Shown here: piece by piece, positions 1 through 64,000 of the stretch | Numbering within the stretch: the stretch's first letter is position 1 | Layout of the letters: the number at the start of each line of letters is the position of its first letter | Assembly (NCBI GenBank): GCA_029258325.1 | Contig: JARHZF010000100.1 | Location: 1 to 64,000 of the forward strand | DNA length: 64,000 nt | Reading direction: 5' to 3' | Origin: Anaerobiospirillum sp. | Lineage (GTDB): Bacteria > Pseudomonadota > Gammaproteobacteria > Enterobacterales > Succinivibrionaceae | Made by a program: the position numbers and the translations under genes | The notes under the pieces: generated by a model | Databases searched by the model: none | Seen by the model: the letters and a program-made list of their open reading frames with translations, nothing else | What the model was told of the DNA's origin: nothing

Positions 1-66
1 GTTGCAAGCTTTATTTTTCCTCAAAAAGAAAATGAAGATGAAGATAACGTTTCAGAAAATAAATAA
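1..66 (+). CDS. C-terminal tail of an unidentified gene (5' cut by window edge)
   Basis: Frame 1 is open from the first base to a TAA at 64-66 and encodes the tail [22 protein letters not shown] hydrophobic stretch is followed by an acidic end, which would suit the last membrane segment and cytoplasmic tail of a membrane protein. The next gene, terD, begins 17 bp further on the same strand, so the two probably share a transcript. A TerC-type membrane protein is a reasonable guess from that context only. Too little is visible to assign a family. Confidence 0.45.
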
Positions 67-83
67 TTTTAGGAGTATATTTT

Positions 84-662
84 ATGGGTATTTCTTTATC
101 TAAAGGTGGTAATGTATCATTAAGTAAAAGTGATCCTTCTCTAGTTAATGTATGTGTTGGTCTAGGTTGGGATGCTCGTGTTACTGATGGACAAGATTTT
201 GATTTAGATGGCTCTGTTTTCTTATTAAATGCTTCAGGTAAGGTAAATAGCGATTTTGATTTTATTTTCTATAATAATTTAACATCAAAAGATGGTTCTG
301 TTACTCATACTGGTGATAATAGAACAGGTAGTGGTGCAGGTGATGATGAAAGTATTATTGTTAATTTAAATAAAATATCATCAAATGTTGAAAAATTAGT
401 CTTTACTGTTACTATTCATGAAGCAGATTTAAGACATCAAAACTTTGGTCAAGTATCTAATGCTTATATTCGTATCATAAACAATGATACAGAAAAAGAA
501 ATTGCAAGATATGATTTAACTGAAGATGCTTCAACAGAAACAGCAATGATATTTGGTGAGTTATATAGAAATAATGGTGAATGGAAATTCCGTGCTGTAG
601 GTCAAGGCTATCATGGTGGTTTAAAAGCTATGTGTGCTCAATATGGTATTAATGCATCATAA
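84..662 (+). CDS. terD: TerD family tellurium resistance / stress protein
   Basis: The 192-residue length and the start [15 protein letters not shown] are those of the TerD/TerE family, small cytoplasmic calcium-binding proteins linked to tellurite resistance and general envelope or phage stress. The family's acidic calcium-site motifs are present: [11 protein letters not shown] near residue 40 and [12 protein letters not shown] near residue 90, followed by the conserved [13 protein letters not shown] block. An AGGAG ribosome binding site sits 8 bp before the ATG. The preceding reading frame ends 17 bp upstream, and a strong terminator follows, so terD is the last gene of a plus-strand unit. 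TerD and TerE are too alike to separate with certainty. The exact biochemical role of the family is not settled. Confidence 0.9.
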
Positions 663-677
663 TATCTTTAGATGTTA

Positions 678-718
678 AGATATAAAAAGGCACCTTGTTT
701 GGTGCCTTTTTTATATCT
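678..718. terminator. Bidirectional intrinsic terminator between terD and trkH
   Basis: A near-perfect stem of about 17 bp (arms AGATATAAAAAGGCACC and GGTGCC followed by TTTTTTATATCT, loop TTGTTT) with A and T tracts on its two sides lies between two convergent genes. It can act for both. Confidence 0.85.
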
Positions 719-721
719 AAA

Positions 722-2176
722 TTAACGTCTCCATAAATCTGGACTTAGACAAAGTAGAAATGGAATAATTTCAAGACGTCCTATAAGCATATCAATTGCA
801 AAAATTACATGCATAACATTTGGTATATTTGCAAAGTTGCCAGATGGACCAAATTGAGGACCTAAAGCAGGACCTATATTTGATAGACATGATATAGAGC
901 CAGATATAGCATCTAAAAGCCCTATATCATATAAAGTTGCTATAAAAGTTGAGATTAATAAGGCTAAGATATAAGCTACAAAGTAGGTAATAATAGAACT
1001 TAAAGTATCACTATGTACTATATTTCCATTATAACGAGGATATACAACACCATGAGGGTGAATAGTCTTCTTTAATTGAGCTTTAAATAATGAAAGACCT
1101 ACAACAATACGGAAGATCTTAATACCACCTGATGTAGAGCCAGAGCAACCACCTATAGGTAAAATAATTAAGAAGATAAGTGTAGCAACAGAGTTAAAAG
1201 CTGTAAAATCTTCAAGACCAAAACCCGATGTTGATAATACAGATACTATATTAAATAAAGAGACACGAAAGGCTCTTTCTACATCATAGCCATTTTTTAT
1301 AATTAAAGATAAACATACAACAAATGTAGCTGCAATTATAATAAAGAAGAAAAACCTTACTTGCTCATCTTTAAAGAAAGCTTTTATATGTCCTGTAACA
1401 AGACCTATAGTTAAAATAAAAGGTAGTGATCCTAAAATCATAAAGACAATAGCAGTATAGTGCACCATAGGAGACATATTTGTCATAGATGAATCAAGGG
1501 GCATCATACCACCTGTAGCTACAGTACATAAGGCTGCATTTATGGCTAAAAATAAATTAAGACCACCTAGATAGTAAAATAAAGTACAAAGACATAAAAG
1601 CACTAAATAGAGAGTTAAAAAGCTTAATGCCATAGTCTTTATATGAGGTGTAATCTTTGCTGAACCATCAAAAGATGTAGATTCTGTTTTAAAAAGATTC
1701 ATACCACCTAAAGATACATTTGGTAAAACAGCAACAGCAATTACAACGAAGCCTATACCTCCTAAAAATTGTAAGATAGAACGCCATAATAAAATAGGTT
1801 CAGGTCTTGTTTCTAAGTAGGATATAGCAGTACCTCCTGTAGTTGATAAACCAGAGGCAGCCTCAAATATTGCAGCTGCATAATCAATATCATCTAATTG
1901 AATCCAAAAGGGGATAGCTGCAATTAAAGTCATTAAAGACCAAAGACTTATTGTAAATAAAAATAACTCTCTTATATTTATATTTTGTTTTGCACCTTTT
2001 GAAAATGTTTTTAAAATCTGACTTATAACAACACAAAGGCATGAAACTGTAGCAAAACTTATAAATCCTTTAGAATCAATAGCAATAGCATAAATAGCTG
2101 GAATTGCAGCTAACATACCTACAGCTAAAATAGCAGGACCTAAAAGAAATGCTACTATCTTTAAGTTTATTACCAT
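722..2176 (-). CDS. trkH: Trk system potassium uptake protein TrkH
   Basis: TrkH is the K+-translocating membrane subunit of the Trk system and works with the cytoplasmic gate TrkA. The 484 residues match the E. coli length of 483. Four pore loops with the expected filter glycines can be read: STTGG near 111-115, ATGGMMP near 220-226, STSGFG near 315-320 and SNIGPALGP near 432-440. They are separated by pairs of hydrophobic membrane segments. The GTG-free ATG start lies inside the end of trkA (7-bp overlap), so translation is coupled and the two subunits are made together. In E. coli trkH and trkA are unlinked. Here they are adjacent, as in many other bacteria. Confidence 0.95.
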   Translation of the reverse strand: MVINLKIVAFLLGPAILAVGMLAAIPAIYAIAIDSKGFISFATVSCLCVVISQILKTFSKGAKQNINIRELFLFTISLWSLMTLIAAIPFWIQLDDIDYAAAIFEAASGLSTTGGTAISYLETRPEPILLWRSILQFLGGIGFVVIAVAVLPNVSLGGMNLFKTESTSFDGSAKITPHIKTMALSFLTLYLVLLCLCTLFYYLGGLNLFLAINAALCTVATGGMMPLDSSMTNMSPMVHYTAIVFMILGSLPFILTIGLVTGHIKAFFKDEQVRFFFFIIIAATFVVCLSLIIKNGYDVERAFRVSLFNIVSVLSTSGFGLEDFTAFNSVATLIFLIILPIGGCSGSTSGGIKIFRIVVGLSLFKAQLKKTIHPHGVVYPRYNGNIVHSDTLSSIITYFVAYILALLISTFIATLYDIGLLDAISGSISCLSNIGPALGPQFGPSGNFANIPNVMHVIFAIDMLIGRLEIIPFLLCLSPDLWRR

Positions 2177-3561
2177 TTTCTAATCCAAAATGAGTGTGGT
2201 CTAAATAGTTCAACAAGAGATCTCATTTGATTATGATCGTGAAGATAAGCTACAACTCTATCTCCATCTTCAAATTTAAAATTATCATCAATTAAATGCA
2301 CAACCTTATTACGTAAAGCAAGACCTAAGGTTACACCTGTAGGTAAATTTATATCTCCTGCTTTTTTACCAATAACTTTTGATGATAATTTAGATCCCTG
2401 TACATGTAGTTCAATACCCTCAGATAAACCTTGTCTAAATAGACGCATTTTCTCTACACCTTCTTGTCTTATTTGTGACAAGATAGCAGATATGGTTGCT
2501 TCTTTTGGTGATACTACAATATCTATTTCACGTCCTGCACCTGTAGTGATTTCATGGAATCTTGCATTTCTAATTACAGCTATAGTCTTAACTTTACCCA
2601 TACGTCTTAACATAAAGGCTGTAATAATATTAGTTTCATCAGATGGGGAGGCTGCAATAAATCTATCTGCCTCACCTATATGTTCCTCAATTAAGAAATC
2701 AAGATCAGCTGAATCTGAATTATAGATTTCAACAGATGTGTCTTTTAATTTATTAGATAAACGTAATGCTCTTTGTGCATCTGGTTCTATAAGCTTTACT
2801 CTATATCTTGTACTTAATTTTTTAGCAATTTCATCTGCTGTATGTGTACCACCTGCAATAGCAATACATTTACCTGATTGTTCAATAAGACTAAAAGCTG
2901 AAATTACACTTGCAGCTTTATTTCTCTCACAACAGAAAAATACAGTATCACCAGATAAGATAAGCTCTTTTTCAAAATTGACTAATAATTGTTTTTTTCT
3001 ATAGACAGCAAGAACCTTTACTTTTGACTCAAAGTCTTTTACATATAAATATTCTTTACCAATAAGCTTACCACCACGACCTACACGAGCTGATATAATG
3101 ACAATTCTATCATCTGCAAATGAACCTATAGATGAGGCTCCTGGTATTGTTAATAGTTCAATAATACTTTGAGAAATTAAATGTTCTGGCGATATAACAT
3201 GATCAATTGGAATTGCATGATTACCAAATATTTCATCAGCTTCAAGCAAATAGTCAGGAGATCTAATTCTTGCTATTTTTCTAGGTATTCTAAATAAAGA
3301 AGCTGCAATAGAGCAAGCTGCAATATTCATCTCATCAATAGGGGAAGTTGCAACTAAAAGTTCAGTATTTTCAGCTCCTGCATTACGCAATACAGATGGC
3401 CAAGAAGGCACACCTTGTACAACACGTAAATCAAGACGATTTGCAACTTGATTTAATTCCTCTGATTGATTATCAACTAAGGTTACAGCATGACCACCAT
3501 TAACTAGATATTCTGCAAGTTCAAGACCTACAGAAGTAGCTCCAATAATTATAATATTCAT
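2170..3561 (-). CDS. trkA: Trk system potassium uptake protein TrkA
   Basis: TrkA is the peripheral, nucleotide-binding gating subunit of the Trk K+ channel. The 463 residues contain the family's tandem layout of two RCK_N (Rossmann) and RCK_C domains. The first Rossmann loop reads IIIIGATSVGLELAEYL at the N-terminus with the acidic VDNQ at the end of strand two. The second, near residue 235, reads IAIAGGTHTADEIAKKL and has lost the last glycine of the usual GxGxxG, which may weaken nucleotide binding there. The gene overlaps trkH by 7 bp and follows rsmB in the conserved def-fmt-rsmB-trkA order of gammaproteobacteria. Confidence 0.94.
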   Translation of the reverse strand: MNIIIIGATSVGLELAEYLVNGGHAVTLVDNQSEELNQVANRLDLRVVQGVPSWPSVLRNAGAENTELLVATSPIDEMNIAACSIAASLFRIPRKIARIRSPDYLLEADEIFGNHAIPIDHVISPEHLISQSIIELLTIPGASSIGSFADDRIVIISARVGRGGKLIGKEYLYVKDFESKVKVLAVYRKKQLLVNFEKELILSGDTVFFCCERNKAASVISAFSLIEQSGKCIAIAGGTHTADEIAKKLSTRYRVKLIEPDAQRALRLSNKLKDTSVEIYNSDSADLDFLIEEHIGEADRFIAASPSDETNIITAFMLRRMGKVKTIAVIRNARFHEITTGAGREIDIVVSPKEATISAILSQIRQEGVEKMRLFRQGLSEGIELHVQGSKLSSKVIGKKAGDINLPTGVTLGLALRNKVVHLIDDNFKFEDGDRVVAYLHDHNQMRSLVELFRPHSFWIRKW

Positions 3562-3589
3562 ACGCTTATTTTAAGTAGTTAAATAACTT

Positions 3590-4921
3590 TTAGATCTTCA
3601 TTATCTTTGCATAAAAGAAACCATCACCATTATCTTCACCTGTAATTAGTTGATAATAACACTTATCTGTATTAAATAAAGATAAAGGCATTCCTTTAGC
3701 ATCTTTATGCTTTTCTAAAAATTTTTCTATTTGTTTTCTATTTTCATAAGGAAGTATAGAACAGGTGGTATAAACTAAAATACCATTTTTCTTTAATTTA
3801 GAAAAAGCAGCATCCAAGATTTTCTCTTGTATCTGAACTAAGTTACTTATATCATTTTTACGTCTAAGCCACTTAATATCAGGGTGACGTCTTATAACAC
3901 CAGTACCTGAACAAGGGGCATCAACTAAGATTCTATCAAAACTTTCATCTTGAAATATACTCAAATCTTGAGCATCTTGACAGATTAAATTTGCATTTAA
4001 TGAAAGTCTTTTAAATTGATCTTCTATAGATTTTAAACGCTCTTTTGAAACATCAAGAGATGTTAGTTCTATATTCTTAGCTAAATCTAAGATATGAGCA
4101 CTTTTGCCACCAGGTGCTGCACAGCAATCTAAAACTTTCATATTGTCTTTTAAATCTAAAAGTAAAGATGCCTTTTGTGCAGATATATCTTGTACAGTTA
4201 CAAAACCTTCATTAAAAAAAGGTAGTGTATCTGTTGCTACTGCTTTATCAAGTAAGATGGCATTTTTTATACTAGTTTTAGTTGCTTCTATATCATGTTT
4301 TTGAAGCTCTTTTATATAATCATCTTCACTTATTTTGTTTTCACGTACGCGTAAAAACATAGGTGCTTTTTCATTTGATTTTATTAATATATCCTTAACA
4401 TCTTTTTTATATTCTTTTTCTAAGAAGTCAAAAAGCCATTGAGGGAAAGAATGCTCTACTACTAAATTGTCAGTATGTACAATACTAGCACCACTTCTTA
4501 AGAAGTTTCTTAAAATAGCATTTACAAGTGAAGTAAAGTTTTTGCATTTACAAATACCACAAGCACTTACTGTTGATGATACTACAGCATGAGCAGGTGT
4601 TCGCATATATACAAGTTGATAAAGAGCACATAAGATTAATGTTCTTACAACATTAAACTTTTCATTTATCTTCTTTTCTAAAAAGCGATCTAAAGTTGCA
4701 CTTAATAATCTTTTATGTCTAAGTGTTCCATAGACAATTTCTGTGACAAAAGCTTTATCTCTTGCATCTAAATTATCTGTAAATTTAGGAAGTGCATCAG
4801 TAAGAGATGTACCTTGTTCTATTGCATTTACAATTAAAGCAGCACAAGCTCTTGTATTAGCTCCTAACTTGTCATTAATTGTTTTTATATCCCTTTTCTT
4901 TTTATTAAAAGTTTTATTCAA
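3590..4921 (-). CDS. rsmB: 16S rRNA m5C967 methyltransferase RsmB
   Basis: RsmB methylates C967 of 16S rRNA with S-adenosylmethionine. An N-terminal NusB-like RNA-binding domain (about residues 20-150) precedes the methyltransferase domain. Visible motifs are the SAM loop CCAAPGGK (266-273), DAPCSGTGVIRRHPD with Cys337, and TTCSILPYEN with Cys387. The last two are the release and catalytic cysteines of the NOL1/NOP2/Sun family. The length of 443 residues is slightly more than E. coli (429) because of a lysine-rich N-terminus. It overlaps fmt by 8 bp, which indicates one operon with translational coupling. Confidence 0.95.
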   Translation of the reverse strand: MNKTFNKKKRDIKTINDKLGANTRACAALIVNAIEQGTSLTDALPKFTDNLDARDKAFVTEIVYGTLRHKRLLSATLDRFLEKKINEKFNVVRTLILCALYQLVYMRTPAHAVVSSTVSACGICKCKNFTSLVNAILRNFLRSGASIVHTDNLVVEHSFPQWLFDFLEKEYKKDVKDILIKSNEKAPMFLRVRENKISEDDYIKELQKHDIEATKTSIKNAILLDKAVATDTLPFFNEGFVTVQDISAQKASLLLDLKDNMKVLDCCAAPGGKSAHILDLAKNIELTSLDVSKERLKSIEDQFKRLSLNANLICQDAQDLSIFQDESFDRILVDAPCSGTGVIRRHPDIKWLRRKNDISNLVQIQEKILDAAFSKLKKNGILVYTTCSILPYENRKQIEKFLEKHKDAKGMPLSLFNTDKCYYQLITGEDNGDGFFYAKIMKI

Positions 4922-5858
4922 AACAAGTACCCTCTACAAATACATCTTTTTTATTTCTAGCATAGTCATAAGCTTTTACTTGTCCTTTGCCTGGTGCTTG
5001 AATTATTTCAAGAGCAATTAATTGATGTAAACAGGCAACAACAATTCCACTTTTATCTATACGTACTATAGAGCCAACTTTATAACAAGATGAATCTTCA
5101 TCTAAAACTTTTGCCTTAAATACTTTATAGGTAGTATCTTTTAGCTTTACATAAGCTATAGGCCATGGATTATAACCACGAATCTTACGCTCAATAGTTT
5201 TGGCATCATCATTAAAATCAATTAAAGCTTCTTCTTTATCTAATTTTTTAGCATAGGTTACAAGACTTTCATCTTGCTCTTTAGCTTCTATTTCTTTATT
5301 TAAGATAAGAGGAAGTGATTCAATTAAAGCTTTTGAGCCTAAGGTTGCAAGTTTATTAAATAAAGTTTCAGATGTATCAGTATCTAAAATATCTAGTTCT
5401 AAAGTATAGTAAACAGCACCTGCATCTAATGCTTTTACTATCTTCATAATACTTACACCTGTCTTTTTATCACCATCTAAAAGAGATCTTTGAATTGGGG
5501 CTGCACCTCTATATTTTGGTAATAATGATCCATGTACATTAATACAACCAAATTGTGGAGCATCTATAACTCTTTGTGGCAAGATAACACCATAGGCTAC
5601 AACTACAGCAATAGTTGCATTATGGCTTTCAAAGATTTTTATATCTTCTTCATCTTTAAAGTTTTCAGGTGTAAATACAGGTATGTTATGTAAAAGAGCA
5701 AGTTCTTTTACAGGAGATGGACATAGTTTATGTCCTCTACCTACTTTTCTATCAGGTTGAGTATACACAGCAACAGGAATAATATTATTATCTATTAATG
5801 CTTGCAAATGCTCTTTTGCAAAGTTAGGAGTTCCTGCAAAAATTACTCTATTTAACAT
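4914..5858 (-). CDS. fmt: Methionyl-tRNA formyltransferase
   Basis: Fmt transfers a formyl group from 10-formyltetrahydrofolate to initiator Met-tRNA. The 314 residues match E. coli Fmt (315). The N-terminus has the family start RVIFAGTPNFAKEHL, and the catalytic block HGSLLPKYRGAAPIQRSLLD carries the conserved Asn-His-Asp triad region (CINVHGS and the downstream Asp). A C-terminal tRNA-binding OB-like domain covers about residues 205-310. It stands between def and rsmB, 8 bp from def, so formylation and deformylation enzymes are co-expressed. Confidence 0.96.
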   Translation of the reverse strand: MLNRVIFAGTPNFAKEHLQALIDNNIIPVAVYTQPDRKVGRGHKLCPSPVKELALLHNIPVFTPENFKDEEDIKIFESHNATIAVVVAYGVILPQRVIDAPQFGCINVHGSLLPKYRGAAPIQRSLLDGDKKTGVSIMKIVKALDAGAVYYTLELDILDTDTSETLFNKLATLGSKALIESLPLILNKEIEAKEQDESLVTYAKKLDKEEALIDFNDDAKTIERKIRGYNPWPIAYVKLKDTTYKVFKAKVLDEDSSCYKVGSIVRIDKSGIVVACLHQLIALEIIQAPGKGQVKAYDYARNKKDVFVEGTCFE

Positions 5859-5866
5859 ATATATCC

Positions 5867-6382
5867 TTAATTCTTAGGTTTTAATTTTTTATATTTCTTT
5901 AAAAGCATAGATTGTTTAAGAGGAGATAAATAGTCGATAAATAATTTACCATCTAAATGATCAAGCTCATGTTGAATACAAATAGCTAATAAACCATCTG
6001 CATCTAATGTATGTTCAACACCATTTTCATCAAAATATTGTATTGAAACTTTTTCAAAACGATCTACAGTTGCTCTATATTCAGGAACTGATAAACAGCC
6101 CTCTTCAGATTCACAAGAACCTTCTTTATTAATAATTTTAGGATTGATTAAAACAAGTTTATTTAAACCTTGAACATCAGAATCATCCTTTGGTACATCC
6201 ATTACTACAAGACGTTTTTTTACTGCAACTTGAGGAGCAGCAAGACCAATGCCGTTATCATCATACATAGTCTCAAACATATCTTCTACTAATGTTTTTA
6301 ACTCATCATTAAATTCAGTAACTTCAGTACATTTTCCTCTAAGTCTATCATCAGGAAAAACTACAATTTCTCTAATTGCCAT
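5867..6382 (-). CDS. def: Peptide deformylase
   Basis: Peptide deformylase removes the N-formyl group from nascent proteins. All three metal-site motifs are present in order: GIGLAAPQV, EGCLSVP (metal-binding Cys) and QHELDHLDG (HExxH). The 171 residues are the usual length for the Fe/Zn type 1 enzyme. It is the first gene of the minus-strand operon def-fmt-rsmB-trkA-trkH, and its promoter must lie in the 123-bp gap shared with the divergent zinc-finger gene. Confidence 0.97.
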   Translation of the reverse strand: MAIREIVVFPDDRLRGKCTEVTEFNDELKTLVEDMFETMYDDNGIGLAAPQVAVKKRLVVMDVPKDDSDVQGLNKLVLINPKIINKEGSCESEEGCLSVPEYRATVDRFEKVSIQYFDENGVEHTLDADGLLAICIQHELDHLDGKLFIDYLSPLKQSMLLKKYKKLKPKN

Positions 6383-6505
6383 TTAATGCCTCAATAAATA
6401 AAAATTTTCTTGATTTTATCATGTTTTAGCTTTTAATTCTTAGAATATGATTAATAAGGACTTATAAATCTTATAATATAGTTTTTTTAAAAGGATGTTC
6501 ATAGT

Positions 6506-7039
6506 ATGGATAATATAGAGAGTTTAAAAGAGGGAGATATTTGTCCTCGTTGTAAAGAGGGACATTTAGTTATAAGAAATACAGCTAAAGGTGAATTTTT
6601 AGGTTGTTCAAACTTCCCTGATTGTGATTTTATTCAACATAATACAAATCAAAGTGTTATTGTTTTAAAACAATTAAAAACACCTTGTCCTTTATGCTCA
6701 CAAACACTAGAGATTAAACTTGGTCGTTTTGGTATTTATATAGGTTGTTCTAATTATCCTCTTTGTCATTATAATTATAAAGAAGATGATGATAGTGGTC
6801 ATAACATACTATGCCCAATTTGTAAAAAAGGTAGTATTGTTAAAAGACGTACTGCAAAAGGTAGAATATTTTATGCTTGTGATAATTTTCCAGCTTGTAA
6901 GTTTTCTCTACAAGGTAAACCTATAGAAAAAGAATGTCCTATTTGTAATTTCCCTTTAATGTTTTTAAAGAAAACAGCAAAAGGTGAAAAAGAAATGTGT
7001 CCAAATACAATGTGTAAATCAAGACAAAGAAAAAAATGA
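6506..7039 (+). CDS. Topoisomerase-type C4 zinc-finger protein (YrdD-like)
   Basis: The protein consists almost entirely of four repeats of the C4 zinc finger found at the C-terminus of DNA topoisomerase I. Each repeat has CPxC, then a GxFxxCSNFPxC-type second half (CSNFPDC, CSNYPLC, CDNFPAC), and the last is variant (CPNTMC). The length of 177 residues matches E. coli YrdD, whose gene occupies the same place next to tsaC-aroE. It probably binds nucleic acid, but the function is unproved. An AAGGA ribosome binding site is 10 bp before the ATG. A TATAAT box at 6472-6477 would place a start point about 25 bp upstream of the gene. Confidence 0.88.
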   Translation: MDNIESLKEGDICPRCKEGHLVIRNTAKGEFLGCSNFPDCDFIQHNTNQSVIVLKQLKTPCPLCSQTLEIKLGRFGIYIGCSNYPLCHYNYKEDDDSGHNILCPICKKGSIVKRRTAKGRIFYACDNFPACKFSLQGKPIEKECPICNFPLMFLKKTAKGEKEMCPNTMCKSRQRKK

Positions 7040-7136
7040 TTTTTATTTTAGTGCATTAGATCTTTTAGACTCTTATTTTTTGTAAAATTAACTTTTATTA
7101 ACAAATAATCAACAAAAAAATTTAAAAGGTATTTAT

Positions 7137-7637
7137 ATGCAAGATAAATTTGTATCTATCATTATGGGTTCTGATTCTGATTTACCATTAGTACAAAATA
7201 CAATAGATATTTTAAAGTCCTTTGATATAAGAACAGAAGTACGTGTAGCATCAGCACATAGAACACCAGATGTTGTATCTGAATTTGTTGTAGATGCAGA
7301 ACAAAGAGGTTGCCAAGTATTTATTTGTGCAGCAGGTCTTGCAGCTCATTTAGCAGGTGCAGTTGCAGCTCGTACAACACGTCCTGTAATTGGTATTCCT
7401 GTAGATGGTGGTCCTTTAAATGGAGTAGATGCTCTTTACTCAACTGTACAAATGCCAGGTGGTATTCCTGTTGCAACTGTAGCAATTGGTAAAGCTGGTG
7501 CTAAAAACGCAGCCTATCTTGCAGCTCAAATTATGGCAATTGCAGATAAAGATCTTGATGCTAAAGTTAAAGCTAATAGAGAAAAGGCAAAAGAAGAAGT
7601 AATTCAAAAGGATTTAGCTTTACAAAAAAGCCTTTAA
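7137..7637 (+). CDS. purE: N5-carboxyaminoimidazole ribonucleotide mutase PurE
   Basis: PurE interconverts N5-CAIR and CAIR in purine synthesis. The family signature SIIMGSDSDLPL is at the N-terminus and SAHRTPD follows near residue 40, holding the catalytic His. Gly/Ala-rich segments toward the C-terminus give the octamer core. The 166 residues are typical for bacterial class I PurE. The partner purK, which normally overlaps or follows purE, is not here; tsaC begins 6 bp after the stop instead. PurK must be elsewhere, or the organism relies on high CO2. Confidence 0.95.
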   Translation: MQDKFVSIIMGSDSDLPLVQNTIDILKSFDIRTEVRVASAHRTPDVVSEFVVDAEQRGCQVFICAAGLAAHLAGAVAARTTRPVIGIPVDGGPLNGVDALYSTVQMPGGIPVATVAIGKAGAKNAAYLAAQIMAIADKDLDAKVKANREKAKEEVIQKDLALQKSL

Positions 7638-7643
7638 TTTAAT

Positions 7644-8204
7644 ATGGATTTAGATATAAAAAAGGCAATACAAGTTTTAACTGAAGGTGGGGTAATTATT
7701 TGCCCCACTGAAGGTATTTATGGTTTTAGTTGTATTGCAAATAATTTAGATGCTGTAAAAAGAATTATTGAAATAAAAAAAAGAGACAACAATAAAGGTC
7801 TTATTTTAGTTTCAGATAGCATAGAAAAAGTTAAGAATTTAATTGATATTGATAAGATACCAAAAAAATCTTTAGATTTAATGCATGAACTATGGCCAGG
7901 TCATCATACCTTTGTTGTACCTTGCAATAGTAATGTAGATCCTCTTTTAACAGGAAATAGAAATACTATTGCTATAAGAATTAGTAACTTTCATGTTTTA
8001 TCTTCTTTATGCAAGGATTTACCTTATCCTATAGTATCTACATCAGCAAATATTTCAGGACATGATCCTCTAACTACTATAGATATGTTAGAAAAAGAGT
8101 TTGGAGATGTTGTTGATTATATTCTAAAGAAAAACTGTCAAGGTCTTAAAAAATCAAGCACTATACATGATGCTTTAACAGGTCAAATTTTAAGAAAAGG
8201 TTAG
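7644..8204 (+). CDS. tsaC: Threonylcarbamoyl-AMP synthase TsaC
   Basis: TsaC makes threonylcarbamoyl-AMP from threonine, bicarbonate and ATP, the first step of t6A modification of ANN-decoding tRNAs. The YrdC/Sua5 fold is recognised by GGVIICPTEGIYGFSC near the N-terminus, KKRDNNKGLILV with the conserved KxR...K pattern near residue 50, and STSANISGHDP near residue 134. The 186 residues match the short TsaC form that lacks the Sua5 C-terminal domain. It sits between purE and aroE with gaps of 6 and 4 bp, an order common in gammaproteobacteria. TcdA, the last enzyme of the ct6A path, is at 39730-40473. Confidence 0.94.
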   Translation: MDLDIKKAIQVLTEGGVIICPTEGIYGFSCIANNLDAVKRIIEIKKRDNNKGLILVSDSIEKVKNLIDIDKIPKKSLDLMHELWPGHHTFVVPCNSNVDPLLTGNRNTIAIRISNFHVLSSLCKDLPYPIVSTSANISGHDPLTTIDMLEKEFGDVVDYILKKNCQGLKKSSTIHDALTGQILRKG

Positions 8205-8208
8205 TCTT

Positions 8209-9054
8209 ATGCTAGAACTTGCTGTTTTAGGTAATCCTATTGAACATTCATTATCACCTATAATTCATAATTTTTTTGCAAAAGAAACAAATATACAAAT
8301 TTCTTATGAAAAAATCTTAGTTCAAGATGAGTTTGAGAGCTTTATAAATACTTTTAAAAAGCATGCTTATGGTTGTAATGTAACAATACCGTTTAAAGAG
8401 GATGCTTATAAAATAGCAGATAAGCTTTCAGATGAAGCTAAAATAGCAAAGGCTGTAAATACACTTTTATTTAAAGATAATATTATTTATGGTCATAATA
8501 CAGATGGTCTTGGCTTAATCTTAGATTTTAAAGATAAAGGTATTTCTCTTTTAAATAAGAAAATTTTATTAATAGGAGCAGGTGGTGCAAGTTTAGGTAT
8601 TTTAAAACCTTTATTTGATTCTAATATTTTAGATATAACCTTAGTAAATCGCACTAAAGAAAAAGCTCTTTATCTTAGAGATTATTTTGTACAAGAAATT
8701 AAAAATACAAAAGATATCTTTCATGTTTTAAGTTTAGATAGTCTTAATAATAATTTAGATTTATCTTTTGATATTATTATTAATGCAAGTGCATCAAGTC
8801 TTTATAATGAATTACCAAATATAAGTGATGCTATATTAAAAAAAGCACATTGTGTTTATGATCTTATGTATACAAAAGATGGTGATACTATTTTTACTAA
8901 GCATTGTAGAGAGCTTAATGTACAACACTCTATTCAAGGTTTAGGTATGCTTATAAGACAAGCAGCATTAAGCTTTGAGCTTTGGACAGAAAAAAAAGTA
9001 AATACTTTATCTTGTGAGCAATATATGCTCTCTTATTTAAAAGAAAATAGATAA
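8209..9054 (+). CDS. aroE: Shikimate dehydrogenase AroE
   Basis: AroE reduces 3-dehydroshikimate to shikimate with NADPH. The shikimate-site motif GNPIEHSLSPIIHN (the SLS pair), NVTIPFKEDAY with catalytic Lys, and NTDGLG with catalytic Asp are all present. The nucleotide loop GAGGASLGIL follows, then NRTKEKA, an NADP-preferring pattern. The C-terminal GLGMLIRQAALSFELW helix is also conserved. The 281 residues are near the usual 272. It is the last gene of the plus-strand run, and its stop codon lies inside a hairpin shared with the convergent HNH gene. Confidence 0.96.
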   Translation: MLELAVLGNPIEHSLSPIIHNFFAKETNIQISYEKILVQDEFESFINTFKKHAYGCNVTIPFKEDAYKIADKLSDEAKIAKAVNTLLFKDNIIYGHNTDGLGLILDFKDKGISLLNKKILLIGAGGASLGILKPLFDSNILDITLVNRTKEKALYLRDYFVQEIKNTKDIFHVLSLDSLNNNLDLSFDIIINASASSLYNELPNISDAILKKAHCVYDLMYTKDGDTIFTKHCRELNVQHSIQGLGMLIRQAALSFELWTEKKVNTLSCEQYMLSYLKENR

Positions 9055-9070
9055 ATAACTTATCTATTTT
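9044..9070. terminator. Hairpin overlapping both convergent stop codons
   Basis: A perfect 11-bp stem (AAAATAGATAA / TTATCTATTTT, loop ATAAC) covers the last codons of aroE on one strand and the last bases of the HNH gene on the other. T-rich sequence leaves both sides, so it may terminate both transcripts. The stem is A/T-rich and therefore weak. Confidence 0.5.
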
Positions 9071-10205
9071 ATCTAATATCATCATCTGTTAGTACATCAA
9101 AACCACTATCTTTTGCAACAAAGATTAGCGGTGCTAACTTATTATGCATACTCTTAAAAAAGTTACTTTTATCTACTTTTATCAAAGTATCAAAAGAACA
9201 TTTGCACAAATCTTCATAAGATTGAGTTATCTTATTTTTAGGTTTGCTAATTTGCCCATGTGCTATGTATTGCACAATAGAATAGTGTAATGAGGAAAGG
9301 TGTTCTATATATATTTCATTTGGTATTTTATTACTCTTTTTAGAGTTGGTACTTTGATCTAATGGAGATAGGTTATAAAAGCTATTATTTAAAATAAAAG
9401 ACCAAGGAATAAAGTGATCTAGTGCATAATTATTTTTATCTATAATGATACTTTCATTAAAGATAGAGCATAAAGGAGTTATATTTAAAATCTCATCAAA
9501 AACCTTATGTTCATCAGTAAGGCTATCTCGTAAAATTTCAGGTTTTATTTTAGTTGAAATATTAGGAACACCTGCATTTAATTTTTCTAAATAAACACAA
9601 AGATGATAGTAGGCAAATGATTTTAAGATGTAAAAATTACTTTTAAGATAGGGTATATAGGTGTCATTTATATCAAGATATAGATCTTTATCTTTTTTTA
9701 TAATTCTATAAAGACCTTTATTTACTTCAAAGTTAGATAAGAAATTATCAAAGATATATTTATTAGGTGTAGCATTACATTGAAACTTATGAGGTGTCCA
9801 AGGAGTTAATAATTTATATGGAACATATTTTAAGAGATTTTTTATAGCACTCTTTAGTTCCTTATCTTTGTCTTTATATACAATTTCATTTAATAAAATA
9901 TAAATATCACTGTCTTTTGTATCAATGCTTAATTTATATTTATTTTGTATAGTGTGACAAATTGAGGATATTTTATCTGAAAAACCAAAATTTAATTTAA
10001 AAAATAGAGCAGGATACCAAGCAAGTACAATCATTTTTATTGATATATCATCTAATAAAATTAAAGGTCTTTGATTTTCTTTAATTTTATCAAGAACAGA
10101 ATCAAGAAGAGCTATAAAAAAGAAAAATTTATAGCTTGCTGAAGTATTTTGAAAAATTAAAGCAAGCTTATTTATATCTTGATTGTTACCATATGGTATC
10201 TGCAT
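9069..10205 (-). CDS. HNH endonuclease domain protein
   Basis: This 378-residue protein ends in an HNH nuclease core. ALDHFIPWSF (His264) is followed by the Asn of YNLSP (278) and NSKKSNKIP (about 287-295), the pattern of HNH enzymes with a DHFxPWS centre. Only one cysteine (246) is seen where zinc-bound members have CxxC pairs. The N-terminal 200 residues start with IFQNTSASYKFFF and are not a domain I can name; similar N-termini occur in solitary HNH proteins. There is no signal peptide or toxin-delivery domain, so the protein is probably cytoplasmic. It lies 3 bp behind a small Imm51-like gene with which it must be co-transcribed. A defence nuclease or nuclease/antitoxin pair is possible, but the role is not known. 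Confidence 0.72.
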   Translation of the reverse strand: MQIPYGNNQDINKLALIFQNTSASYKFFFFIALLDSVLDKIKENQRPLILLDDISIKMIVLAWYPALFFKLNFGFSDKISSICHTIQNKYKLSIDTKDSDIYILLNEIVYKDKDKELKSAIKNLLKYVPYKLLTPWTPHKFQCNATPNKYIFDNFLSNFEVNKGLYRIIKKDKDLYLDINDTYIPYLKSNFYILKSFAYYHLCVYLEKLNAGVPNISTKIKPEILRDSLTDEHKVFDEILNITPLCSIFNESIIIDKNNYALDHFIPWSFILNNSFYNLSPLDQSTNSKKSNKIPNEIYIEHLSSLHYSIVQYIAHGQISKPKNKITQSYEDLCKCSFDTLIKVDKSNFFKSMHNKLAPLIFVAKDSGFDVLTDDDIR

Positions 10206-10208
10206 AAA

Positions 10209-10568
10209 TTAATCCCAAGGAATTTCGCTTTCATTTTCTTTTACAAAAGCAATTAAATCATCTTGATTTTGTACAAAGAAATTAATAGTGTCACGAATTT
10301 CATTGATTTTAAGCTCATTTTCTTTTGTGTTCTCATAATAAATAACAAAAGAACCAGCCTCTGAATCAAAGTGCATGCCATCAAGAAGATTATTACAATT
10401 GTTTTCAATATAGTAATTTATTAATACTTCCCAATTGTAGCCATTCATATAGGCTTCATCACAAATATCATTAATTTTTTCGCCAAGTTCAATAATAACA
10501 CAGTCTTCTACGTTTAAAGTTAAGGATATAGAATCTTGTTGCTTTGTTATCGTGATATATTCGTTCAT
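10209..10568 (-). CDS. Imm51-family immunity-like protein
   Basis: The 119-residue acidic protein carries the Imm51 pattern: MNGYNWEVLINYYIENN near residue 40, DGMHFDSEAGSFVIYYE near residue 63, and the end FVKENESEIPWD, which matches the usual ENxDEIxWD tail. Imm51 proteins protect cells against toxins of polymorphic toxin systems. Here it precedes a nuclease gene by 3 bp rather than following a secreted toxin, so it may be a neutralising partner for the HNH protein or may simply be co-expressed with it. A GAGGT ribosome binding site and a good promoter lie directly upstream. Confidence 0.75.
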   Translation of the reverse strand: MNEYITITKQQDSISLTLNVEDCVIIELGEKINDICDEAYMNGYNWEVLINYYIENNCNNLLDGMHFDSEAGSFVIYYENTKENELKINEIRDTINFFVQNQDDLIAFVKENESEIPWD

Positions 10569-10598
10569 TTATAACCTCAGTAAAACAAAAGTCTACAC

Positions 10599-10626
10599 AT
10601 TATATAGAGTATATAATTATTTACAA
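10599..10626 (-). promoter_or_regulatory. Promoter of the Imm51-like/HNH operon
   Basis: Read on the minus strand, TTGTAA and TATAAT are separated by 16 bp, and the -10 box lies 30 bp before the ATG of the Imm51-like gene. This is a close match to a sigma-70 promoter. Confidence 0.55.
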
Positions 10627-10696
10627 TATTTATAGTATTAAGTCTATTAGTTGTATAATATCATAATTATTTAATTAAACTATTTAAGAGTCTTTT

Positions 10697-11461
10697 ATGA
10701 TTATAGTTGAAACTAAAGACAATGCTAAAACTTATTCTTTATACAAGCAATATGAAGATGCTATTAATGATTTTAATAATAAGTGCAAAAGCGATACTAA
10801 TGTTATTTTAAAATTTGATGATGTAGTTTCTTTGTCGCTTGAAAATGATATAAAGATAAAACCTCTTTTTTTAGATTTTACTGATAAAAAACTCTTATTT
10901 AGATTAAATAATATCTCAAAAGCAAAAGAAGCTATTATAAGAGCTGTATCTTTAAATAAAGTTCCTAATATTTTTATTTTTGATGCAACAGCAGGTCTTG
11001 CTCGTGATAGTTTTATTATGCAAGCTGTCTTTAATAATGTTTTAATGTTTGAAAGAAATATTGCTGTTTTTTGTTTAATTAAAGATGCTTTAAATAGAGC
11101 TCTTGAAAGTAATCTAAAAGAGCATTTTAAATTTGATCTCCCAAAATTGCATCCTTTAGGTAGTATAAAGGATTATAAAGGTGAGATTAGACCTGATGTT
11201 ATCTATTACGATCCTATGTTTCCACATAGAGAAAAAACAGCTAAAGTTAAAAAAGAGATGCAAATCTTTCAATCTTTAATAGGTCATGATGAAGATATTG
11301 AGGATATGCTCTTTTATGCTATAAAACTTGCAAAACATAAAGTTGTTTTAAAAAGACCAAAAACAGCAAAAGAAATAGAAATTAAAGATGCTTTATTAAT
11401 AAATCAAGTAGATGCTGGTATTTGTCGTTTTGATTGTTATAGAGCAAAAGATAGTATATAG
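10697..11461 (+). CDS. rsmJ: 16S rRNA m2G1516 methyltransferase RsmJ
   Basis: RsmJ (YhiQ) methylates G1516 of 16S rRNA. Characteristic blocks are FIFDATAGLARDSFIM (SAM-binding loop), VIYYDPMFPHREKTAKVKKE (the NPPY-like catalytic loop of this family) and KHKVVLKRPKTAK near the C-terminus. The 254 residues equal the usual length. The gene stands alone after a 128-bp divergent gap and 11 bp before an HxlR regulator on the same strand. A TATAAT box at 10654-10659 is a possible promoter. Confidence 0.92.
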   Translation: MIIVETKDNAKTYSLYKQYEDAINDFNNKCKSDTNVILKFDDVVSLSLENDIKIKPLFLDFTDKKLLFRLNNISKAKEAIIRAVSLNKVPNIFIFDATAGLARDSFIMQAVFNNVLMFERNIAVFCLIKDALNRALESNLKEHFKFDLPKLHPLGSIKDYKGEIRPDVIYYDPMFPHREKTAKVKKEMQIFQSLIGHDEDIEDMLFYAIKLAKHKVVLKRPKTAKEIEIKDALLINQVDAGICRFDCYRAKDSI

Positions 11462-11472
11462 GTAGTAAGACT

Positions 11473-11829
11473 ATGCCAGATCCACGTGATAATAAAGTTA
11501 GTTGTTCACATTATCATTGTGAAATAGAAGTAACACTAGAAATTTTAAGTGGTAAGTGGAAAGCTCTTATTATATGGGAGCTTCATTTACATAAGGTTTT
11601 ACGTTATAACCAATTCCGTCAAATTATTCCTTCAATAACTCAAAAGATGCTATCTCAACAATTAAAAGAGTTAGAAAGATATAATATTGTATCTCGTACA
11701 GTTTATCCAACAGTACCACCTATGGTTGAATATCAATTAACAGATATAGGTTTAGGTTTAATTCCTATTATGGAGGCTATGGATAAATGGGGTAAAACAT
11801 TTGTTGAAAGTTATCATAAAAAAAATTAA
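11473..11829 (+). CDS. HxlR family transcriptional regulator
   Basis: The 118-residue protein is a single winged-helix domain of the HxlR type. The block LEILSGKWKALIIWELHLHKVLRYNQFRQ is followed by ITQKMLSQQLKELERYNIVSR and the wing PPMVEYQLTDIG. Two N-terminal cysteines (CSHYHC) near residue 11 could sense redox or aldehyde stress, as described for some HxlR members. The alcohol dehydrogenase gene lies 173 bp downstream on the same strand, with a strong dyad between them that is a likely operator. Regulation of that enzyme is therefore the best guess for its job. Confidence 0.88.
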   Translation: MPDPRDNKVSCSHYHCEIEVTLEILSGKWKALIIWELHLHKVLRYNQFRQIIPSITQKMLSQQLKELERYNIVSRTVYPTVPPMVEYQLTDIGLGLIPIMEAMDKWGKTFVESYHKKN

Positions 11830-11942
11830 AAAAAATTTATTATCTTAAGACTTTATTTTTAAATAATTCTTACCTTTTGGTGCGTTGCATACCAAAAAGT
11901 GCCTTCTTTTAAATACACTTTTTATCATATAAGATAGCCTCC

Positions 11943-11980
11943 ATCAAAATACAGTAAGTAAAAGAACTTACTTATTTGAT
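11943..11980. promoter_or_regulatory. Dyad upstream of alcohol dehydrogenase, candidate HxlR operator
   Basis: A perfect 7-bp inverted repeat AGTAAGT-N6-ACTTACT (11953-11972) is extended outward by ATCAAA and TTTGAT with small mismatches. It ends about 20 bp before the ATG at 12003, a good place for a repressor or roadblock site. A weaker pair TTTTGGT/ACCAAAA lies at 11875-11897. Confidence 0.5.
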
Positions 11981-12002
11981 ACTTTTGAAGGAGATATTTT
12001 TT

Positions 12003-13175
12003 ATGACAAGATTTACAATACCAAGAGATTTATATTTTGGTGATAATGCTATGGAATATTTAACACAAGTTGAAGGTTCCAAAGCATTAATAGTATATGG
12101 TTCAGAGCGTCTTTTAAAAGATGGCGTTATTGCAAAAATAGAAGATTACTTAAAAAAAGCAAATATTGAATCAACAACATTTTCAGGCGTAGAACATGAT
12201 CCTAGTGTAGCAACAGTAAAAGCTGGTGCTAAGAAAATGCTTGAATTTGAGCCTGATGTAATTATTGCAATTGGTGGTGGCTCTCCAATTGATGCTGCAA
12301 AGGCAATGTGGTTATTTTATGAGCACCCAAATTTCACTTTTGAGGAAGCTGTAAAACCATTTAATCTTCCAAAGATGAGAACTAAGGCTAAATTTATTGC
12401 TATTAGTACCACAAGTGGTACAGCAACAGAAGTTACTTCTTTTGCAGTTATTACTGACCATGAAACACATATTAAATATCCAATTGCAGACTATAACTTA
12501 ACTCCTGATGTTGCAATATTAGATACAACTTTAGTTGAGAATATGCCAAAAAGCTTAGTTGCTAATACAGGTATGGATGCATTAACTCATGCTTTAGAAG
12601 CTTATGTATCTAATGTTGCAAATCCTGTGACTGATGCACTTGCTATGAAAGCAATTGAAATGATTGATATGTATATTGTTAACTCATTTAATGATGATAT
12701 GCATGCAAGAAAGCAAATGCATATAGCTCAAAACCTAGCAGGTATGTCTTTCTCAAATGCAATCTTAGGTATTGTTCATTCAATGGCTCATAAATCAGGT
12801 TCTATCTTAGATGTACCTCATGGTTTAGCTAATGCACTATATCTACCTAATGCTATTTTATTTAACTCAAAAGATAAAGAGGCAAAAAGACGTTATGCTG
12901 AAGTTGCAAAACGTATTTCTCTACAAGGTAATAATGAGGATGAATTAGTATTAGCTCTTGTAAATCGCATTAAAGAGTTACGTAAGAATGTAAATATCCC
13001 ATCATCATTAAAAGAATATGGTGTAACAAAAGAGTTATTTGATGCAAATCTTGATAGTATGGCTACTACTGCTGTTCAAGATCCATGTTCAAGTACAAAT
13101 CCAAGAGCTATAAATGATGAACAAATGAAGAATTTATTTATTGCAGCTTTTAATGGCGATGATATTAATTTTTAA
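12003..13175 (+). CDS. Iron-containing (group III) alcohol dehydrogenase
   Basis: This NAD(P)-dependent enzyme of the butanol dehydrogenase/1,2-propanediol oxidoreductase type probably reduces fermentation aldehydes. The nucleotide loop IIAIGGGSPIDAAKA is near residue 90. The metal ligands are visible in GMDALTHALEAYVS (Asp, His) and HSMAHKSGSILDVPHGLANA (two His). I chose the ATG at 12003 (390 residues) rather than one nine codons earlier because GAAGGAG stands 7-8 bp before it and family members begin at MTRFTIP. The gene is single, behind an HxlR regulator and operator-like dyad, and is closed by a strong terminator. The substrate cannot be told from sequence. Confidence 0.9.
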   Translation: MTRFTIPRDLYFGDNAMEYLTQVEGSKALIVYGSERLLKDGVIAKIEDYLKKANIESTTFSGVEHDPSVATVKAGAKKMLEFEPDVIIAIGGGSPIDAAKAMWLFYEHPNFTFEEAVKPFNLPKMRTKAKFIAISTTSGTATEVTSFAVITDHETHIKYPIADYNLTPDVAILDTTLVENMPKSLVANTGMDALTHALEAYVSNVANPVTDALAMKAIEMIDMYIVNSFNDDMHARKQMHIAQNLAGMSFSNAILGIVHSMAHKSGSILDVPHGLANALYLPNAILFNSKDKEAKRRYAEVAKRISLQGNNEDELVLALVNRIKELRKNVNIPSSLKEYGVTKELFDANLDSMATTAVQDPCSSTNPRAINDEQMKNLFIAAFNGDDINF

Positions 13176-13225
13176 ATAAAAGAATCCACATAAAAGTATC
13201 CAAATAAAAAAACAATCTTGAATGT

Positions 13226-13256
13226 AAAAAGGTGTTTGCAAAAACACCTTTTTTTT
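13226..13256 (+). terminator. Intrinsic terminator after alcohol dehydrogenase
   Basis: Stem AAAAAGGTGTTT / AAACACCTTTTT with a 4-nt loop and an eight-T tract, 50 bp after the stop. It also faces the convergent ModA-like gene. Confidence 0.85.
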
Positions 13257-13276
13257 GTAAAAGTTCGCACTTTTTT

Positions 13277-14074
13277 CTAATTTAAACTTCTTTCATTTAT
13301 ATTTCTAGTGCTATTAATATCCTCAAAACCAAAAGCTTTAAAATATTGTATAGCTTTACTGTTTTTATATAAGTAATTATATAAAGCTATTACTTCTTTT
13401 TGCTTTACACTATTTGTATGCATAGATATGTAATATAAGATATCAGCATGATAACTTTTAGGTACAACCCAATAAGAACCATTACTTTCTCTTGTATTTT
13501 TTATAATTAATGGTTTTGTTATAAATCCAGCTTGCACATTTTCACTAGAAACCATAGAAAATACTTGATATTCATGATCTGCTCTATAAATTTTATCTTT
13601 TAAATAATTAGTTTTAAATTTATCAGAAGATACTATTTGATTTGTAGCAAAGCCTACAGGTGTAAGTTCAGCTTTAGCTATAGCAATAGACTTTAATTTA
13701 GATGTTTCAATATTTAAAGGTGAATTATTTTTAAATAAAAGTGGATTTTTACTCCATAAGATAAGAGGTGCTCTTAAAAAAGGTTGAAGTGATTGAGCTT
13801 TAATACGATTAGATCTAATAAGCTCAATAGCAATTTTTTCTTCAGATGAAATTAAAATATCACACTTTTTAGTATTATTTGCAATCATTGCATAAAGCTC
13901 AGATGTAGTTGCAAAAAAAGGTTCAAATTTATAAGGAGCTATATCTTTTATGGCATTAAGTGCAAAATACATTTGTGTATTTGCACACACTTTAACATTA
14001 TCATTATTTAAAAAAGCAAAACTATTTGCAGTAAAAAGTGAGAAAAATAAAGGAATTAATAACTTAATTTTCAT
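13277..14074 (-). CDS. ModA-like periplasmic substrate-binding protein
   Basis: A cleavable signal peptide (MKIKLLIPLFFSLFTANSFA) leads a 265-residue protein resembling molybdate-binding ModA: FATTSELYAMIANNTKKCDI and ISSEEKIAIELIR in the first lobe, and VGFATNQIV in the second. ModA supplies molybdate to the ModBC transporter, but no modB or modC is nearby and the oxyanion-binding residues cannot be confirmed by eye. The ligand may differ. It is a single gene, convergent with the alcohol dehydrogenase and 90 bp after glmU, which has its own terminator. Confidence 0.7.
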   Translation of the reverse strand: MKIKLLIPLFFSLFTANSFAFLNNDNVKVCANTQMYFALNAIKDIAPYKFEPFFATTSELYAMIANNTKKCDILISSEEKIAIELIRSNRIKAQSLQPFLRAPLILWSKNPLLFKNNSPLNIETSKLKSIAIAKAELTPVGFATNQIVSSDKFKTNYLKDKIYRADHEYQVFSMVSSENVQAGFITKPLIIKNTRESNGSYWVVPKSYHADILYYISMHTNSVKQKEVIALYNYLYKNSKAIQYFKAFGFEDINSTRNINERSLN

Positions 14075-14114
14075 AGAAAATTGTATCCATATTAAGAATT
14101 TATCTATACATTAA

Positions 14115-14149
14115 AAATAAAGATATCAGTTTTTCTGATATCTTTATTT
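14115..14149 (-). terminator. Intrinsic terminator after glmU
   Basis: Perfect 15-bp stem (AAATAAAGATATCAG / CTGATATCTTTATTT, 5-nt loop) followed on the minus strand by a short T tract. It separates glmU from the ModA-like gene. Confidence 0.7.
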
Positions 14150-14164
14150 AGATAATAGATTATA

Positions 14165-15550
14165 TTACTTTTTTTCTTTTCTAGGTCTTACATATGTTGT
14201 AATCACACGACCTTTTGCTCTTGTAATATATAAGCAATTATCATCAAGATTTTTAGTAACAGTAGTGCCTGCACCTATAGTTACACCATTACCTACAGTA
14301 ACAGGGGCTACAAGTTGTGTATCAGAACCTACAAATACATCATCACCAATAATAGTCTTATGTTTAAAAGCACCATCATAATTACAAGTAATTGTACCTG
14401 CACCAAAGTTTACATTTTCACCAACTTCACTATCACCAATATAGGTTAAGTGACCTGATTTTGTACCCTTACCAAGGCTTGAATTTTTAACCTCAACAAA
14501 GTTTCCTACATGTACATCATCATTTAAAGTATTATTAGGACGAAGATGAGCAAAAGGACCTATAGTTACATTTTTACATAATGTTGATTGATTCATAACT
14601 GTAAATGGAGATACTACAGTATTATCATCAATAGTACAGTCATTAATTATAGATGATGCTCCAATTACAACATTATCACCTAAAACAACATTACCTTTTA
14701 TAATTACATTTATATCTATAAAGCAATTTTTACCAAATTTAAGACTACCACGTATATCAAAACGATTTGGATCTGCAAGAGTTAAACCATCTTGCATAAA
14801 TTCAAGAGCCTTTTGTTTTTGATAGTTACGCTCTGCTATTGCAAGTTGTACTTTATCATTAACACCTAAAAGATAGGTTATATCAGGGCAAAGTAGGGTT
14901 TCTACTTTTAAATTATTATCCTTTAAAAGTTTAACTATATCAGTTAAGTAATACTCTTTTTGAGCATTATCATTTGTAATCTTAGGTATAAATGTCTTTA
15001 TTGCTTCATTATTAATAAGCATCATACCTGTATTAACTTCATCAATTAAAGCTTCAGTTTCATTACAATCTTTTTGTTCTACTATATAAGCAATTTCATT
15101 TTTATCATTGCGAACAATGCGACCATAACCTTTTGGATCTGATGCTTTAGCAGTTAAAAGAGCCATGCCATTTTCAATATTTAAAGAGCAAAGTTCATTT
15201 AAGACACTATAAGGAGTAAGTGGTGTATCGCCATATAAAATTAATGTATTAGCATTTTCACTTAAGATATCTATAGTTGAGGCAAGAGCATTAGCTGTAC
15301 CTAATTGTTCTTTTTGTTCTACAAAATGAATTTTAGATAAAATAGCTTCATCTATAGTTTTAACACTATTTATAACATCATCTTTTAAATGACCTACAAC
15401 TATAATAATCTTATTTGGATTTAATTTATAAGCAGTCTCAATTACATGAAAAAGCATAGGTTTAAAAGCAACTTCGTGTAAAACCTTTGCTTTATCAGAT
15501 TTCATTCTTTTGCCTTGACCTGCAGCTAAAATAACAATATCTAATGACAT
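14165..15550 (-). CDS. glmU: Bifunctional UDP-GlcNAc pyrophosphorylase / GlcN-1-P acetyltransferase
   Basis: GlmU makes UDP-N-acetylglucosamine for peptidoglycan and LPS. The uridylyltransferase half opens with VILAAGQGKRMKSDKAKVLH and has LYGDTPL near residue 104. The C-terminal half from about residue 250 is a left-handed beta-helix of hexapeptide repeats with the active-site pieces NFVEVKNSSLGKGTKSGHLTY and GTITCNYDG. The 461 residues match E. coli (456). It follows lgt with a 4-bp gap on the minus strand, forming an lgt-glmU operon not seen in E. coli. Confidence 0.97.
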   Translation of the reverse strand: MSLDIVILAAGQGKRMKSDKAKVLHEVAFKPMLFHVIETAYKLNPNKIIIVVGHLKDDVINSVKTIDEAILSKIHFVEQKEQLGTANALASTIDILSENANTLILYGDTPLTPYSVLNELCSLNIENGMALLTAKASDPKGYGRIVRNDKNEIAYIVEQKDCNETEALIDEVNTGMMLINNEAIKTFIPKITNDNAQKEYYLTDIVKLLKDNNLKVETLLCPDITYLLGVNDKVQLAIAERNYQKQKALEFMQDGLTLADPNRFDIRGSLKFGKNCFIDINVIIKGNVVLGDNVVIGASSIINDCTIDDNTVVSPFTVMNQSTLCKNVTIGPFAHLRPNNTLNDDVHVGNFVEVKNSSLGKGTKSGHLTYIGDSEVGENVNFGAGTITCNYDGAFKHKTIIGDDVFVGSDTQLVAPVTVGNGVTIGAGTTVTKNLDDNCLYITRAKGRVITTYVRPRKEKK

Positions 15551-15554
15551 ATAC

Positions 15555-16331
15555 TTATAACCTTTTTTGTCTAAATGAATAAATAATAAAAACTATACCA
15601 ATTAAGATAAAAGGTATAGATAATAGTTGACCTACATTTAAAAAGAAATTGGTATCATATGATGCTTGTTCTTCTTTAAATGGCTCAATTAAAACTCTTG
15701 CTATAAAGACTAAAGTTAATAAAAGACCTGTTAAAAATCCACTGCCTCTATTTTTAATAAATTTATAGCTTAATATTAAAATAATAAATATTAAAAAATA
15801 TGCAAAAGCTTCAAAGAGCTGTGCTGGATAGCGAGGCTCTATATCACCTACTTTTAGAAAAACAACACCAAAATCGCTATGCGTATACTTACCTAAAATT
15901 TCAGAGTTCATAAAGTTACCAATTCTTATACAAACACTGACTAGAGCAATAGGTATGGATAGTAAATCTGTCAATTGTAAAAATTTATAAGTTCTCTTTC
16001 TCATAAAGAGATATAAAGCTATGATAACACCTGCTGTGCCACCATGAGATGCAAGACCACCTTGCCATACTTTTAGAATATCAATAGGATGGTTTAAATA
16101 ATATTCTGGCTCATAAATTAAACAGTGACCTAATCTTGCACCTATGATTGTTCCAAAAAATAAATAAACTAATAATTTATCTAGATCTTCAGTATTTAAA
16201 TTTTGTTTTTTAAAAAGCTTATACATTATAAAATAGCCCATTAAAAAACCACCTGCAAATAAAAGACCATACCATCTAACTTGCACAGGTCCAAGAGCTA
16301 TTGCTATAGGGTTTGCATCCCAAAAAAACAT
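15555..16331 (-). CDS. lgt: Prolipoprotein diacylglyceryl transferase
   Basis: Lgt attaches diacylglycerol from phosphatidylglycerol to the lipobox cysteine of prolipoproteins at the inner membrane. Seven hydrophobic segments can be counted. The family blocks are GGLASHGGTAGVI (essential His), GARLGHCLIYEP, and IRIGNFMNSEILGK. The last is the Lgt signature, with Ser where E. coli has Gly (NGE becomes NSE). The 258 residues are slightly shorter than the usual 280-290. Its substrates include the lipoproteins AcrA and LptM encoded in this window. Confidence 0.94.
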   Translation of the reverse strand: MFFWDANPIAIALGPVQVRWYGLLFAGGFLMGYFIMYKLFKKQNLNTEDLDKLLVYLFFGTIIGARLGHCLIYEPEYYLNHPIDILKVWQGGLASHGGTAGVIIALYLFMRKRTYKFLQLTDLLSIPIALVSVCIRIGNFMNSEILGKYTHSDFGVVFLKVGDIEPRYPAQLFEAFAYFLIFIILILSYKFIKNRGSGFLTGLLLTLVFIARVLIEPFKEEQASYDTNFFLNVGQLLSIPFILIGIVFIIYSFRQKRL

Positions 16332-16485
16332 ATCAAAAATCCTATATGTAAATTAAAATTGCAATCTATTTTAAATTAAAAAAATTAGTTTAGGCATAAA
16401 GAAATTAATTTTGATTTTTTATTGCACTTTATATGCTCTTATTAGAAAATATGTTTTAAAAATTTTTATGTAAGATATAGGTATT

Positions 16486-16836
16486 ATGATAGATTCAATA
16501 GAAACATTATTTTTATATTTAGGCATTACTCTTTTTGTTTTAGGTTTTATTTCCTTATTTGTCAAAAAGATGTGGCGTCTTGGCATAATTACACTTATAG
16601 TTTCAGATTTTCCTTTTGCTATTTCTGTAGCTTACGTAAAAAAAGCTATTTTATATATGCCTTTTTACACTCTATCTGAAAGTGTTTCACGCTTTATAGG
16701 TATAGCCTTAGGTTTACTTATTTTCTTTTTATTACTTGTTCTTTATAGAAAAACTTTAATGAAGTTAGCATATAGGGAAAAAGATATTAAAAATGAAGAA
16801 ATAGAAAAGACAAAGGATGATACAAAAGAGGCGTAA
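16486..16836 (+). CDS. Small three-helix membrane protein, unknown
   Basis: I do not recognise the family. Hydrophobic segments at about residues 7-26, 32-50 and 69-87 suggest three membrane helices. They are followed by a charged tail rich in Lys and Glu (REKDIKNEEIEKTKDDTKEA) that is probably cytoplasmic. It starts 154 bp from the divergent lgt and ends 12 bp before a phosphopantetheinyl transferase gene, so the two are likely co-transcribed. No functional motif is seen. Confidence 0.65.
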   Translation: MIDSIETLFLYLGITLFVLGFISLFVKKMWRLGIITLIVSDFPFAISVAYVKKAILYMPFYTLSESVSRFIGIALGLLIFFLLLVLYRKTLMKLAYREKDIKNEEIEKTKDDTKEA

Positions 16837-16848
16837 CACTTAATTGTT

Positions 16849-17529
16849 ATGAATATCTTTATTGCTCATATATCAGATTTAGCTTTTCTAAAAAAAAGTA
16901 GATATGATACTTTAAAAATAGACTCTTTAAACAAAAGACGAGAAGAAGAAAAAGCCCTCTCTTATGCTTTATTAAATTATGCTACATACACCTTTTATAA
17001 TATGTCTTTTACAGAAATTATAAAAGGTGAGCATGGTAAACCTTATTTAAAAGATAGCAATATATTTTTTAATTTAAGTCATAGTAAAGATCTTATTGTT
17101 TTATCTTTATCAAACTATGAAAATGGTATTGATGTAGAACTTATAAAAGATAGATCTCGTCTTGATTTACTTGCTAAAAAAGTCTTTGATAAAGAGCTAT
17201 TTAATGTCTATATGCAAAAAGAAAATATTGAAGATAGGGTAAATTTCTTTATACGTATGTGGACTATAAAAGAATGTGTTATTAAACAATCAGGTAAGGG
17301 GCTTGTATCTTTATCATCTGTACTTATTTTAGATAAATTACAAGAAATAAAAGCAAAAGATAGTGATAAAGGCTATGTCATGTCTTATTTTTTAGATAAG
17401 AGAGATTTTAATGATGATTTTTATATGTCTTTTTTTACAAAAGATAAAGATGTAAACATCTATAAGATAAAAGACTCTAACTTCAATCTTATTGATTTAA
17501 AGTTAGAGTCTTTATATAAATTAAATTAA
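16849..17529 (+). CDS. 4'-phosphopantetheinyl transferase (Sfp/AcpT type)
   Basis: This enzyme moves the phosphopantetheine arm of CoA to a carrier-protein serine. The superfamily motifs are present: FFNLSHSKDLIVLS near residue 64, NGIDVELIKDR near residue 88 (Mg-binding Asp and Glu) and MWTIKECVIKQSGKGL near residue 140. The 226 residues place it with the larger, Sfp-like or AcpT-like enzymes rather than the 125-residue AcpS. No carrier protein or synthase gene is adjacent, so the target is unknown. Its last 4 bp overlap the end of the convergent dnaE. Confidence 0.88.
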   Translation: MNIFIAHISDLAFLKKSRYDTLKIDSLNKRREEEKALSYALLNYATYTFYNMSFTEIIKGEHGKPYLKDSNIFFNLSHSKDLIVLSLSNYENGIDVELIKDRSRLDLLAKKVFDKELFNVYMQKENIEDRVNFFIRMWTIKECVIKQSGKGLVSLSSVLILDKLQEIKAKDSDKGYVMSYFLDKRDFNDDFYMSFFTKDKDVNIYKIKDSNFNLIDLKLESLYKLN

Positions 17530-20500
17530 TAGTCAAAAGAATTTATATGTCTTTGACCATAATTTATAGTAATGTTGTCAGCACCAAATACATCACGTAA
17601 AGAGTCAACTAAATCATCTGTAGCAACAAAAAGCTCAGAACTTTCATTTAATATGATATAGGTATTATCTACAAAAAGATTGAAAGTAATACCTCTATTG
17701 TATTTATTAAAATTAAATTTATTTCTTTTTAATACAATATCTATTTGATTTAATAGTTGTTCTTTGCCTTTTTCTATATTTATAGTAATAGAACTTGCAT
17801 TCTCAATTCTTTTTTCTTCAAAGTTAAAGAACTTCCTTACACGTATATTAGGTGTACCATCATCAGCTAAGTGTGCATTAGCCTCTACATATACAACAAT
17901 ATGTGGTGGAATATATTGATCATTATCCTTTTTAGCTTGTTTATCTATTTCAGCACGTCTTTCAAGCATTTGTTCAAATTGAGTTGCATATTCTCTAAAT
18001 AATAAAAAGCTAATTTGTGATGTTGTATCATCAACAGTTAATTCAAAGTAGTTAGTTCCAGATTGAGATACTCTCTTATTGTAATTTAAAACTAAACCAC
18101 AAAATCTATATGTTTGTCTATTAATACCAGCTACAGGTTTAATTGAGGATATATCATCAACCTTTAAAAAGGCAACTTCCTTTTTATATGTATTAAAAGG
18201 ATGACCTGTAAGATATAGACCTAAAACATTTTTTTCTAAATTTAATTGATATTTATCAGACCAAGGTTCTGCTTTTATATAAGTAGGACCAAAGTTTTGA
18301 GTAGTAGTTGTTTCAAAGAATGAAGCAAATAAATCTGTTTGACCTGAAATATTATTTTTTTCTTCATTTTGTGCAAACTCAAGAGCTTTTGAAATAGACG
18401 CAAACATAGTAGCTCTATCAGAGCCTAATTTATCTAAAGCACCTGCTGTAATTAAAGCCTCAAGTGATCTCTTATTAATTTTGTACTTTATTAATTTTTT
18501 TACAAAATCAAAAAAGTCTATAAAAGGTTCTTTTTCTCTTTCATTAATAATTCCACGTACAATTTCCTCACCAATACCTTTTACAGCACCTAAACCATAA
18601 ATAACAGTACCATCATCTTTTACTGTAAATTCATAACGACAGATAGCAACATCAGGTGGCATAACCTTAATATTAAGTCTTGTACATTCATTAATATATG
18701 TAACTAGCTTTTCTGTTCTCTGTCTATCTGCTGTCATCATAGCAGCTAAAAATTCAGATGGATAATGTGTTTTAAGCCATAAAGTCCACCAGGCAACAAG
18801 AGCATAAGCTGCAGAGTGAGATTTATTAAAACCATATTCAGCAAACATCTCAACCTGATCGAAAATCTTCATTGCAATATCAGGATCTTTATTTTTCTTT
18901 ATAGCACCATCTTTAAAAACACTTCTTTGTCCTGCCATTTCAGCTGGGTTCTTTTTACCCATAGCACGACGTAAAATATCAGCTCCACCTAAAGAGTAAC
19001 CTGCAAGAACCTGAGCAATTTGCATAACTTGCTCTTGATAGACAATAACTCCATAGGTTGAATCTAAAATAGGTTTTAAATCTAAATCTTGGAAATCAGG
19101 ATGAGGATAGGATACCTCTTCTGTACCATGCTTTCTTTTTACAAAGTGTTCCACCATGCCTGATTTAATAGGACCTGGACGATATAAAGCTACAAGAGCA
19201 ATTAAATCATCAAATCTATCAGGTTTCATTTGTCCTATAAGTTTTCTCATACCAGGACTTTCAAGCTGGAATACAGCTGTTGTATGACATTCTTGAATTA
19301 CTTTAAAAGAAGCTTCATCTTCATAAGGTACTGCATGTATATCAACTAAAGGTTGCTTATGTCTTACCTTTTTAGCATTGATCATATCAATAGCATCTTG
19401 AATAATAGTAAGAGTGGTAAGACCTAGGAAGTCGAATTTTACAAGACCTGCATGTTCTACATCTTTTTTATCAAATTGAGTAATAGAGTTACCATCAGAG
19501 TCAAGCATTAAAGGAGTAAATTCAGCTGTACGTGTAGGTGAAATAACAACACCTGCAGCATGCTTACCAATATTTCTAATTACACCCTCAAGTCGTAGAG
19601 CTATTCTTATAAGATCAATTCTATCTTTTTCATCATTTTTTAAGGCATTATTATAAAGATTTACAAAATCAGGTGCTGCAGGTTCACATGGATTACCTTT
19701 TTTATCAATACCCATAGCAGCCTTAAAAGTAAGACCTGGTTGGGCGGGCAACATTTTTGCAACAAAGTCTACAGAACCATAAGACATACCTAGAGCACGA
19801 CCTGTATCTTTAATAGCAGCTTTAGGTGCCATAGTACCAAAGGTTGCAATTTGTGATACAGCATTTTTACCATAAGTATCTCTTACGTGATCTAATGTTT
19901 TTTCACGATTTCTTTGACAGAAGTCAACGTCAAAGTCAGGCATTGATACACGTTCTGGATTTAAGAATCTTTCAAAAAGAAGATCAAAACGTAAAGGATC
20001 AAAGTCTGTAATAGATAGGGAGTAGGCAACTAAAGAACCACCACCAGAACCACGACCTGGACCTACAGCTACACCATGATCTTTAGACCATTGTATAAAT
20101 TCCATCACGATAAGGAAGTAGCCTGGGAAGTCCATATTGATAATTACATCAAGCTCAACATCTAATCTATCAAAATATTTTTGTCTATTTGCCTCTCTTT
20201 CCTTTTCATCTGGAAATAAGAAATTAAGTCTCTTCTCTAAGCCTTCATAAGATTTTTGACGTAAACACTCAGCTGGAGATAGATTACCTGTAGGATAGTG
20301 TGGAAGTCTTGGATGATCAAGTTCAATTTCAACATTACAACGCTCTGCAATATAACGTGTATTTTCAAGTGCTTCTGGAATATCAGAAAATAGCTCATAC
20401 ATCTCATCTTGAGATTTTAAATATTGCTCTTTTGAATAACGTATAGCATTTTCTTTTTGCCCTCTTTGTACACCTTGTTGAATTGATACTCTTACATCAT

Positions 20501-21161
20501 GAATTTCATAGTCAGAAAATCCATCATCTCCAATATCATTCTCACCATATAAAAATACAGTATCATTACTTGCAACAGGAGGTATACCATGCTTTATACA
20601 TAAATTTAAAGCAAAGTTCTCAAACTCACTTTCACCTTGTCTATTTGTTCTTGTTATTTCAAAACAAAATCTATCATTAGAAAAATATTTTTTATAAAAA
20701 TCTAATCTTTTATCTATTTTTTCAACTTCATTGCTAGCAATATATTTTGCAATATCTCCTCTAAAACCATCTAATAAGATTAAGCCTTGAGAATAGTTAG
20801 CAAGTTCTTCTAAATTAGTTTTTGCATTAAAAGCACCAGCATCAGAGCGTAGCCAAGCATTTGATAAAATATCATATAAATTTTGTTTACCAACTCTATC
20901 TATTGCAAGTAGAGTTATATTAAATTCTATCTCACCATCAAAAACAGCTATATCTGCACCTAATATTGGTTTAATACCATTATTTCTACATTCAGAATAA
21001 AACTTAATAAAACCACAAATATTAGAAATATCTGTAAGAGCTAAGGCTGGTATTTTTAATTGAGCTGCTCTTTTTACTATAGCTTTGACACTCTGTAGAC
21101 CATCTAAAATTGAATAATCAGAGTGAATATGTAATGGTATATATTTGTAGTTATCTTGCAT
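17526..21161 (-). CDS. dnaE: DNA polymerase III alpha subunit
   Basis: DnaE is the replicative polymerase subunit. The N-terminal PHP domain starts with LHIHSDYSILDGL. The palm carries GPGRGSGGGSLVAY (367-380) and the catalytic PDFDVDF (408-414), followed by GKHAAGVVISP and EYGFNKSHSAAYALVAWWT. A helix-hairpin-helix region (VKKLIKYKINKRSLEALITAGALD) and the OB domain come next. The length of 1211 residues is about 50 more than E. coli DnaE. It is a lone gene here, not in the lpxA-lpxB-rnhB-dnaE-accA order of E. coli. Confidence 0.97.
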   Translation of the reverse strand: MQDNYKYIPLHIHSDYSILDGLQSVKAIVKRAAQLKIPALALTDISNICGFIKFYSECRNNGIKPILGADIAVFDGEIEFNITLLAIDRVGKQNLYDILSNAWLRSDAGAFNAKTNLEELANYSQGLILLDGFRGDIAKYIASNEVEKIDKRLDFYKKYFSNDRFCFEITRTNRQGESEFENFALNLCIKHGIPPVASNDTVFLYGENDIGDDGFSDYEIHDVRVSIQQGVQRGQKENAIRYSKEQYLKSQDEMYELFSDIPEALENTRYIAERCNVEIELDHPRLPHYPTGNLSPAECLRQKSYEGLEKRLNFLFPDEKEREANRQKYFDRLDVELDVIINMDFPGYFLIVMEFIQWSKDHGVAVGPGRGSGGGSLVAYSLSITDFDPLRFDLLFERFLNPERVSMPDFDVDFCQRNREKTLDHVRDTYGKNAVSQIATFGTMAPKAAIKDTGRALGMSYGSVDFVAKMLPAQPGLTFKAAMGIDKKGNPCEPAAPDFVNLYNNALKNDEKDRIDLIRIALRLEGVIRNIGKHAAGVVISPTRTAEFTPLMLDSDGNSITQFDKKDVEHAGLVKFDFLGLTTLTIIQDAIDMINAKKVRHKQPLVDIHAVPYEDEASFKVIQECHTTAVFQLESPGMRKLIGQMKPDRFDDLIALVALYRPGPIKSGMVEHFVKRKHGTEEVSYPHPDFQDLDLKPILDSTYGVIVYQEQVMQIAQVLAGYSLGGADILRRAMGKKNPAEMAGQRSVFKDGAIKKNKDPDIAMKIFDQVEMFAEYGFNKSHSAAYALVAWWTLWLKTHYPSEFLAAMMTADRQRTEKLVTYINECTRLNIKVMPPDVAICRYEFTVKDDGTVIYGLGAVKGIGEEIVRGIINEREKEPFIDFFDFVKKLIKYKINKRSLEALITAGALDKLGSDRATMFASISKALEFAQNEEKNNISGQTDLFASFFETTTTQNFGPTYIKAEPWSDKYQLNLEKNVLGLYLTGHPFNTYKKEVAFLKVDDISSIKPVAGINRQTYRFCGLVLNYNKRVSQSGTNYFELTVDDTTSQISFLLFREYATQFEQMLERRAEIDKQAKKDNDQYIPPHIVVYVEANAHLADDGTPNIRVRKFFNFEEKRIENASSITINIEKGKEQLLNQIDIVLKRNKFNFNKYNRGITFNLFVDNTYIILNESSELFVATDDLVDSLRDVFGADNITINYGQRHINSFDY

Positions 21162-21221
21162 TTTTACTTATATTTTTATAAAAATTATTAATCTAAAAAA
21201 GTTGATTTTAAATTATAACAA

Positions 21222-21250
21222 TAAAAAAGGCATCTTGTTTAAGATGCCTT
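21222..21250 (-). terminator. Intrinsic terminator after autotransporter 1
   Basis: Perfect 10-bp stem AAGGCATCTT / AAGATGCCTT with loop GTTT. On the minus strand it is followed by a six-T tract. It lies 27 bp beyond the autotransporter stop and upstream of dnaE. Confidence 0.85.
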
Positions 21251-21276
21251 ATAGAAAGATTTTGATAAATTATTGC

Positions 21277-24200
21277 TTAAAAAGCATAAGAGTAATTAAA
21301 CATAATATCTATGTTGTTTACATACTTTGAGAAAGTATCACTTACTGTGAACTTAAATGTATGTGTATCCTCTTGATAGTATACAGATGTACCTAAAGTA
21401 TATCTTTCACTATCTAAAACTCTAGTTGATAAACGATTAACTTTATCAGAACCTGTAAATGACATATCTTGACTAAAGAAACCTTTACCTATAGTTTTAT
21501 CAATAGATGCAGTATGTTTTATATATAGCTCTTTATCAAAGAAGTTAGCTTTATAACCAATATCAGCACCAACTACAATTGATGTAAATAAATTGTTTTC
21601 AGCATAGTTCTTTATAACTTCTTCATTTTGCATATATAAACTTAAATCTTTTGCCATTAGATAATTAATATTTGCAAGAGCAAAAGTATTTAAAGTGAAA
21701 TTATCAAAGCTAAAACGATAGTTTAAATTAAATTGAGCATTTAATGAATTGGCATCAAAACTACCATTTAGCTTATCAAATCTTAAATCATGCTCTAAAT
21801 CATTAGATTGAGTATTGTATGAGAAAATTGCACCTAATGAATATTTATCAAAGTCATAGTTTAAATAATAGGCTAAACCTAAATTATTACTATCTTTATT
21901 TACATGATAAAAGTCACCTGTATTGTGTGTATCAATATGTGCATATGATACATAAGCACCTTGAGTAAAGTTATTTTCAGTAGTATCAAGTCCTATAACA
22001 AAACCCTTTAAATTAGATTTTAAACCATAATTATAAGCACCACATTCATAACCATGAACATTGCTATGCTCATATACAGCTGTAGACCATAGATTATAAA
22101 ATCTATCTGCAATATCTAATTTTAATGAAGGCATAGTATTATCTTTTAATCTTTCAGTAACTAAAGACATACTTTTTCTTGCATTATAGATAACATCACT
22201 ATAAGCACCTGATATAGCACCTGCTTTAGATGCAGCTTCAAAACTTTCAGCTACTTCTTCATCTGTAAGACCATTATTTTTGTCTAACATAGAATCAATA
22301 AAATCATTGTCATTTGGATTTATAATATCAGGAACAAGATCAGGATTTATATTGTCTGTAATATTATTATCCTTATTAAATACTGATGTTAAAACAAGAT
22401 CTTTTTCCTCTTGCTTAATAGAAAGATCCATTAATCTGTTTGCAGATAATAAAAGTACACCTTTTTTGCTGTATTTGTCATAGTTTTGAATACCATTTGC
22501 AGAAGCATCTTTTGTGTCACTAATTAAGATATATTTATCTTGTTTATTTTTATTAATACCATAAACATAAAGAATTGAGCCATCTTCAAAATTATGAGTA
22601 GCACCATTACCTTGAATTAAAGCTTCATCCTTCTTTATATCTGAAAAATCAGCAACAAATAAGGTATCTTTTGCAACATATAGATTGTCATTTACATTTC
22701 TTTTACCTAAATGTAGATGATTTTTAGTTAAATTTAAGGTTTTATTATTATTTAATCTACTTATGGCAAAAACACGTTTGTAAAGATAGTCATCAAAATC
22801 TTTACCATATTTGTAGCTTAAATTATCTATAGATATAGTAAATACTTTCTTTAACTCTTCAATATCTAATCTACCAAGAGATAAATTTGCAATATCATTT
22901 AAAAAGAAAGTATTAGTACCTTTATCACCATCTTCTATATTTTTAACTTGTAAAAAAGCTCTTCTTTTATTATCAATCTCTGCACCATGAACAAAGAACT
23001 TTGTATCTCCATATTGATTAGTCTTAAGATTATCAACAATTACACCAAAAATAGTTTGATTTATAGGATCTTGTTTTTGTATTCTTGGCATAGTATCTAA
23101 ATTAGCAGTTACATAAAAACCTTTTTTTATTTCTTTAACTTCATTAATATGATGAGTTCCATTTGCAAAGAAAACATTTGTTGCAGATAAAGAACCATTA
23201 ATAGTCATATTATCTTCTGCATTTAATCTATTTACATTAATATCATTAGTTACAACATTACTTCCTTTGAATACTGCAAGATTAAGTGAACTAGTATCAT
23301 TACCTATATCTTTATTAAAAGTGTAATTACCAGTAATCTCTAAAATATTATTACTTGCATTTTCATCATTAGAATGATTAGAACCACCAACAATAGGGAG
23401 ATCAATTACACATCTATTATTAGGACATCTTTCAATATTCTTTAAATCTTTTGGAATAAAATTAAATAAAGATAATCTACTATTGTGATCAATTACAATA
23501 GGTTTATCACTAGTGCTATTTTCTCTTCTTATAGCACCTGCTACAGTTAAGTGAGAGTTCTCGCCATTTTTATGTCCTACAATTAAATCATGATCTTCAA
23601 GAATAACTTTTTGAATTGCAAGTGTTTGTTTACCTACACTACCAACTTCAAAATGTGTTTTTGTACCTTTTTCTTGAGTTTCATCAATATAATTATAAGG
23701 TTGACCACCAAAAGATACATCTAATATGCCTTGTCTTGTAATAGGGAAATTAGGATCAACATGATTTGGATCACCACCTAAAATAGTAATAGTCATATCA
23801 GGATTTTGTTGACTTAAATGCTTAAGTTCTTCTAAAGTCCAAGGATCTCTACCTTTATCTAAAATAAGATAACCTGTACCTGCACTATTAATAAAATTTT
23901 GTAATTTTAATGTATTAAGATCAACTGTTACACCTGGTGTGGTATTTTCAGTTAGAGTGTAATAATCACCTCTTACAGTACCATAATCATTTATATTAAA
24001 TATATCATTATGTTTTGTAGTAGGATCTTCAAAATTAATTTGAGCAATTTTAGGTAGAAGTACAAAACCTGCAGACACATTTATATCCGATGTATCACTA
24101 AGATATAGATTATAAAATGTAGAATTACCACCATCTATATTTAGTTGTCCTTTATTTAGTAATGAAATAGGTTTTGTAAATACCCAATCACCATTTAATA

Positions 24201-25626
24201 CATATAAGCTACCTTTACCATGACCTGTTACTATATTATTTTTGATCTCACCACCAATTTTGCCTACATAAAATTCTTTTTGATAACCAAATAGATCTTT
24301 TAGTCCAAAAACAAGATCTGTTTTATCTGTATAAATATCATAACCACTATTTGCAACATCATCTGAAAAGCCATTCATAGTGATTAAACGATTTGAATTT
24401 AAGTGATAATGAAAATGAGGAAAAGGTTCTTGTGAAGTAAAATTAAATTTACTTGCAATAATAGTAGCATTGCCTATTTGATCAAGGGCACTTGTTGTTT
24501 TTATATCACCAATACCTTTAATTGCTACAATAGCACCAGTATCTGCACTTATATGCATATTTAAGTGATTTAAATCTGTATCTTCTCTTAGACCTAAATG
24601 ACCTCTTCTTTCTATATGTGCAAAACCATTATTGTAGAAATAAAGATCATTATAATCATGAGTACCAACACTGTCTGCTAATACAACACCATGCTCTTTG
24701 ATAGTGAGTTTGTGTGTTTCTACTCGTCCATCACTTTTTATATCTAAAATGCCCTCAATAGTTCCACCTTCACGGTTTTTAGTTTTAATTACAGAATTAT
24801 TGCTAACTTCCATTTTTCCTTCATTAAAAATAGAAAGAAAATCTATATCTGCATTACCACCTTTTGCATAGAATTTACCTTGACCCCAAAGAGTTAAGTG
24901 TTTAGCATTAAAGATACTATTTTTATTTAAATTAACTGTACTACCCTTTACAGTAATTTGACCACCATCTAATGTTCCATTTATGTTTAAGGTAACACCA
25001 CGATTATCAGAAAACTTACCAATCATTAGGTTTCTACCATAGTATCCACCTGTCATAGTGCTAGGGTCAAAGAATCTATCGCCACCTATTCTAAGTTTGC
25101 CATTTAAATTTATAATGGAATTATGTTCAGCATTATTACCACCAACCATTTCAATTGATTGATCTATTGCTGTATTTAATTGAACATTTCCATCTATATT
25201 TAAAATGGCTTTATGATTATTTGTTCCTTGAACTTGTAATAAATTAAAGTCATCATCATTGACATTTTTAAACACTGTATATTTTGTATTTTTACCAATA
25301 TTTACAATGCTATCAGCAAAGTTACTAGCTTTGACTGTTAAATTAGATGTAGTAATATCAGTATTTATGTTAACAGTTGTATCGATTTTTGAGTCTTGAT
25401 GACCAAAAATAGCATGTCCTTTTTTGGTTTGTCCTATAACTTTGTTGATATCTACAGTTCCTATATCAGGAAGAGTTAAAATATCATTATCATCTAAAAC
25501 AATTTCAGATGTGTTTTTATCAATAGTAATAGCAGAAGAGACAGTTGAATTTGAAAATAAAGCAAGACACATTAATGCATATATTTTTTTGAAATGCATT
25601 TTTTTGTTTTTTGTTTTTGTTTTCAT
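21277..25626 (-). CDS. Large autotransporter (type Va), copy 1
   Basis: This 1449-residue surface protein has an extended signal peptide: a lysine-rich n-region, then IYALMCLALFSNSTVSSA. A long passenger is made of repeated short beta-strand units (NLNGKL, TLNINGTLDGG and similar), typical of a right-handed beta-helix. A C-terminal autotransporter barrel of about 280 residues begins near LKLDIADRFYNLWSTAVYE and ends in YSYAF, with the aromatic last residue used by the Bam machinery. The passenger has one private cysteine pair, RCPNNRC. It is paralogous to the gene at 26302-30489 along its whole length. Function may be adhesion or autoaggregation, but no enzymatic or cell-binding motif is visible. 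Confidence 0.9.
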   Translation of the reverse strand: MKTKTKNKKMHFKKIYALMCLALFSNSTVSSAITIDKNTSEIVLDDNDILTLPDIGTVDINKVIGQTKKGHAIFGHQDSKIDTTVNINTDITTSNLTVKASNFADSIVNIGKNTKYTVFKNVNDDDFNLLQVQGTNNHKAILNIDGNVQLNTAIDQSIEMVGGNNAEHNSIINLNGKLRIGGDRFFDPSTMTGGYYGRNLMIGKFSDNRGVTLNINGTLDGGQITVKGSTVNLNKNSIFNAKHLTLWGQGKFYAKGGNADIDFLSIFNEGKMEVSNNSVIKTKNREGGTIEGILDIKSDGRVETHKLTIKEHGVVLADSVGTHDYNDLYFYNNGFAHIERRGHLGLREDTDLNHLNMHISADTGAIVAIKGIGDIKTTSALDQIGNATIIASKFNFTSQEPFPHFHYHLNSNRLITMNGFSDDVANSGYDIYTDKTDLVFGLKDLFGYQKEFYVGKIGGEIKNNIVTGHGKGSLYVLNGDWVFTKPISLLNKGQLNIDGGNSTFYNLYLSDTSDINVSAGFVLLPKIAQINFEDPTTKHNDIFNINDYGTVRGDYYTLTENTTPGVTVDLNTLKLQNFINSAGTGYLILDKGRDPWTLEELKHLSQQNPDMTITILGGDPNHVDPNFPITRQGILDVSFGGQPYNYIDETQEKGTKTHFEVGSVGKQTLAIQKVILEDHDLIVGHKNGENSHLTVAGAIRRENSTSDKPIVIDHNSRLSLFNFIPKDLKNIERCPNNRCVIDLPIVGGSNHSNDENASNNILEITGNYTFNKDIGNDTSSLNLAVFKGSNVVTNDINVNRLNAEDNMTINGSLSATNVFFANGTHHINEVKEIKKGFYVTANLDTMPRIQKQDPINQTIFGVIVDNLKTNQYGDTKFFVHGAEIDNKRRAFLQVKNIEDGDKGTNTFFLNDIANLSLGRLDIEELKKVFTISIDNLSYKYGKDFDDYLYKRVFAISRLNNNKTLNLTKNHLHLGKRNVNDNLYVAKDTLFVADFSDIKKDEALIQGNGATHNFEDGSILYVYGINKNKQDKYILISDTKDASANGIQNYDKYSKKGVLLLSANRLMDLSIKQEEKDLVLTSVFNKDNNITDNINPDLVPDIINPNDNDFIDSMLDKNNGLTDEEVAESFEAASKAGAISGAYSDVIYNARKSMSLVTERLKDNTMPSLKLDIADRFYNLWSTAVYEHSNVHGYECGAYNYGLKSNLKGFVIGLDTTENNFTQGAYVSYAHIDTHNTGDFYHVNKDSNNLGLAYYLNYDFDKYSLGAIFSYNTQSNDLEHDLRFDKLNGSFDANSLNAQFNLNYRFSFDNFTLNTFALANINYLMAKDLSLYMQNEEVIKNYAENNLFTSIVVGADIGYKANFFDKELYIKHTASIDKTIGKGFFSQDMSFTGSDKVNRLSTRVLDSERYTLGTSVYYQEDTHTFKFTVSDTFSKYVNNIDIMFNYSYAF

Positions 25627-26301
25627 AAGCTTATTACTAAAAAGTTAAAAAAAAAGATAAAATAGAGTTTGGTTTTATTAAACAGTGAAAGTAAAACTAG
25701 ATCTACATGATCAAGATCTCTTTTTTATTAATTTAAATTTAATACATGAAAAATAAAGAAAAATTATTAAAAAAGATCTTTTATTTTAGTTAAATTTATT
25801 TTTAATCTTAAACTTGCATTTAAGTTATGGTGAAGATAATAATTATTTTTTAATTTATTTTCTGTATAAGAATTTTATATTATGCAATATATTTGCTTTT
25901 CTGAAACTTTTGTTTAACTTTATTATAGTGTAATATACTAAATTGTAATATTTTAAGATTATTTTATATATTTATCTTATATTTTTCATACATCAAATAA
26001 TAAATTATATAAAAATCTTATCATAGTATTTATGAGGTTTTCTGTAAAAAAAAGTAAATATTTTACTAAATAAATAGAGGTTTTTACTATATTTAGTATT
26101 TTTATATATGTAGTGGTTTTTTTATATATTTTTTTTGTAAAAAAATAATCTTATATTAAATATTTACTTATTTCTTAAATATTAATTTAAGAAAGTTAGT
26201 ATATTTTTACTATATAAATAAAAGAAGATTTTTTTAATTTTATTTTTCTTATAAAGTTATTTTATGAAAATATTTTACATACAAGATTAATAAATTGTAT
26301 G
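25627..26301. other. 675-bp A/T-rich spacer upstream of autotransporter 1
   Basis: No open frame of note. The part nearest the gene holds three GATC sites (25700-25718) and the presumed promoter. The rest is almost pure A/T with long T runs and several inverted repeats, for example a perfect 10-bp pair TTTCTTAAAT / ATTTAAGAAA at 26171-26194. The end abutting autotransporter 2 holds a hairpin at 26277-26302. Confidence 0.6.
25700..25718. promoter_or_regulatory. Cluster of three GATC sites before autotransporter 1
   Basis: GATC occurs at 25700, 25709 and 25715, 74 to 92 bp before the start codon. The homologous upstream position of autotransporter 2 (30565) keeps one GATC. Clustered GATC sites under a regulator are the switch for phase variation of antigen 43 in E. 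coli, so a similar Dam-dependent control is a candidate here. Confidence 0.4.
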
Positions 26302-26302
26302 T
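26277..26302 (-). terminator. Hairpin after autotransporter 2
   Basis: Perfect 8-bp inverted repeat ACATACAA / TTGTATGT with a 10-nt loop, beginning in the stop codon. The following sequence is A/T mixed rather than a clean T tract, so terminator function is uncertain. Confidence 0.4.
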
Positions 26303-29300
26303 TAAAAAGTATAATTATAATTTAACACAAGATCAAAATCACATTTGTACTTAGAAAAAGTATTATTTATTGAAAATTTATAATTATGACTTCCATTATA
26401 ATAAGAAATAGATGAACCTAAAGTAAATCTATTATTATCCACAACTCTTGATGTAAGATATGCAGTATCATTAGTAGAACCAATAATAGAAACCCCTTGA
26501 GTAAAGAAACTACTGCCTATGGTTTTTTCAAATGCAAAAGAATGTTTTACATTAAATTCTTTATTAAATACATTAAATAGGTAGCTAACATTAGCACCAA
26601 GCTTGATTGATTTAAATAATTTATTGTTAGCATAATTTTTTATAACTTCATCATCTTGCATATATAAACTTAAATCTTTTGCCATTAAATAATTTAAATT
26701 TGCCTCTGCAAAAGTGTTTAATGCAAATTTATCAAAGTTAAAACAATAGTTTAGGTTTAATTGTGCATTTAGGGTATTAGTATTAAAGTTGCCATAAAGC
26801 TTATTAATTTTTATATCATGCTCTATATCATTTGATTGAGTATTATATGAAAAGATTGTACCTAAGGAATATTTATCAAAATTATAATTTTGATAATAGG
26901 CAAAACCTAAATTCTTGCTCTTTTTACTTATATGATTTAAATCACCTGTATTATGTGTGCTAATCTTTGCATAAGATAGATAAACACCATGAGTCAAATT
27001 ATCTTTTGTGCTATCAACACCTACAATAACACCTTGTAAACTAGATTTTAGACCATAAGTATAAGAACCACTTTCATAACCATGAATACTACTGTGCTCA
27101 TACATAGCTGTAGTCCAAAGATTATAATTTCTATTTGCTATATCTAACTTTAAATCTTGAGCATAACCATTATTTATCTCATAAATTCTATCTTTAACTA
27201 AAGACATACTTTTTCTTGAGTTATATATAACATCATTATAAGCTCCAGATAGTAAAGATACTTTAGTAGCACTATCTATAAATTTGGATACTTCTTTGTC
27301 CTCAAGACCATTAAAGTTATTTAAAACAGAAGATAAAAATTGATTGTTCTCATTTTTTATAACTAAAGATTGAAGATTTTGATTTAAAGTATTTAAAATC
27401 TTGTTGTCTCTTTTATACACAACTTTTAATACTAAATCTTTATCCTCTTGTTCTATAAATAAATCAACAAGTCTATTTGCAGATATAACATGAACACCTT
27501 TTTTACTATTGTTATCATAGTTTTTTATATTATCTGATGCATTTTGTGTATTATCTATTAAGATAAATTTCTTATAGTTTTTATCACTAATTCCATAAGC
27601 ATATATGCTAGAACCATCTTCAAAATAATAAGACTCACCACTACCCTTAATTAATGGTTCATTTTCTTTTATATTGGTAAAATCAGCTATAAATAAAGTG
27701 TCTTTTTTTAGATAAAAGGAAGCTTTATCATGCTTTGCTATACCAATATAAAGATGGTTTTTCTTTAAATTTAGTTTTGAGCCATTTGTAAGTGTACTTA
27801 CACCTATAATACGCATAAATTCATAATTTTTAGCAAGTTCTTTATGATGTTCTTTTATATGATCTAAAGATAAAAGATTAGCTTTCTTTAAAGCATATAA
27901 ACCAAAGTTACCAAAAGTTAATGCACCTAAATCATCTAAAACAAAACTATTAATACCTTTATCACCATCCTCTATGCTTTTTATTTGTAAAAAGCCTCTC
28001 ATATTATTTTTTTGAGAACCTTTTATATTAAAGTTTGCATCACCATTTTGATTTGTTTTTAGTGAATCTACTTTAATATAAACATATTCATCCCTAATAG
28101 TGTCTCTAAAAATCTCATAAATAGATTTGTCTAAAGAATCTAAATTAGCATCAGGATCAATAACAAAATATTTTTTTATAGACTTAAGTTCATTAATATG
28201 ACTATCACCATAAGTAAAAACAGCATTATCCTTTAAACTTAATGCTCCTTTTATTTTTAAATTGCCCTCAACTTCAAGTTTTGAGACATTTACATCTTTA
28301 TTAGCAATTAAATGTCCATTTTTTTGTACTGAAAGATTAAGCTTTCCTATATCATCACCTATATCTTCAAGAATTGCATAAGGTCCTATAATATTTAAAT
28401 AATTATTATCATCATGAGTACCACCAACAATAGGGATGTTTACAGTATACATTTGATTATTTCTAGATCTTTTTATAGTATCACGAGGTCTAAAATCAAA
28501 TAAATTAAGTTTACTTTTGTAGTCAATAACAATAGGGGATTTTATACCACCATCTACTCTTGTAATATCTTGAGCTACTGTAAGTTTAGATTCAGGTCCA
28601 TTTGCATCTCCTATTTGTAACTTATGATTTTTTAAAATAACTTCTTTAATTGCTAGGGTTTGTTGACCTATCTGACCTACATTAAAATCTGTTTTATGTT
28701 GTTTTTCTACTGTCTCATCTATATAGTTATGAGGCTGACCACCAAAGGTAATATCTAATATACCTTGATTTCTAATAGGAAAATTATCTTTATTGTAAAT
28801 ATGCTCACCTAAAATAGTAATTGTCATTTTAGGTCTTTGTTCATTTAAAATTTTATGCTCTTCTTGTGTATGTTTATATCCTCTTTTATCTAAGATTAGA
28901 TAGCCATTACCATTTATATCAATAATATCCTTTAATTTTAAGGTTTTATAATCAATATTTTGATTTGCCTTTGCATTAGTTAGGTCAAAGTAGTTGCCTT
29001 GTACTTGACCCATATTTGTTATAAGAATATTGTTTTTATGTGTTTTACAAGAAACACATGTTTTATCAAAAATATCTTTTTCTAGGAGTAAAAATCCAGA
29101 AGATACATTGATTTTACCATTAGGACTTATTTTTAATTTATGAAGATTTGTATTTCCTCCTAATATATTAAATACACCATTATTTTTAATTTCTACACTT
29201 TTTAGATCCCAATTACCACCTTGTACAGATAAATTACCTGTACCAGTACCTGTTATAATGGTATTTTCTATATTGCTACCTTGTTGTGTTTGTCCATAAA

Positions 29301-30489
29301 ACTCATGTTGATATCCTTTTAAATCATTAAGACCTAAAACAAAATTACTATTATCTGTATAGATTTTTTTAGTGTTATCTATATCTTTAAAACCATGTGT
29401 ACTTATAAAACGATCATTTTTTAAATGATAACCATCTATATCACTTGTTTTTAAATCAAATTTATTAGCAATAATAGTGGCATCTTGAATGAGGTTAAGT
29501 TTAGGATCATCAAGATCCATTGTAGCAATACCTTTAATTGCAATAACACCATCTTTATCAGTAAAAAGGTAGTCTTTTAAATAATTTAAAGAGGTATTTT
29601 CTCTTAAAGCTAAGTGACCTCCTGACTTTATACTTACATAACTATAAGGATCTACTTCAAGAGTATTATTTTGAGTCATACCTATATTATTAGTTATTAA
29701 AACGCCATTTTTTTCTATAAATAAGTTTTTAGCAACAACTTTACCTTTTTCTTTAATATCTAAAAGACCTTCAATAGTACCACCTAAATCTTTAACATTT
29801 TCTATATATGCACCATTATTAACAATCATTTTGCCTTCATTAAAGATATTAAAGAAATCAACTTTTGCATAAGAATTTGCATTTGCAAAAAGACTGCTTG
29901 CAAGCCAAAGATTTATAGATTTAGCATTTATTTGACCATTTGCATTTAAATTTAAAGTACTTTTAACTAAAGTTAATTCTGCAGAGTGTAATTTACCATT
30001 AACATTTACAGTAAGTCCTTGTTGTTTTACATAGCTACCTAATTGCACATTACGATTAAATTTAAGATCGCTATCTTTCTTATTAGTGCCAACATAAAGA
30101 AAACCATTTATATTTAAAATAGAGTTATGTTTTGCATTTTCTCCACCTAAAACCATAACGTTATTAGAAGATGTCTTAGCGTTTAAATATAAGGTACCAT
30201 CGACATTTAAAGTTGCACTATTATTCTTCTCTCCCTCAATTTTTAATACATTTGGATCTAAAACTTCTGTAATAGTATAAGTAGCATTTTTATCAATAGT
30301 ATATACAACACTGTTTTTATCATTAGCAGAAATAGCTAAGCTAGATGTTTTTACATCATCTTTTATAACTATATTATCTATATTTTTATCTAAAGCATAA
30401 GATGAAAAGTTTAAAGCAATAAGAGCAAAACTTATCAATCTAAAAGCTTTACTAAAATGAAATTTATTTTTATTAAGATTATTTTTCAT
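26302..30489 (-). CDS. Large autotransporter (type Va), copy 2
   Basis: This is a 1395-residue paralogue of the preceding autotransporter with the same plan. A signal peptide (AFRLISFALIALNFSSYA) is followed by a beta-helix passenger with units such as SILNINGFLYVG. A conserved central block with QGILDITFGGQPHNYIDE is shared with copy 1 (QGILDVSFGGQPYNYIDE). The C-terminal barrel ends in NYNYTF. Copy 2 has its own cysteine pair in the passenger (DKTCVSCKTHK) at a place where copy 1 has none, and lacks the pair of copy 1. The 675-bp spacer makes separate transcription likely. The two may be alternative surface proteins. Confidence 0.9.
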   Translation of the reverse strand: MKNNLNKNKFHFSKAFRLISFALIALNFSSYALDKNIDNIVIKDDVKTSSLAISANDKNSVVYTIDKNATYTITEVLDPNVLKIEGEKNNSATLNVDGTLYLNAKTSSNNVMVLGGENAKHNSILNINGFLYVGTNKKDSDLKFNRNVQLGSYVKQQGLTVNVNGKLHSAELTLVKSTLNLNANGQINAKSINLWLASSLFANANSYAKVDFFNIFNEGKMIVNNGAYIENVKDLGGTIEGLLDIKEKGKVVAKNLFIEKNGVLITNNIGMTQNNTLEVDPYSYVSIKSGGHLALRENTSLNYLKDYLFTDKDGVIAIKGIATMDLDDPKLNLIQDATIIANKFDLKTSDIDGYHLKNDRFISTHGFKDIDNTKKIYTDNSNFVLGLNDLKGYQHEFYGQTQQGSNIENTIITGTGTGNLSVQGGNWDLKSVEIKNNGVFNILGGNTNLHKLKISPNGKINVSSGFLLLEKDIFDKTCVSCKTHKNNILITNMGQVQGNYFDLTNAKANQNIDYKTLKLKDIIDINGNGYLILDKRGYKHTQEEHKILNEQRPKMTITILGEHIYNKDNFPIRNQGILDITFGGQPHNYIDETVEKQHKTDFNVGQIGQQTLAIKEVILKNHKLQIGDANGPESKLTVAQDITRVDGGIKSPIVIDYKSKLNLFDFRPRDTIKRSRNNQMYTVNIPIVGGTHDDNNYLNIIGPYAILEDIGDDIGKLNLSVQKNGHLIANKDVNVSKLEVEGNLKIKGALSLKDNAVFTYGDSHINELKSIKKYFVIDPDANLDSLDKSIYEIFRDTIRDEYVYIKVDSLKTNQNGDANFNIKGSQKNNMRGFLQIKSIEDGDKGINSFVLDDLGALTFGNFGLYALKKANLLSLDHIKEHHKELAKNYEFMRIIGVSTLTNGSKLNLKKNHLYIGIAKHDKASFYLKKDTLFIADFTNIKENEPLIKGSGESYYFEDGSSIYAYGISDKNYKKFILIDNTQNASDNIKNYDNNSKKGVHVISANRLVDLFIEQEDKDLVLKVVYKRDNKILNTLNQNLQSLVIKNENNQFLSSVLNNFNGLEDKEVSKFIDSATKVSLLSGAYNDVIYNSRKSMSLVKDRIYEINNGYAQDLKLDIANRNYNLWTTAMYEHSSIHGYESGSYTYGLKSSLQGVIVGVDSTKDNLTHGVYLSYAKISTHNTGDLNHISKKSKNLGFAYYQNYNFDKYSLGTIFSYNTQSNDIEHDIKINKLYGNFNTNTLNAQLNLNYCFNFDKFALNTFAEANLNYLMAKDLSLYMQDDEVIKNYANNKLFKSIKLGANVSYLFNVFNKEFNVKHSFAFEKTIGSSFFTQGVSIIGSTNDTAYLTSRVVDNNRFTLGSSISYYNGSHNYKFSINNTFSKYKCDFDLVLNYNYTF

Positions 30490-30735
30490 GTTAAAATATT
30501 TTATATGTCTTATAAGTTTATAAAATTCGCTGTAGTTTAATAAATACAGATATTTTTATATATTGATCTACATCTCTTTTTATAAGATTAATACTTAGTT
30601 TTTGAAAAATAAGGAATAATTTTATAAATATTTATGTAATTTTTTTATTCTAATTTTTATATTAAAAATTTTATATTTATATATGTATATTTATTTTATT
30701 AAAGATTTATAAGGATTTGATTATAACTTTGATAG

Positions 30736-30780
30736 TTTATATAAATATTAATATGTAATAAAAAGCAATATTTATATAAA
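30736..30780. repeat. Perfect 14-bp inverted repeat
   Basis: TTTATATAAATATT and AATATTTATATAAA are exact reverse complements separated by 17 bp. The stem is wholly A/T. It lies in the spacer, about 250 bp upstream of autotransporter 2. Confidence 0.5.
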
Positions 30781-31083
30781 AAAGATATGTATCTTATTTT
30801 AATATTTTTATTTTTAATTTTTTATATTTTTTATAAATAAAATAGAGTAATTACAGATAGTTAGAGCATATATGAAGTGGTAATTTTTATTGATTAAAAC
30901 TTATTTATAGTAAATTTTATCATATATAAATTTAAGGTTTTACTATTGTAAATCTTTGTTTTCTATAAAGATAAAATATTTATTTATTAAAAATAATATC
31001 TTTTTATCTTAAAAAAAATTATAAATTTATCATTTGTTTTATAGATAAAAATAAAATAAGAAAAATTTTAAAATATAAAAATG

Positions 31084-31113
31084 AAAAAAAGGCATGTTTT
31101 ACAATGCCTTTTT
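31084..31113 (-). terminator. Intrinsic terminator after pgi
   Basis: Stem AAAAAGGCAT / ATGCCTTTTT with an 8-nt loop and a seven-T tract on the minus strand, 23 bp beyond the pgi stop. Confidence 0.8.
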
Positions 31114-31135
31114 CTTTAAAATTTAAAAAATTATT

Positions 31136-32779
31136 TTATTTAAAAGCTTTATAAGCATTGATTAAACCATTAGTTGAACTATCATGAGATGAAATAGTGT
31201 AATTATTTTCAAGTTCTGGAATAATCTTCATAGCAAGAGCTTTACCTAATTCAACACCCCATTGATCAAATGAGAAGATATTTAAGATAGCACCTTGAAC
31301 AAAGATCTTATGTTCATACATAGCAACTAACATACCTAATGTCTTTGGAGTAATCTTCTTTAATAAGAAAGAGTTTGTAGGTCTATTGCCTTCAAATACC
31401 TTAAAAGGAACGATTTCTGCGTAATCTTTCTTACCTTTAGCTTCAAACTCTGCAATAACTTCTTCTTTAGTCTTACCAAAAGCTAAAGCTTCTGTTTGAG
31501 CAAAGAAGTTAGATAATAGTTTTACATGGTGATCTCCAATAGGATTATGAGTTTGAGCAGGTGCAATGAAATCACAAGGAATTATCTTAGTACCTTGGTG
31601 AATTAATTGATAGAAAGCATGTTGACCATTAGTACCAGGTTCACCCCAAATAATAGGACCTGTTTCATAATCAACTTTATTACCATTTCTATCTACAAAT
31701 TTACCATTTGATTCCATATTACCTTGTTGGAAGTAAGCTGGGAATCTGTATAGGTATTGGTCATAAGGTAAAATTGCTTCTGTTTCAAATTTATAGAAGT
31801 TATTGTACCAAATGCCTATTAAAGCCATAAGTACAGGTAGGTTTTGTGAAAATTCTGTTTCTCTAAAGTGGCAATCCATTTCATAACCACCTTTTAAGAA
31901 AGCTTCAAAGTTGTCATAACCACAAGCAAGTGCAATAGATAAACCAATTGCAGACCATGATGAGTAACGACCACCAACCCAGTCCCAGAACTCAAACATA
32001 TTGTCAGTATCAATACCAAATTCAGATACACCTTTGGCATTAGTTGATAAAGCAACAAAGTGTTTTGCTACATGAGCTATATCTTTTGCACTGTCTAAAA
32101 ACCACTTACGAGCTGTATGAGCATTTGTCATAGTCTCAAGAGTTGTAAATGTCTTAGATGCAATTAAGAACATTGTTGTCTCTGGATTTACTTTCTTTAA
32201 AGTTTCAGCTATTTGAGTACCATCAATATTTGAAACAAAGTGGCACTTTAATCTTGTATGATAAGGTGTTAATGCTTCTGTTATCATACATGGACCAAGA
32301 TCTGAACCACCAATACCAATATTTACAATATCAGTAATTTCTTTACCTGTATAACCTTTCCATTGACCTGATATAACTTTCTCACAAAAATCTTTCATCT
32401 TTGCAAGAACAGCTTGAACGTCAAGCATTACATCTTTACCATCAAGCATTACGCTCTTACCTGAAAAATTACGTAAAGCTGTGTGTAATACTGCTCTATC
32501 TTCAGTTCTGTTTATTTTTTCTGCATTGAACATTGCTTCAATGTCATTTTTTAAATCACATTCTTTTGCAAGATCAAGTAGTAATGATAAAGTTGTTTTG
32601 TCAATTAAATTCTTAGATAAATCAGCTAAAAGCTCATCTCCAACTTTTAAACTAAAATTATCAAATCTTTGACTATCGTTTGCAAATAGATCTTTTAGAG
32701 TTCTATTTTTAGTTTGATTAAAATGTTCTGATAATGCTTGCCAAGCTTTTGTTGTTGTTGGATTGATATTCTTTAGCAT
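31136..32779 (-). CDS. pgi: Glucose-6-phosphate isomerase
   Basis: Pgi interconverts glucose-6-phosphate and fructose-6-phosphate. Both family signatures are clear: [16 protein letters not shown] and [18 protein letters not shown], with the catalytic Glu and His. The start was set at the ATG at 32779 (547 residues, E. coli 549). GGAG stands 7 bp before it, the sequence [16 protein letters not shown] aligns with E. coli MKNINPTQTAAWQAL, and the ATG four codons earlier has no ribosome binding site. It is a single gene between long spacers with its own terminator. Confidence 0.97.
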
Positions 32780-32862
32780 TTTTTTCTCCATAATAAAAAA
32801 ATTCTACAAAAATTTTACTCTTATTTTTTATGTTTGTCTTCTTTGTAAAAATCTTTCTTATC

Positions 32863-33774
32863 TTAAAAGACAATATTCTTTTTTCTACTTAGTTCTGAAC
32901 TAAAACTTGGGGCTACTGATTTAGCCATTTCAATACAAGCTTTATCAAGTTCAGTTAAATCATCTTTTCTATAACAAAGACCTACTTTAAAAAAGCCAAA
33001 ATCATCATCTCTTTTTATGTGTAAATCATTTTTAAATGGAGATAGATAAGCTACTAAATTTGGGATTAAAGATACTCCATAGCCTAAAGCTGTCATACAA
33101 ACAATAGCTTCATGTCCTTCAACATTTACTATCTTAGGTGGGAATTTATCTATTTTTTTAAAATATTCATTTGCTTTTTTATTTAAAAGACCATGTGATG
33201 ACATAATAAAAGGCATTTCGCTTATATTTAGATCAACATTACCTATATTATTAGCAGGAGCTATAAAGATAAGAGGGAAAGTTGCAAGATGGACAAAATC
33301 TATATCTTGACTTAAATTATCCTCATCAATAGGGGCAATAACAAAGTTAAACTCTTTATCTCTTAGTTTATCAAGTGCATTAGCAACATCACCTGTTTGC
33401 AGTGATAATTCAACAGATGGCATAGATAAACTTATTTCATTTAAAAATCTAGGAATAAATATATAACTTGCAGTCACAGAGCAATATATTTTGACTCTAC
33501 CAGATAGCTCATTAACTTCCTTATTAAAGTTAAATTTTAAGTTTTGATATGACTTTAAAGTTTCACGAGCAAACTCTGCAAAAGCAAGACCTTGAGGGGT
33601 TATGCTTATACCTTTTTGATCTCTTGTACACAATAAAAAACCTAAATCATTTTCAAGTTTTGATATTGTTCTTGAGAGTGTTGATGGGCTTACGTTACAT
33701 AAAATAGCAGCTTTAGTAATATTTTCTGTTTCACATAAGCGAATAAAAAATGAGGCGTCTTTTAAATCTATCAT
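32863..33774 (-). CDS. ilvY: LysR-type regulator IlvY
   Basis: A LysR regulator divergent from ilvC is IlvY in gammaproteobacteria, which activates ilvC when acetolactate or acetohydroxybutyrate bind. The helix-turn-helix ITKAAILCNVSPSTLSRTISKLENDLG matches the IlvY family, including SPSTLSR. The effector domain occupies the last 200 residues. The start is best placed at the ATG at 33774 (MIDLKDASFFIRL, like E. coli MDLRDLKTFL), giving 303 residues. Upstream in-frame starts at 33828 and 33837 would place the operator inside the coding sequence. No strong ribosome binding site decides the matter. Confidence 0.88.
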   Translation of the reverse strand: MIDLKDASFFIRLCETENITKAAILCNVSPSTLSRTISKLENDLGFLLCTRDQKGISITPQGLAFAEFARETLKSYQNLKFNFNKEVNELSGRVKIYCSVTASYIFIPRFLNEISLSMPSVELSLQTGDVANALDKLRDKEFNFVIAPIDEDNLSQDIDFVHLATFPLIFIAPANNIGNVDLNISEMPFIMSSHGLLNKKANEYFKKIDKFPPKIVNVEGHEAIVCMTALGYGVSLIPNLVAYLSPFKNDLHIKRDDDFGFFKVGLCYRKDDLTELDKACIEMAKSVAPSFSSELSRKKNIVF

Positions 33775-33822
33775 AATATCATCATAGTATTCTGCACAAA
33801 AAAGGTGATATATGCTCTTATT

Positions 33823-33837
33823 TTGCATATGTTGCAA
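33823..33837. promoter_or_regulatory. IlvY operator 1
   Basis: Perfect palindrome TTGCA-TATGT-TGCAA, a LysR-type site with the TTGC/GCAA arms expected for IlvY. It lies 49 bp upstream of the chosen ilvY start and overlaps the earlier in-frame ATG, which argues against that ATG. Confidence 0.65.
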
Positions 33838-33854
33838 TATATTATATTGAATAA

Positions 33855-33869
33855 TTGCAATTAATGCAA
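33855..33869. promoter_or_regulatory. IlvY operator 2
   Basis: Perfect palindrome TTGCA-ATTAA-TGCAA with the same arms and spacing as operator 1. The centres are 32 bp apart, three helical turns, as expected for a LysR tetramer binding both sites on one DNA face. Confidence 0.65.
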
Positions 33870-33929
33870 AGTTTATATATTATACATTATATATTACAAA
33901 TGTTATTTTCATTTTAAGCAGGTCTAAAA

Positions 33930-35411
33930 ATGTCTAATTACTTTAACACACTAAATCTCAGAGAAAAACTAGAACAATTAGGATCATGTACCTTCATGCA
34001 ACGCTCTGAGTTTGCAAATGGTACTAAAGCTTTAGAAAATAAAAAAATTGTTATTGTAGGTTGTGGAGCTCAAGGTTTAAATCAAGGTCTTAATCTAAGA
34101 GATAGTGGTCTTGATGTAAGTTATGCTTTAAGACAAAGTGCTATTGATGAAAAAAGAGATTCATATAAAAGAGCAACAGAAAATGGTTTTGTTGTAGGTA
34201 ATTATGAAACTTTAATTAAAAATGCAGATTTAGTTATTAATTTAACACCAGATAAACAGCATCATGATGTAATTTCAAAAATAGTACCTTTAATGAAAAA
34301 AGGTAGTGCTTTAGGTTATTGTCATGGCTTTAATATAGTAGAAGAAGGCGAACAAATTAGACCTGATATTACTGTTATTATGGTAGCTCCAAAGGCACCT
34401 GGTACTGAAGTACGTGAAGAGTATAAAAGAGGTTTTGGTGTTCCTACTTTACTTGCAGTACATAAAGAAAATGATATTAATAAAAATGGTTTTGAACTTG
34501 CTAAAGCATGGGCATGTGGTATAGGTTCACATAGAGCAGGTTGTTTAAAGTCATCATTTGTAGCTGAAGTTAAATCTGATTTAATGGGTGAACAAACAAT
34601 ATTATGTGGTGTATTACAAGCATCATCCTTACTTTGCTTTGATAAGATGGTAAAAGAGGGTGTAGATAAAGCTTATGCTTGTAAATTAATTCAATATGGT
34701 TTTGATACTTTCTGTGAAGCTTTAAAACATGGTGGTATCACTCATATGATGAATAGACTATCTAATAAAGCTAAAATTAAAGTATGTGCCTTATCTAATG
34801 AGATAAAAGAAATTTTAACTCCTCTTTATGAAAAACATATGGATGATATTGAGTCAGGTAGTTTTTCAGAGGAAATGATGAAAGATTGGGCAAATGGAGA
34901 TGCAAACTTACATAAATGGCGTGACTTTTATGCTAAATCAGAGTTTGAAAAAGCTCCAAGTTGTGATATTGAAATAAAAGAACAAGAATATTTTGATAAA
35001 AATCTTTTATTAATAGCTTTCTGCAAAGCAGGTATTGAGCTTGCTTTTGAGGTTATGACTAGATCTGGTATTTATGAAGAGTCTGCATATTATGAATCTT
35101 TACATGAATTACCTTTAATTGCTAATACTATAGCAAGACGCCGTCTTTATGAAATGAATGTAGTAATTTCAGATACTGCAGAATATGGTAATTATTTATT
35201 TGCAAATAAAGCTATACCTCTACTTAAAGATTTTGTTGAAAAACAAGATCTTGATGTTATGGGTAAGGGAATAGATAGATCTGATGATGGTGTAGATAAT
35301 CTTTTACTTATGAAAGTAAATGATGAAATTGCATCACATAAAATTGAGATAGTTGGTAAGACATTACGTGCTTATATGTCTGATATGAAAAAAATCACAA
35401 TGAATCATTAA
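33930..35411 (+). CDS. ilvC: Ketol-acid reductoisomerase (class II)
   Basis: IlvC converts acetolactate or acetohydroxybutyrate to the dihydroxy acids using NADPH and Mg. The 493 residues identify the long class II enzyme (E. coli 491) with a duplicated C-terminal helical domain. The dinucleotide loop [16 protein letters not shown] is near residue 38. [17 protein letters not shown] supplies the NADP-binding Arg/Ser residues, and the Mg ligands lie in the [11 protein letters not shown] block near residue 215. It is transcribed away from ilvY across two IlvY palindromes, and a terminator follows 20 bp beyond the stop. Confidence 0.97.
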
Positions 35412-35430
35412 CAACTTACTACCTAAACAT

Positions 35431-35467
35431 AAAACTAGATTTTCTCCATTGGAAAATCTAGTTTTTT
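35431..35467. terminator. Intrinsic terminator between ilvC and rep
   Basis: Perfect 14-bp stem AAAACTAGATTTTC / GAAAATCTAGTTTT with a 7-nt loop and a six-T tract on the plus strand. The left A-rich side could also serve the convergent rep operon. Confidence 0.85.
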
Positions 35468-35480
35468 ACAATCTAAATTC

Positions 35481-37565
35481 TTATTTATTTTTGCTATTTA
35501 ATTTATGAACAGAATTAAAAGCATCATCTACTGTATATATATTTTTTAATGAGTTTTGTTGTTCTTTTTCAGCCTCTTTATTTCTATAAGTAAAATTATG
35601 AAAACTAGTATATTTTATAGGTAATTCGGTTATAAAACGACTTTGTGATACTGGTTCATAATTATCTTTCTTTTTTCTATTTTGACAATATGTCATATAG
35701 AGTTTTTTCTTAGCTCTTGTTATTCCTACATAGACTAAACGACGCTCTTCTTCTATATTAAATGAAGTATTATTTTTAGTATCATCCTGAATAGAAGTTT
35801 TATGAGGTAAAATATTTTCCTCACATCCAATCATAAAGACAATAGGAAACTCAAGACCTTTTGCAGCATGTAAAGTCATTAAATGAATAGAATCAATATC
35901 TTTATCATCTTTCTTATCCATTATTTCACGTAAGCTAAGACGTGATATAGCTTCAGAAAAATTAACAGCACAATTTAATTTAGAACCTTGAACGTATTCT
36001 AAAATCCAACTTTGTAGCAATCTTACATTTTTTATCTTAATATCTAAAGCTATTTTATTTGCAATAATAGTGCTTAAATAACTCTCATACTTTATTTCTT
36101 TAAGTAAAAGTGTAGCAAGCTTTATGCTATTTTTTTCTTCATATAAAATACGTCTTAAACCATTTAAAAGAAGAATAAACTCTCTAAAACCCTCTATTTG
36201 ACTTGTGTTTAATAGAGTTAAATAATCTAAATCTAGACATGTTTCATAAAGAGATTGATTTTTTGCTTTAGCAACTTTATTAAGTTTAGATATACAATCT
36301 GGTCCTATACCTCTTTTAGGTATATTAATAATCCTTAATAAAGAACTATTATCAAAAGGATTAATAATAAGTTTACACCAAGATAAAATATCTTTTATTT
36401 CAGTTTGTTCAAAGAAACTTTGACCACCTGTAATAGTACAAGGCATTTTATTTTGAGCAAGAACCTTTTCTATAATTTTAGATTGGAAGTTAGATCTATA
36501 AAGAATAGCAAAATTATCAAAAGATATCTCTTGATTATAATTTACTTTGTAATCATGTCTAATATTTATAATTTCAGATGCTACAAATATAGCTTCTTGA
36601 TACTCATCATATGCAGAAGTTACTTCTACATTATCATGAAAACCAATATTAGATCTAAGTTGTTTTACAAAGATATGAGGATTATTTTTAATAACTTCAT
36701 TTGCACAAGATAAAATTTCAACGCTAGATCTATAGTTATCCTCAAGTTTTATAATATGTAAATCAGGATAATCTTTTGAAAGTTCATTTATATTTTCAGG
36801 ACGAGCACCACGCCATGAATAAATAGACTGATCATCATCTCCAACTACAGTAAAAGATCTATATTTAGATACTAATATTTTAAGCAATTGATATTGTGTT
36901 TCATTAGTATCTTGATATTCATCTACTAAAATATATTTAAAACGACTTGACCATTTTGCAGCTAAAGCTTCATTTTGTTGAAAAAGTATAGTTGGCAGAT
37001 AGATAAGATCATCAAAATCAACAGCATTACAAGATAAAACATATTGATTATATTGATTTATAATATCCTTTACTACCTGACTTTTAGCAACCTTTTCAAC
37101 AGGAATTAAATAGTTTTTACATTTAGATATGTATTCAATAACTAGTTGAGTTAAAGTATTTTCTCCACCATCAAATCTATTTGCTTCATTTGCAAAGTTA
37201 TTTCTTATAATTTCCTTAATTGCTTTTTGTTGATCATATTCATCAAATAATGAAAAATTTTGTGTTAGATTTAATCTCTCATGCTCACGTTTTAAAATAA
37301 AAAGACCTAAAGAGTGAAATGTAGATATAAAAATAGAGGAAGCTACTTTTTTACCAACATCCAAAGCTACTCTCTCTTGCATTTCACTTGCAGCTTTATT
37401 TGTGAAAGTTACAGCACAAATTTGTCTTGCATCAATATTATTTTTAATTAAATTAATAATTTTATTAGTAATAACTCTTGTTTTTCCAGAACCAGCCCCT
37501 GCTAGAACTAAACAAGGGCCTTTAACATAATGCACAGCTTCTTCTTGTTCTTTATTTAATTTCAA
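35481..37565 (-). CDS. rep: ATP-dependent DNA helicase Rep
   Basis: Rep is the 3'-5' superfamily 1A helicase that helps forks past bound proteins. The N-terminus MKLNKEQEEAVHYVKGPCLV follows E. coli Rep closely. Motifs visible in order are LAGAGSGKT (Walker A, about 21-29), AVTFTNKAA, VDEYQDTNETQY (motif II), GDDDQSIYSWRGA (III), MTLHAAKGLEFP and EEERRLVYVGITRAKK (VI). The 694 residues are close to E. coli (673). It is the last gene of an operon after tcdA and a primase-like gene, with 1 bp to the latter. Confidence 0.93.
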   Translation of the reverse strand: MKLNKEQEEAVHYVKGPCLVLAGAGSGKTRVITNKIINLIKNNIDARQICAVTFTNKAASEMQERVALDVGKKVASSIFISTFHSLGLFILKREHERLNLTQNFSLFDEYDQQKAIKEIIRNNFANEANRFDGGENTLTQLVIEYISKCKNYLIPVEKVAKSQVVKDIINQYNQYVLSCNAVDFDDLIYLPTILFQQNEALAAKWSSRFKYILVDEYQDTNETQYQLLKILVSKYRSFTVVGDDDQSIYSWRGARPENINELSKDYPDLHIIKLEDNYRSSVEILSCANEVIKNNPHIFVKQLRSNIGFHDNVEVTSAYDEYQEAIFVASEIINIRHDYKVNYNQEISFDNFAILYRSNFQSKIIEKVLAQNKMPCTITGGQSFFEQTEIKDILSWCKLIINPFDNSSLLRIINIPKRGIGPDCISKLNKVAKAKNQSLYETCLDLDYLTLLNTSQIEGFREFILLLNGLRRILYEEKNSIKLATLLLKEIKYESYLSTIIANKIALDIKIKNVRLLQSWILEYVQGSKLNCAVNFSEAISRLSLREIMDKKDDKDIDSIHLMTLHAAKGLEFPIVFMIGCEENILPHKTSIQDDTKNNTSFNIEEERRLVYVGITRAKKKLYMTYCQNRKKKDNYEPVSQSRFITELPIKYTSFHNFTYRNKEAEKEQQNSLKNIYTVDDAFNSVHKLNSKNK

Positions 37566-37566
37566 A

Positions 37567-39720
37567 TTACACTCCTATGTATCTTTTAAAACTTATTAAT
37601 TGTCCATTTAAATAATTACTGTTAAGTTCAAGTTCACAATTTGCATTAGATAAATTTATCTCTATATTTTGTATGCTATTTGCACTAGCAATTTCAGCAC
37701 ATGATTTATTAACTAGGGCAATAATTGGTAAATTTGCACTTTGTGCTATACAGGATAAATTTTCTAATACCTTAGATAATTTTTCACAACTAAGACCTAA
37801 TGTATCTACAATTAATACAAAAGATCCATTTTTTTGTACTTTTGATGCACATATAGCAAGATTTATATTATTTTCAATATCATCATAAGATGTTATTTCT
37901 AATAACTTTGCATTGTTAATTCCTTGATATCTCAAGTTTTGTTCTTGCATATTATGTTGCTTAAATAAAGCACAAAGTAAACTAAATCTTTGTTTTGAAC
38001 TTGCATAAACAATAGAAGATAAACCATCTTCAATAATAGATGCTACGCAATTTCTTAAACTTAAAGCATCGCCTGTAAATGTGTAAAGTTTATTATTTAA
38101 ATTTAATTTAGATAAGCTTTCATTATCAGTTATTAAATTAGTAAATACATTTTCATTTATTACTTTAGTAAAAGAAAAAGCTAGTATTTTATCTATATTT
38201 TCAAGTTTATAAATTAAAGCTTTTTTATCCTTGCATAAAGCTTCATTAATATCTTTATAAGGATATGATATGTCTATAATTTTAAAGTTGACTTTTAATT
38301 GATATAAAGCTGCAGATAATTCTTTACATGACATAAAACCAAGTTCATCATTATCTGTTGCAATATAAAATACTTTATTTTTATCTATATTTTTATTCTT
38401 TATGTGTTCAATTAAAAATTTATAGTTATGAGCACCACCTAAAGCTAGAGCATTATACCCTAAAGACTCTAAAGATAAAGCATCAAATTCACCCTCTGTA
38501 ATAAAAATATTTCCATCTTTATCTAAAACATCTATGTTAAATATATTTTGTTCACCTTTTTTTCTCATTCTATCTTGCGCGTTTATATCAGTGTTTCTTG
38601 CCATAAATGCTTTATTATTATGTGGAATTATAGCAGCACTCCAAACTATATTGTCATGACCTCTAATGTCTTTATTTGCAATGAAGTTATTATCAAAACC
38701 TAAATTAAATCTTTCAATAACATCATCGTTAAGACCTCTTTTATAAAAGTAATCTGTATTCTTTACATTATCATGACAAGTTTTAAAATACTCATCTAAA
38801 GAAAATTCTTCTTGCTCTAAAGTATTTTTATTTACATCATTTTCATTATTAGGATTTTCAAAGACAGTTTCAGTATCTACAAAATTAGTATTATCGTTAT
38901 CATTTGTATAACTTTCAAAAATAGTATCATTATTAACACTATCATTTGCAGCTCTAAAATTACCAAAAATAGCAGGACCTGCAACTATATTAGAAGTATC
39001 CTTTAAATTGATATGAGTAGGGCTTGGAATATGTGGAGTATTAATAATGGTCTCTTTTTTATATAAATGATTTTGATTTACTAAAATAGTATCAAAGCTA
39101 TTACTATTATTAGCAGGAAAATCCTCTGTAGTTATTACCTTATTGTATATATTATTTTGAGTATTATTCTTTGGAGGAAGAATATTACTTCTTGTAATAG
39201 TACTATCTGTTCTTGTGGTATTTGAAATAGTATTAGGTGGTAAAAGAGGATTAAAACCATCTATGTCAAGTGTAGGGGAGTTAAACTTTCTTTGCTCTTT
39301 TTGTATGGTGTGTACATTATTAAAGTTATTATTGTCATTTGGATTAACACCAAACACAACAGCCTCACCTTCTTCTGCTGATCCTAAAAAAGGTGTATTG
39401 TTATTTATCATTATAGTGTTTGGTGTTTGTTGTATAGGTGAGCTAATTTTATAGATCTCTTTTAACTTATTTAATTGATCTAAAAAATTCTCAAGTTTAT
39501 AGTCTAAAGATACTAAATCAAAAATGTTGTAACTTTTGTTACAAACAAAACAATGAACGACATGATTTTGATTATCAAAACTCATAGTGTTACCACTATC
39601 TACATGTTCAGGATTTAAACATGGAAAATTTCTAAGAGTATCTATACCTTTTTTTAATAGATAATCTTCTAATTTGTCATTTAAAAAAGCTTTGGTTTTT
39701 TCAAAATCATTATCAAACAT
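37567..39720 (-). CDS. CHC2 zinc-finger / Toprim primase-like protein
   Basis: This 717-residue protein has the front half of a primase. A CHC2-type zinc site (Cys34, His39, Cys57, Cys60 in CLNPEH and CFVCNKSYNIFDLV) is followed by an unusual Asn/Thr/Asp-rich linker of about 200 residues (100-300) and a DnaG-like catalytic part. RGHDNIVWSAAIIPH is the core fold, ITEGEFDAL holds Glu409, ATDNDELG holds Asp456 and Asp458, and YKDINEAL completes the Toprim site. The last 200 residues look like a RecA/DnaB-type fold without a Walker A loop (a Walker-B-like VLIVDTLGLS remains), so probably not an ATPase. It is sandwiched between tcdA (9 bp) and rep (1 bp). This would be additional to a housekeeping DnaG. 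A replication-restart or mobile-element-derived role is inference. Confidence 0.75.
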   Translation of the reverse strand: MFDNDFEKTKAFLNDKLEDYLLKKGIDTLRNFPCLNPEHVDSGNTMSFDNQNHVVHCFVCNKSYNIFDLVSLDYKLENFLDQLNKLKEIYKISSPIQQTPNTIMINNNTPFLGSAEEGEAVVFGVNPNDNNNFNNVHTIQKEQRKFNSPTLDIDGFNPLLPPNTISNTTRTDSTITRSNILPPKNNTQNNIYNKVITTEDFPANNSNSFDTILVNQNHLYKKETIINTPHIPSPTHINLKDTSNIVAGPAIFGNFRAANDSVNNDTIFESYTNDNDNTNFVDTETVFENPNNENDVNKNTLEQEEFSLDEYFKTCHDNVKNTDYFYKRGLNDDVIERFNLGFDNNFIANKDIRGHDNIVWSAAIIPHNNKAFMARNTDINAQDRMRKKGEQNIFNIDVLDKDGNIFITEGEFDALSLESLGYNALALGGAHNYKFLIEHIKNKNIDKNKVFYIATDNDELGFMSCKELSAALYQLKVNFKIIDISYPYKDINEALCKDKKALIYKLENIDKILAFSFTKVINENVFTNLITDNESLSKLNLNNKLYTFTGDALSLRNCVASIIEDGLSSIVYASSKQRFSLLCALFKQHNMQEQNLRYQGINNAKLLEITSYDDIENNINLAICASKVQKNGSFVLIVDTLGLSCEKLSKVLENLSCIAQSANLPIIALVNKSCAEIASANSIQNIEINLSNANCELELNSNYLNGQLISFKRYIGV

Positions 39721-39729
39721 TTTAGTATC

Positions 39730-40473
39730 CTATTTTTTGTTGGTTATTTTATTTAAGATATAAGAGGCAAGTAATAAACCTGCTGATGCTGTAACAGCCA
39801 TAGAAGCACCCCAAACAGGAAGATCACGTTCTTCTCTTAAACTTTCATCAGAATAGGTTGGTATTTCATCTGAGCAAGAACACATAATACCCATTTTTTT
39901 ACCACCTTTTGGAAAATTATAGTGACGTCTTAACTCAAATCTTAATTTTTGAATTAAAGCATCTCCTTTAGATTTTGATATATCACAAAGTGTAAGACGA
40001 GTAGGGTCTACTCTACCTCCTGCACCACCTGATGTTATAAAAGTAATATTTTTCTTATATAGGTAATTTACTAAATAAGCCTTAGCTTTAATATCATCAA
40101 TAGCTTCTGCTACATAATTTGGACAAATATTAGCAAAGGTTTCATCAATATTATCAGGTGTTAAATATGTCTCAATTACCTGAACTTTAACTAAAGGATT
40201 AATATCAAGTAATCGCTCTTTTAATGCTTGAGCTTTATTTATACCATATGTTTTTGTAGTTGTATGTAATTGACGATTAGAATTACCCATCTCAATTAAA
40301 TCAGGATCTACTAATATTAAAGATCCAACACCAGACCTACACAAAGCTTCTGTAAGCCAAGATCCAACACCACCTACACCTACAACCATAACAGTTGCAT
40401 TTTGAAGTTTTAGAAAGCCATCTTCACCATATAAGGCTCTGATTCCTCTAAATCTAATTTCATTTTCTGTCAT
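39730..40473 (-). CDS. tcdA: tRNA threonylcarbamoyladenosine dehydratase TcdA
   Basis: TcdA (CsdL) uses ATP to cyclise t6A to ct6A at position 37 of ANN-decoding tRNAs. It is an E1-like protein: RFRGIRALYGEDGFLKL at the start, the nucleotide loop VVGVGGVGSWLTEAL, NRQLH, and the C-terminal KKMGIMCSCSDEIPTY block. The 247 residues match the short family form. It is first in a minus-strand operon with the primase-like gene and rep. Together with tsaC it gives both ends of the ct6A pathway in this window. Confidence 0.94.
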   Translation of the reverse strand: MTENEIRFRGIRALYGEDGFLKLQNATVMVVGVGGVGSWLTEALCRSGVGSLILVDPDLIEMGNSNRQLHTTTKTYGINKAQALKERLLDINPLVKVQVIETYLTPDNIDETFANICPNYVAEAIDDIKAKAYLVNYLYKKNITFITSGGAGGRVDPTRLTLCDISKSKGDALIQKLRFELRRHYNFPKGGKKMGIMCSCSDEIPTYSDESLREERDLPVWGASMAVTASAGLLLASYILNKITNKK

Positions 40474-40548
40474 TTTTTTTTCCTTTTTTTGGTTTATAAA
40501 AAGTAATTATATTACAAAATAAAATTGATATAATACATCTACAATTTT

Positions 40549-40625
40549 GATCCCGTAGCTCAGTTGGATAGAGTTTTAGTTTCCGAAGCTAAAGGTCGTG
40601 AGTTCGATTCTCATCGGGATCACCA
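40549..40625 (+). tRNA. tRNA-Arg (anticodon CCG)
   Basis: The cloverleaf can be folded by hand. Acceptor GATCCCG pairs with CGGGATC, followed by A and an encoded CCA. The D arm is GCTC...GAGT, the anticodon stem TTAGT/GCTAA encloses loop TTCCGAA (anticodon CCG at 40583-40585), and the T arm is GTGAG-TTCGATT-CTCAT. It is 77 nt long. CCG reads CGG, a codon that looks rare in the genes here. It stands alone, with its terminator 16 bp downstream. Confidence 0.95.
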
Positions 40626-40640
40626 TATTTTTATATATAA

Positions 40641-40677
40641 AAAAAGCTCAAAGAAATTAATCTTTGAGCCTTTTTTT
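40641..40677. terminator. Intrinsic terminator between tRNA-Arg and flavodoxin
   Basis: Stem AAAAAGCTCAAAGA / TCTTTGAGCCTTTTT (one bulge-free core of 9 bp) with a 6-nt loop and seven Ts on the plus strand and an A tract on the other side. It serves the convergent tRNA and flavodoxin genes. Confidence 0.85.
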
Positions 40678-40698
40678 AGACGAATAAAAAAATCTTTT

Positions 40699-41208
40699 TT
40701 AATTTAAGATGCTATCTCTAATTTGGTCACACCAAGCTTTAATTCTTGCATCTGTAAGTTCTGGCTGATTATCTTCATCAATAGCAAGACCTACAAAATT
40801 ATTTTCATCAAGAAGAGGTAGTGGACTTGTAAAATCATAACCTTCTGTTGGCCAAAAACCAATAAATTCAGCACCACGGAATTGGAATGTTTCATATAAC
40901 ATACCCATACCATCTAAAAAGGTGTCAGGATATCCTATTTGATCACCTGTACCAAATAGTGCAACAACTTTTCCATTGAAGTCCATAGTCTGAAGTTTAG
41001 GCATGAACATATCCCAATCTTCTTGTAATTCACCTATTGACCATGTAGATGTACCAATGATGAGCTTTTGATAATTGTTCATTAACTCACCATCACTACT
41101 TATGTTATGGAGATCAACGTTCTCTTCACCTAACTCTTTGGCTATTTTTTCTGCAACAGCACCTGTAATTCCAGTATAGGTGCCATAGAAAAGTCCGACT
41201 TTTTTCAT
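40699..41208 (-). CDS. Long-chain flavodoxin
   Basis: Flavodoxin is an FMN-carrying one-electron carrier that can replace ferredoxin. The phosphate loop YGTYTGIT (residues 8-15) fits the T/S-x-T-G-x-T rule. The FMN-stacking regions GTSTWSIGELQEDWD and FGTGDQIGYPDTFLDGMG are present, and the roughly 20-residue insertion of the long-chain type is kept (GFWPTEGYDFTSP). The 169 residues compare with 176 in E. coli FldA, and separation from FldB is not possible by eye. It is a single gene, divergent from an unrecognised gene, with a 294-bp gap that contains a 20-bp palindrome. Confidence 0.93.
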   Translation of the reverse strand: MKKVGLFYGTYTGITGAVAEKIAKELGEENVDLHNISSDGELMNNYQKLIIGTSTWSIGELQEDWDMFMPKLQTMDFNGKVVALFGTGDQIGYPDTFLDGMGMLYETFQFRGAEFIGFWPTEGYDFTSPLPLLDENNFVGLAIDEDNQPELTDARIKAWCDQIRDSILN

Positions 41209-41335
41209 ATTGACTCTCTATCTTTAAACTTCATACATCTATTGTTAATTAAGTATTTAACATTGACTTAAAAGGAATATATTATAGTAAACCTACATAC
41301 TTTATTGTATATAATTTTTCTATATTTGTATTATT

Positions 41336-41355
41336 ATTGATAAACGTTTATCAAT
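41336..41355. promoter_or_regulatory. Perfect 20-bp palindrome, LacI-family-like operator
   Basis: ATTGATAAAC / GTTTATCAAT is an exact palindrome with the central AAACGTTT that fits the AANCGNTT core of LacI/GalR-family operators. It stands in the middle of the divergent gap, 127 bp before flavodoxin and 147 bp before the gene at 41503. No LacI-type gene is in the window. Confidence 0.55.
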
Positions 41356-41502
41356 TAATTTTAAAAAAAACTGAAATTTTTCATTTTTGTTTTAGTTTTT
41401 ACAAAAAAATGTTAGTTGAGAAATTTAGCTCATAAATAGGAGTATTTTTTCTTATCTTTGATGTATTCTTTAAATGCTAAAAGAATTTTATAGGATAAGT
41501 AA

Positions 41503-42651
41503 ATGGCAAGTTTTATTGTAAATGAATCTAAACATGTTTTAGATATGGAAGAAAAAAGAAAGACTTTATTACAAGTAGGTGAAAGACTTCCAAATGGTCT
41601 TGTTATCTCAGAAATGGCTGATAATGGATCAAATTATGAAATTTACACAGTAGAAGATAACTCTGTAAATATTTTAGTTGTAAAAGAAGATTTAGCAAAT
41701 AAATGGATTGAACTTGGATATCTGCCTAAGAGAGTATTTGCAGATTATGTAAACACTCTAAATGAAAAGGTTTGTTTATTTTTCAGCCCATCATCTTTAA
41801 TTTTACAACCATTAACATCTGTTAGATTCTATGGTTCAAAACATTATGCTTATTCTGTAGCAGGTGCTATTTGGAATACTAGAACTGTAGATCAAGATAT
41901 TAATTTACGTGATTCTATATATTGTGAATTATACTCAATATTATTACCAACTTTTACACAAACAAGAGCTGTTTGTGATAAAGCATTATTCTCAAATTGT
42001 TTCTTAACTACAGGTGAAGAAGATCTTTCAGCACCTCATGAAGTTGAAGATAGTGGCTTATCTCCTTTTAACTTTGCAAGAACAATGCAAGCAAATGGTT
42101 TTAAAGGTTCACCTATAGAACATTATCTACAAGCAGGTGAAAAAGTAGATGATTATGTTATGGTTGCAGATAATCTACTTATAGCATCAGCAGTTGAGGT
42201 AACTGAAAACTTCCAAGTTTATAATACTAACTCTGATGTTAAGATTGTTCTATTTAACAAAGATTATGCAGATAAGTTAATAAAAAATGATCTAATTTTA
42301 CAAATGGATTTAAGAACTGTTCAATTAGGTTATGAAATTGTAAAAGCTATTGTTTTATCAAAGAGAAAAGCAGTAGAGTGTCTTGATAATCGTCAATATG
42401 GTATAACTAAAGATGGTGCTTTAGAATTAGCACAAGCTATTGGTAGAACAAGACGTAAATTACCAAAAGCACGTCTTGATAATGGTTTATACATACAAGA
42501 ATATGGTTTAGTTTTCCCTCAAGAGTTTGAATGTGAAGAAAGTCAAAATGATGCACGTTTAGTTGAGGAAATTCTATATAAAGGACCTTTTGCTATGGCC
42601 CCATTCCTTGAAGAACATGTAGAGGATGCTAAAGCTATAGTTATGCGTTAA
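41503..42651 (+). CDS. Unrecognised 382-residue cytoplasmic protein
   Basis: I do not recognise this protein. It has no signal peptide or membrane segment and looks like a soluble, slightly acidic, mixed alpha/beta protein. The N-terminal 100 residues (KTLLQVGERLPNGLVI and following) have a beta-rich pattern. The middle has ANGFKGSPIEHYLQAGEKVD, and the C-terminal third has a basic RTRRKLPKARLDNG patch at about 320-333 followed by an acidic end. The start follows GGATAAGTAA with no strong ribosome binding site. The gene is alone, with a LacI-like palindrome upstream and a good terminator downstream, which supports a real and regulated gene. Confidence 0.75.
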   Translation: MASFIVNESKHVLDMEEKRKTLLQVGERLPNGLVISEMADNGSNYEIYTVEDNSVNILVVKEDLANKWIELGYLPKRVFADYVNTLNEKVCLFFSPSSLILQPLTSVRFYGSKHYAYSVAGAIWNTRTVDQDINLRDSIYCELYSILLPTFTQTRAVCDKALFSNCFLTTGEEDLSAPHEVEDSGLSPFNFARTMQANGFKGSPIEHYLQAGEKVDDYVMVADNLLIASAVEVTENFQVYNTNSDVKIVLFNKDYADKLIKNDLILQMDLRTVQLGYEIVKAIVLSKRKAVECLDNRQYGITKDGALELAQAIGRTRRKLPKARLDNGLYIQEYGLVFPQEFECEESQNDARLVEEILYKGPFAMAPFLEEHVEDAKAIVMR

Positions 42652-42673
42652 TAACTTCTAAATAATCACATAT

Positions 42674-42716
42674 AAAAAAAAGCTCATAATCATTTTTGTG
42701 ATTGTGAGCTTTTTTA
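42674..42716. terminator. Intrinsic terminator between 41503 gene and acrB
   Basis: 12-bp stem AGCTCATAATCA / TGATTGTGAGCT (one G-T pair) with a 6-nt loop, an A tract before and a T tract after. It is usable by both convergent genes. Confidence 0.85.
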
Positions 42717-42751
42717 TTAAGGAAACAAATTAAATCTTTTGTGCTACTTTG

Positions 42752-45700
42752 TTAATTTTTCTTGTATAAAGCCTCACGTCTTAATCTCTCTTCTTCTGCT
42801 AATTTCATCTTTAGTTCTGTTGGCACATACTTAGTGAAGTAACGCATAACAATAACAAAGAATACAGGAACATAGAAGATAGCTAAAACTGTAGCAGACA
42901 ACATACCACCAATAACACAAATACCAATTTCATTACGACCTGCAGCACCTGCACCAGAGCTTATAGCAAGGGGTAGCACACCTAAAATAAAGGCAGCTGA
43001 TGTCATTAAAATAGGTCTTAGACGAATACGAGCAGCCTCAACTACAGCATCTGTAAGTCTTGAACCTTTATCATAAAGCTCTTTAGCAAATTCTACGATC
43101 AAAATAGCATTCTTTGCAGATAAACCTACAGTAGTCAATAGACCTACTTGAAAGTAAACGTCATTTGCAAGTGTTGTTTTAAATGGTAGATATTGTGTCA
43201 TTAAGGCTGCAATAACTGCACCTACAATACCTAAAGGAACAACAAGCATTACAGCAAAAGGAATAGACCATGACTCATATAAAGCTGCTAGTGATAAAAA
43301 TACTACTAGGACAGATACAGCATATAGTAATGGAGCTTGTGAACCTGATAGTCTTTCTTGATATGATGTACCATTCCAAGAAATACCATAGCCTTGAGGT
43401 AGGACTTCATCTGCAATTCTTAGCATTTCATCCATAGCCTCACCAGTTGAAACACCAGGAGCAGGAGCACCTTGAATATTCATAGCACCTACACCATTAA
43501 ATCTTTCTAAACGAGGTGAACCATAAGTCCATTCAGTAGTAGCAAAAGCTGAGAAAGGAACCATCTCACCTTTATTATTTCTAACATACCACTTATTTAG
43601 ATCCATCTCATTCATACGAGCTGAAGCTACACCTTGTATAAATACTTTTTTAACTCTTTGTCTTTCAATAAAGTTATCAATATAACCAGAACCCCAAGCA
43701 ACGGATAATGTTGTATTGATATCAGATATATTAAGACCTAAAGCTAGAGCTTTTTCATAATCTAGATTTAATTTAAATTGAGGTGAATCATCAATACCAT
43801 TTGCACGTACTTGCATTAGTTTTTTTGATTGTTGTGCTTTATAGATATACTCATTTCTTACACGTGTAAGTTCAGCATGACCATGACCTGCATTATCTTG
43901 TAAATACATATCAAAGCCAGATGCAACACCTAATTCAGGAATTGCAGGAAGGTTAAATGCATAAGCAATACCTTCACGAATACCCATTAAAGGCATGTAA
44001 GAACGAGCAACAATGCTATTTGCATGTTGTTCTTCACTTTGACGCACACTCCAATCTTTTAGTTTAATAAAGGCAAGACCTGCGTTTTGACCTGAACCTG
44101 CAAAGCTAAAGCCTGTAACAGTCATCAAAGATTCAACATTATCTTTTTCTTTAGTGAAGAAGTAATCTGTAAGTTTATCTAAAGTTACAGAAGTTTTTTC
44201 AACTGTAGAACCAGCAGGTAGGTTTACCATTGCAAGTAAAACACCTTGATCTTCTGTAGGTAAGAATGCAGATGGAATTTTTATAAAACATAGCACTAAT
44301 ACACCACAGATTACAAAGTAACCAAAAACTTGGCGTTTTATTTGATGAACAACTTTCTTTACATGTTTTTCATATAAAGCAGTATTCTTTTCAAAAGATT
44401 TGTTAAATACCTCAAAGAACTTATTTAAAGGCTTTTCAACAGGTTTTATTATCTTATTACAAAGAAGAATAAACTTATTGTTAGATTGAACTGCTCTTTG
44501 ATCTGCTGTTTTTAAAATGGAAGCACAAAGAGCTGGGGTTAAGATAATAGCAACAAGTACTGATAAAATCATTGAAGATACAATGGTTATAGAGAACTGT
44601 CTATAAATAACACCAGTTGAACCACCAAAGAAAGCCATAGGAACGAATACAGCTGATAGTACAAGAGCAATACCAATTAGAGCACCTGTAATTTGATCCA
44701 TTGAAACTTCAGTTGCAGCTTTAGGGGTAAGTTCAGGTCTTTCGTGTAAAATACGTTCTACGTTTTCCACAACAACAATAGCATCGTCAACTAATAGACC
44801 AATTGCTAGCACCATACCAAACATAGTTAAGGTGTTAATAGAGAAGCCTAAAACTGACATAATTGCAAAAGTACCTAATAGTACAACAGGCACTGTAATT
44901 GTTGGAATTAGTGTAGCTCTAAAGTTTTGTAAGAATAAATACATAATTAAAACTACAAGAACAATAGCTTCAATTAATGTATGGAATACTTCATTAATAG
45001 ATACAGCAATAAATTCAGTTGTATCATATGGATATACTAATTTAATCCAATCTGGGAAATATTCTGATTGTTTTTCAACTAGAGCTTTAACTGCTTTTGC
45101 TGTGCTTAAAGCATTAGCATTAGATGCAAGGTTAATAGCAAGACCTGCAGATGGTTTACCATTAAATTTACCTGACATTTGATAGCTTTCAGAGCCAAGC
45201 TCAACTTTAGCAACATCTTTTAATCTTACATTAGTACCATCTTTATTTACACGAATTAAAATGTTCTCAAATTGTTCTACATTATCAAGACGTGATTGAC
45301 CTACAATAGTATAAGCATATTGTTGACCTTTAACAGCAGGAGTACCACCTAAAGAACCATAAGTAACCTGAGCATTTTGTGTCTTAATTGCAGATACAAC
45401 TTCTGAAATTGACATAGATAGGTTATTTAACTTTTCAGGATCAATCCATATACGCATAGCATATTGAGAACCGAAAACAGATAAGTCACCTACACCTTCA
45501 ACACGAGCTAAAGGTTCTTTTAAGTTTGCATAAATATAGTCTGCAAGATCACTATTTGTATGCTTATCATCTGTAGCATGAAGACCTACAACCATTAAGA
45601 ATGAGTTAGTACTTTTTGTTACGCTAACACCATTACTTTGAACAGTCTCAGGTAATTGAGATTGTGTTTGTTGTAGTTTATTTTGTACTTGAACTTGAGC

Positions 45701-46006
45701 AATATCAGGGTTTGTTCCAGGCTCAAAGGTAATATTAATAGTAGAATTACCATAAGAGTCTGATGTAGCTGACATATACATATATCCATCAAGACCTGTC
45801 ATATTTTGCTCAATAATCTGAGTTACAGAACGCTCTACAGTTAAAGCGTCTGCACCAGGATATGAAGCTCTAATAGATACAGCAGGTGGTGCAATAGTTG
45901 GATATTGTGATACAGGTAGTGTAAATACAGACACTAAACCTGCAAGCATGGTTATGATAGCTAATACCCACGCAAAGATTGGTCTGTTAATAAAGAAACG
46001 TGCCAT
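42752..46006 (-). CDS. acrB: RND multidrug efflux pump AcrB-type
   Basis: This is the proton-driven inner-membrane pump of a tripartite efflux system. It is of the hydrophobe/amphiphile HAE1 type, shown by [18 protein letters not shown] at the N-terminus, [19 protein letters not shown] near residue 405 (the two relay aspartates), and [17 protein letters not shown] near residue 955 (relay Lys). The 1084 residues are about 35 more than E. coli AcrB, with the excess mainly in the central loop and the charged C-terminus. It follows acrA by 19 bp. No tolC-type outer membrane factor is nearby, so a shared TolC elsewhere is expected. Confidence 0.95.
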
Positions 46007-46025
46007 TTATTACTTCCTCAAAACT

Positions 46026-47198
46026 CTATTTTGCATCTTTATTTTGAGCAGCTTGTTTTTGCATTATGGCAGCATCCATAACAGGAGCTCCTGTACGAAT
46101 CTTTTGAAGATTTGATGTAATTACTTGATCACCTTCATCAAGACCTGAGAGAACGATAAAGTATTGTTCATATTCGCCACCAAGTTTAATTTCTTTTCTT
46201 TGTGCTTTTGACTCTTTATCTATAACATATACGTAAGATACGCCATTTGCTTCTCTAATAACGCTACCTTGAGATACAACAATAGCTTTAGGTAAAAAGC
46301 CTTGATTTAGATCAGCTCTTATAAACATACCTGGTAAAATTATATTATCAGGATTTGGCACAATAGCACGTAAGCTTACCATACCTGTGCTTTCTTCAAC
46401 TGTTATACCAGAAAACTCAAGAGTTCCTTTTTCTTCATATTTAGAACCATTTGAGAAATATATATCAACAGTTGCTTTACCATCTACATTTTGGAATTTA
46501 CCCTTTAACATAGCTTTTCTAAGTTGAAGGTGATCTTCTACTGATTGGCCTAAATCAACAAAAATAGGGTTTACTTGTTGAATGGTGGTAAGAGGCATAG
46601 CTTGAGCTGCTGATACTAAAGCACCTTCTGTAAACTCAGATTTAGAAATAATGCCATCTATAGGGGCATAGACCTTAGTGTAGGCTAAATTAATTTTAGC
46701 TGTATCTAAATTAGCTTTATCACCCTCAACGCTAGCTTTTGCTTTTAGGAAAGTAGCATAGGCATCATCATATTCTTGTTTAGAGATAGCTTTTTTCTCT
46801 AAAAGACTACGATATCTATCAGCTTTTAATCTTGCAGAGTATAAAGTTGCTTGTGAAGCCTCTAAAGCTGCTTTTGCACTTTCTACTTTAGCCTCATATA
46901 AAGCAGGATCAATTTGATATAGTTGTTGACCTTCTTTTACAACAGAACCCTCTTCAAATAATCTAGATTGAATAATACCTGATACTTGAGGGCGAACTTC
47001 TGCTTTACGTCTTGGGTTCGCTCTACCTGTAAGACGAGATGATACAGGAACATCTTTTGTAATAACTGTAAATACATCAACAGGTAATGCTTGACCTTGT
47101 GGTCTTTTTTCATCACCACCACAAGCAGTAACTAATAACATAGAAGCAAAGGAGACAGCAATTAAAGATTTATGCTTTGTGATTTTATTAAGCAACAT
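46026..47198 (-). CDS. acrA: RND efflux periplasmic adaptor, AcrA-type lipoprotein
   Basis: The membrane fusion protein links AcrB to the outer-membrane channel. A lipoprotein signal peptide ends in LLVTACGG, so the mature protein starts with a lipidated Cys near residue 26. The order that follows is typical: a barrel/lipoyl half (RPQVSGIIQSRLFEEGSVVKEGQ), a coiled coil of about residues 98-170, the second lipoyl half (YAPIDGIISKSEFTEGALV), and the beta-barrel and membrane-proximal domains. The 390 residues compare with 397 in E. coli. It is first in the acrA-acrB operon, divergent from acrR. Confidence 0.94.
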   Translation of the reverse strand: MLLNKITKHKSLIAVSFASMLLVTACGGDEKRPQGQALPVDVFTVITKDVPVSSRLTGRANPRRKAEVRPQVSGIIQSRLFEEGSVVKEGQQLYQIDPALYEAKVESAKAALEASQATLYSARLKADRYRSLLEKKAISKQEYDDAYATFLKAKASVEGDKANLDTAKINLAYTKVYAPIDGIISKSEFTEGALVSAAQAMPLTTIQQVNPIFVDLGQSVEDHLQLRKAMLKGKFQNVDGKATVDIYFSNGSKYEEKGTLEFSGITVEESTGMVSLRAIVPNPDNIILPGMFIRADLNQGFLPKAIVVSQGSVIREANGVSYVYVIDKESKAQRKEIKLGGEYEQYFIVLSGLDEGDQVITSNLQKIRTGAPVMDAAIMQKQAAQNKDAK

Positions 47199-47234
47199 AT
47201 TTTAATATTTCCTTTATTTTGGTATGTATTAAAT

Positions 47235-47258
47235 AGTAGTATATTTTATTATACTACT
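47235..47258. promoter_or_regulatory. Inverted repeat over the acrA -10 region
   Basis: Perfect 9-bp pair AGTAGTATA / TATACTACT with a 6-nt spacer. Read on the minus strand, its right arm contains most of a TATAAT (47248-47253) that suits an acrA promoter. It may be a second regulator site or a 5' UTR hairpin. Confidence 0.4.
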
Positions 47259-47270
47259 TTTTTTTAATAT

Positions 47271-47288
47271 ACATACATGAATGTATGT
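47271..47288. promoter_or_regulatory. AcrR-type operator
   Basis: ACATACAT-GA-ATGTATGT is an 18-bp palindrome. The arms are those of the E. coli AcrR operator, but the spacer is 2 bp rather than 6. It overlaps the likely -35 of acrA and abuts a TATAAT at 47289-47294 facing acrR, so binding could repress both genes. Confidence 0.65.
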
Positions 47289-47346
47289 TATAATTGTCAA
47301 AAAATTTTGATAAAGTTTTTTTACTATCAAAGAAAAAGGGATTCAT

Positions 47347-47976
47347 ATGCCAAAACGTACTCATTCTGATGCAATGAAAACGAAACATCAAATTATACAA
47401 GCTGCCTTAAAATTATTTAATGAACAAGGCTATACTAAAACGAGTTTATCTGATATAGCAAAAGAAGCAGGTGTAACGCGTGGTGCTATCTATTGGCATT
47501 TTGAAGATAAAGGTGAGCTTTTATATGAATTATGCCTTGAAGTTACACGTGAGAAGAAGTTTTCAGATTTAATCTTACAAGCAACTAAAGATAGTGAGCA
47601 AGATCCTTTAGGTTGTATAAAAGGTTGGATTACTATGCATACACAAGATACAGCAGAACAATTCTTTGGAGGTGAACTTTATCAAATTTTAGATGGAATT
47701 TTCCATAAGAGACTTGGTGATAATAAGACACGTGAAAGAATTTTAGATTTAGTATCTTTACGTATGTATCACATTACAGCTGCTCTTGAAAACTGTGTAC
47801 ATAAAAAACAATTACCACCTGATTTAAATATTGATATGGCAGCTTCTTATTTGCATGCTTTATTAATAGGTTATATGCAAACATTGCGTACTGATAGAAT
47901 TTGTAAACCTATTTTTAAATATAATCACAGTGTAGATAAAATTATTGAATCTTTAAAATTATTTAGAAAGTATTAA
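47347..47976 (+). CDS. acrR: TetR-family repressor AcrR
   Basis: AcrR represses the acrAB operon and itself until drugs bind. The helix-turn-helix domain is typical of the AcrR/MtrR/TtgR group: IIQAALKLFNEQGYTKTSL, IAKEAGVTRGAIYWHFEDKG, ELLYELC. The remaining 150 residues form the variable ligand-binding helices. The 209 residues match E. coli AcrR (215). It is divergent from acrA over a 148-bp gap holding the AcrR-like palindrome, and is closed by a bidirectional terminator. Confidence 0.93.
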   Translation: MPKRTHSDAMKTKHQIIQAALKLFNEQGYTKTSLSDIAKEAGVTRGAIYWHFEDKGELLYELCLEVTREKKFSDLILQATKDSEQDPLGCIKGWITMHTQDTAEQFFGGELYQILDGIFHKRLGDNKTRERILDLVSLRMYHITAALENCVHKKQLPPDLNIDMAASYLHALLIGYMQTLRTDRICKPIFKYNHSVDKIIESLKLFRKY

Positions 47977-47984
47977 ATAAGTAT

Positions 47985-48019
47985 AAAAAACCTAAGATAT
48001 TAAAACCTTAGGTTTTTTT
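47985..48019. terminator. Intrinsic terminator between acrR and yciA
   Basis: Stem AAAAAACCTAAG / CTTAGGTTTTTT with a 10-nt loop and a T tract on the plus strand. The A tract on the other side lets it serve the convergent yciA as well. Confidence 0.85.
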
Positions 48020-48023
48020 CTAT

Positions 48024-48509
48024 TTAGCGAATAGTGCCATCTTCATTTAGACCTGCAATACCTGCATCTATACCACGTTTTGCAATTTCATGTGCTTTTT
48101 CTGGTAATTGTCTTTTATTGCCTTTGCTATCTACAGCAACATAGGTAAATGAAGCTTCTGTAACTAAATCACGTGTTGTAATTTCACTATCAAAAACTTT
48201 TTTAACCCAAATTTCTAACTTAATTTTTAGTGAAGTGGTGCCAACATGTTCACAACGACCATAACAACAAACAACGTCACCTACACTTACTGGTTTTAAA
48301 AATGTCATACCATCAACAGCTACAGTAACAACTCTACCGTGAGCAATTTCTCTTGCTAAAATAGCACCAGAAATATCCATTTGAGACATAATCCAACCAC
48401 CAAAAATATCACCAGCTGGATTTGTATCACCTGGCATAGCAAGTGTTCTTAATAGTAAATTACCAACAGGTGGGTGATTTCTTTGTGTTTTTTTATTTTC
48501 TTTATCCAT
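48024..48509 (-). CDS. yciA: Acyl-CoA thioesterase YciA
   Basis: YciA is a hotdog-fold thioesterase hydrolysing short to long acyl-CoAs. The family block LLRTLAMPGDTNPAGDIFGG with the catalytic Asp and the GGW helix MSQMDISGAILA are clear. FLKPVSVGDVVCCYG forms the central sheet. The 161 residues are longer than E. coli YciA (132) mainly by a C-terminal extension. It is a single gene, divergent from the squalene-synthase-like gene by 85 bp. Confidence 0.92.
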   Translation of the reverse strand: MDKENKKTQRNHPPVGNLLLRTLAMPGDTNPAGDIFGGWIMSQMDISGAILAREIAHGRVVTVAVDGMTFLKPVSVGDVVCCYGRCEHVGTTSLKIKLEIWVKKVFDSEITTRDLVTEASFTYVAVDSKGNKRQLPEKAHEIAKRGIDAGIAGLNEDGTIR

Positions 48510-48594
48510 ATAAAATCCTATAATTTACTATAAATTTTATTATTAAATAAATTACTTAGTTTTATTTTACCATTATTTTTTAGGAACAAAAACA

Positions 48595-49614
48595 ATGCAA
48601 AGTCAAACTTTAGGTAAGCTAATGTCTTTAGAGAGGCAGCAAGAACATTTATTAAAAGTCTCAAGAACTTTCGCATTAACTATTCCTATGCTACCTAAAA
48701 ATCTGCAAGATGTAATAGCTAATGCCTATCTTTTATGTCGTATAGCAGATACTATTGAAGATGATAAAAGTTTAAATAATGAAAATAAAATTAAATGGTT
48801 AAATTTATTTTCAGATTTTTTTAAAAGTGATTTAAGTGATGAATCAACGCTAAAAGAGCTTTTATCTATGCAATCTTTTATAAAAGATTCTGCAAATCCT
48901 TATGAATTTAATTTATTTAAAGAATTAGATTTATGTATAAATAGACTTTTATCATTTAAAAAAGAAGAGATTTATATAGTTAAAAAAGGTGTTAGCATTT
49001 TATCATCAGGAATGGCCTATCATTTAGAGCATAGTGTTATCAATACACAAGATGATTTAGACACTTATTGTTATTATGTAGCAGGTGTTGTAGGGGAGTT
49101 TTTAGCTTTTTTATTTATTAATGCTAAAACTACAGATGATGAGAAAGTTTTAAAAGATAATGCTATTAGTTTTGGTTTAGGACTTCAGCTAACTAATATA
49201 ATTAAAGATAGATATGAAGATAAAGAGCGTAATGTTGAATTTTTAACAAAGGAGATGCTAAGTAAATCCTCAAAATTATGTGATGAAATATGCATAGCAA
49301 AAGGTCACTTATCTGATGCTATATCTTTTATAAAAGCTATACACAAAAAAGAAAAGGGACTTAGAGCTTTTTGTCTTTTAAATGTTTTAATGGCTATAGA
49401 GACTTTAAATCTCTTAGCTAAAAATGTAGACAATAAAGATAAAAAAAATCTAAAAATTAGTAGAGCTAAAGTTAGATTTTTGTATATTATTACAAAGTTT
49501 ATATGTAGTAATAATTTCCTAATAGATCTTTATTACAAGAAGTTATGTCATAACGACTATGGCAAAAGACGTGATGTTATAGCTTTAAATAATAAATTAT
49601 CTAAATGGAATTAA
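48595..49614 (+). CDS. Squalene/phytoene synthase family protein (squalene-synthase-like)
   Basis: The protein joins two farnesyl (or geranylgeranyl) diphosphates head to head. Both Asp-rich motifs are visible: LLCRIADTIEDD near residue 45 and NIIKDRYEDKERN near residue 200. So are SRTFALTIPMLPK near the N-terminus and YCYYVAGVVGEFLAFLF near residue 158. The YCxYVAGxVG wording is that of squalene synthases of the eukaryote-like, single-chain type. At 339 residues it lacks their C-terminal membrane anchor or has a weak one. No hopanoid, sterol or carotenoid gene is nearby, so the end product is unknown. It is followed at once by dsbA. Confidence 0.85.
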   Translation: MQSQTLGKLMSLERQQEHLLKVSRTFALTIPMLPKNLQDVIANAYLLCRIADTIEDDKSLNNENKIKWLNLFSDFFKSDLSDESTLKELLSMQSFIKDSANPYEFNLFKELDLCINRLLSFKKEEIYIVKKGVSILSSGMAYHLEHSVINTQDDLDTYCYYVAGVVGEFLAFLFINAKTTDDEKVLKDNAISFGLGLQLTNIIKDRYEDKERNVEFLTKEMLSKSSKLCDEICIAKGHLSDAISFIKAIHKKEKGLRAFCLLNVLMAIETLNLLAKNVDNKDKKNLKISRAKVRFLYIITKFICSNNFLIDLYYKKLCHNDYGKRRDVIALNNKLSKWN

Positions 49615-49643
49615 TGTTAAATATATTAAAAAAAGGAAAGTTT

Positions 49644-50270
49644 ATGTTAAAACAATTTGTAAAGATAACAGTATTGTTATTATCTTTGATTTCAGTTTTT
49701 TCATTTCAAGTAAATGCAAAAGAATTTAAAGAAAATGAAAACTATAAAATAGTTGCTGAAACTAAAGATGCTGAAAACAATGTATTAGAGTTTTTCTCTT
49801 ATTGGTGTGGTCACTGTTATTCATTACAAGAAATATATTCTTATATTGAAAAGAATCTAGAGGATAAGAACTTAGCTAAGTTTGAACCTATTCCTGTAGG
49901 TGCAATGGGAGGTCCTGTTGCAATTGAAGCTCAAAAAGGTTTTTTTGTAGCTAAGAATATGGGTTATGAAAGTGAGTACAATAAAGCTTTATTTAAAAAG
50001 ATGCATGTAGATGGTGAAATACCTAGAAGTAGTAAGGATATCTTTAATATATTATTAGAGTTAGGTATTCCTGCAAGCCAAGCTCAAGCTGATATGAATT
50101 CTTTTGTAACAATAGGTCATTTAGCAAGAATTGAGAATTTAATGAAAAAATTTAATATTGAGTCAGTTCCTGAACTTATTGTAAATGGTAAATATTTAAT
50201 AATTCAAGAATCAGTAAGCTCTCAAGATGATCTATTAGAACTAATTGAATATACTTTAACTCTACCTTAA
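49644..50270 (+). CDS. dsbA: Thiol:disulfide interchange protein DsbA
   Basis: DsbA introduces disulfides in periplasmic proteins. A signal peptide (about residues 1-25, ending VNA) leads a thioredoxin fold with an inserted helical domain. The active site is SYWCGHCYS (Cys55, Cys58), with Gly where E. coli DsbA has Pro (CPHC), and the cis-proline loop is SVPELIVNG. I chose the ATG at 49644 (208 residues) because AAAAGGAAAG stands just before it and the protein then starts at the signal peptide. In-frame codons from 49605 overlap the previous gene. The neighbouring yihG-type gene repeats the E. coli dsbA-yihG vicinity. Confidence 0.92.
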   Translation: MLKQFVKITVLLLSLISVFSFQVNAKEFKENENYKIVAETKDAENNVLEFFSYWCGHCYSLQEIYSYIEKNLEDKNLAKFEPIPVGAMGGPVAIEAQKGFFVAKNMGYESEYNKALFKKMHVDGEIPRSSKDIFNILLELGIPASQAQADMNSFVTIGHLARIENLMKKFNIESVPELIVNGKYLIIQESVSSQDDLLELIEYTLTLP

Positions 50271-50286
50271 ATAAAAATGTAGATAT

Positions 50287-50315
50287 AAAAAGAGGAGTTT
50301 TAAAGCTCCTCTTTT
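50287..50315. terminator. Intrinsic terminator between dsbA and yihG-like gene
   Basis: Stem AAAAGAGGAG / CTCCTCTTTT with an 8-nt loop and T-rich end, between convergent genes. Confidence 0.8.
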
Positions 50316-50322
50316 ATTTTAA

Positions 50323-51261
50323 CTATTTATCATCTAAATTATCTTGTTTTATAGTTGCATCGCTCTTATCTTTTTTTAAATATCTATTTAAGATAGCATC
50401 TTTTTCATCCCATATTTCACGTAATCTATTAACAAAGTTACGTTTAAATTCTTTATCTTTTAAGTAATCACCTATAAGTGAGCTATCACGCTCTAAATAA
50501 TCAACACGTGTATATACTTGTTTTAATCTACCACAAAGCATAGCTATCATAGCTTTTTTAGGGTTTTGTGGGTAAGCTAAAGTTACATTAAAGATACAAT
50601 CTAATTGATTGCCAATTTCAGATAAGGCAAGGGCAAAAGAACCTGCTCTTGGAGGCATTAAGTTTTCGTATTTAGAATTTGCTTTTTTAGCTTTTTCAAC
50701 TGTAAAACGTGTGCCCTCACAAAAGTTCACAAGAGTTGATCTCTCATCAATTAAGCGTTTACATGCCTTTATAGTTGTCTCAAAGTCTTTATTTTTAAGT
50801 TTAGGATTTTTTAAAAGTTTAGCTTTTGAGTAGCGTTTTAAAAAAGGCATACCTAAACCTACACAAGCTAAACCTAAAAAAGGAATATAGATAAGGTTTT
50901 GCTTTAAAAAGTATTTAGTAACTGGTATTTTACCTCTAAAGGTATGACAAAGAATAATAATATCAAGCCAACTAATATGATTTGATATTATCATGCAAGA
51001 ACCTTTAACTTTAGGAATTGAGATTCCCTCAATATCCCAAATCACTTTATTAGTAAGTTTTAGGATAAAAGCATTGGTATAAACCCAGATGTCATAACAT
51101 ATTTGATTAATATAGGATATAAAGTGTATAACAACTTTAAAAGGTAGAATAATTCTTATTAAAGCAAAGAACATAATAGGTAGTGAACATAATATTGTTG
51201 ATAAAGATATTATGGTCATATTTAAAATAAATAAGATAGGACTTGGTAAAAAAGCAAGCAT
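50323..51261 (-). CDS. PlsC-type acyltransferase (YihG-like)
   Basis: This is an inner-membrane lysophospholipid acyltransferase of the YihG/PlsC superfamily. The catalytic NHISWLD (NHx4D) is near residue 92, and the substrate-binding VNFCEGTRFT (FxEGTR) near residue 180. A hydrophobic N-terminal region of about 50 residues suggests one or two membrane segments. The 312 residues equal E. coli YihG (310), which is also near dsbA. YihG in E. coli influences the acyl chains at position 2 of phospholipids, and the same is inferred here. It is a single gene, with a 329-bp A/T-rich gap to ilvE. Confidence 0.85.
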   Translation of the reverse strand: MLAFLPSPILFILNMTIISLSTILCSLPIMFFALIRIILPFKVVIHFISYINQICYDIWVYTNAFILKLTNKVIWDIEGISIPKVKGSCMIISNHISWLDIIILCHTFRGKIPVTKYFLKQNLIYIPFLGLACVGLGMPFLKRYSKAKLLKNPKLKNKDFETTIKACKRLIDERSTLVNFCEGTRFTVEKAKKANSKYENLMPPRAGSFALALSEIGNQLDCIFNVTLAYPQNPKKAMIAMLCGRLKQVYTRVDYLERDSSLIGDYLKDKEFKRNFVNRLREIWDEKDAILNRYLKKDKSDATIKQDNLDDK

Positions 51262-51590
51262 AATTACAATCCAATGTTTAAGATAAAAGATTTAATAAAA
51301 TTAGCGTACATTGTAATACAAAGTAAATAAATAAACATTAATGAATCTATGCACTAAATTTGCACAATTTTTATTTAAAGTATAAAGAATTGCATTATTT
51401 TGAGTATAAACATAAATCTATATATGCATTTAGCATATATTATTATTTTAAATAACTTATTGTTTATAATAATAAATTATATTTATAAGTATAAATTTAA
51501 AAAATATTTTTTAGCTAGTTGCTTTTCTATCCTATGTTAGAATTTTATTAAATAATACTTACATCTTTATTTATAAGGTTTGGAGAAAAA
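51262..51590. other. 329-bp gap between yihG-like gene and ilvE
   Basis: Holds the divergent promoters. An 8-bp inverted repeat ATATATGC-N5-GCATATAT is at 51420-51440, and a 38-codon Ile/Leu-rich frame is at 51424-51540. The ilvE ribosome binding site GGAG ends 6 bp before its ATG. No terminator-like hairpin is seen between the small frame and ilvE. Confidence 0.5.
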
Positions 51591-52520
51591 ATGTCAAACG
51601 CAAAACAAGCAGACTATATATGGTTTAATGGTGAAATGGTTCCTTGGCAAAATGCTAATGTTCATGTAATGTCTCATGCTCTTCATTATGGCTCTTCTGT
51701 ATTTGAAGGTATTAGAGCTTACAATACTAAAAATGGTCCTTGCATTTTCCGTCTTGATGAACATATTGATAGATTATTTAACTCAGCAAAGATATATCGC
51801 TTTCCTATTCCTTATAGTAAAGATGAAATTAAAGACGCTTGCAAAAAAGTAATTTCTGAAAATAAATTAGAGTCAGGTTATATAAGACCACTTATCTTTA
51901 TTGGTGATGTAGGTCTTGGTGTTTCTTTCCCAAAAGATATTAAAGCATCTGCTATGATTGCAGCTATTCCTTGGGGTGCTTATTTAGGTGAAGATGGTCT
52001 ACAAAATGGTGTTAAAGTAGGTGTATCTTCTTGGAATAGACTTGCACCAAATACTATTCCAACAGAAGCAAAAGCTGGTGGTAATTACTTATCATCTATA
52101 TTAATTGCAAATGAAGCTCATCAAAATGGATATGATGAGGCTATTGCTCTTGATGTTAATGGTTATATATCAGAAGGTTCTGGTGAAAATATCTTCCTTA
52201 TAAAAAATGGTGTTTTATATACAGCTCCATTTACCTGTGGTCTTCTTCCTGGAATTACACGTGACTCTGTTATAACTTTAGCTCAAGATCTAGGTTTAAA
52301 AGTTATAGAACAAAGAATTCCACGTGAAATGGTTTATCTTGCAGATGAAATATTCTTTACAGGCACAGCAGCTGAAATAACCCCTGTTGCAAGTGTAGAT
52401 GGTATAGATGTAGGTGCAGGTAAACGTGGTCCTATAACAAAACAAATACAAGATGTTTTCTTCTCCTATGTAAAAGGTGAAGTGTGCGATAAACATAATT
52501 GGCTTACATTAGTTAAATAA
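51591..52520 (+). CDS. ilvE: Branched-chain amino acid aminotransferase
   Basis: IlvE makes leucine, isoleucine and valine from their keto acids with PLP. The fold-type IV markers are present: YGSSVFEGIRAY (33-44), the PLP lysine 161 in TEAKAGGNYLSS, and ISEGSGENIF near residue 193 with GLLPGITRDSV near 223. The 309 residues are identical in length to E. coli IlvE. A GGAG site 6 bp upstream supports the start. A terminator lies right after the gene, before ilvD. Confidence 0.97.
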   Translation: MSNAKQADYIWFNGEMVPWQNANVHVMSHALHYGSSVFEGIRAYNTKNGPCIFRLDEHIDRLFNSAKIYRFPIPYSKDEIKDACKKVISENKLESGYIRPLIFIGDVGLGVSFPKDIKASAMIAAIPWGAYLGEDGLQNGVKVGVSSWNRLAPNTIPTEAKAGGNYLSSILIANEAHQNGYDEAIALDVNGYISEGSGENIFLIKNGVLYTAPFTCGLLPGITRDSVITLAQDLGLKVIEQRIPREMVYLADEIFFTGTAAEITPVASVDGIDVGAGKRGPITKQIQDVFFSYVKGEVCDKHNWLTLVK

Positions 52521-52534
52521 TTAAAAAAAATAAT

Positions 52535-52565
52535 AAAAACCCACTAAGTTTTGGTGGGTTTTTTT
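52535..52565 (+). terminator. Intrinsic terminator between ilvE and ilvD
   Basis: Stem AAAACCCAC / GTGGGTTTT with a 9-nt loop and a seven-T tract, beginning 14 bp after the ilvE stop and ending 19 bp before the ilvD ATG. It should limit readthrough into ilvDA or act as an attenuator. Confidence 0.75.
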
Positions 52566-52583
52566 GATATAAGAGATAGTTTT

Positions 52584-54422
52584 ATGCCTAAATTAAGATC
52601 AAGTGTTACTTTTGAAGGTAAGAAAATGGCAGGTGCTCGTGCTTTATGGAAAGCTACGGGCATGAAGGATGAGGATTTTGGTAAACCTATAATTGCTATT
52701 GCTAATTCTTTTACTCAATTTGTACCAGGCCATGTGCATTTACATAATATAGGACAAATGGTAGCAAGAGAAATTGAGTCCTTAGGAGGTATTGCTAAAG
52801 AGTTTAATACTATAGCTATAGATGATGGTATTGCTATGGGTCACTCTGGTATGCTTTATTCTCTACCATCACGTGAAATTATTGCAGATAGTGTTGAGTA
52901 TATGTGTAATGCTCATAAAGCTGATGCTCTTATTTGCATATCAAATTGTGATAAAGTAACTCCAGGCATGCTACTTGCCACTATGCGTCTTAATATTCCA
53001 ACTATCTTTGTATCAGGTGGTCCTATGGAAGCTGGTAAGATTCATGGTGATAAACGCAAATATGATTTAGTAGATGCCATGATAGTAGCAGCAGATCCAA
53101 ATGCTGATGATTCTTATATAAAAGAAGTTGAAAATGCAAGTTGCCCTACATGTGGTTCTTGCTCTGGTATGTTTACTGCAAATTCTATGAATTGTTTAAC
53201 AGAGGCTTTAGGTTTATCTTTACCCTCTAATGGTACTTTAGTTGCAACCCATAAAAATAGAAAGTCTCTTTTTGAAAAGGCTGCAAAACAAATCTTAACT
53301 TTATGTGATAAATACTACAATAAAGATGATAGCTCTGTTCTTCCTTTAAGTATTGTAACTAAAGATACACTTGAAAATGCTATGTCTCTTGATATTGCAA
53401 TGGGTGGTTCTACTAATACTGTTTTACACCTTCTAGCTTTAGCACAAGAGGCTCATATAGATTTTACAATGAGTGATATAGATAGACTCTCAAGACTTGT
53501 GCCACATCTTTGTAAAGTAGCTCCATCTACACCTTTATATCATATAGAAGATGTGCATAATGCAGGTGGTATTATGGCTCTTTTAAAAGAGTTAGCTAAT
53601 ATAAATTTACTACATAAAGATGCCTATACTGTATCTTGTAAATCTATATATGACTTAGTTACAGAGTATGATGTAACTAATAATGATAATAAAGATGCTA
53701 TAAAGCTTTATAAAAGCAGTGCTGCAAATATAAAGACTATAGAGGCATTTTCTCAAGAAACATATGTAGATGAGCTTGATTTAGATAGAGAAAATGGTTG
53801 TATAAGAGATAAAGAACATGCCTTTTCTCAAGATGGTGGTCTTTGTGTTTTATATGGTAATCTTGCAACTAATGGATGTATTGTTAAAACAGCAGGTGTT
53901 GATAGCTCTATTTTAAAATTTGTAGGTACAGCTAGAATTTTTGAAAGCCAAGATAGTGCTGTTGAGGGTATCTTAGGCGGAAAAGTAAAAGAGGGTGATG
54001 TAGTTATTATTAGATATGAAGGACCAAAAGGTGGTCCTGGTATGCAAGAAATGTTATATCCAACTTCATATCTAAAATCAGTAGGTTTAGGTGCTAAATG
54101 TGCCTTAGTAACTGATGGTAGATTTTCAGGTGGCTCATCAGGTCTTTCTATAGGACATGTATCACCAGAGGCTGCAAATGGTGGCAATATAGCTTTACTT
54201 TATGAAAATGATTTAATTGAAATAGATATTAAGAAGCGTTCTATAAGAATGCTTGTTGATGATGAAACTTTAAAGTTAAGACGAGAAAAAGAAGAGAGTT
54301 TAAAAGAAAAAGCTTTTAAACCAAAAGATAGAGATAGAGAAGTATCTTACGCTTTAAAAGCATATGCAGCTCTTGCTACAAGTGCAGATAAAGGTGGCGT
54401 TAGAGATTTTAGTAAACTATAG
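52584..54422 (+). CDS. ilvD: Dihydroxy-acid dehydratase
   Basis: IlvD dehydrates dihydroxy acids to the keto acids of valine and isoleucine using an Fe-S cluster. Cluster cysteines are seen in [12 protein letters not shown] and [18 protein letters not shown]. The C-terminal [22 protein letters not shown] is the family signature. I set the start at the ATG at 52584 (612 residues, E. coli 616), since [20 protein letters not shown] aligns with other IlvD starts and codons from 52551 would fall inside the terminator. It is 8 bp before ilvA. No ilvG/ilvM lies in the cluster. Confidence 0.97.
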
Positions 54423-54430
54423 GAGTTTTT

Positions 54431-55963
54431 ATGCAAGATAAATTATCTATTCAAGATTATTTACGTGAGATACTTCTATCAAGAATATATAAAGTAGTTA
54501 AAACTACACCTCTTGATAAATTAGAAAAGCTATCTCAAACATTAGGTGTTGATGTTCTTTTAAAAAGAGAAGATTATCAACATGTGCACTCTTTTAAAAT
54601 TAGAGGAGCTTACAATAAGCTTTTACATCTTGATGATGAAAGTAAAAAAAGAGGTGTTATAGCCGCATCTGCAGGTAATCATGCTCAAGGTGTTGCTTTA
54701 TCTGCTCGTGATATGGGTATTGAAGCAACTATTGTTATGCCTATATCTACCCCTGATTTAAAAGTAGATGCAGTAAAATCATTTGGTGGTAATGTTGTTT
54801 TATTTGGTGATAGCTTTGATGAAGCTTATCAATATGCAATTAAACTTTCAAATGAGAGAGGGCTTACTTTAATCCCACCATATGATGATCCTTATGTAAT
54901 TGCAGGTCAGGGTACTATAGCAAAAGAAATATTAACTCAATGTGATTCTATTAATACTATATTTGTTCAAATAGGTGGTGGTGGTCTTGCAGCTGGTATT
55001 GCATCTTATATAAAAGCTTTAACTCCTCATATTAAAGTTATAGGTGTAGAGGCTGTAGGTTCTGCTTCTATGAAAGCTGCCTTTGAACATGATGGACCTT
55101 ATAATATAGGACAGGTAAGTCATTTTGCAGATGGTGTAGCTGTATCTTTAGCAGGTAATGAAACTTATAGAGTATGTAGAGAATGCTTAGATGACATCAT
55201 AACTTGTACTAATGATGAAATCTGTGCAGCTATGAAGGATATTTTTGATAATACAAGAGCTATAGCAGAGCCATCAGGAGCTTTATCCCTTGCAGGTCTT
55301 AAAAAATATGTAAGAGAAAATAATCTTGAAAATGAAAAAGGAGCTTTTGTTGCAATCTTATCTGGTGCTAATGTTAAGTTTAATACGCTAAGAATGGTGG
55401 CAGAAAGATGTGAAGTTGGTGAAAATAAAGAAGCTATCTTATCTGTAGAAATTCCAGAGACAAAAGGATCTTTTCTTTCTTTTTGTAAGTCTATAGGTGA
55501 TAGACATGTAACTGAATTTAGTTATAGACTTTCACATAAGACAAGAGCTCGTGTTTTAACATCTATAGAGCTTACCTATGGAAAAGCAGAACTTAATAAG
55601 TTATCATCATCTCTTAGAAATAATGGTTATTTAGTAACAGATCTTACTGATGATGTTATTACTAAAGAACATATTAGATATATGGTAGGTGGACACGCTA
55701 CTTTAGATATAGAAGAGCGTTTGTTCTTATTTGAATTTCCAAATACAAAAAAAGCTTTAGTTAAATTCTTAGATGCTCTTGGAGATAAATTCTCTATCTC
55801 TCTTTTCCATTTTAGAATATTAGGACTTGAGTTTTGTTCTGTATTATGTGGTTTTGATGTTACTAATAGTTCAAATAGAGAGCTTATGGATTTTATTAAA
55901 AAGATAAATTATCCTGTAACAGAGATAACATCAAATACAGCATATCAACATTTTTTAAAATAA
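54431..55963 (+). CDS. ilvA: Biosynthetic threonine deaminase
   Basis: IlvA turns threonine into 2-oxobutyrate, the first step to isoleucine, and is inhibited by isoleucine. The PLP lysine is Lys56 in HSFKIRGAYNKL, the phosphate-binding loop is QIGGGGLAAGIAS near residue 183, and SAGNHAQGVALSA is near residue 79. The 510 residues (E. coli 514) include both C-terminal ACT-like regulatory domains (from about residue 330), which marks the biosynthetic rather than the catabolic enzyme. An AGGAG site lies 5 bp upstream. It ends 1 bp before the next start. Confidence 0.97.
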   Translation: MQDKLSIQDYLREILLSRIYKVVKTTPLDKLEKLSQTLGVDVLLKREDYQHVHSFKIRGAYNKLLHLDDESKKRGVIAASAGNHAQGVALSARDMGIEATIVMPISTPDLKVDAVKSFGGNVVLFGDSFDEAYQYAIKLSNERGLTLIPPYDDPYVIAGQGTIAKEILTQCDSINTIFVQIGGGGLAAGIASYIKALTPHIKVIGVEAVGSASMKAAFEHDGPYNIGQVSHFADGVAVSLAGNETYRVCRECLDDIITCTNDEICAAMKDIFDNTRAIAEPSGALSLAGLKKYVRENNLENEKGAFVAILSGANVKFNTLRMVAERCEVGENKEAILSVEIPETKGSFLSFCKSIGDRHVTEFSYRLSHKTRARVLTSIELTYGKAELNKLSSSLRNNGYLVTDLTDDVITKEHIRYMVGGHATLDIEERLFLFEFPNTKKALVKFLDALGDKFSISLFHFRILGLEFCSVLCGFDVTNSSNRELMDFIKKINYPVTEITSNTAYQHFLK

Positions 55964-55964
55964 A

Positions 55965-56402
55965 GTGAAAAAGTATTTTTTAGCATTTTTATTACCTTTT
56001 GTTTTGACACAAAGTTATGCTACAACTAATGAGTATGCAAAAAAAATAGGCAAGACAGAAGTTGTGTATACACATAATGATGGTGTTAGTTATATTGCAG
56101 TTAATGTACTACCACCTGTTTTGTCTTTAAATACTACAAAAGACTATGCTCAATATGTTATGGATGCCTATCAAGGTTTTGAGTTAAAAGCTCAATTACC
56201 TTTACGAGGTTACTCTTTTAAATATGTAGATAATGCCCCTTGTGTTGGTGTAATTAGTTATTTTGATGGTATTAATTACACTTTATTTAGAACATGTGGT
56301 GTAAATAAAGCAAAAGATGTAAAAAACTTATTAAATGAAGGAATTACACTTTTAAATTTAAAAAAGACTTTAGAAAAAAGTTCTAAACCTACAGTTTATT
56401 AG
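55965..56402 (+). CDS. Small secreted protein of unknown function, GTG start
   Basis: A GTG one base after the ilvA stop begins a 145-residue protein with a good signal peptide (KKYFLAFLLPFVLTQSYA, cleavage near residue 19). The mature part has two cysteines (93 and 111) that could form a disulfide, and no domain I recognise. There is no space for an independent ribosome binding site, so translation probably depends on ribosomes ending ilvA. The link with isoleucine synthesis may be only transcriptional. A terminator follows. Confidence 0.68.
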   Translation: MKKYFLAFLLPFVLTQSYATTNEYAKKIGKTEVVYTHNDGVSYIAVNVLPPVLSLNTTKDYAQYVMDAYQGFELKAQLPLRGYSFKYVDNAPCVGVISYFDGINYTLFRTCGVNKAKDVKNLLNEGITLLNLKKTLEKSSKPTVY

Positions 56403-56411
56403 GATATAAAA

Positions 56412-56438
56412 AAAGGTGATGTTTTTAACATCACCTTT
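56412..56438. terminator. Intrinsic terminator between 55965 gene and hemY
   Basis: Perfect 12-bp stem AAAGGTGATGTT / AACATCACCTTT with a 3-nt loop. A tract on one side and T-rich on the other, between convergent genes. Confidence 0.8.
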
Positions 56439-56454
56439 AATTTTATCTTTATTT

Positions 56455-57633
56455 TTAGTTATTTATATCTTGTTTTGCAGCAAGATCATAATAAGTTGAT
56501 GCTTTATCAAACTCATTTAATTGAGAGTATATTTGAGCTAGTGTTCTATATGTAGATGCACTTTTTGAAATATCTAAAGCTTTTTCATAGTGAGCTTTAG
56601 CATCATCAATAAGACCTGCTTTTAGTTCAAGATTACCAATAGCTTTTAATAAATGAGTATTAGATTGGCTTGCAAGAACATTTTGACTTTCCATGCTTTG
56701 AAGTTGTTTTAAAACTTCAGGAATATAAATATCCCAAAGGGCAATTGAATCTAAAAGATCGTTAGAACAATCTTTCTTTAGATTTTGTAAAGTTAAGTTC
56801 TTAGCATTTGAAATATCGCCACACATAATAAGCTTTCTAATGATGGAAGCAATAATAGAACCTTCCTTTCTTATTTGTTTTGGCAATGTGTTTTGTATTT
56901 CTAATACTTCATCTCTATTTTTAGCAACTTTTAATTTATCTGAAATATAACTTGAATAAATTGCAGATGCTTTATCTTTAGTAATAATGTTTTGCTTTAA
57001 AAGTTCTGGAATTAAAGGAATAACAACCTCAAAGTTACCTTCTTTAACATAGCTTTCAAAAATTAAAGAGTTTATTGTCTTTGATGAATGGCTTTCCTTT
57101 AAAGAGTTTAAAATCTTTAAAGCAGCATCAACATTACCAATTTTTAGATTTAATTTTGCTCTTAAGATAGAACTTGCTGTTGCAGTCTTTTTATCTTTTT
57201 GAAGTAAATTTAAAATCTCAGTTGTTTTTTCATATTTACCAAGTTCAAAAGCACTTTTTGCCATAATTAACTTAATGTAATTTGGCATTTTATCAAGTGA
57301 ACTTGATTTTTTACATAAAGAATAAGCTCTATTAAACTCACCCTCCTCAAAAGCAAGTGCAGCTTCATTTTGTAGATTAAATGTTTTCTTTGCACCTAAT
57401 TTTGAGAAAAATCTACCTGCAACAGATGGTACAGATATAAATCTCTTTAGTAAGTCTAATACTAATAATAAAATTAAAACACTTGAAACTAAGATTATGC
57501 ATGCTGTAGTTAAAGATGTTTCAACAATATAATCATTTGTTGCAATATGAACAAAACCTTGAGAATTTACAAGATAAGGTCCTGCAATAATAGTTGCAAG
57601 TAAAATAAGAGTTAAAAGGATAAATTTAATCAT
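56455..57633 (-). CDS. hemY: HemY, TPR protein of the hem operon
   Basis: This is the gammaproteobacterial HemY (not protoporphyrinogen oxidase): two N-terminal membrane segments (about 3-21 and 42-62) and a cytoplasmic or periplasmic TPR superhelix. The region after the second segment, FFSKLGAKKTFNLQNEAALAFEEGEF, and the repeats to the C-terminus (KAHYEKALDISKSASTYRTL) fit this family. The 392 residues match E. coli HemY (398). The role is not firmly known, though it is thought to assist late haem or envelope processes. It follows hemX by 12 bp. Confidence 0.9.
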   Translation of the reverse strand: MIKFILLTLILLATIIAGPYLVNSQGFVHIATNDYIVETSLTTACIILVSSVLILLLVLDLLKRFISVPSVAGRFFSKLGAKKTFNLQNEAALAFEEGEFNRAYSLCKKSSSLDKMPNYIKLIMAKSAFELGKYEKTTEILNLLQKDKKTATASSILRAKLNLKIGNVDAALKILNSLKESHSSKTINSLIFESYVKEGNFEVVIPLIPELLKQNIITKDKASAIYSSYISDKLKVAKNRDEVLEIQNTLPKQIRKEGSIIASIIRKLIMCGDISNAKNLTLQNLKKDCSNDLLDSIALWDIYIPEVLKQLQSMESQNVLASQSNTHLLKAIGNLELKAGLIDDAKAHYEKALDISKSASTYRTLAQIYSQLNEFDKASTYYDLAAKQDINN

Positions 57634-57645
57634 TTCAAACTCCTA

Positions 57646-58989
57646 TTATTTTAAGTTTATAACATTATTTGTTTTGTTAAAAACTTGATTAAATAAATCA
57701 AATGCAGTTAATGTATTTGGAATAGTAATATTTACATTCTCATTAATTAACTTATCTAAAATAGCAAGAGAGCTTGTTGTATCGCTACTATTTTCATCAA
57801 AATATTTCTTTATAAGATCTTTTGCATCTTGTAAATTTTCTTTATAAGAAGTAGTACCATGATTTGATAGTGCAATTTGAGCTAAAAGCAGTCTTGATTT
57901 TATATTTTCACGTAAGAAATAACCTTGCTCTGGAGTTAAAAACTCTTTAAATTGATTGCTATCAATTCGTCTAACTTCAATAAATTTAGATGAAAAATCT
58001 ATAGCAGACTCAATTAAATTATTTTTCCAATCAGCTATATTGTCAGTCTTTACTCTTTGTTTATCTTCAGTAAAGTTAACCTTATTGCTATATCCTGTTA
58101 AAACAAGTTTATCTACATTTCTATAAACAGAATTTAAGGTAAATAATATACCTTGATAATCAACTTTAGATACAGCTGATAATTCTGCTACATCATTTGC
58201 AATAGCTTGTCTTATATCTAAAATATCTTGATTTTGAATACCAACAAGAAGTTGATCTGCTTGCTTTAATAAGGTAATTGCAGCAGTAGTATCATAGTTT
58301 AAAAGTAATTGTTGATAAGCATGTTTTACTTCAAAGAAACTTTCTGCAATTTTCCATGCATTAGGATCTTTATCTTCAAAACTATTAATTCTTAAATTTA
58401 AGTTTTTAACAGCATCTAAAGTTACAACTTGCTCTTTAATAAGAGCATCAATCTTATCCTTTAGTTCTTTATTTTCAAAACGTAATTGTGTATTTAAGTT
58501 ATTAATATCAATGCTTTCAGCTTTAAGCTTATCAAATTGCTCATTATTTTTGCTAAGAACATTGTTTTCAACTTTTTGTACATCAAGATTTAGCTTATTG
58601 ATCTTGTCATAAAACTCATATGAAACGAAGCCAAGAGCTGAAATACTTAATAAAAGTACAAATGATAAAAATGTGTTTTTACCACGTAAAGATGATATTG
58701 CATCATCATAATGCTTAAGTGTAGTAGCATTTAATGCAGTGTTGTTTGATGCTATATCATTTTGTGCAACAATTTCGTGTTTTTGCACTTTTTCTTGAGC
58801 TTCAACAACATTTTTTTGTGAATCAGCTTTCATCTGTTCAGCTTTATCCATAATATCTCCAACTTCATTTAAAAGAGACTCTTCCTTTAAGCGAGAATCC
58901 TCTTCACTTTTTTTAGCAAGATCTTTTTTAATATCGATTTCTTTTGTTTTGTCACCAGATACTGGTTTATCTTGATTTGTAGTTGTCAT
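57646..58989 (-). CDS. hemX: HemX, membrane protein of the hem operon
   Basis: HemX has a charged cytoplasmic N-terminal tail (about 1-105), one membrane segment (FLSFVLLLSISALGFVSYEF, about 108-127), a coiled coil, and a soluble domain with the family pattern WKIAESFFEVKHAYQQLL and AITLLKQADQLLV. It is often misnamed uroporphyrinogen methyltransferase but lacks that domain. The 447 residues compare with 393 in E. coli. In E. coli hemC and hemD precede hemX. Here hemX is first and directly divergent from cyaA, so hemCD are missing from the locus. Confidence 0.88.
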   Translation of the reverse strand: MTTTNQDKPVSGDKTKEIDIKKDLAKKSEEDSRLKEESLLNEVGDIMDKAEQMKADSQKNVVEAQEKVQKHEIVAQNDIASNNTALNATTLKHYDDAISSLRGKNTFLSFVLLLSISALGFVSYEFYDKINKLNLDVQKVENNVLSKNNEQFDKLKAESIDINNLNTQLRFENKELKDKIDALIKEQVVTLDAVKNLNLRINSFEDKDPNAWKIAESFFEVKHAYQQLLLNYDTTAAITLLKQADQLLVGIQNQDILDIRQAIANDVAELSAVSKVDYQGILFTLNSVYRNVDKLVLTGYSNKVNFTEDKQRVKTDNIADWKNNLIESAIDFSSKFIEVRRIDSNQFKEFLTPEQGYFLRENIKSRLLLAQIALSNHGTTSYKENLQDAKDLIKKYFDENSSDTTSSLAILDKLINENVNITIPNTLTAFDLFNQVFNKTNNVINLK

Positions 58990-59421
58990 GAAAAATAATC
59001 CATGCTTTAAAATCTAAAAATACAATTCTCCGTATTTTAACATTAAACGCTATGATTTTAATTTTTTGTTAAAACATAATTAGTGATACTTAACTTATAT
59101 TTGTAAACTTCCTCACAAATTTATATAAAATTATCTTCATATCTTTACATAAAGAGAATTTTTAGTTTTTAAATAATTTTTACAAAAGTAGTACTTGTTA
59201 TTTTTGTGTTTTACTTAAAACAACATAGTAATGTCTTCAGAAACAACGTAAATCTCACATGAACCACAAAAGTAAAAAAAACATCTTTTTTACATACAGT
59301 GTTTTATTTTGAAATTAATATTAATCTCTTTTCATCTTTTTAAAATAATATCCTTTCTTTTATATAATGTTGCATTTATTGGTAAAATAGATCTTATTTT
59401 CTAAGTCAAAAGTAAAAAGAA
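58990..59421. other. 432-bp divergent gap between hemX and cyaA
   Basis: In related bacteria hemC (and its operon promoters) would start here. The gap shows no remnant coding frame. A TATAAT at 59363-59368 lies 54 bp before cyaA. I looked for a CRP palindrome (TGTGA-N6-TCACA) and did not find a convincing one. Confidence 0.5.
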
Positions 59422-61896
59422 ATGTTATCAAAGCAAGAAGTTGAATTGAGATATAGACGCTATATAAGTCTAAATAAATCAAGACTTGAAACAGCTTTTA
59501 GTATCTTAAATGTAGAGTCAAAGGACTTTTTAAATATATTGCCAATCTTACTTCATTATAATGATGTAAATTTATTTGGCTATAAAGAAGATTTAACTTC
59601 ATTTGGTATTGATAACTTCAGTATTAATGAAACACAAAAAGATTTTATAACTAAGATATCTAAAGGCAAATTACCAAAAGAGCCAACAAAATGTTGTATT
59701 CATGGTCTTTATGCTATGGGATCAACCTCATCACTAGGTCAAGGTTCAAGTTCTGACTTAGATATTTGGGTTTGTTTACATAAAGAGGTATCTGATAAAG
59801 ATTTTGTTCTTTTATCTGATAAATGTAAGTTTATATCAACATTAGCTCACTCTAAAGGAGTTGATTTAAATTTATTTTTAACCAAAGAAGATAGATTTAC
59901 CTCAAATACTTCAGATCTTTTAGAGGGAGATAATTGTGGTTCTGCTCAAAATATTTTACTTTTAGATGAGTTTTATAGAACTGCAATTAAACTTGCAGGT
60001 AAGGATATTATTTGGTATTTAGTATCAAATAAAGAAGAGCAAGAAAACTATAACTATTATGTAAATGAAATTTATAAATTAGAGAACTTTAGTAAAGACA
60101 AATTCTTTGATTTTGGTTCTGTTGTTAATATTTCACCACAAGAGTACTTTGGTTCTGCTTTATGGATTTTATATAAAGGTCTTGATTCTCCTTTTAAAGC
60201 TACTATTAAGATTCTTTTAATGGAGTCTTATAGTAATGATTATCCAAATACATTATTACTTTGTTCTCAATTTAAAGAAAGTATGCAAAGAAGCGATGGC
60301 TATTCATTTGCTTTAGATGCTTACTATATAATGTTTAACCGTGTAGCAGATTATCTTTTACATAAGAATGATAAAGAGCGTTTTGATCTTCTTACTCTTT
60401 GTTTTTATATAAAGATTTATACAGGTCTTGAGAATATAACTAATACTAATATCTTACAAAGAAAGAAAAATCTTTTAGCAGAGTTTAAAAGAAAGTGGAA
60501 ATGGTCTGAACAAAGAATTAGTTTTGTAGAAAATACAGATACTTGGAAAGTTAAAAATATTCAAAATCTGCATAAAAGACTTGTAGATTCTTTAGTTGAA
60601 AGCTATAGGGAACTATTACGTTTTACTGTTAGATATAATATTGAATATGCAATTACATCTGATGATGCAAGTATTTTGTCAAGAAAGATCTATGTAGCTT
60701 TAGATAAATATCAAGGCAAGATTATCCTTTTACCTAATGAATTTAGAAAGACATTAAGTGAGGATAATATAACTTTTATAAAAGTAGGTAATAGATCTTT
60801 ATGTAAAAAAGGATGGCATCTTTACACAAAGGCTTCTACAGATTTAGACATACTTTCATCTGATGAGATTTATATGAGTGATCGTATTGTAGATATGGTC
60901 ACTTGGTGTTGTTTTAATAATATTATGATAGATAAGACTAATATCTTTGTTGAAGGTCATCATGGTATTGTTAATAAGCATAAAATTAAAAGTTTAGCTT
61001 ATGATTTAAAAAGAACTTTATTAAGTGTAAAGATAACAACAGATGATGCAGAGTTAAGACGCCCTCGTGTAGTTAAATCTGCCTTAATTGTTTTAAACTT
61101 TGAATCTGATCCTACTATAACATCTGAAGTAAATATGTCAGATCTAGAAAAATCATCGACTTTAAGTACAGGTAAGCAAAAACAATGTTTAATAGGTTCT
61201 ATTGATATTGTTTTAATTAATAATTGGGGTGAACTTAGAACTATTCCTATTGCAGATGGTGAGTTAGGTGTTATTGATTTGCTTGTAACATTAACTAAGA
61301 TAATAAGATCACAAAAAGATATTTCTTTAGATAAAGTAATTAACTCTATCTCTGTTTGTTGTTATGCAAGCAATAATAAAGATTTAATTCGATATGACTT
61401 AGAGCAAGTTATTAAGAAGTTATTTAAATTATTTTTAAATATGAGTAAAAAAGACTATGTCTTTAATGTTGGTAAAAACTCTTATGTAGCTACATTAAAT
61501 TCTATAAGAGGTTTTACCATAAGAAAGATGCGTGTCTTTGGTCAAGATGATTATGATTTAAGTATTTCCTCACGTTATGGAATGCGTCCTGAATTTTTCT
61601 TACAAATACCTCTTATTGTAGAACAGTATTCAACTTTAGGTGTTATTCAATTTTTCTTTACTCCAAAAAGAAATATGTGGTGTATTTATATAGTAAATGA
61701 GAGAAATGAAGTTGCAATATATGATAATTTTGTAGGTTCAAGAACAACTTTAGTAAATGCTATTAATCGTTTCTATATTAAAGCTACACGTAATTTTTCT
61801 AACTACACATCAAGAAATATCTTTAATTTACCTCAATATTTTGTTCTAAATGAGAATGAAACAGAAATAAGACCTTTCATTATTAGTGCAAAATAA
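59422..61896 (+). CDS. cyaA: Class I adenylate cyclase
   Basis: CyaA makes cAMP. The enterobacterial-type class I enzyme is recognised by the catalytic nucleotidyltransferase motif GSTSSLGQGSSSDLDIWVC (residues 100-118, Asp112 and Asp114) and the following LFLTKEDRF. The C-terminal regulatory region (from about 540) contains the conserved DLLVTLTKI block near residue 617. The 824 residues compare with 848 in E. coli. It is divergent from hemX as in many gammaproteobacteria, and is followed by lptM and lysA. The ATG follows AAAAAGAA, a weak ribosome binding site. Confidence 0.96.
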   Translation: MLSKQEVELRYRRYISLNKSRLETAFSILNVESKDFLNILPILLHYNDVNLFGYKEDLTSFGIDNFSINETQKDFITKISKGKLPKEPTKCCIHGLYAMGSTSSLGQGSSSDLDIWVCLHKEVSDKDFVLLSDKCKFISTLAHSKGVDLNLFLTKEDRFTSNTSDLLEGDNCGSAQNILLLDEFYRTAIKLAGKDIIWYLVSNKEEQENYNYYVNEIYKLENFSKDKFFDFGSVVNISPQEYFGSALWILYKGLDSPFKATIKILLMESYSNDYPNTLLLCSQFKESMQRSDGYSFALDAYYIMFNRVADYLLHKNDKERFDLLTLCFYIKIYTGLENITNTNILQRKKNLLAEFKRKWKWSEQRISFVENTDTWKVKNIQNLHKRLVDSLVESYRELLRFTVRYNIEYAITSDDASILSRKIYVALDKYQGKIILLPNEFRKTLSEDNITFIKVGNRSLCKKGWHLYTKASTDLDILSSDEIYMSDRIVDMVTWCCFNNIMIDKTNIFVEGHHGIVNKHKIKSLAYDLKRTLLSVKITTDDAELRRPRVVKSALIVLNFESDPTITSEVNMSDLEKSSTLSTGKQKQCLIGSIDIVLINNWGELRTIPIADGELGVIDLLVTLTKIIRSQKDISLDKVINSISVCCYASNNKDLIRYDLEQVIKKLFKLFLNMSKKDYVFNVGKNSYVATLNSIRGFTIRKMRVFGQDDYDLSISSRYGMRPEFFLQIPLIVEQYSTLGVIQFFFTPKRNMWCIYIVNERNEVAIYDNFVGSRTTLVNAINRFYIKATRNFSNYTSRNIFNLPQYFVLNENETEIRPFIISAK

Positions 61897-61940
61897 ATAT
61901 AGTTAGAAAAAAAACACTTTAAGATTGCTTTTTTATGGTG

Positions 61941-61978
61941 CAAAGATATAAAAATATATAAGTTTTTATCTTTGTTTT
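61941..61978 (+). terminator. Possible terminator after cyaA
   Basis: Imperfect hairpin (CAAAGATATAAAAA pairing with TTTTTATCTTTG, one bulge) followed by TTTT, 45 bp beyond the cyaA stop. It is weak because it is A/T-rich. Confidence 0.4.
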
Positions 61979-62028
61979 CATCATAATTAAGATAATATAC
62001 AAATGTTTTATGGTTTTAAGAGGATATT

Positions 62029-62145
62029 ATGAAAGCTTTTAAATTTGTACTTATTGCTTTATTAACTAGTTTATTTATAACTTCATGTGGAATAAAGTCA
62101 GATCTTTATCTTCCAGATGAAAATGTTTCAACACAAGACAAATAG
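62029..62145 (+). CDS. lptM: LptM (YifL) small lipoprotein
   Basis: A 38-residue lipoprotein: signal peptide with lipobox ITSCG (Cys21), then CGIKSDLYLPDEN, which matches the LptM pattern CGLKGPLYFPP. In E. coli LptM binds the LptD-LptE complex and aids LptD disulfide maturation. Its gene lies between cyaA/cyaY and dapF there, just as here. A GAGGA site stands 6 bp before the ATG, and the gene ends 10 bp before lysA. The tail after the LYxP motif is shorter than in E. coli (67 residues). Confidence 0.88.
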   Translation: MKAFKFVLIALLTSLFITSCGIKSDLYLPDENVSTQDK

Positions 62146-62155
62146 ATAAAAGATT

Positions 62156-63403
62156 ATGGATTACTTCAATTACAAAGATAATGAACTATATGCAGAAGAT
62201 CTAAAGGTCTCTGATTTAGTAGAACAATATGGATCTCCTCTTTATATTTACTCAAAAGCAACATTAGTAAGACATATGCATGCTTTTGAAGATGCCTTAA
62301 AAGATAATAGACATTTAATTTGTTATGCTGTTAAAGCAAATAGCTCTCTTGCTATCCTTAATTTAATGGCAAAGATGGGGGCAGGTTTTGATGTTGTATC
62401 TAAAGGCGAACTTGCTCGTGTAATAAAAGCTCAAGGTGATCCTAAAAAAGTAATATTTTCAGGTGTAGGTAAAACTCGTGATGAGATTAAGTACGCCCTT
62501 GAGTGTGATATTAAATGTATAAATATCGAATCTGAAAATGAAATAGATGCAATTGAAGAGGTTGCACAAAGTTTAAATAAAGTTGCAAATGTTGCTGTAC
62601 GTGTTAATCCTAATGTTGATGCTAAAACACATCCCTCTATATCAACAGGACTTAAGAATAATAAGTTTGGTATAGCTTTTTCTCGTGCTTTAGATGTATA
62701 TAAAAGAATACGTGATAGTAAATATCTAAATGCTTGTGGTATTGATTGTCATATTGGTTCACAAATGACATCAGGTGCTCCTATTTTAGAGGCTACAGAT
62801 AAACTTTTAGAGCTATATCATAAGTTAAAAGATGAAAATATCTCAATTGATCATATAGATATAGGTGGTGGTCTTGGTGTTACTTATGGTGATGAGACCC
62901 CTCCATCTCCATATGAATATATAAGTGCTGTTACTGCAAAATTAAAAGAGATAGATGTTGCAATCTATATTGAGCCAGGTCGTGCTATGGTTGCAAATGC
63001 TGGTGTTTTAGCTACTAAAGTTTTATATCTAAAAAACAATGAAAATAAAAACTTTGTAATTGTTGATGCTGGTATGAATGATCTAATAAGACCTGCTTTA
63101 TATGATTCATGGATGAATATAATTGAAGCTAAGAAAAACAATGATAGTAAGATTCTTTGCGATGTTGTAGGTCCTGTTTGTGAGTCTGATGATTTTTTAG
63201 GTAAAGAGAGAAAATTATCAGTAAAAGAAAATGATGTAATAGTTGTACGTGGTGCAGGTGCCTATGGTTTTTCTATGTCATCTAATTACAACTCAAGACC
63301 TTTATGTGCAGAGGTTATGGTAGATAAAGACAAAGTATCTTTAATACGTAAAAGACAAGAGATTGAAGATATGTGGGCTTTAGAAACTATCTGTGATGAT
63401 TAA
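62156..63403 (+). CDS. lysA: Diaminopimelate decarboxylase
   Basis: LysA converts meso-diaminopimelate to lysine. The PLP lysine is Lys60 in CYAVKANSSLAIL. GFDVVSKGELAR, the His of IDCHIGSQMT and the GGGLGVTYGDE loop are the fold-type III features. GPVCESDDFLGKER with the catalytic Cys-Glu-Ser and GAYGFSMSSNYNSRPL follow near the C-terminus. The 415 residues equal the usual bacterial length. It is preceded by lptM (10 bp) and followed by dapF after a 46-bp gap containing a terminator. This lptM-lysA-dapF order is common outside the enterobacteria. Confidence 0.97.
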   Translation: MDYFNYKDNELYAEDLKVSDLVEQYGSPLYIYSKATLVRHMHAFEDALKDNRHLICYAVKANSSLAILNLMAKMGAGFDVVSKGELARVIKAQGDPKKVIFSGVGKTRDEIKYALECDIKCINIESENEIDAIEEVAQSLNKVANVAVRVNPNVDAKTHPSISTGLKNNKFGIAFSRALDVYKRIRDSKYLNACGIDCHIGSQMTSGAPILEATDKLLELYHKLKDENISIDHIDIGGGLGVTYGDETPPSPYEYISAVTAKLKEIDVAIYIEPGRAMVANAGVLATKVLYLKNNENKNFVIVDAGMNDLIRPALYDSWMNIIEAKKNNDSKILCDVVGPVCESDDFLGKERKLSVKENDVIVVRGAGAYGFSMSSNYNSRPLCAEVMVDKDKVSLIRKRQEIEDMWALETICDD

Positions 63404-63410
63404 TATAATA

Positions 63411-63439
63411 AGGCAGTAGTTAAAGCTACTGCTTTTTTT
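63411..63439 (+). terminator. Terminator between lysA and dapF
   Basis: Stem GCAGTAG / CTACTGC, extended by AG/TT pairs, with a 6-nt loop and seven Ts. It begins 8 bp after lysA and ends 10 bp before dapF. Confidence 0.7.
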
Positions 63440-63449
63440 GGTTTATAAA

Positions 63450-64000
63450 ATGATTATAAAATTTACAAAAATGCATGGTCTTGGCAATGACTTTATGGTA
63501 GTTGATTGCATTAGACAAAAATTTTTTGCGAACAAAGATTTAATTAAAAAGCTTGCTGATAGGCACTTTGGTATAGGTTTTGATCAGCTTTTATTAGTAG
63601 AACCACCTTATAATCCAGATTTAGATTTTCACTATAGAATATTTAATGCAGATGGTAGTGAAGTTCAAATGTGTGGTAATGGTGCTCGTTGTTTTGTTAA
63701 ATTTGTACGTGATCATGGTCTTACAAACAAAAAAGAAGTTTTAGTAAGTACTATGTCAGGTGTGCTTACTTTAAAAGTAAATAAAGATGAAAGCATTACT
63801 GTAAATATGGGTAAGGCTAATTTTGAACCTAGTTCTTTACCTTTTATAGCAGAAAGTCAAAGTGACTTTTATGATATAAAAGTGGATAATGAAATATTAA
63901 AGGTAGGTTGTGTATCTTTAGGTAATCCTCATGTTGTTTTAAATGTTGATGATATAAATACAGCACCTGTTGATAAAATAGGTCCATTATTAGAATCACA
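63450..64000 (+). CDS. dapF: Diaminopimelate epimerase (3' end cut by window)
   Basis: DapF interconverts LL- and meso-diaminopimelate, the substrate of LysA. The open frame runs from ATG 63450 to the window edge (183 complete codons). It begins [19 protein letters not shown], the family start, and has [19 protein letters not shown] with the first catalytic cysteine near residue 75. It also has [15 protein letters not shown] near the cut. About 90 residues including the second catalytic cysteine lie outside. No clear ribosome binding site is seen beyond GTTTATAAA, and the terminator stem is directly upstream. Confidence 0.95.

Follow-up and report, generated by a model that had tools for sequence, protein, structure and literature searches.

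Proteins of the Imm51 family confer immunity to polymorphic toxins and, in the sections of the survey of these systems drawn on here, are recorded with Tox-URI1 and not with HNH_4 nucleases (PMC3482391). There is a precedent for immunity proteins with a second occupation, since those of RHS elements can act as intracellular type II antitoxins (PMC7043789). HNH nucleases are also known from DNA phosphorothioation (PT) loci, either as proteins that combine wHTH, SAD and HNH domains or as DndI/SspE, with DUF262 and HNH (PMC10853773, PMC11662687). Here we describe a locus of Anaerobiospirillum sp., probably a gut member of the Succinivibrionaceae (the host family below), in which an Imm51 gene stands immediately before a gene for an HNH_4 nuclease; the window, that is, the whole stretch of DNA analysed, comprises 64,000 nucleotides. 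The reading we prefer, to which we give a probability of about one half, is that a nuclease of defence type, from an uncatalogued family, reached this site together with an orphan Imm51 gene.

The layout of the pair is as a first-pass annotation of the same DNA had described it: two open reading frames (ORFs) on the minus strand, 3 bp apart, with Imm51 first. The Imm51 gene (10209..10568) starts with ATG and encodes an acidic protein of 119 aa (pI 4.05); a ribosome site motif, GAGG, lies ahead of its start (10575..10578, minus strand). Beyond the 3-bp gap (10206..10208, minus strand) follows the nuclease gene (9069..10205), which also starts with ATG and encodes a basic protein of 378 aa (pI 8.4). 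The nuclease gene shares the reading frame of Imm51, beginning one codon past the Imm51 stop, and has no clear ribosome site before it, suggesting that its translation is probably coupled to that of Imm51. The first-pass annotation had also credited the pair with a good promoter of its own. The site, TTGTAA-16-TATAAT (10599..10626, minus strand), agrees with the consensus at 10 of 12 positions, yet it does not rise above chance: the region, whose DNA is 28% GC, contains fewer promoter-like sites (10) than its shuffles (16.5 +/- 3.9), and the claim was therefore dropped. At the other end, an inverted repeat between the convergent ends of aroE and the nuclease gene (9035..9079, no strand assigned) is likely a two-way terminator. 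Elsewhere in the window are a TerD family protein (84-662, 286 bits) and two tandem, similar large ORFs of 1449 and 1395 aa (21277-25626 and 26302-30489), which look like paralogous autotransporters.

The surroundings of the pair are indeed housekeeping, with tsaC and aroE on one side and rsmJ on the other. In 29 of 29 other host-family genomes checked, rsmJ comes immediately after aroE, in the same orientation. In the window the two are split by the Imm51 and nuclease genes, on the opposite strand, the interrupting segment (9055..10696, no strand assigned) containing only these two genes and their flanks. Because the genes together break an operon that is continuous in all 29 relatives, they look like one inserted cassette, most simply acquired, both genes at once, in a single event. 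The GC content of the pair is close to that of the neighbouring genes, and the ends of the segment show no convincing direct repeats that could represent a target-site duplication. One could argue instead that two unrelated acquired genes entered the same intergenic site by separate insertions and are neighbours by chance, with no functional link. This would agree with the scattered occurrence of both families and with the fact that the pair does not recur (see below); two same-strand insertions 3 bp apart in a conserved operon are, however, less likely than one, and we consider such an origin improbable.

The Imm51 assignment made earlier is borne out by Pfam: the protein matches PF15595 over its full length (residues 7-113) with 80.0 bits, against a gathering cut-off of 29.8, and the NGYNWE, EAGSFV and ENESEIPWD motifs are all present. 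Beyond Pfam, PADLOC, NCBIfam and PHROGs returned nothing solid for it, and its structural model (pLDDT 89.9) has no Foldseek match in the PDB at E <= 0.001. It is the sole match above the family cut-off in its own genome and among 57 host-family genomes, and a search with it against 399 Pseudomonadota genomes returned only itself. Neither a polymorphic toxin nor a polyimmunity array lies beside it, its neighbours being aroE, the nuclease gene and rsmJ, and no RHS repeat protein was found in the genome. This missing context lowers the likelihood that the protein acts in toxin immunity and leaves its family match intact. Outside the host family, Imm51 was found in 4 of 399 Bacillota and 6 of 297 Bacteroidota genomes. 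The closest relative found (40% identity) comes from a viral contig, where it belongs to a polyimmunity array that also includes Imm21; the Bacillota copies (34-36% identity) are orphans between acetyltransferase genes, and the Listeria copy adjoins another small gene. Three Bacillota genomes (L153, L154, L155) keep Imm51 between two acetyltransferase genes with no toxin near, which may mean that the function of some Imm51 proteins lies elsewhere than in toxin immunity.

The second gene had been called an HNH nuclease, and it is one by its Pfam match: HNH_4 (PF13395) scores 34.7 bits against a cut-off of 22 over residues 254-295 (9321..9446, minus strand), the DHFIPWS motif is present, and the catalytic residues Asp263, His264 and Asn287 are intact and are invariant across a 44-member alignment. 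The nearest solved domains are the HNH domains of Cas9. PADLOC, NCBIfam and PHROGs matches are restricted to the Cas9 HNH, and a Foldseek search with the AlphaFold2 model (pLDDT 93.3, pTM 0.89) found local resemblance to Cas9 HNH domains only and nothing at E <= 0.001 in the PDB or among viral proteins. By analogy with these Cas9-like domains, the substrate of the nuclease would be DNA. Outside the HNH motif no Pfam family was found. The N-terminal domain (residues 1 to ~240; 9486..10205, minus strand) is conserved, mostly helical in the model and without a solved relative, and it is possibly a recognition or regulatory domain. A search of genome contigs matched 276 relatives, of which the analysis covers the 80 that were retrieved nearly full length; the N-terminal domain and HNH_4 are conserved together along the whole protein. 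Judged by these sequences, the nuclease belongs to a widespread, apparently uncatalogued and barely described two-domain HNH_4 family; the literature searched contained no published description of this family or of an HNH-HIT pair. In a tree the window nuclease groups with long-branched host-family members, and since long branches meet there its placement is uncertain. Some relatives depart from the common form. The copy on Synechocystis plasmid pSYSM (L028:5743-7119) carries an extra N-terminal HTH-like stretch; a separate HTH gene lies just upstream in other relatives; one gene (L002:1501-2550) is broken by an in-frame TAG and has an unassigned 89-aa ORF just upstream; and another (L189:1495-2642), between dndB and dnd_rel_methyl, is broken into two ORFs.

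The presence of an Imm51 gene, from a family of polymorphic-toxin immunity proteins (PMC3482391, as far as the sections drawn on go), could mean that the nuclease is a toxin whose delivery part has been lost, with Imm51 as its original immunity gene. The first-pass annotation had seen no delivery domain in the nuclease, and this holds true: where a polymorphic toxin would carry a fused delivery or trafficking domain, the N-terminus is the conserved domain of the nuclease family itself. The entire 378-aa length corresponds to a conserved family of free-standing nucleases, no RHS element was found in the genome, and HNH_4 is not among the toxin HNH clades named in those sections (PMC3482391). 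We regard descent from a secreted toxin as very improbable.

Within the host family the nuclease gene occupies varied sites and is alone in most of its 14 relatives (about ten genomes), with a HIT gene behind it in three genomes. In 65 of 78 sampled loci with room for a downstream gene, the nuclease gene is immediately followed, in the same orientation, by a methyltransferase (MT) and/or HIT gene, most often one encoding a single MT-HIT protein; these loci span Bacteroidota, Clostridia, Chloroflexota and Proteobacteria. The N-terminal (MT) part of the MT-HIT protein resembles the N-terminus of dnd_rel_methyl (TIGR04096), at a score below the cut-off. In Prevotella the HNH, MT and HIT parts are fused in one 723-aa ORF (L053:4965-7136), which supports a functional link between them. 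The HNH_4 - MT/HIT operon is widespread in gut Bacteroidales (L037-L116, directly downstream of HNH; for example L038:3844-5007), where small HTH genes are often found just upstream of the nuclease. At four loci an extra gene separates HNH from MT-HIT, of the HTH_73 type in L070 and L090 and another ORF in L054 and L091. No MT-HIT or HIT gene lies downstream of the window nuclease; this partner is the commonest in the family, not a universal one. The sole HIT relative in the window genome is a HinT-like protein (28%) away from the pair, and the usual HIT partner is absent.

Relatives in Proteobacteria adjoin DndE, DndB and dnd_rel_methyl genes, all scoring above cut-off, and one relative (L065) stands beside a PT-dependent endonuclease, which binds phosphorothioated DNA. 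Plasmid-borne relatives lie near genes for cysteine desulfurase, DUF4007, an AAA-ATPase and DUF4276. Because none of the 57 host-family genomes, the window genome included, has DndC, a Dnd role cannot apply unchanged in this host; dnd genes, at the locus or in the genome, accompany only distant relatives. At a threshold of 1e-15, 110 neighbour proteins of the nuclease family matched 208 PADLOC models; an equal number of proteins drawn at random from a dozen of the genomes matched 29. The comparison is coarse: a single protein may hit several models, the controls were not paired with individual loci, and Bacteroidales make up most of the sample. These defence-rich neighbourhoods support the view that the nuclease lineage is defence-linked. 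No other adjacent Imm51 and HNH genes were found.

The last result comes from searches in both directions. A profile built from seven Imm51 proteins, which recovered 12 of 12 positive-control loci, found no Imm51 at any of 110 further nuclease-family loci (two duplicates and several distant members included); within the data searched, then, no other genome has the pairing. Conversely, none of the surveyed Imm51 loci has a member of the nuclease family beside it: there is none within 1.5 kb of the Bacillota (4/399) and Bacteroidota (6/297) copies; viral contigs yielded one relative of the nuclease (L117) and five of Imm51, with no pair among them; and in phage and plasmid collections HNH occurs mainly on cyanobacterial plasmids and Imm51 in Listeria, never together. 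The first-pass annotation had proposed a toxin/antitoxin or defence module and had named beforehand, as a finding that would speak against it, HNH homologues without the small gene. With Imm51 lacking at 110 of 110 loci, and about ten genomes of the host family carrying the nuclease alone, the proposal finds no support as far as a recurrent system is concerned. The conserved pairing across genomes that marks type II toxin-antitoxin modules is thus lacking here. Since its host-family relatives carry the nuclease alone, no antitoxin is needed there, and the nuclease seems unlikely, from these gene contents, to be toxic enough to require one. This weighs against reading the genes as a toxin-antitoxin pair but leaves room for a regulator in this particular lineage.

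Because translation of the nuclease looks coupled to that of Imm51, recruitment of Imm51 as a private inhibitor deserves consideration. The inhibitor would be made first, bind the nuclease and hold it inactive until stress or a phage removes it; in its action the pair would then resemble a type II toxin-antitoxin or abortive-infection module. Such a role would fit the 3-bp spacing, the Imm51-first order and the in-frame nuclease start without a ribosome site, the joint insertion of both genes, the acidic protein (pI 4.05) next to a basic one (pI 8.4), the missing HIT partner and the ability of RHS toxin immunity proteins to serve as type II antitoxins inside the cell (PMC7043789). It is hard to reconcile with 110 nuclease loci devoid of Imm51, with Imm51 loci devoid of the nuclease, with host-family relatives that retain the nuclease and no antitoxin, and with Tox-URI1, not HNH_4, as the recorded associate of Imm51 in the sections drawn on (PMC3482391). 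We consider it possible, though tentatively so. A more specific version, in which Imm51 replaced the HIT/MT partner in this lineage and is now a translationally coupled inhibitor of a defence nuclease of Dnd lineage, is rather doubtful.

Under the joint arrival that we prefer, the nuclease, a stand-alone member of the widespread HNH_4 family that is marked by the conserved N-terminal domain, would be an intracellular defence effector of the restriction or abortive type, presumably cutting DNA. Its partners elsewhere are the MT-HIT protein or Dnd genes, neither of which adjoins it here. As a mobile nuclease it would have entered the aroE-rsmJ operon jointly with the orphan Imm51 gene, and Imm51 would most likely keep its usual function, that of an acquired immunity protein against an incoming polymorphic toxin. 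The shared transcript would then reflect the assembly of the cassette and not neutralisation of the nuclease by Imm51. Some observations speak against this reading: the compact Imm51-first order, in-frame coupling and joint insertion fit a functional pair, no RHS repeat protein was found in the genome, and the lack of DndC in the host family limits any Dnd role. If the pair is functional after all, it would show how intracellular nucleases come under the control of captured secreted-toxin immunity proteins, a step that has often been surmised; in the more specific version, such an immunity protein would now serve as the controlling subunit of a defence effector inside the cell. Even if it is not, the nuclease points to an uncatalogued HNH_4 - methyltransferase - HIT operon of gut Bacteroidales with ties to DNA phosphorothioation.

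The pair shares with type II toxin-antitoxin modules, including the orphan RHS toxin/immunity pairs of Salmonella (PMC7043789), two genes with the small acidic partner first, but it is not conserved. Its first product is like other Imm51 (PF15595) immunity proteins in its full-length, 80-bit match and the same NGYxWE / DPEAG pattern; it differs in preceding an intracellular HNH_4 nuclease, without an adjacent polymorphic toxin gene, whereas the pairing recorded in the sections drawn on is with Tox-URI1 and not HNH_4 (PMC3482391). With Cas9 the nuclease has in common the D-H...N catalytic residues and a local match to the HNH domain, confined to residues 250-324; unlike Cas9, it has no RuvC, bridge helix or guide-RNA parts, and its N-terminal 240 aa form a helical domain peculiar to its family. 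In contrast to the Dnd-linked HNH endonucleases, no SBD, SRA or DUF262 domain was found in it, and neither its genome nor its host family has dndC; those enzymes are nevertheless HNH nucleases at PT loci, and relatives of the window nuclease adjoin dndB, dndE and dnd_rel_methyl. The plasmid neighbourhoods of its relatives, in turn, are similar to settings known from loci for phosphorothioation and for BREX type 4 (PMC12839542; PMC10853773).
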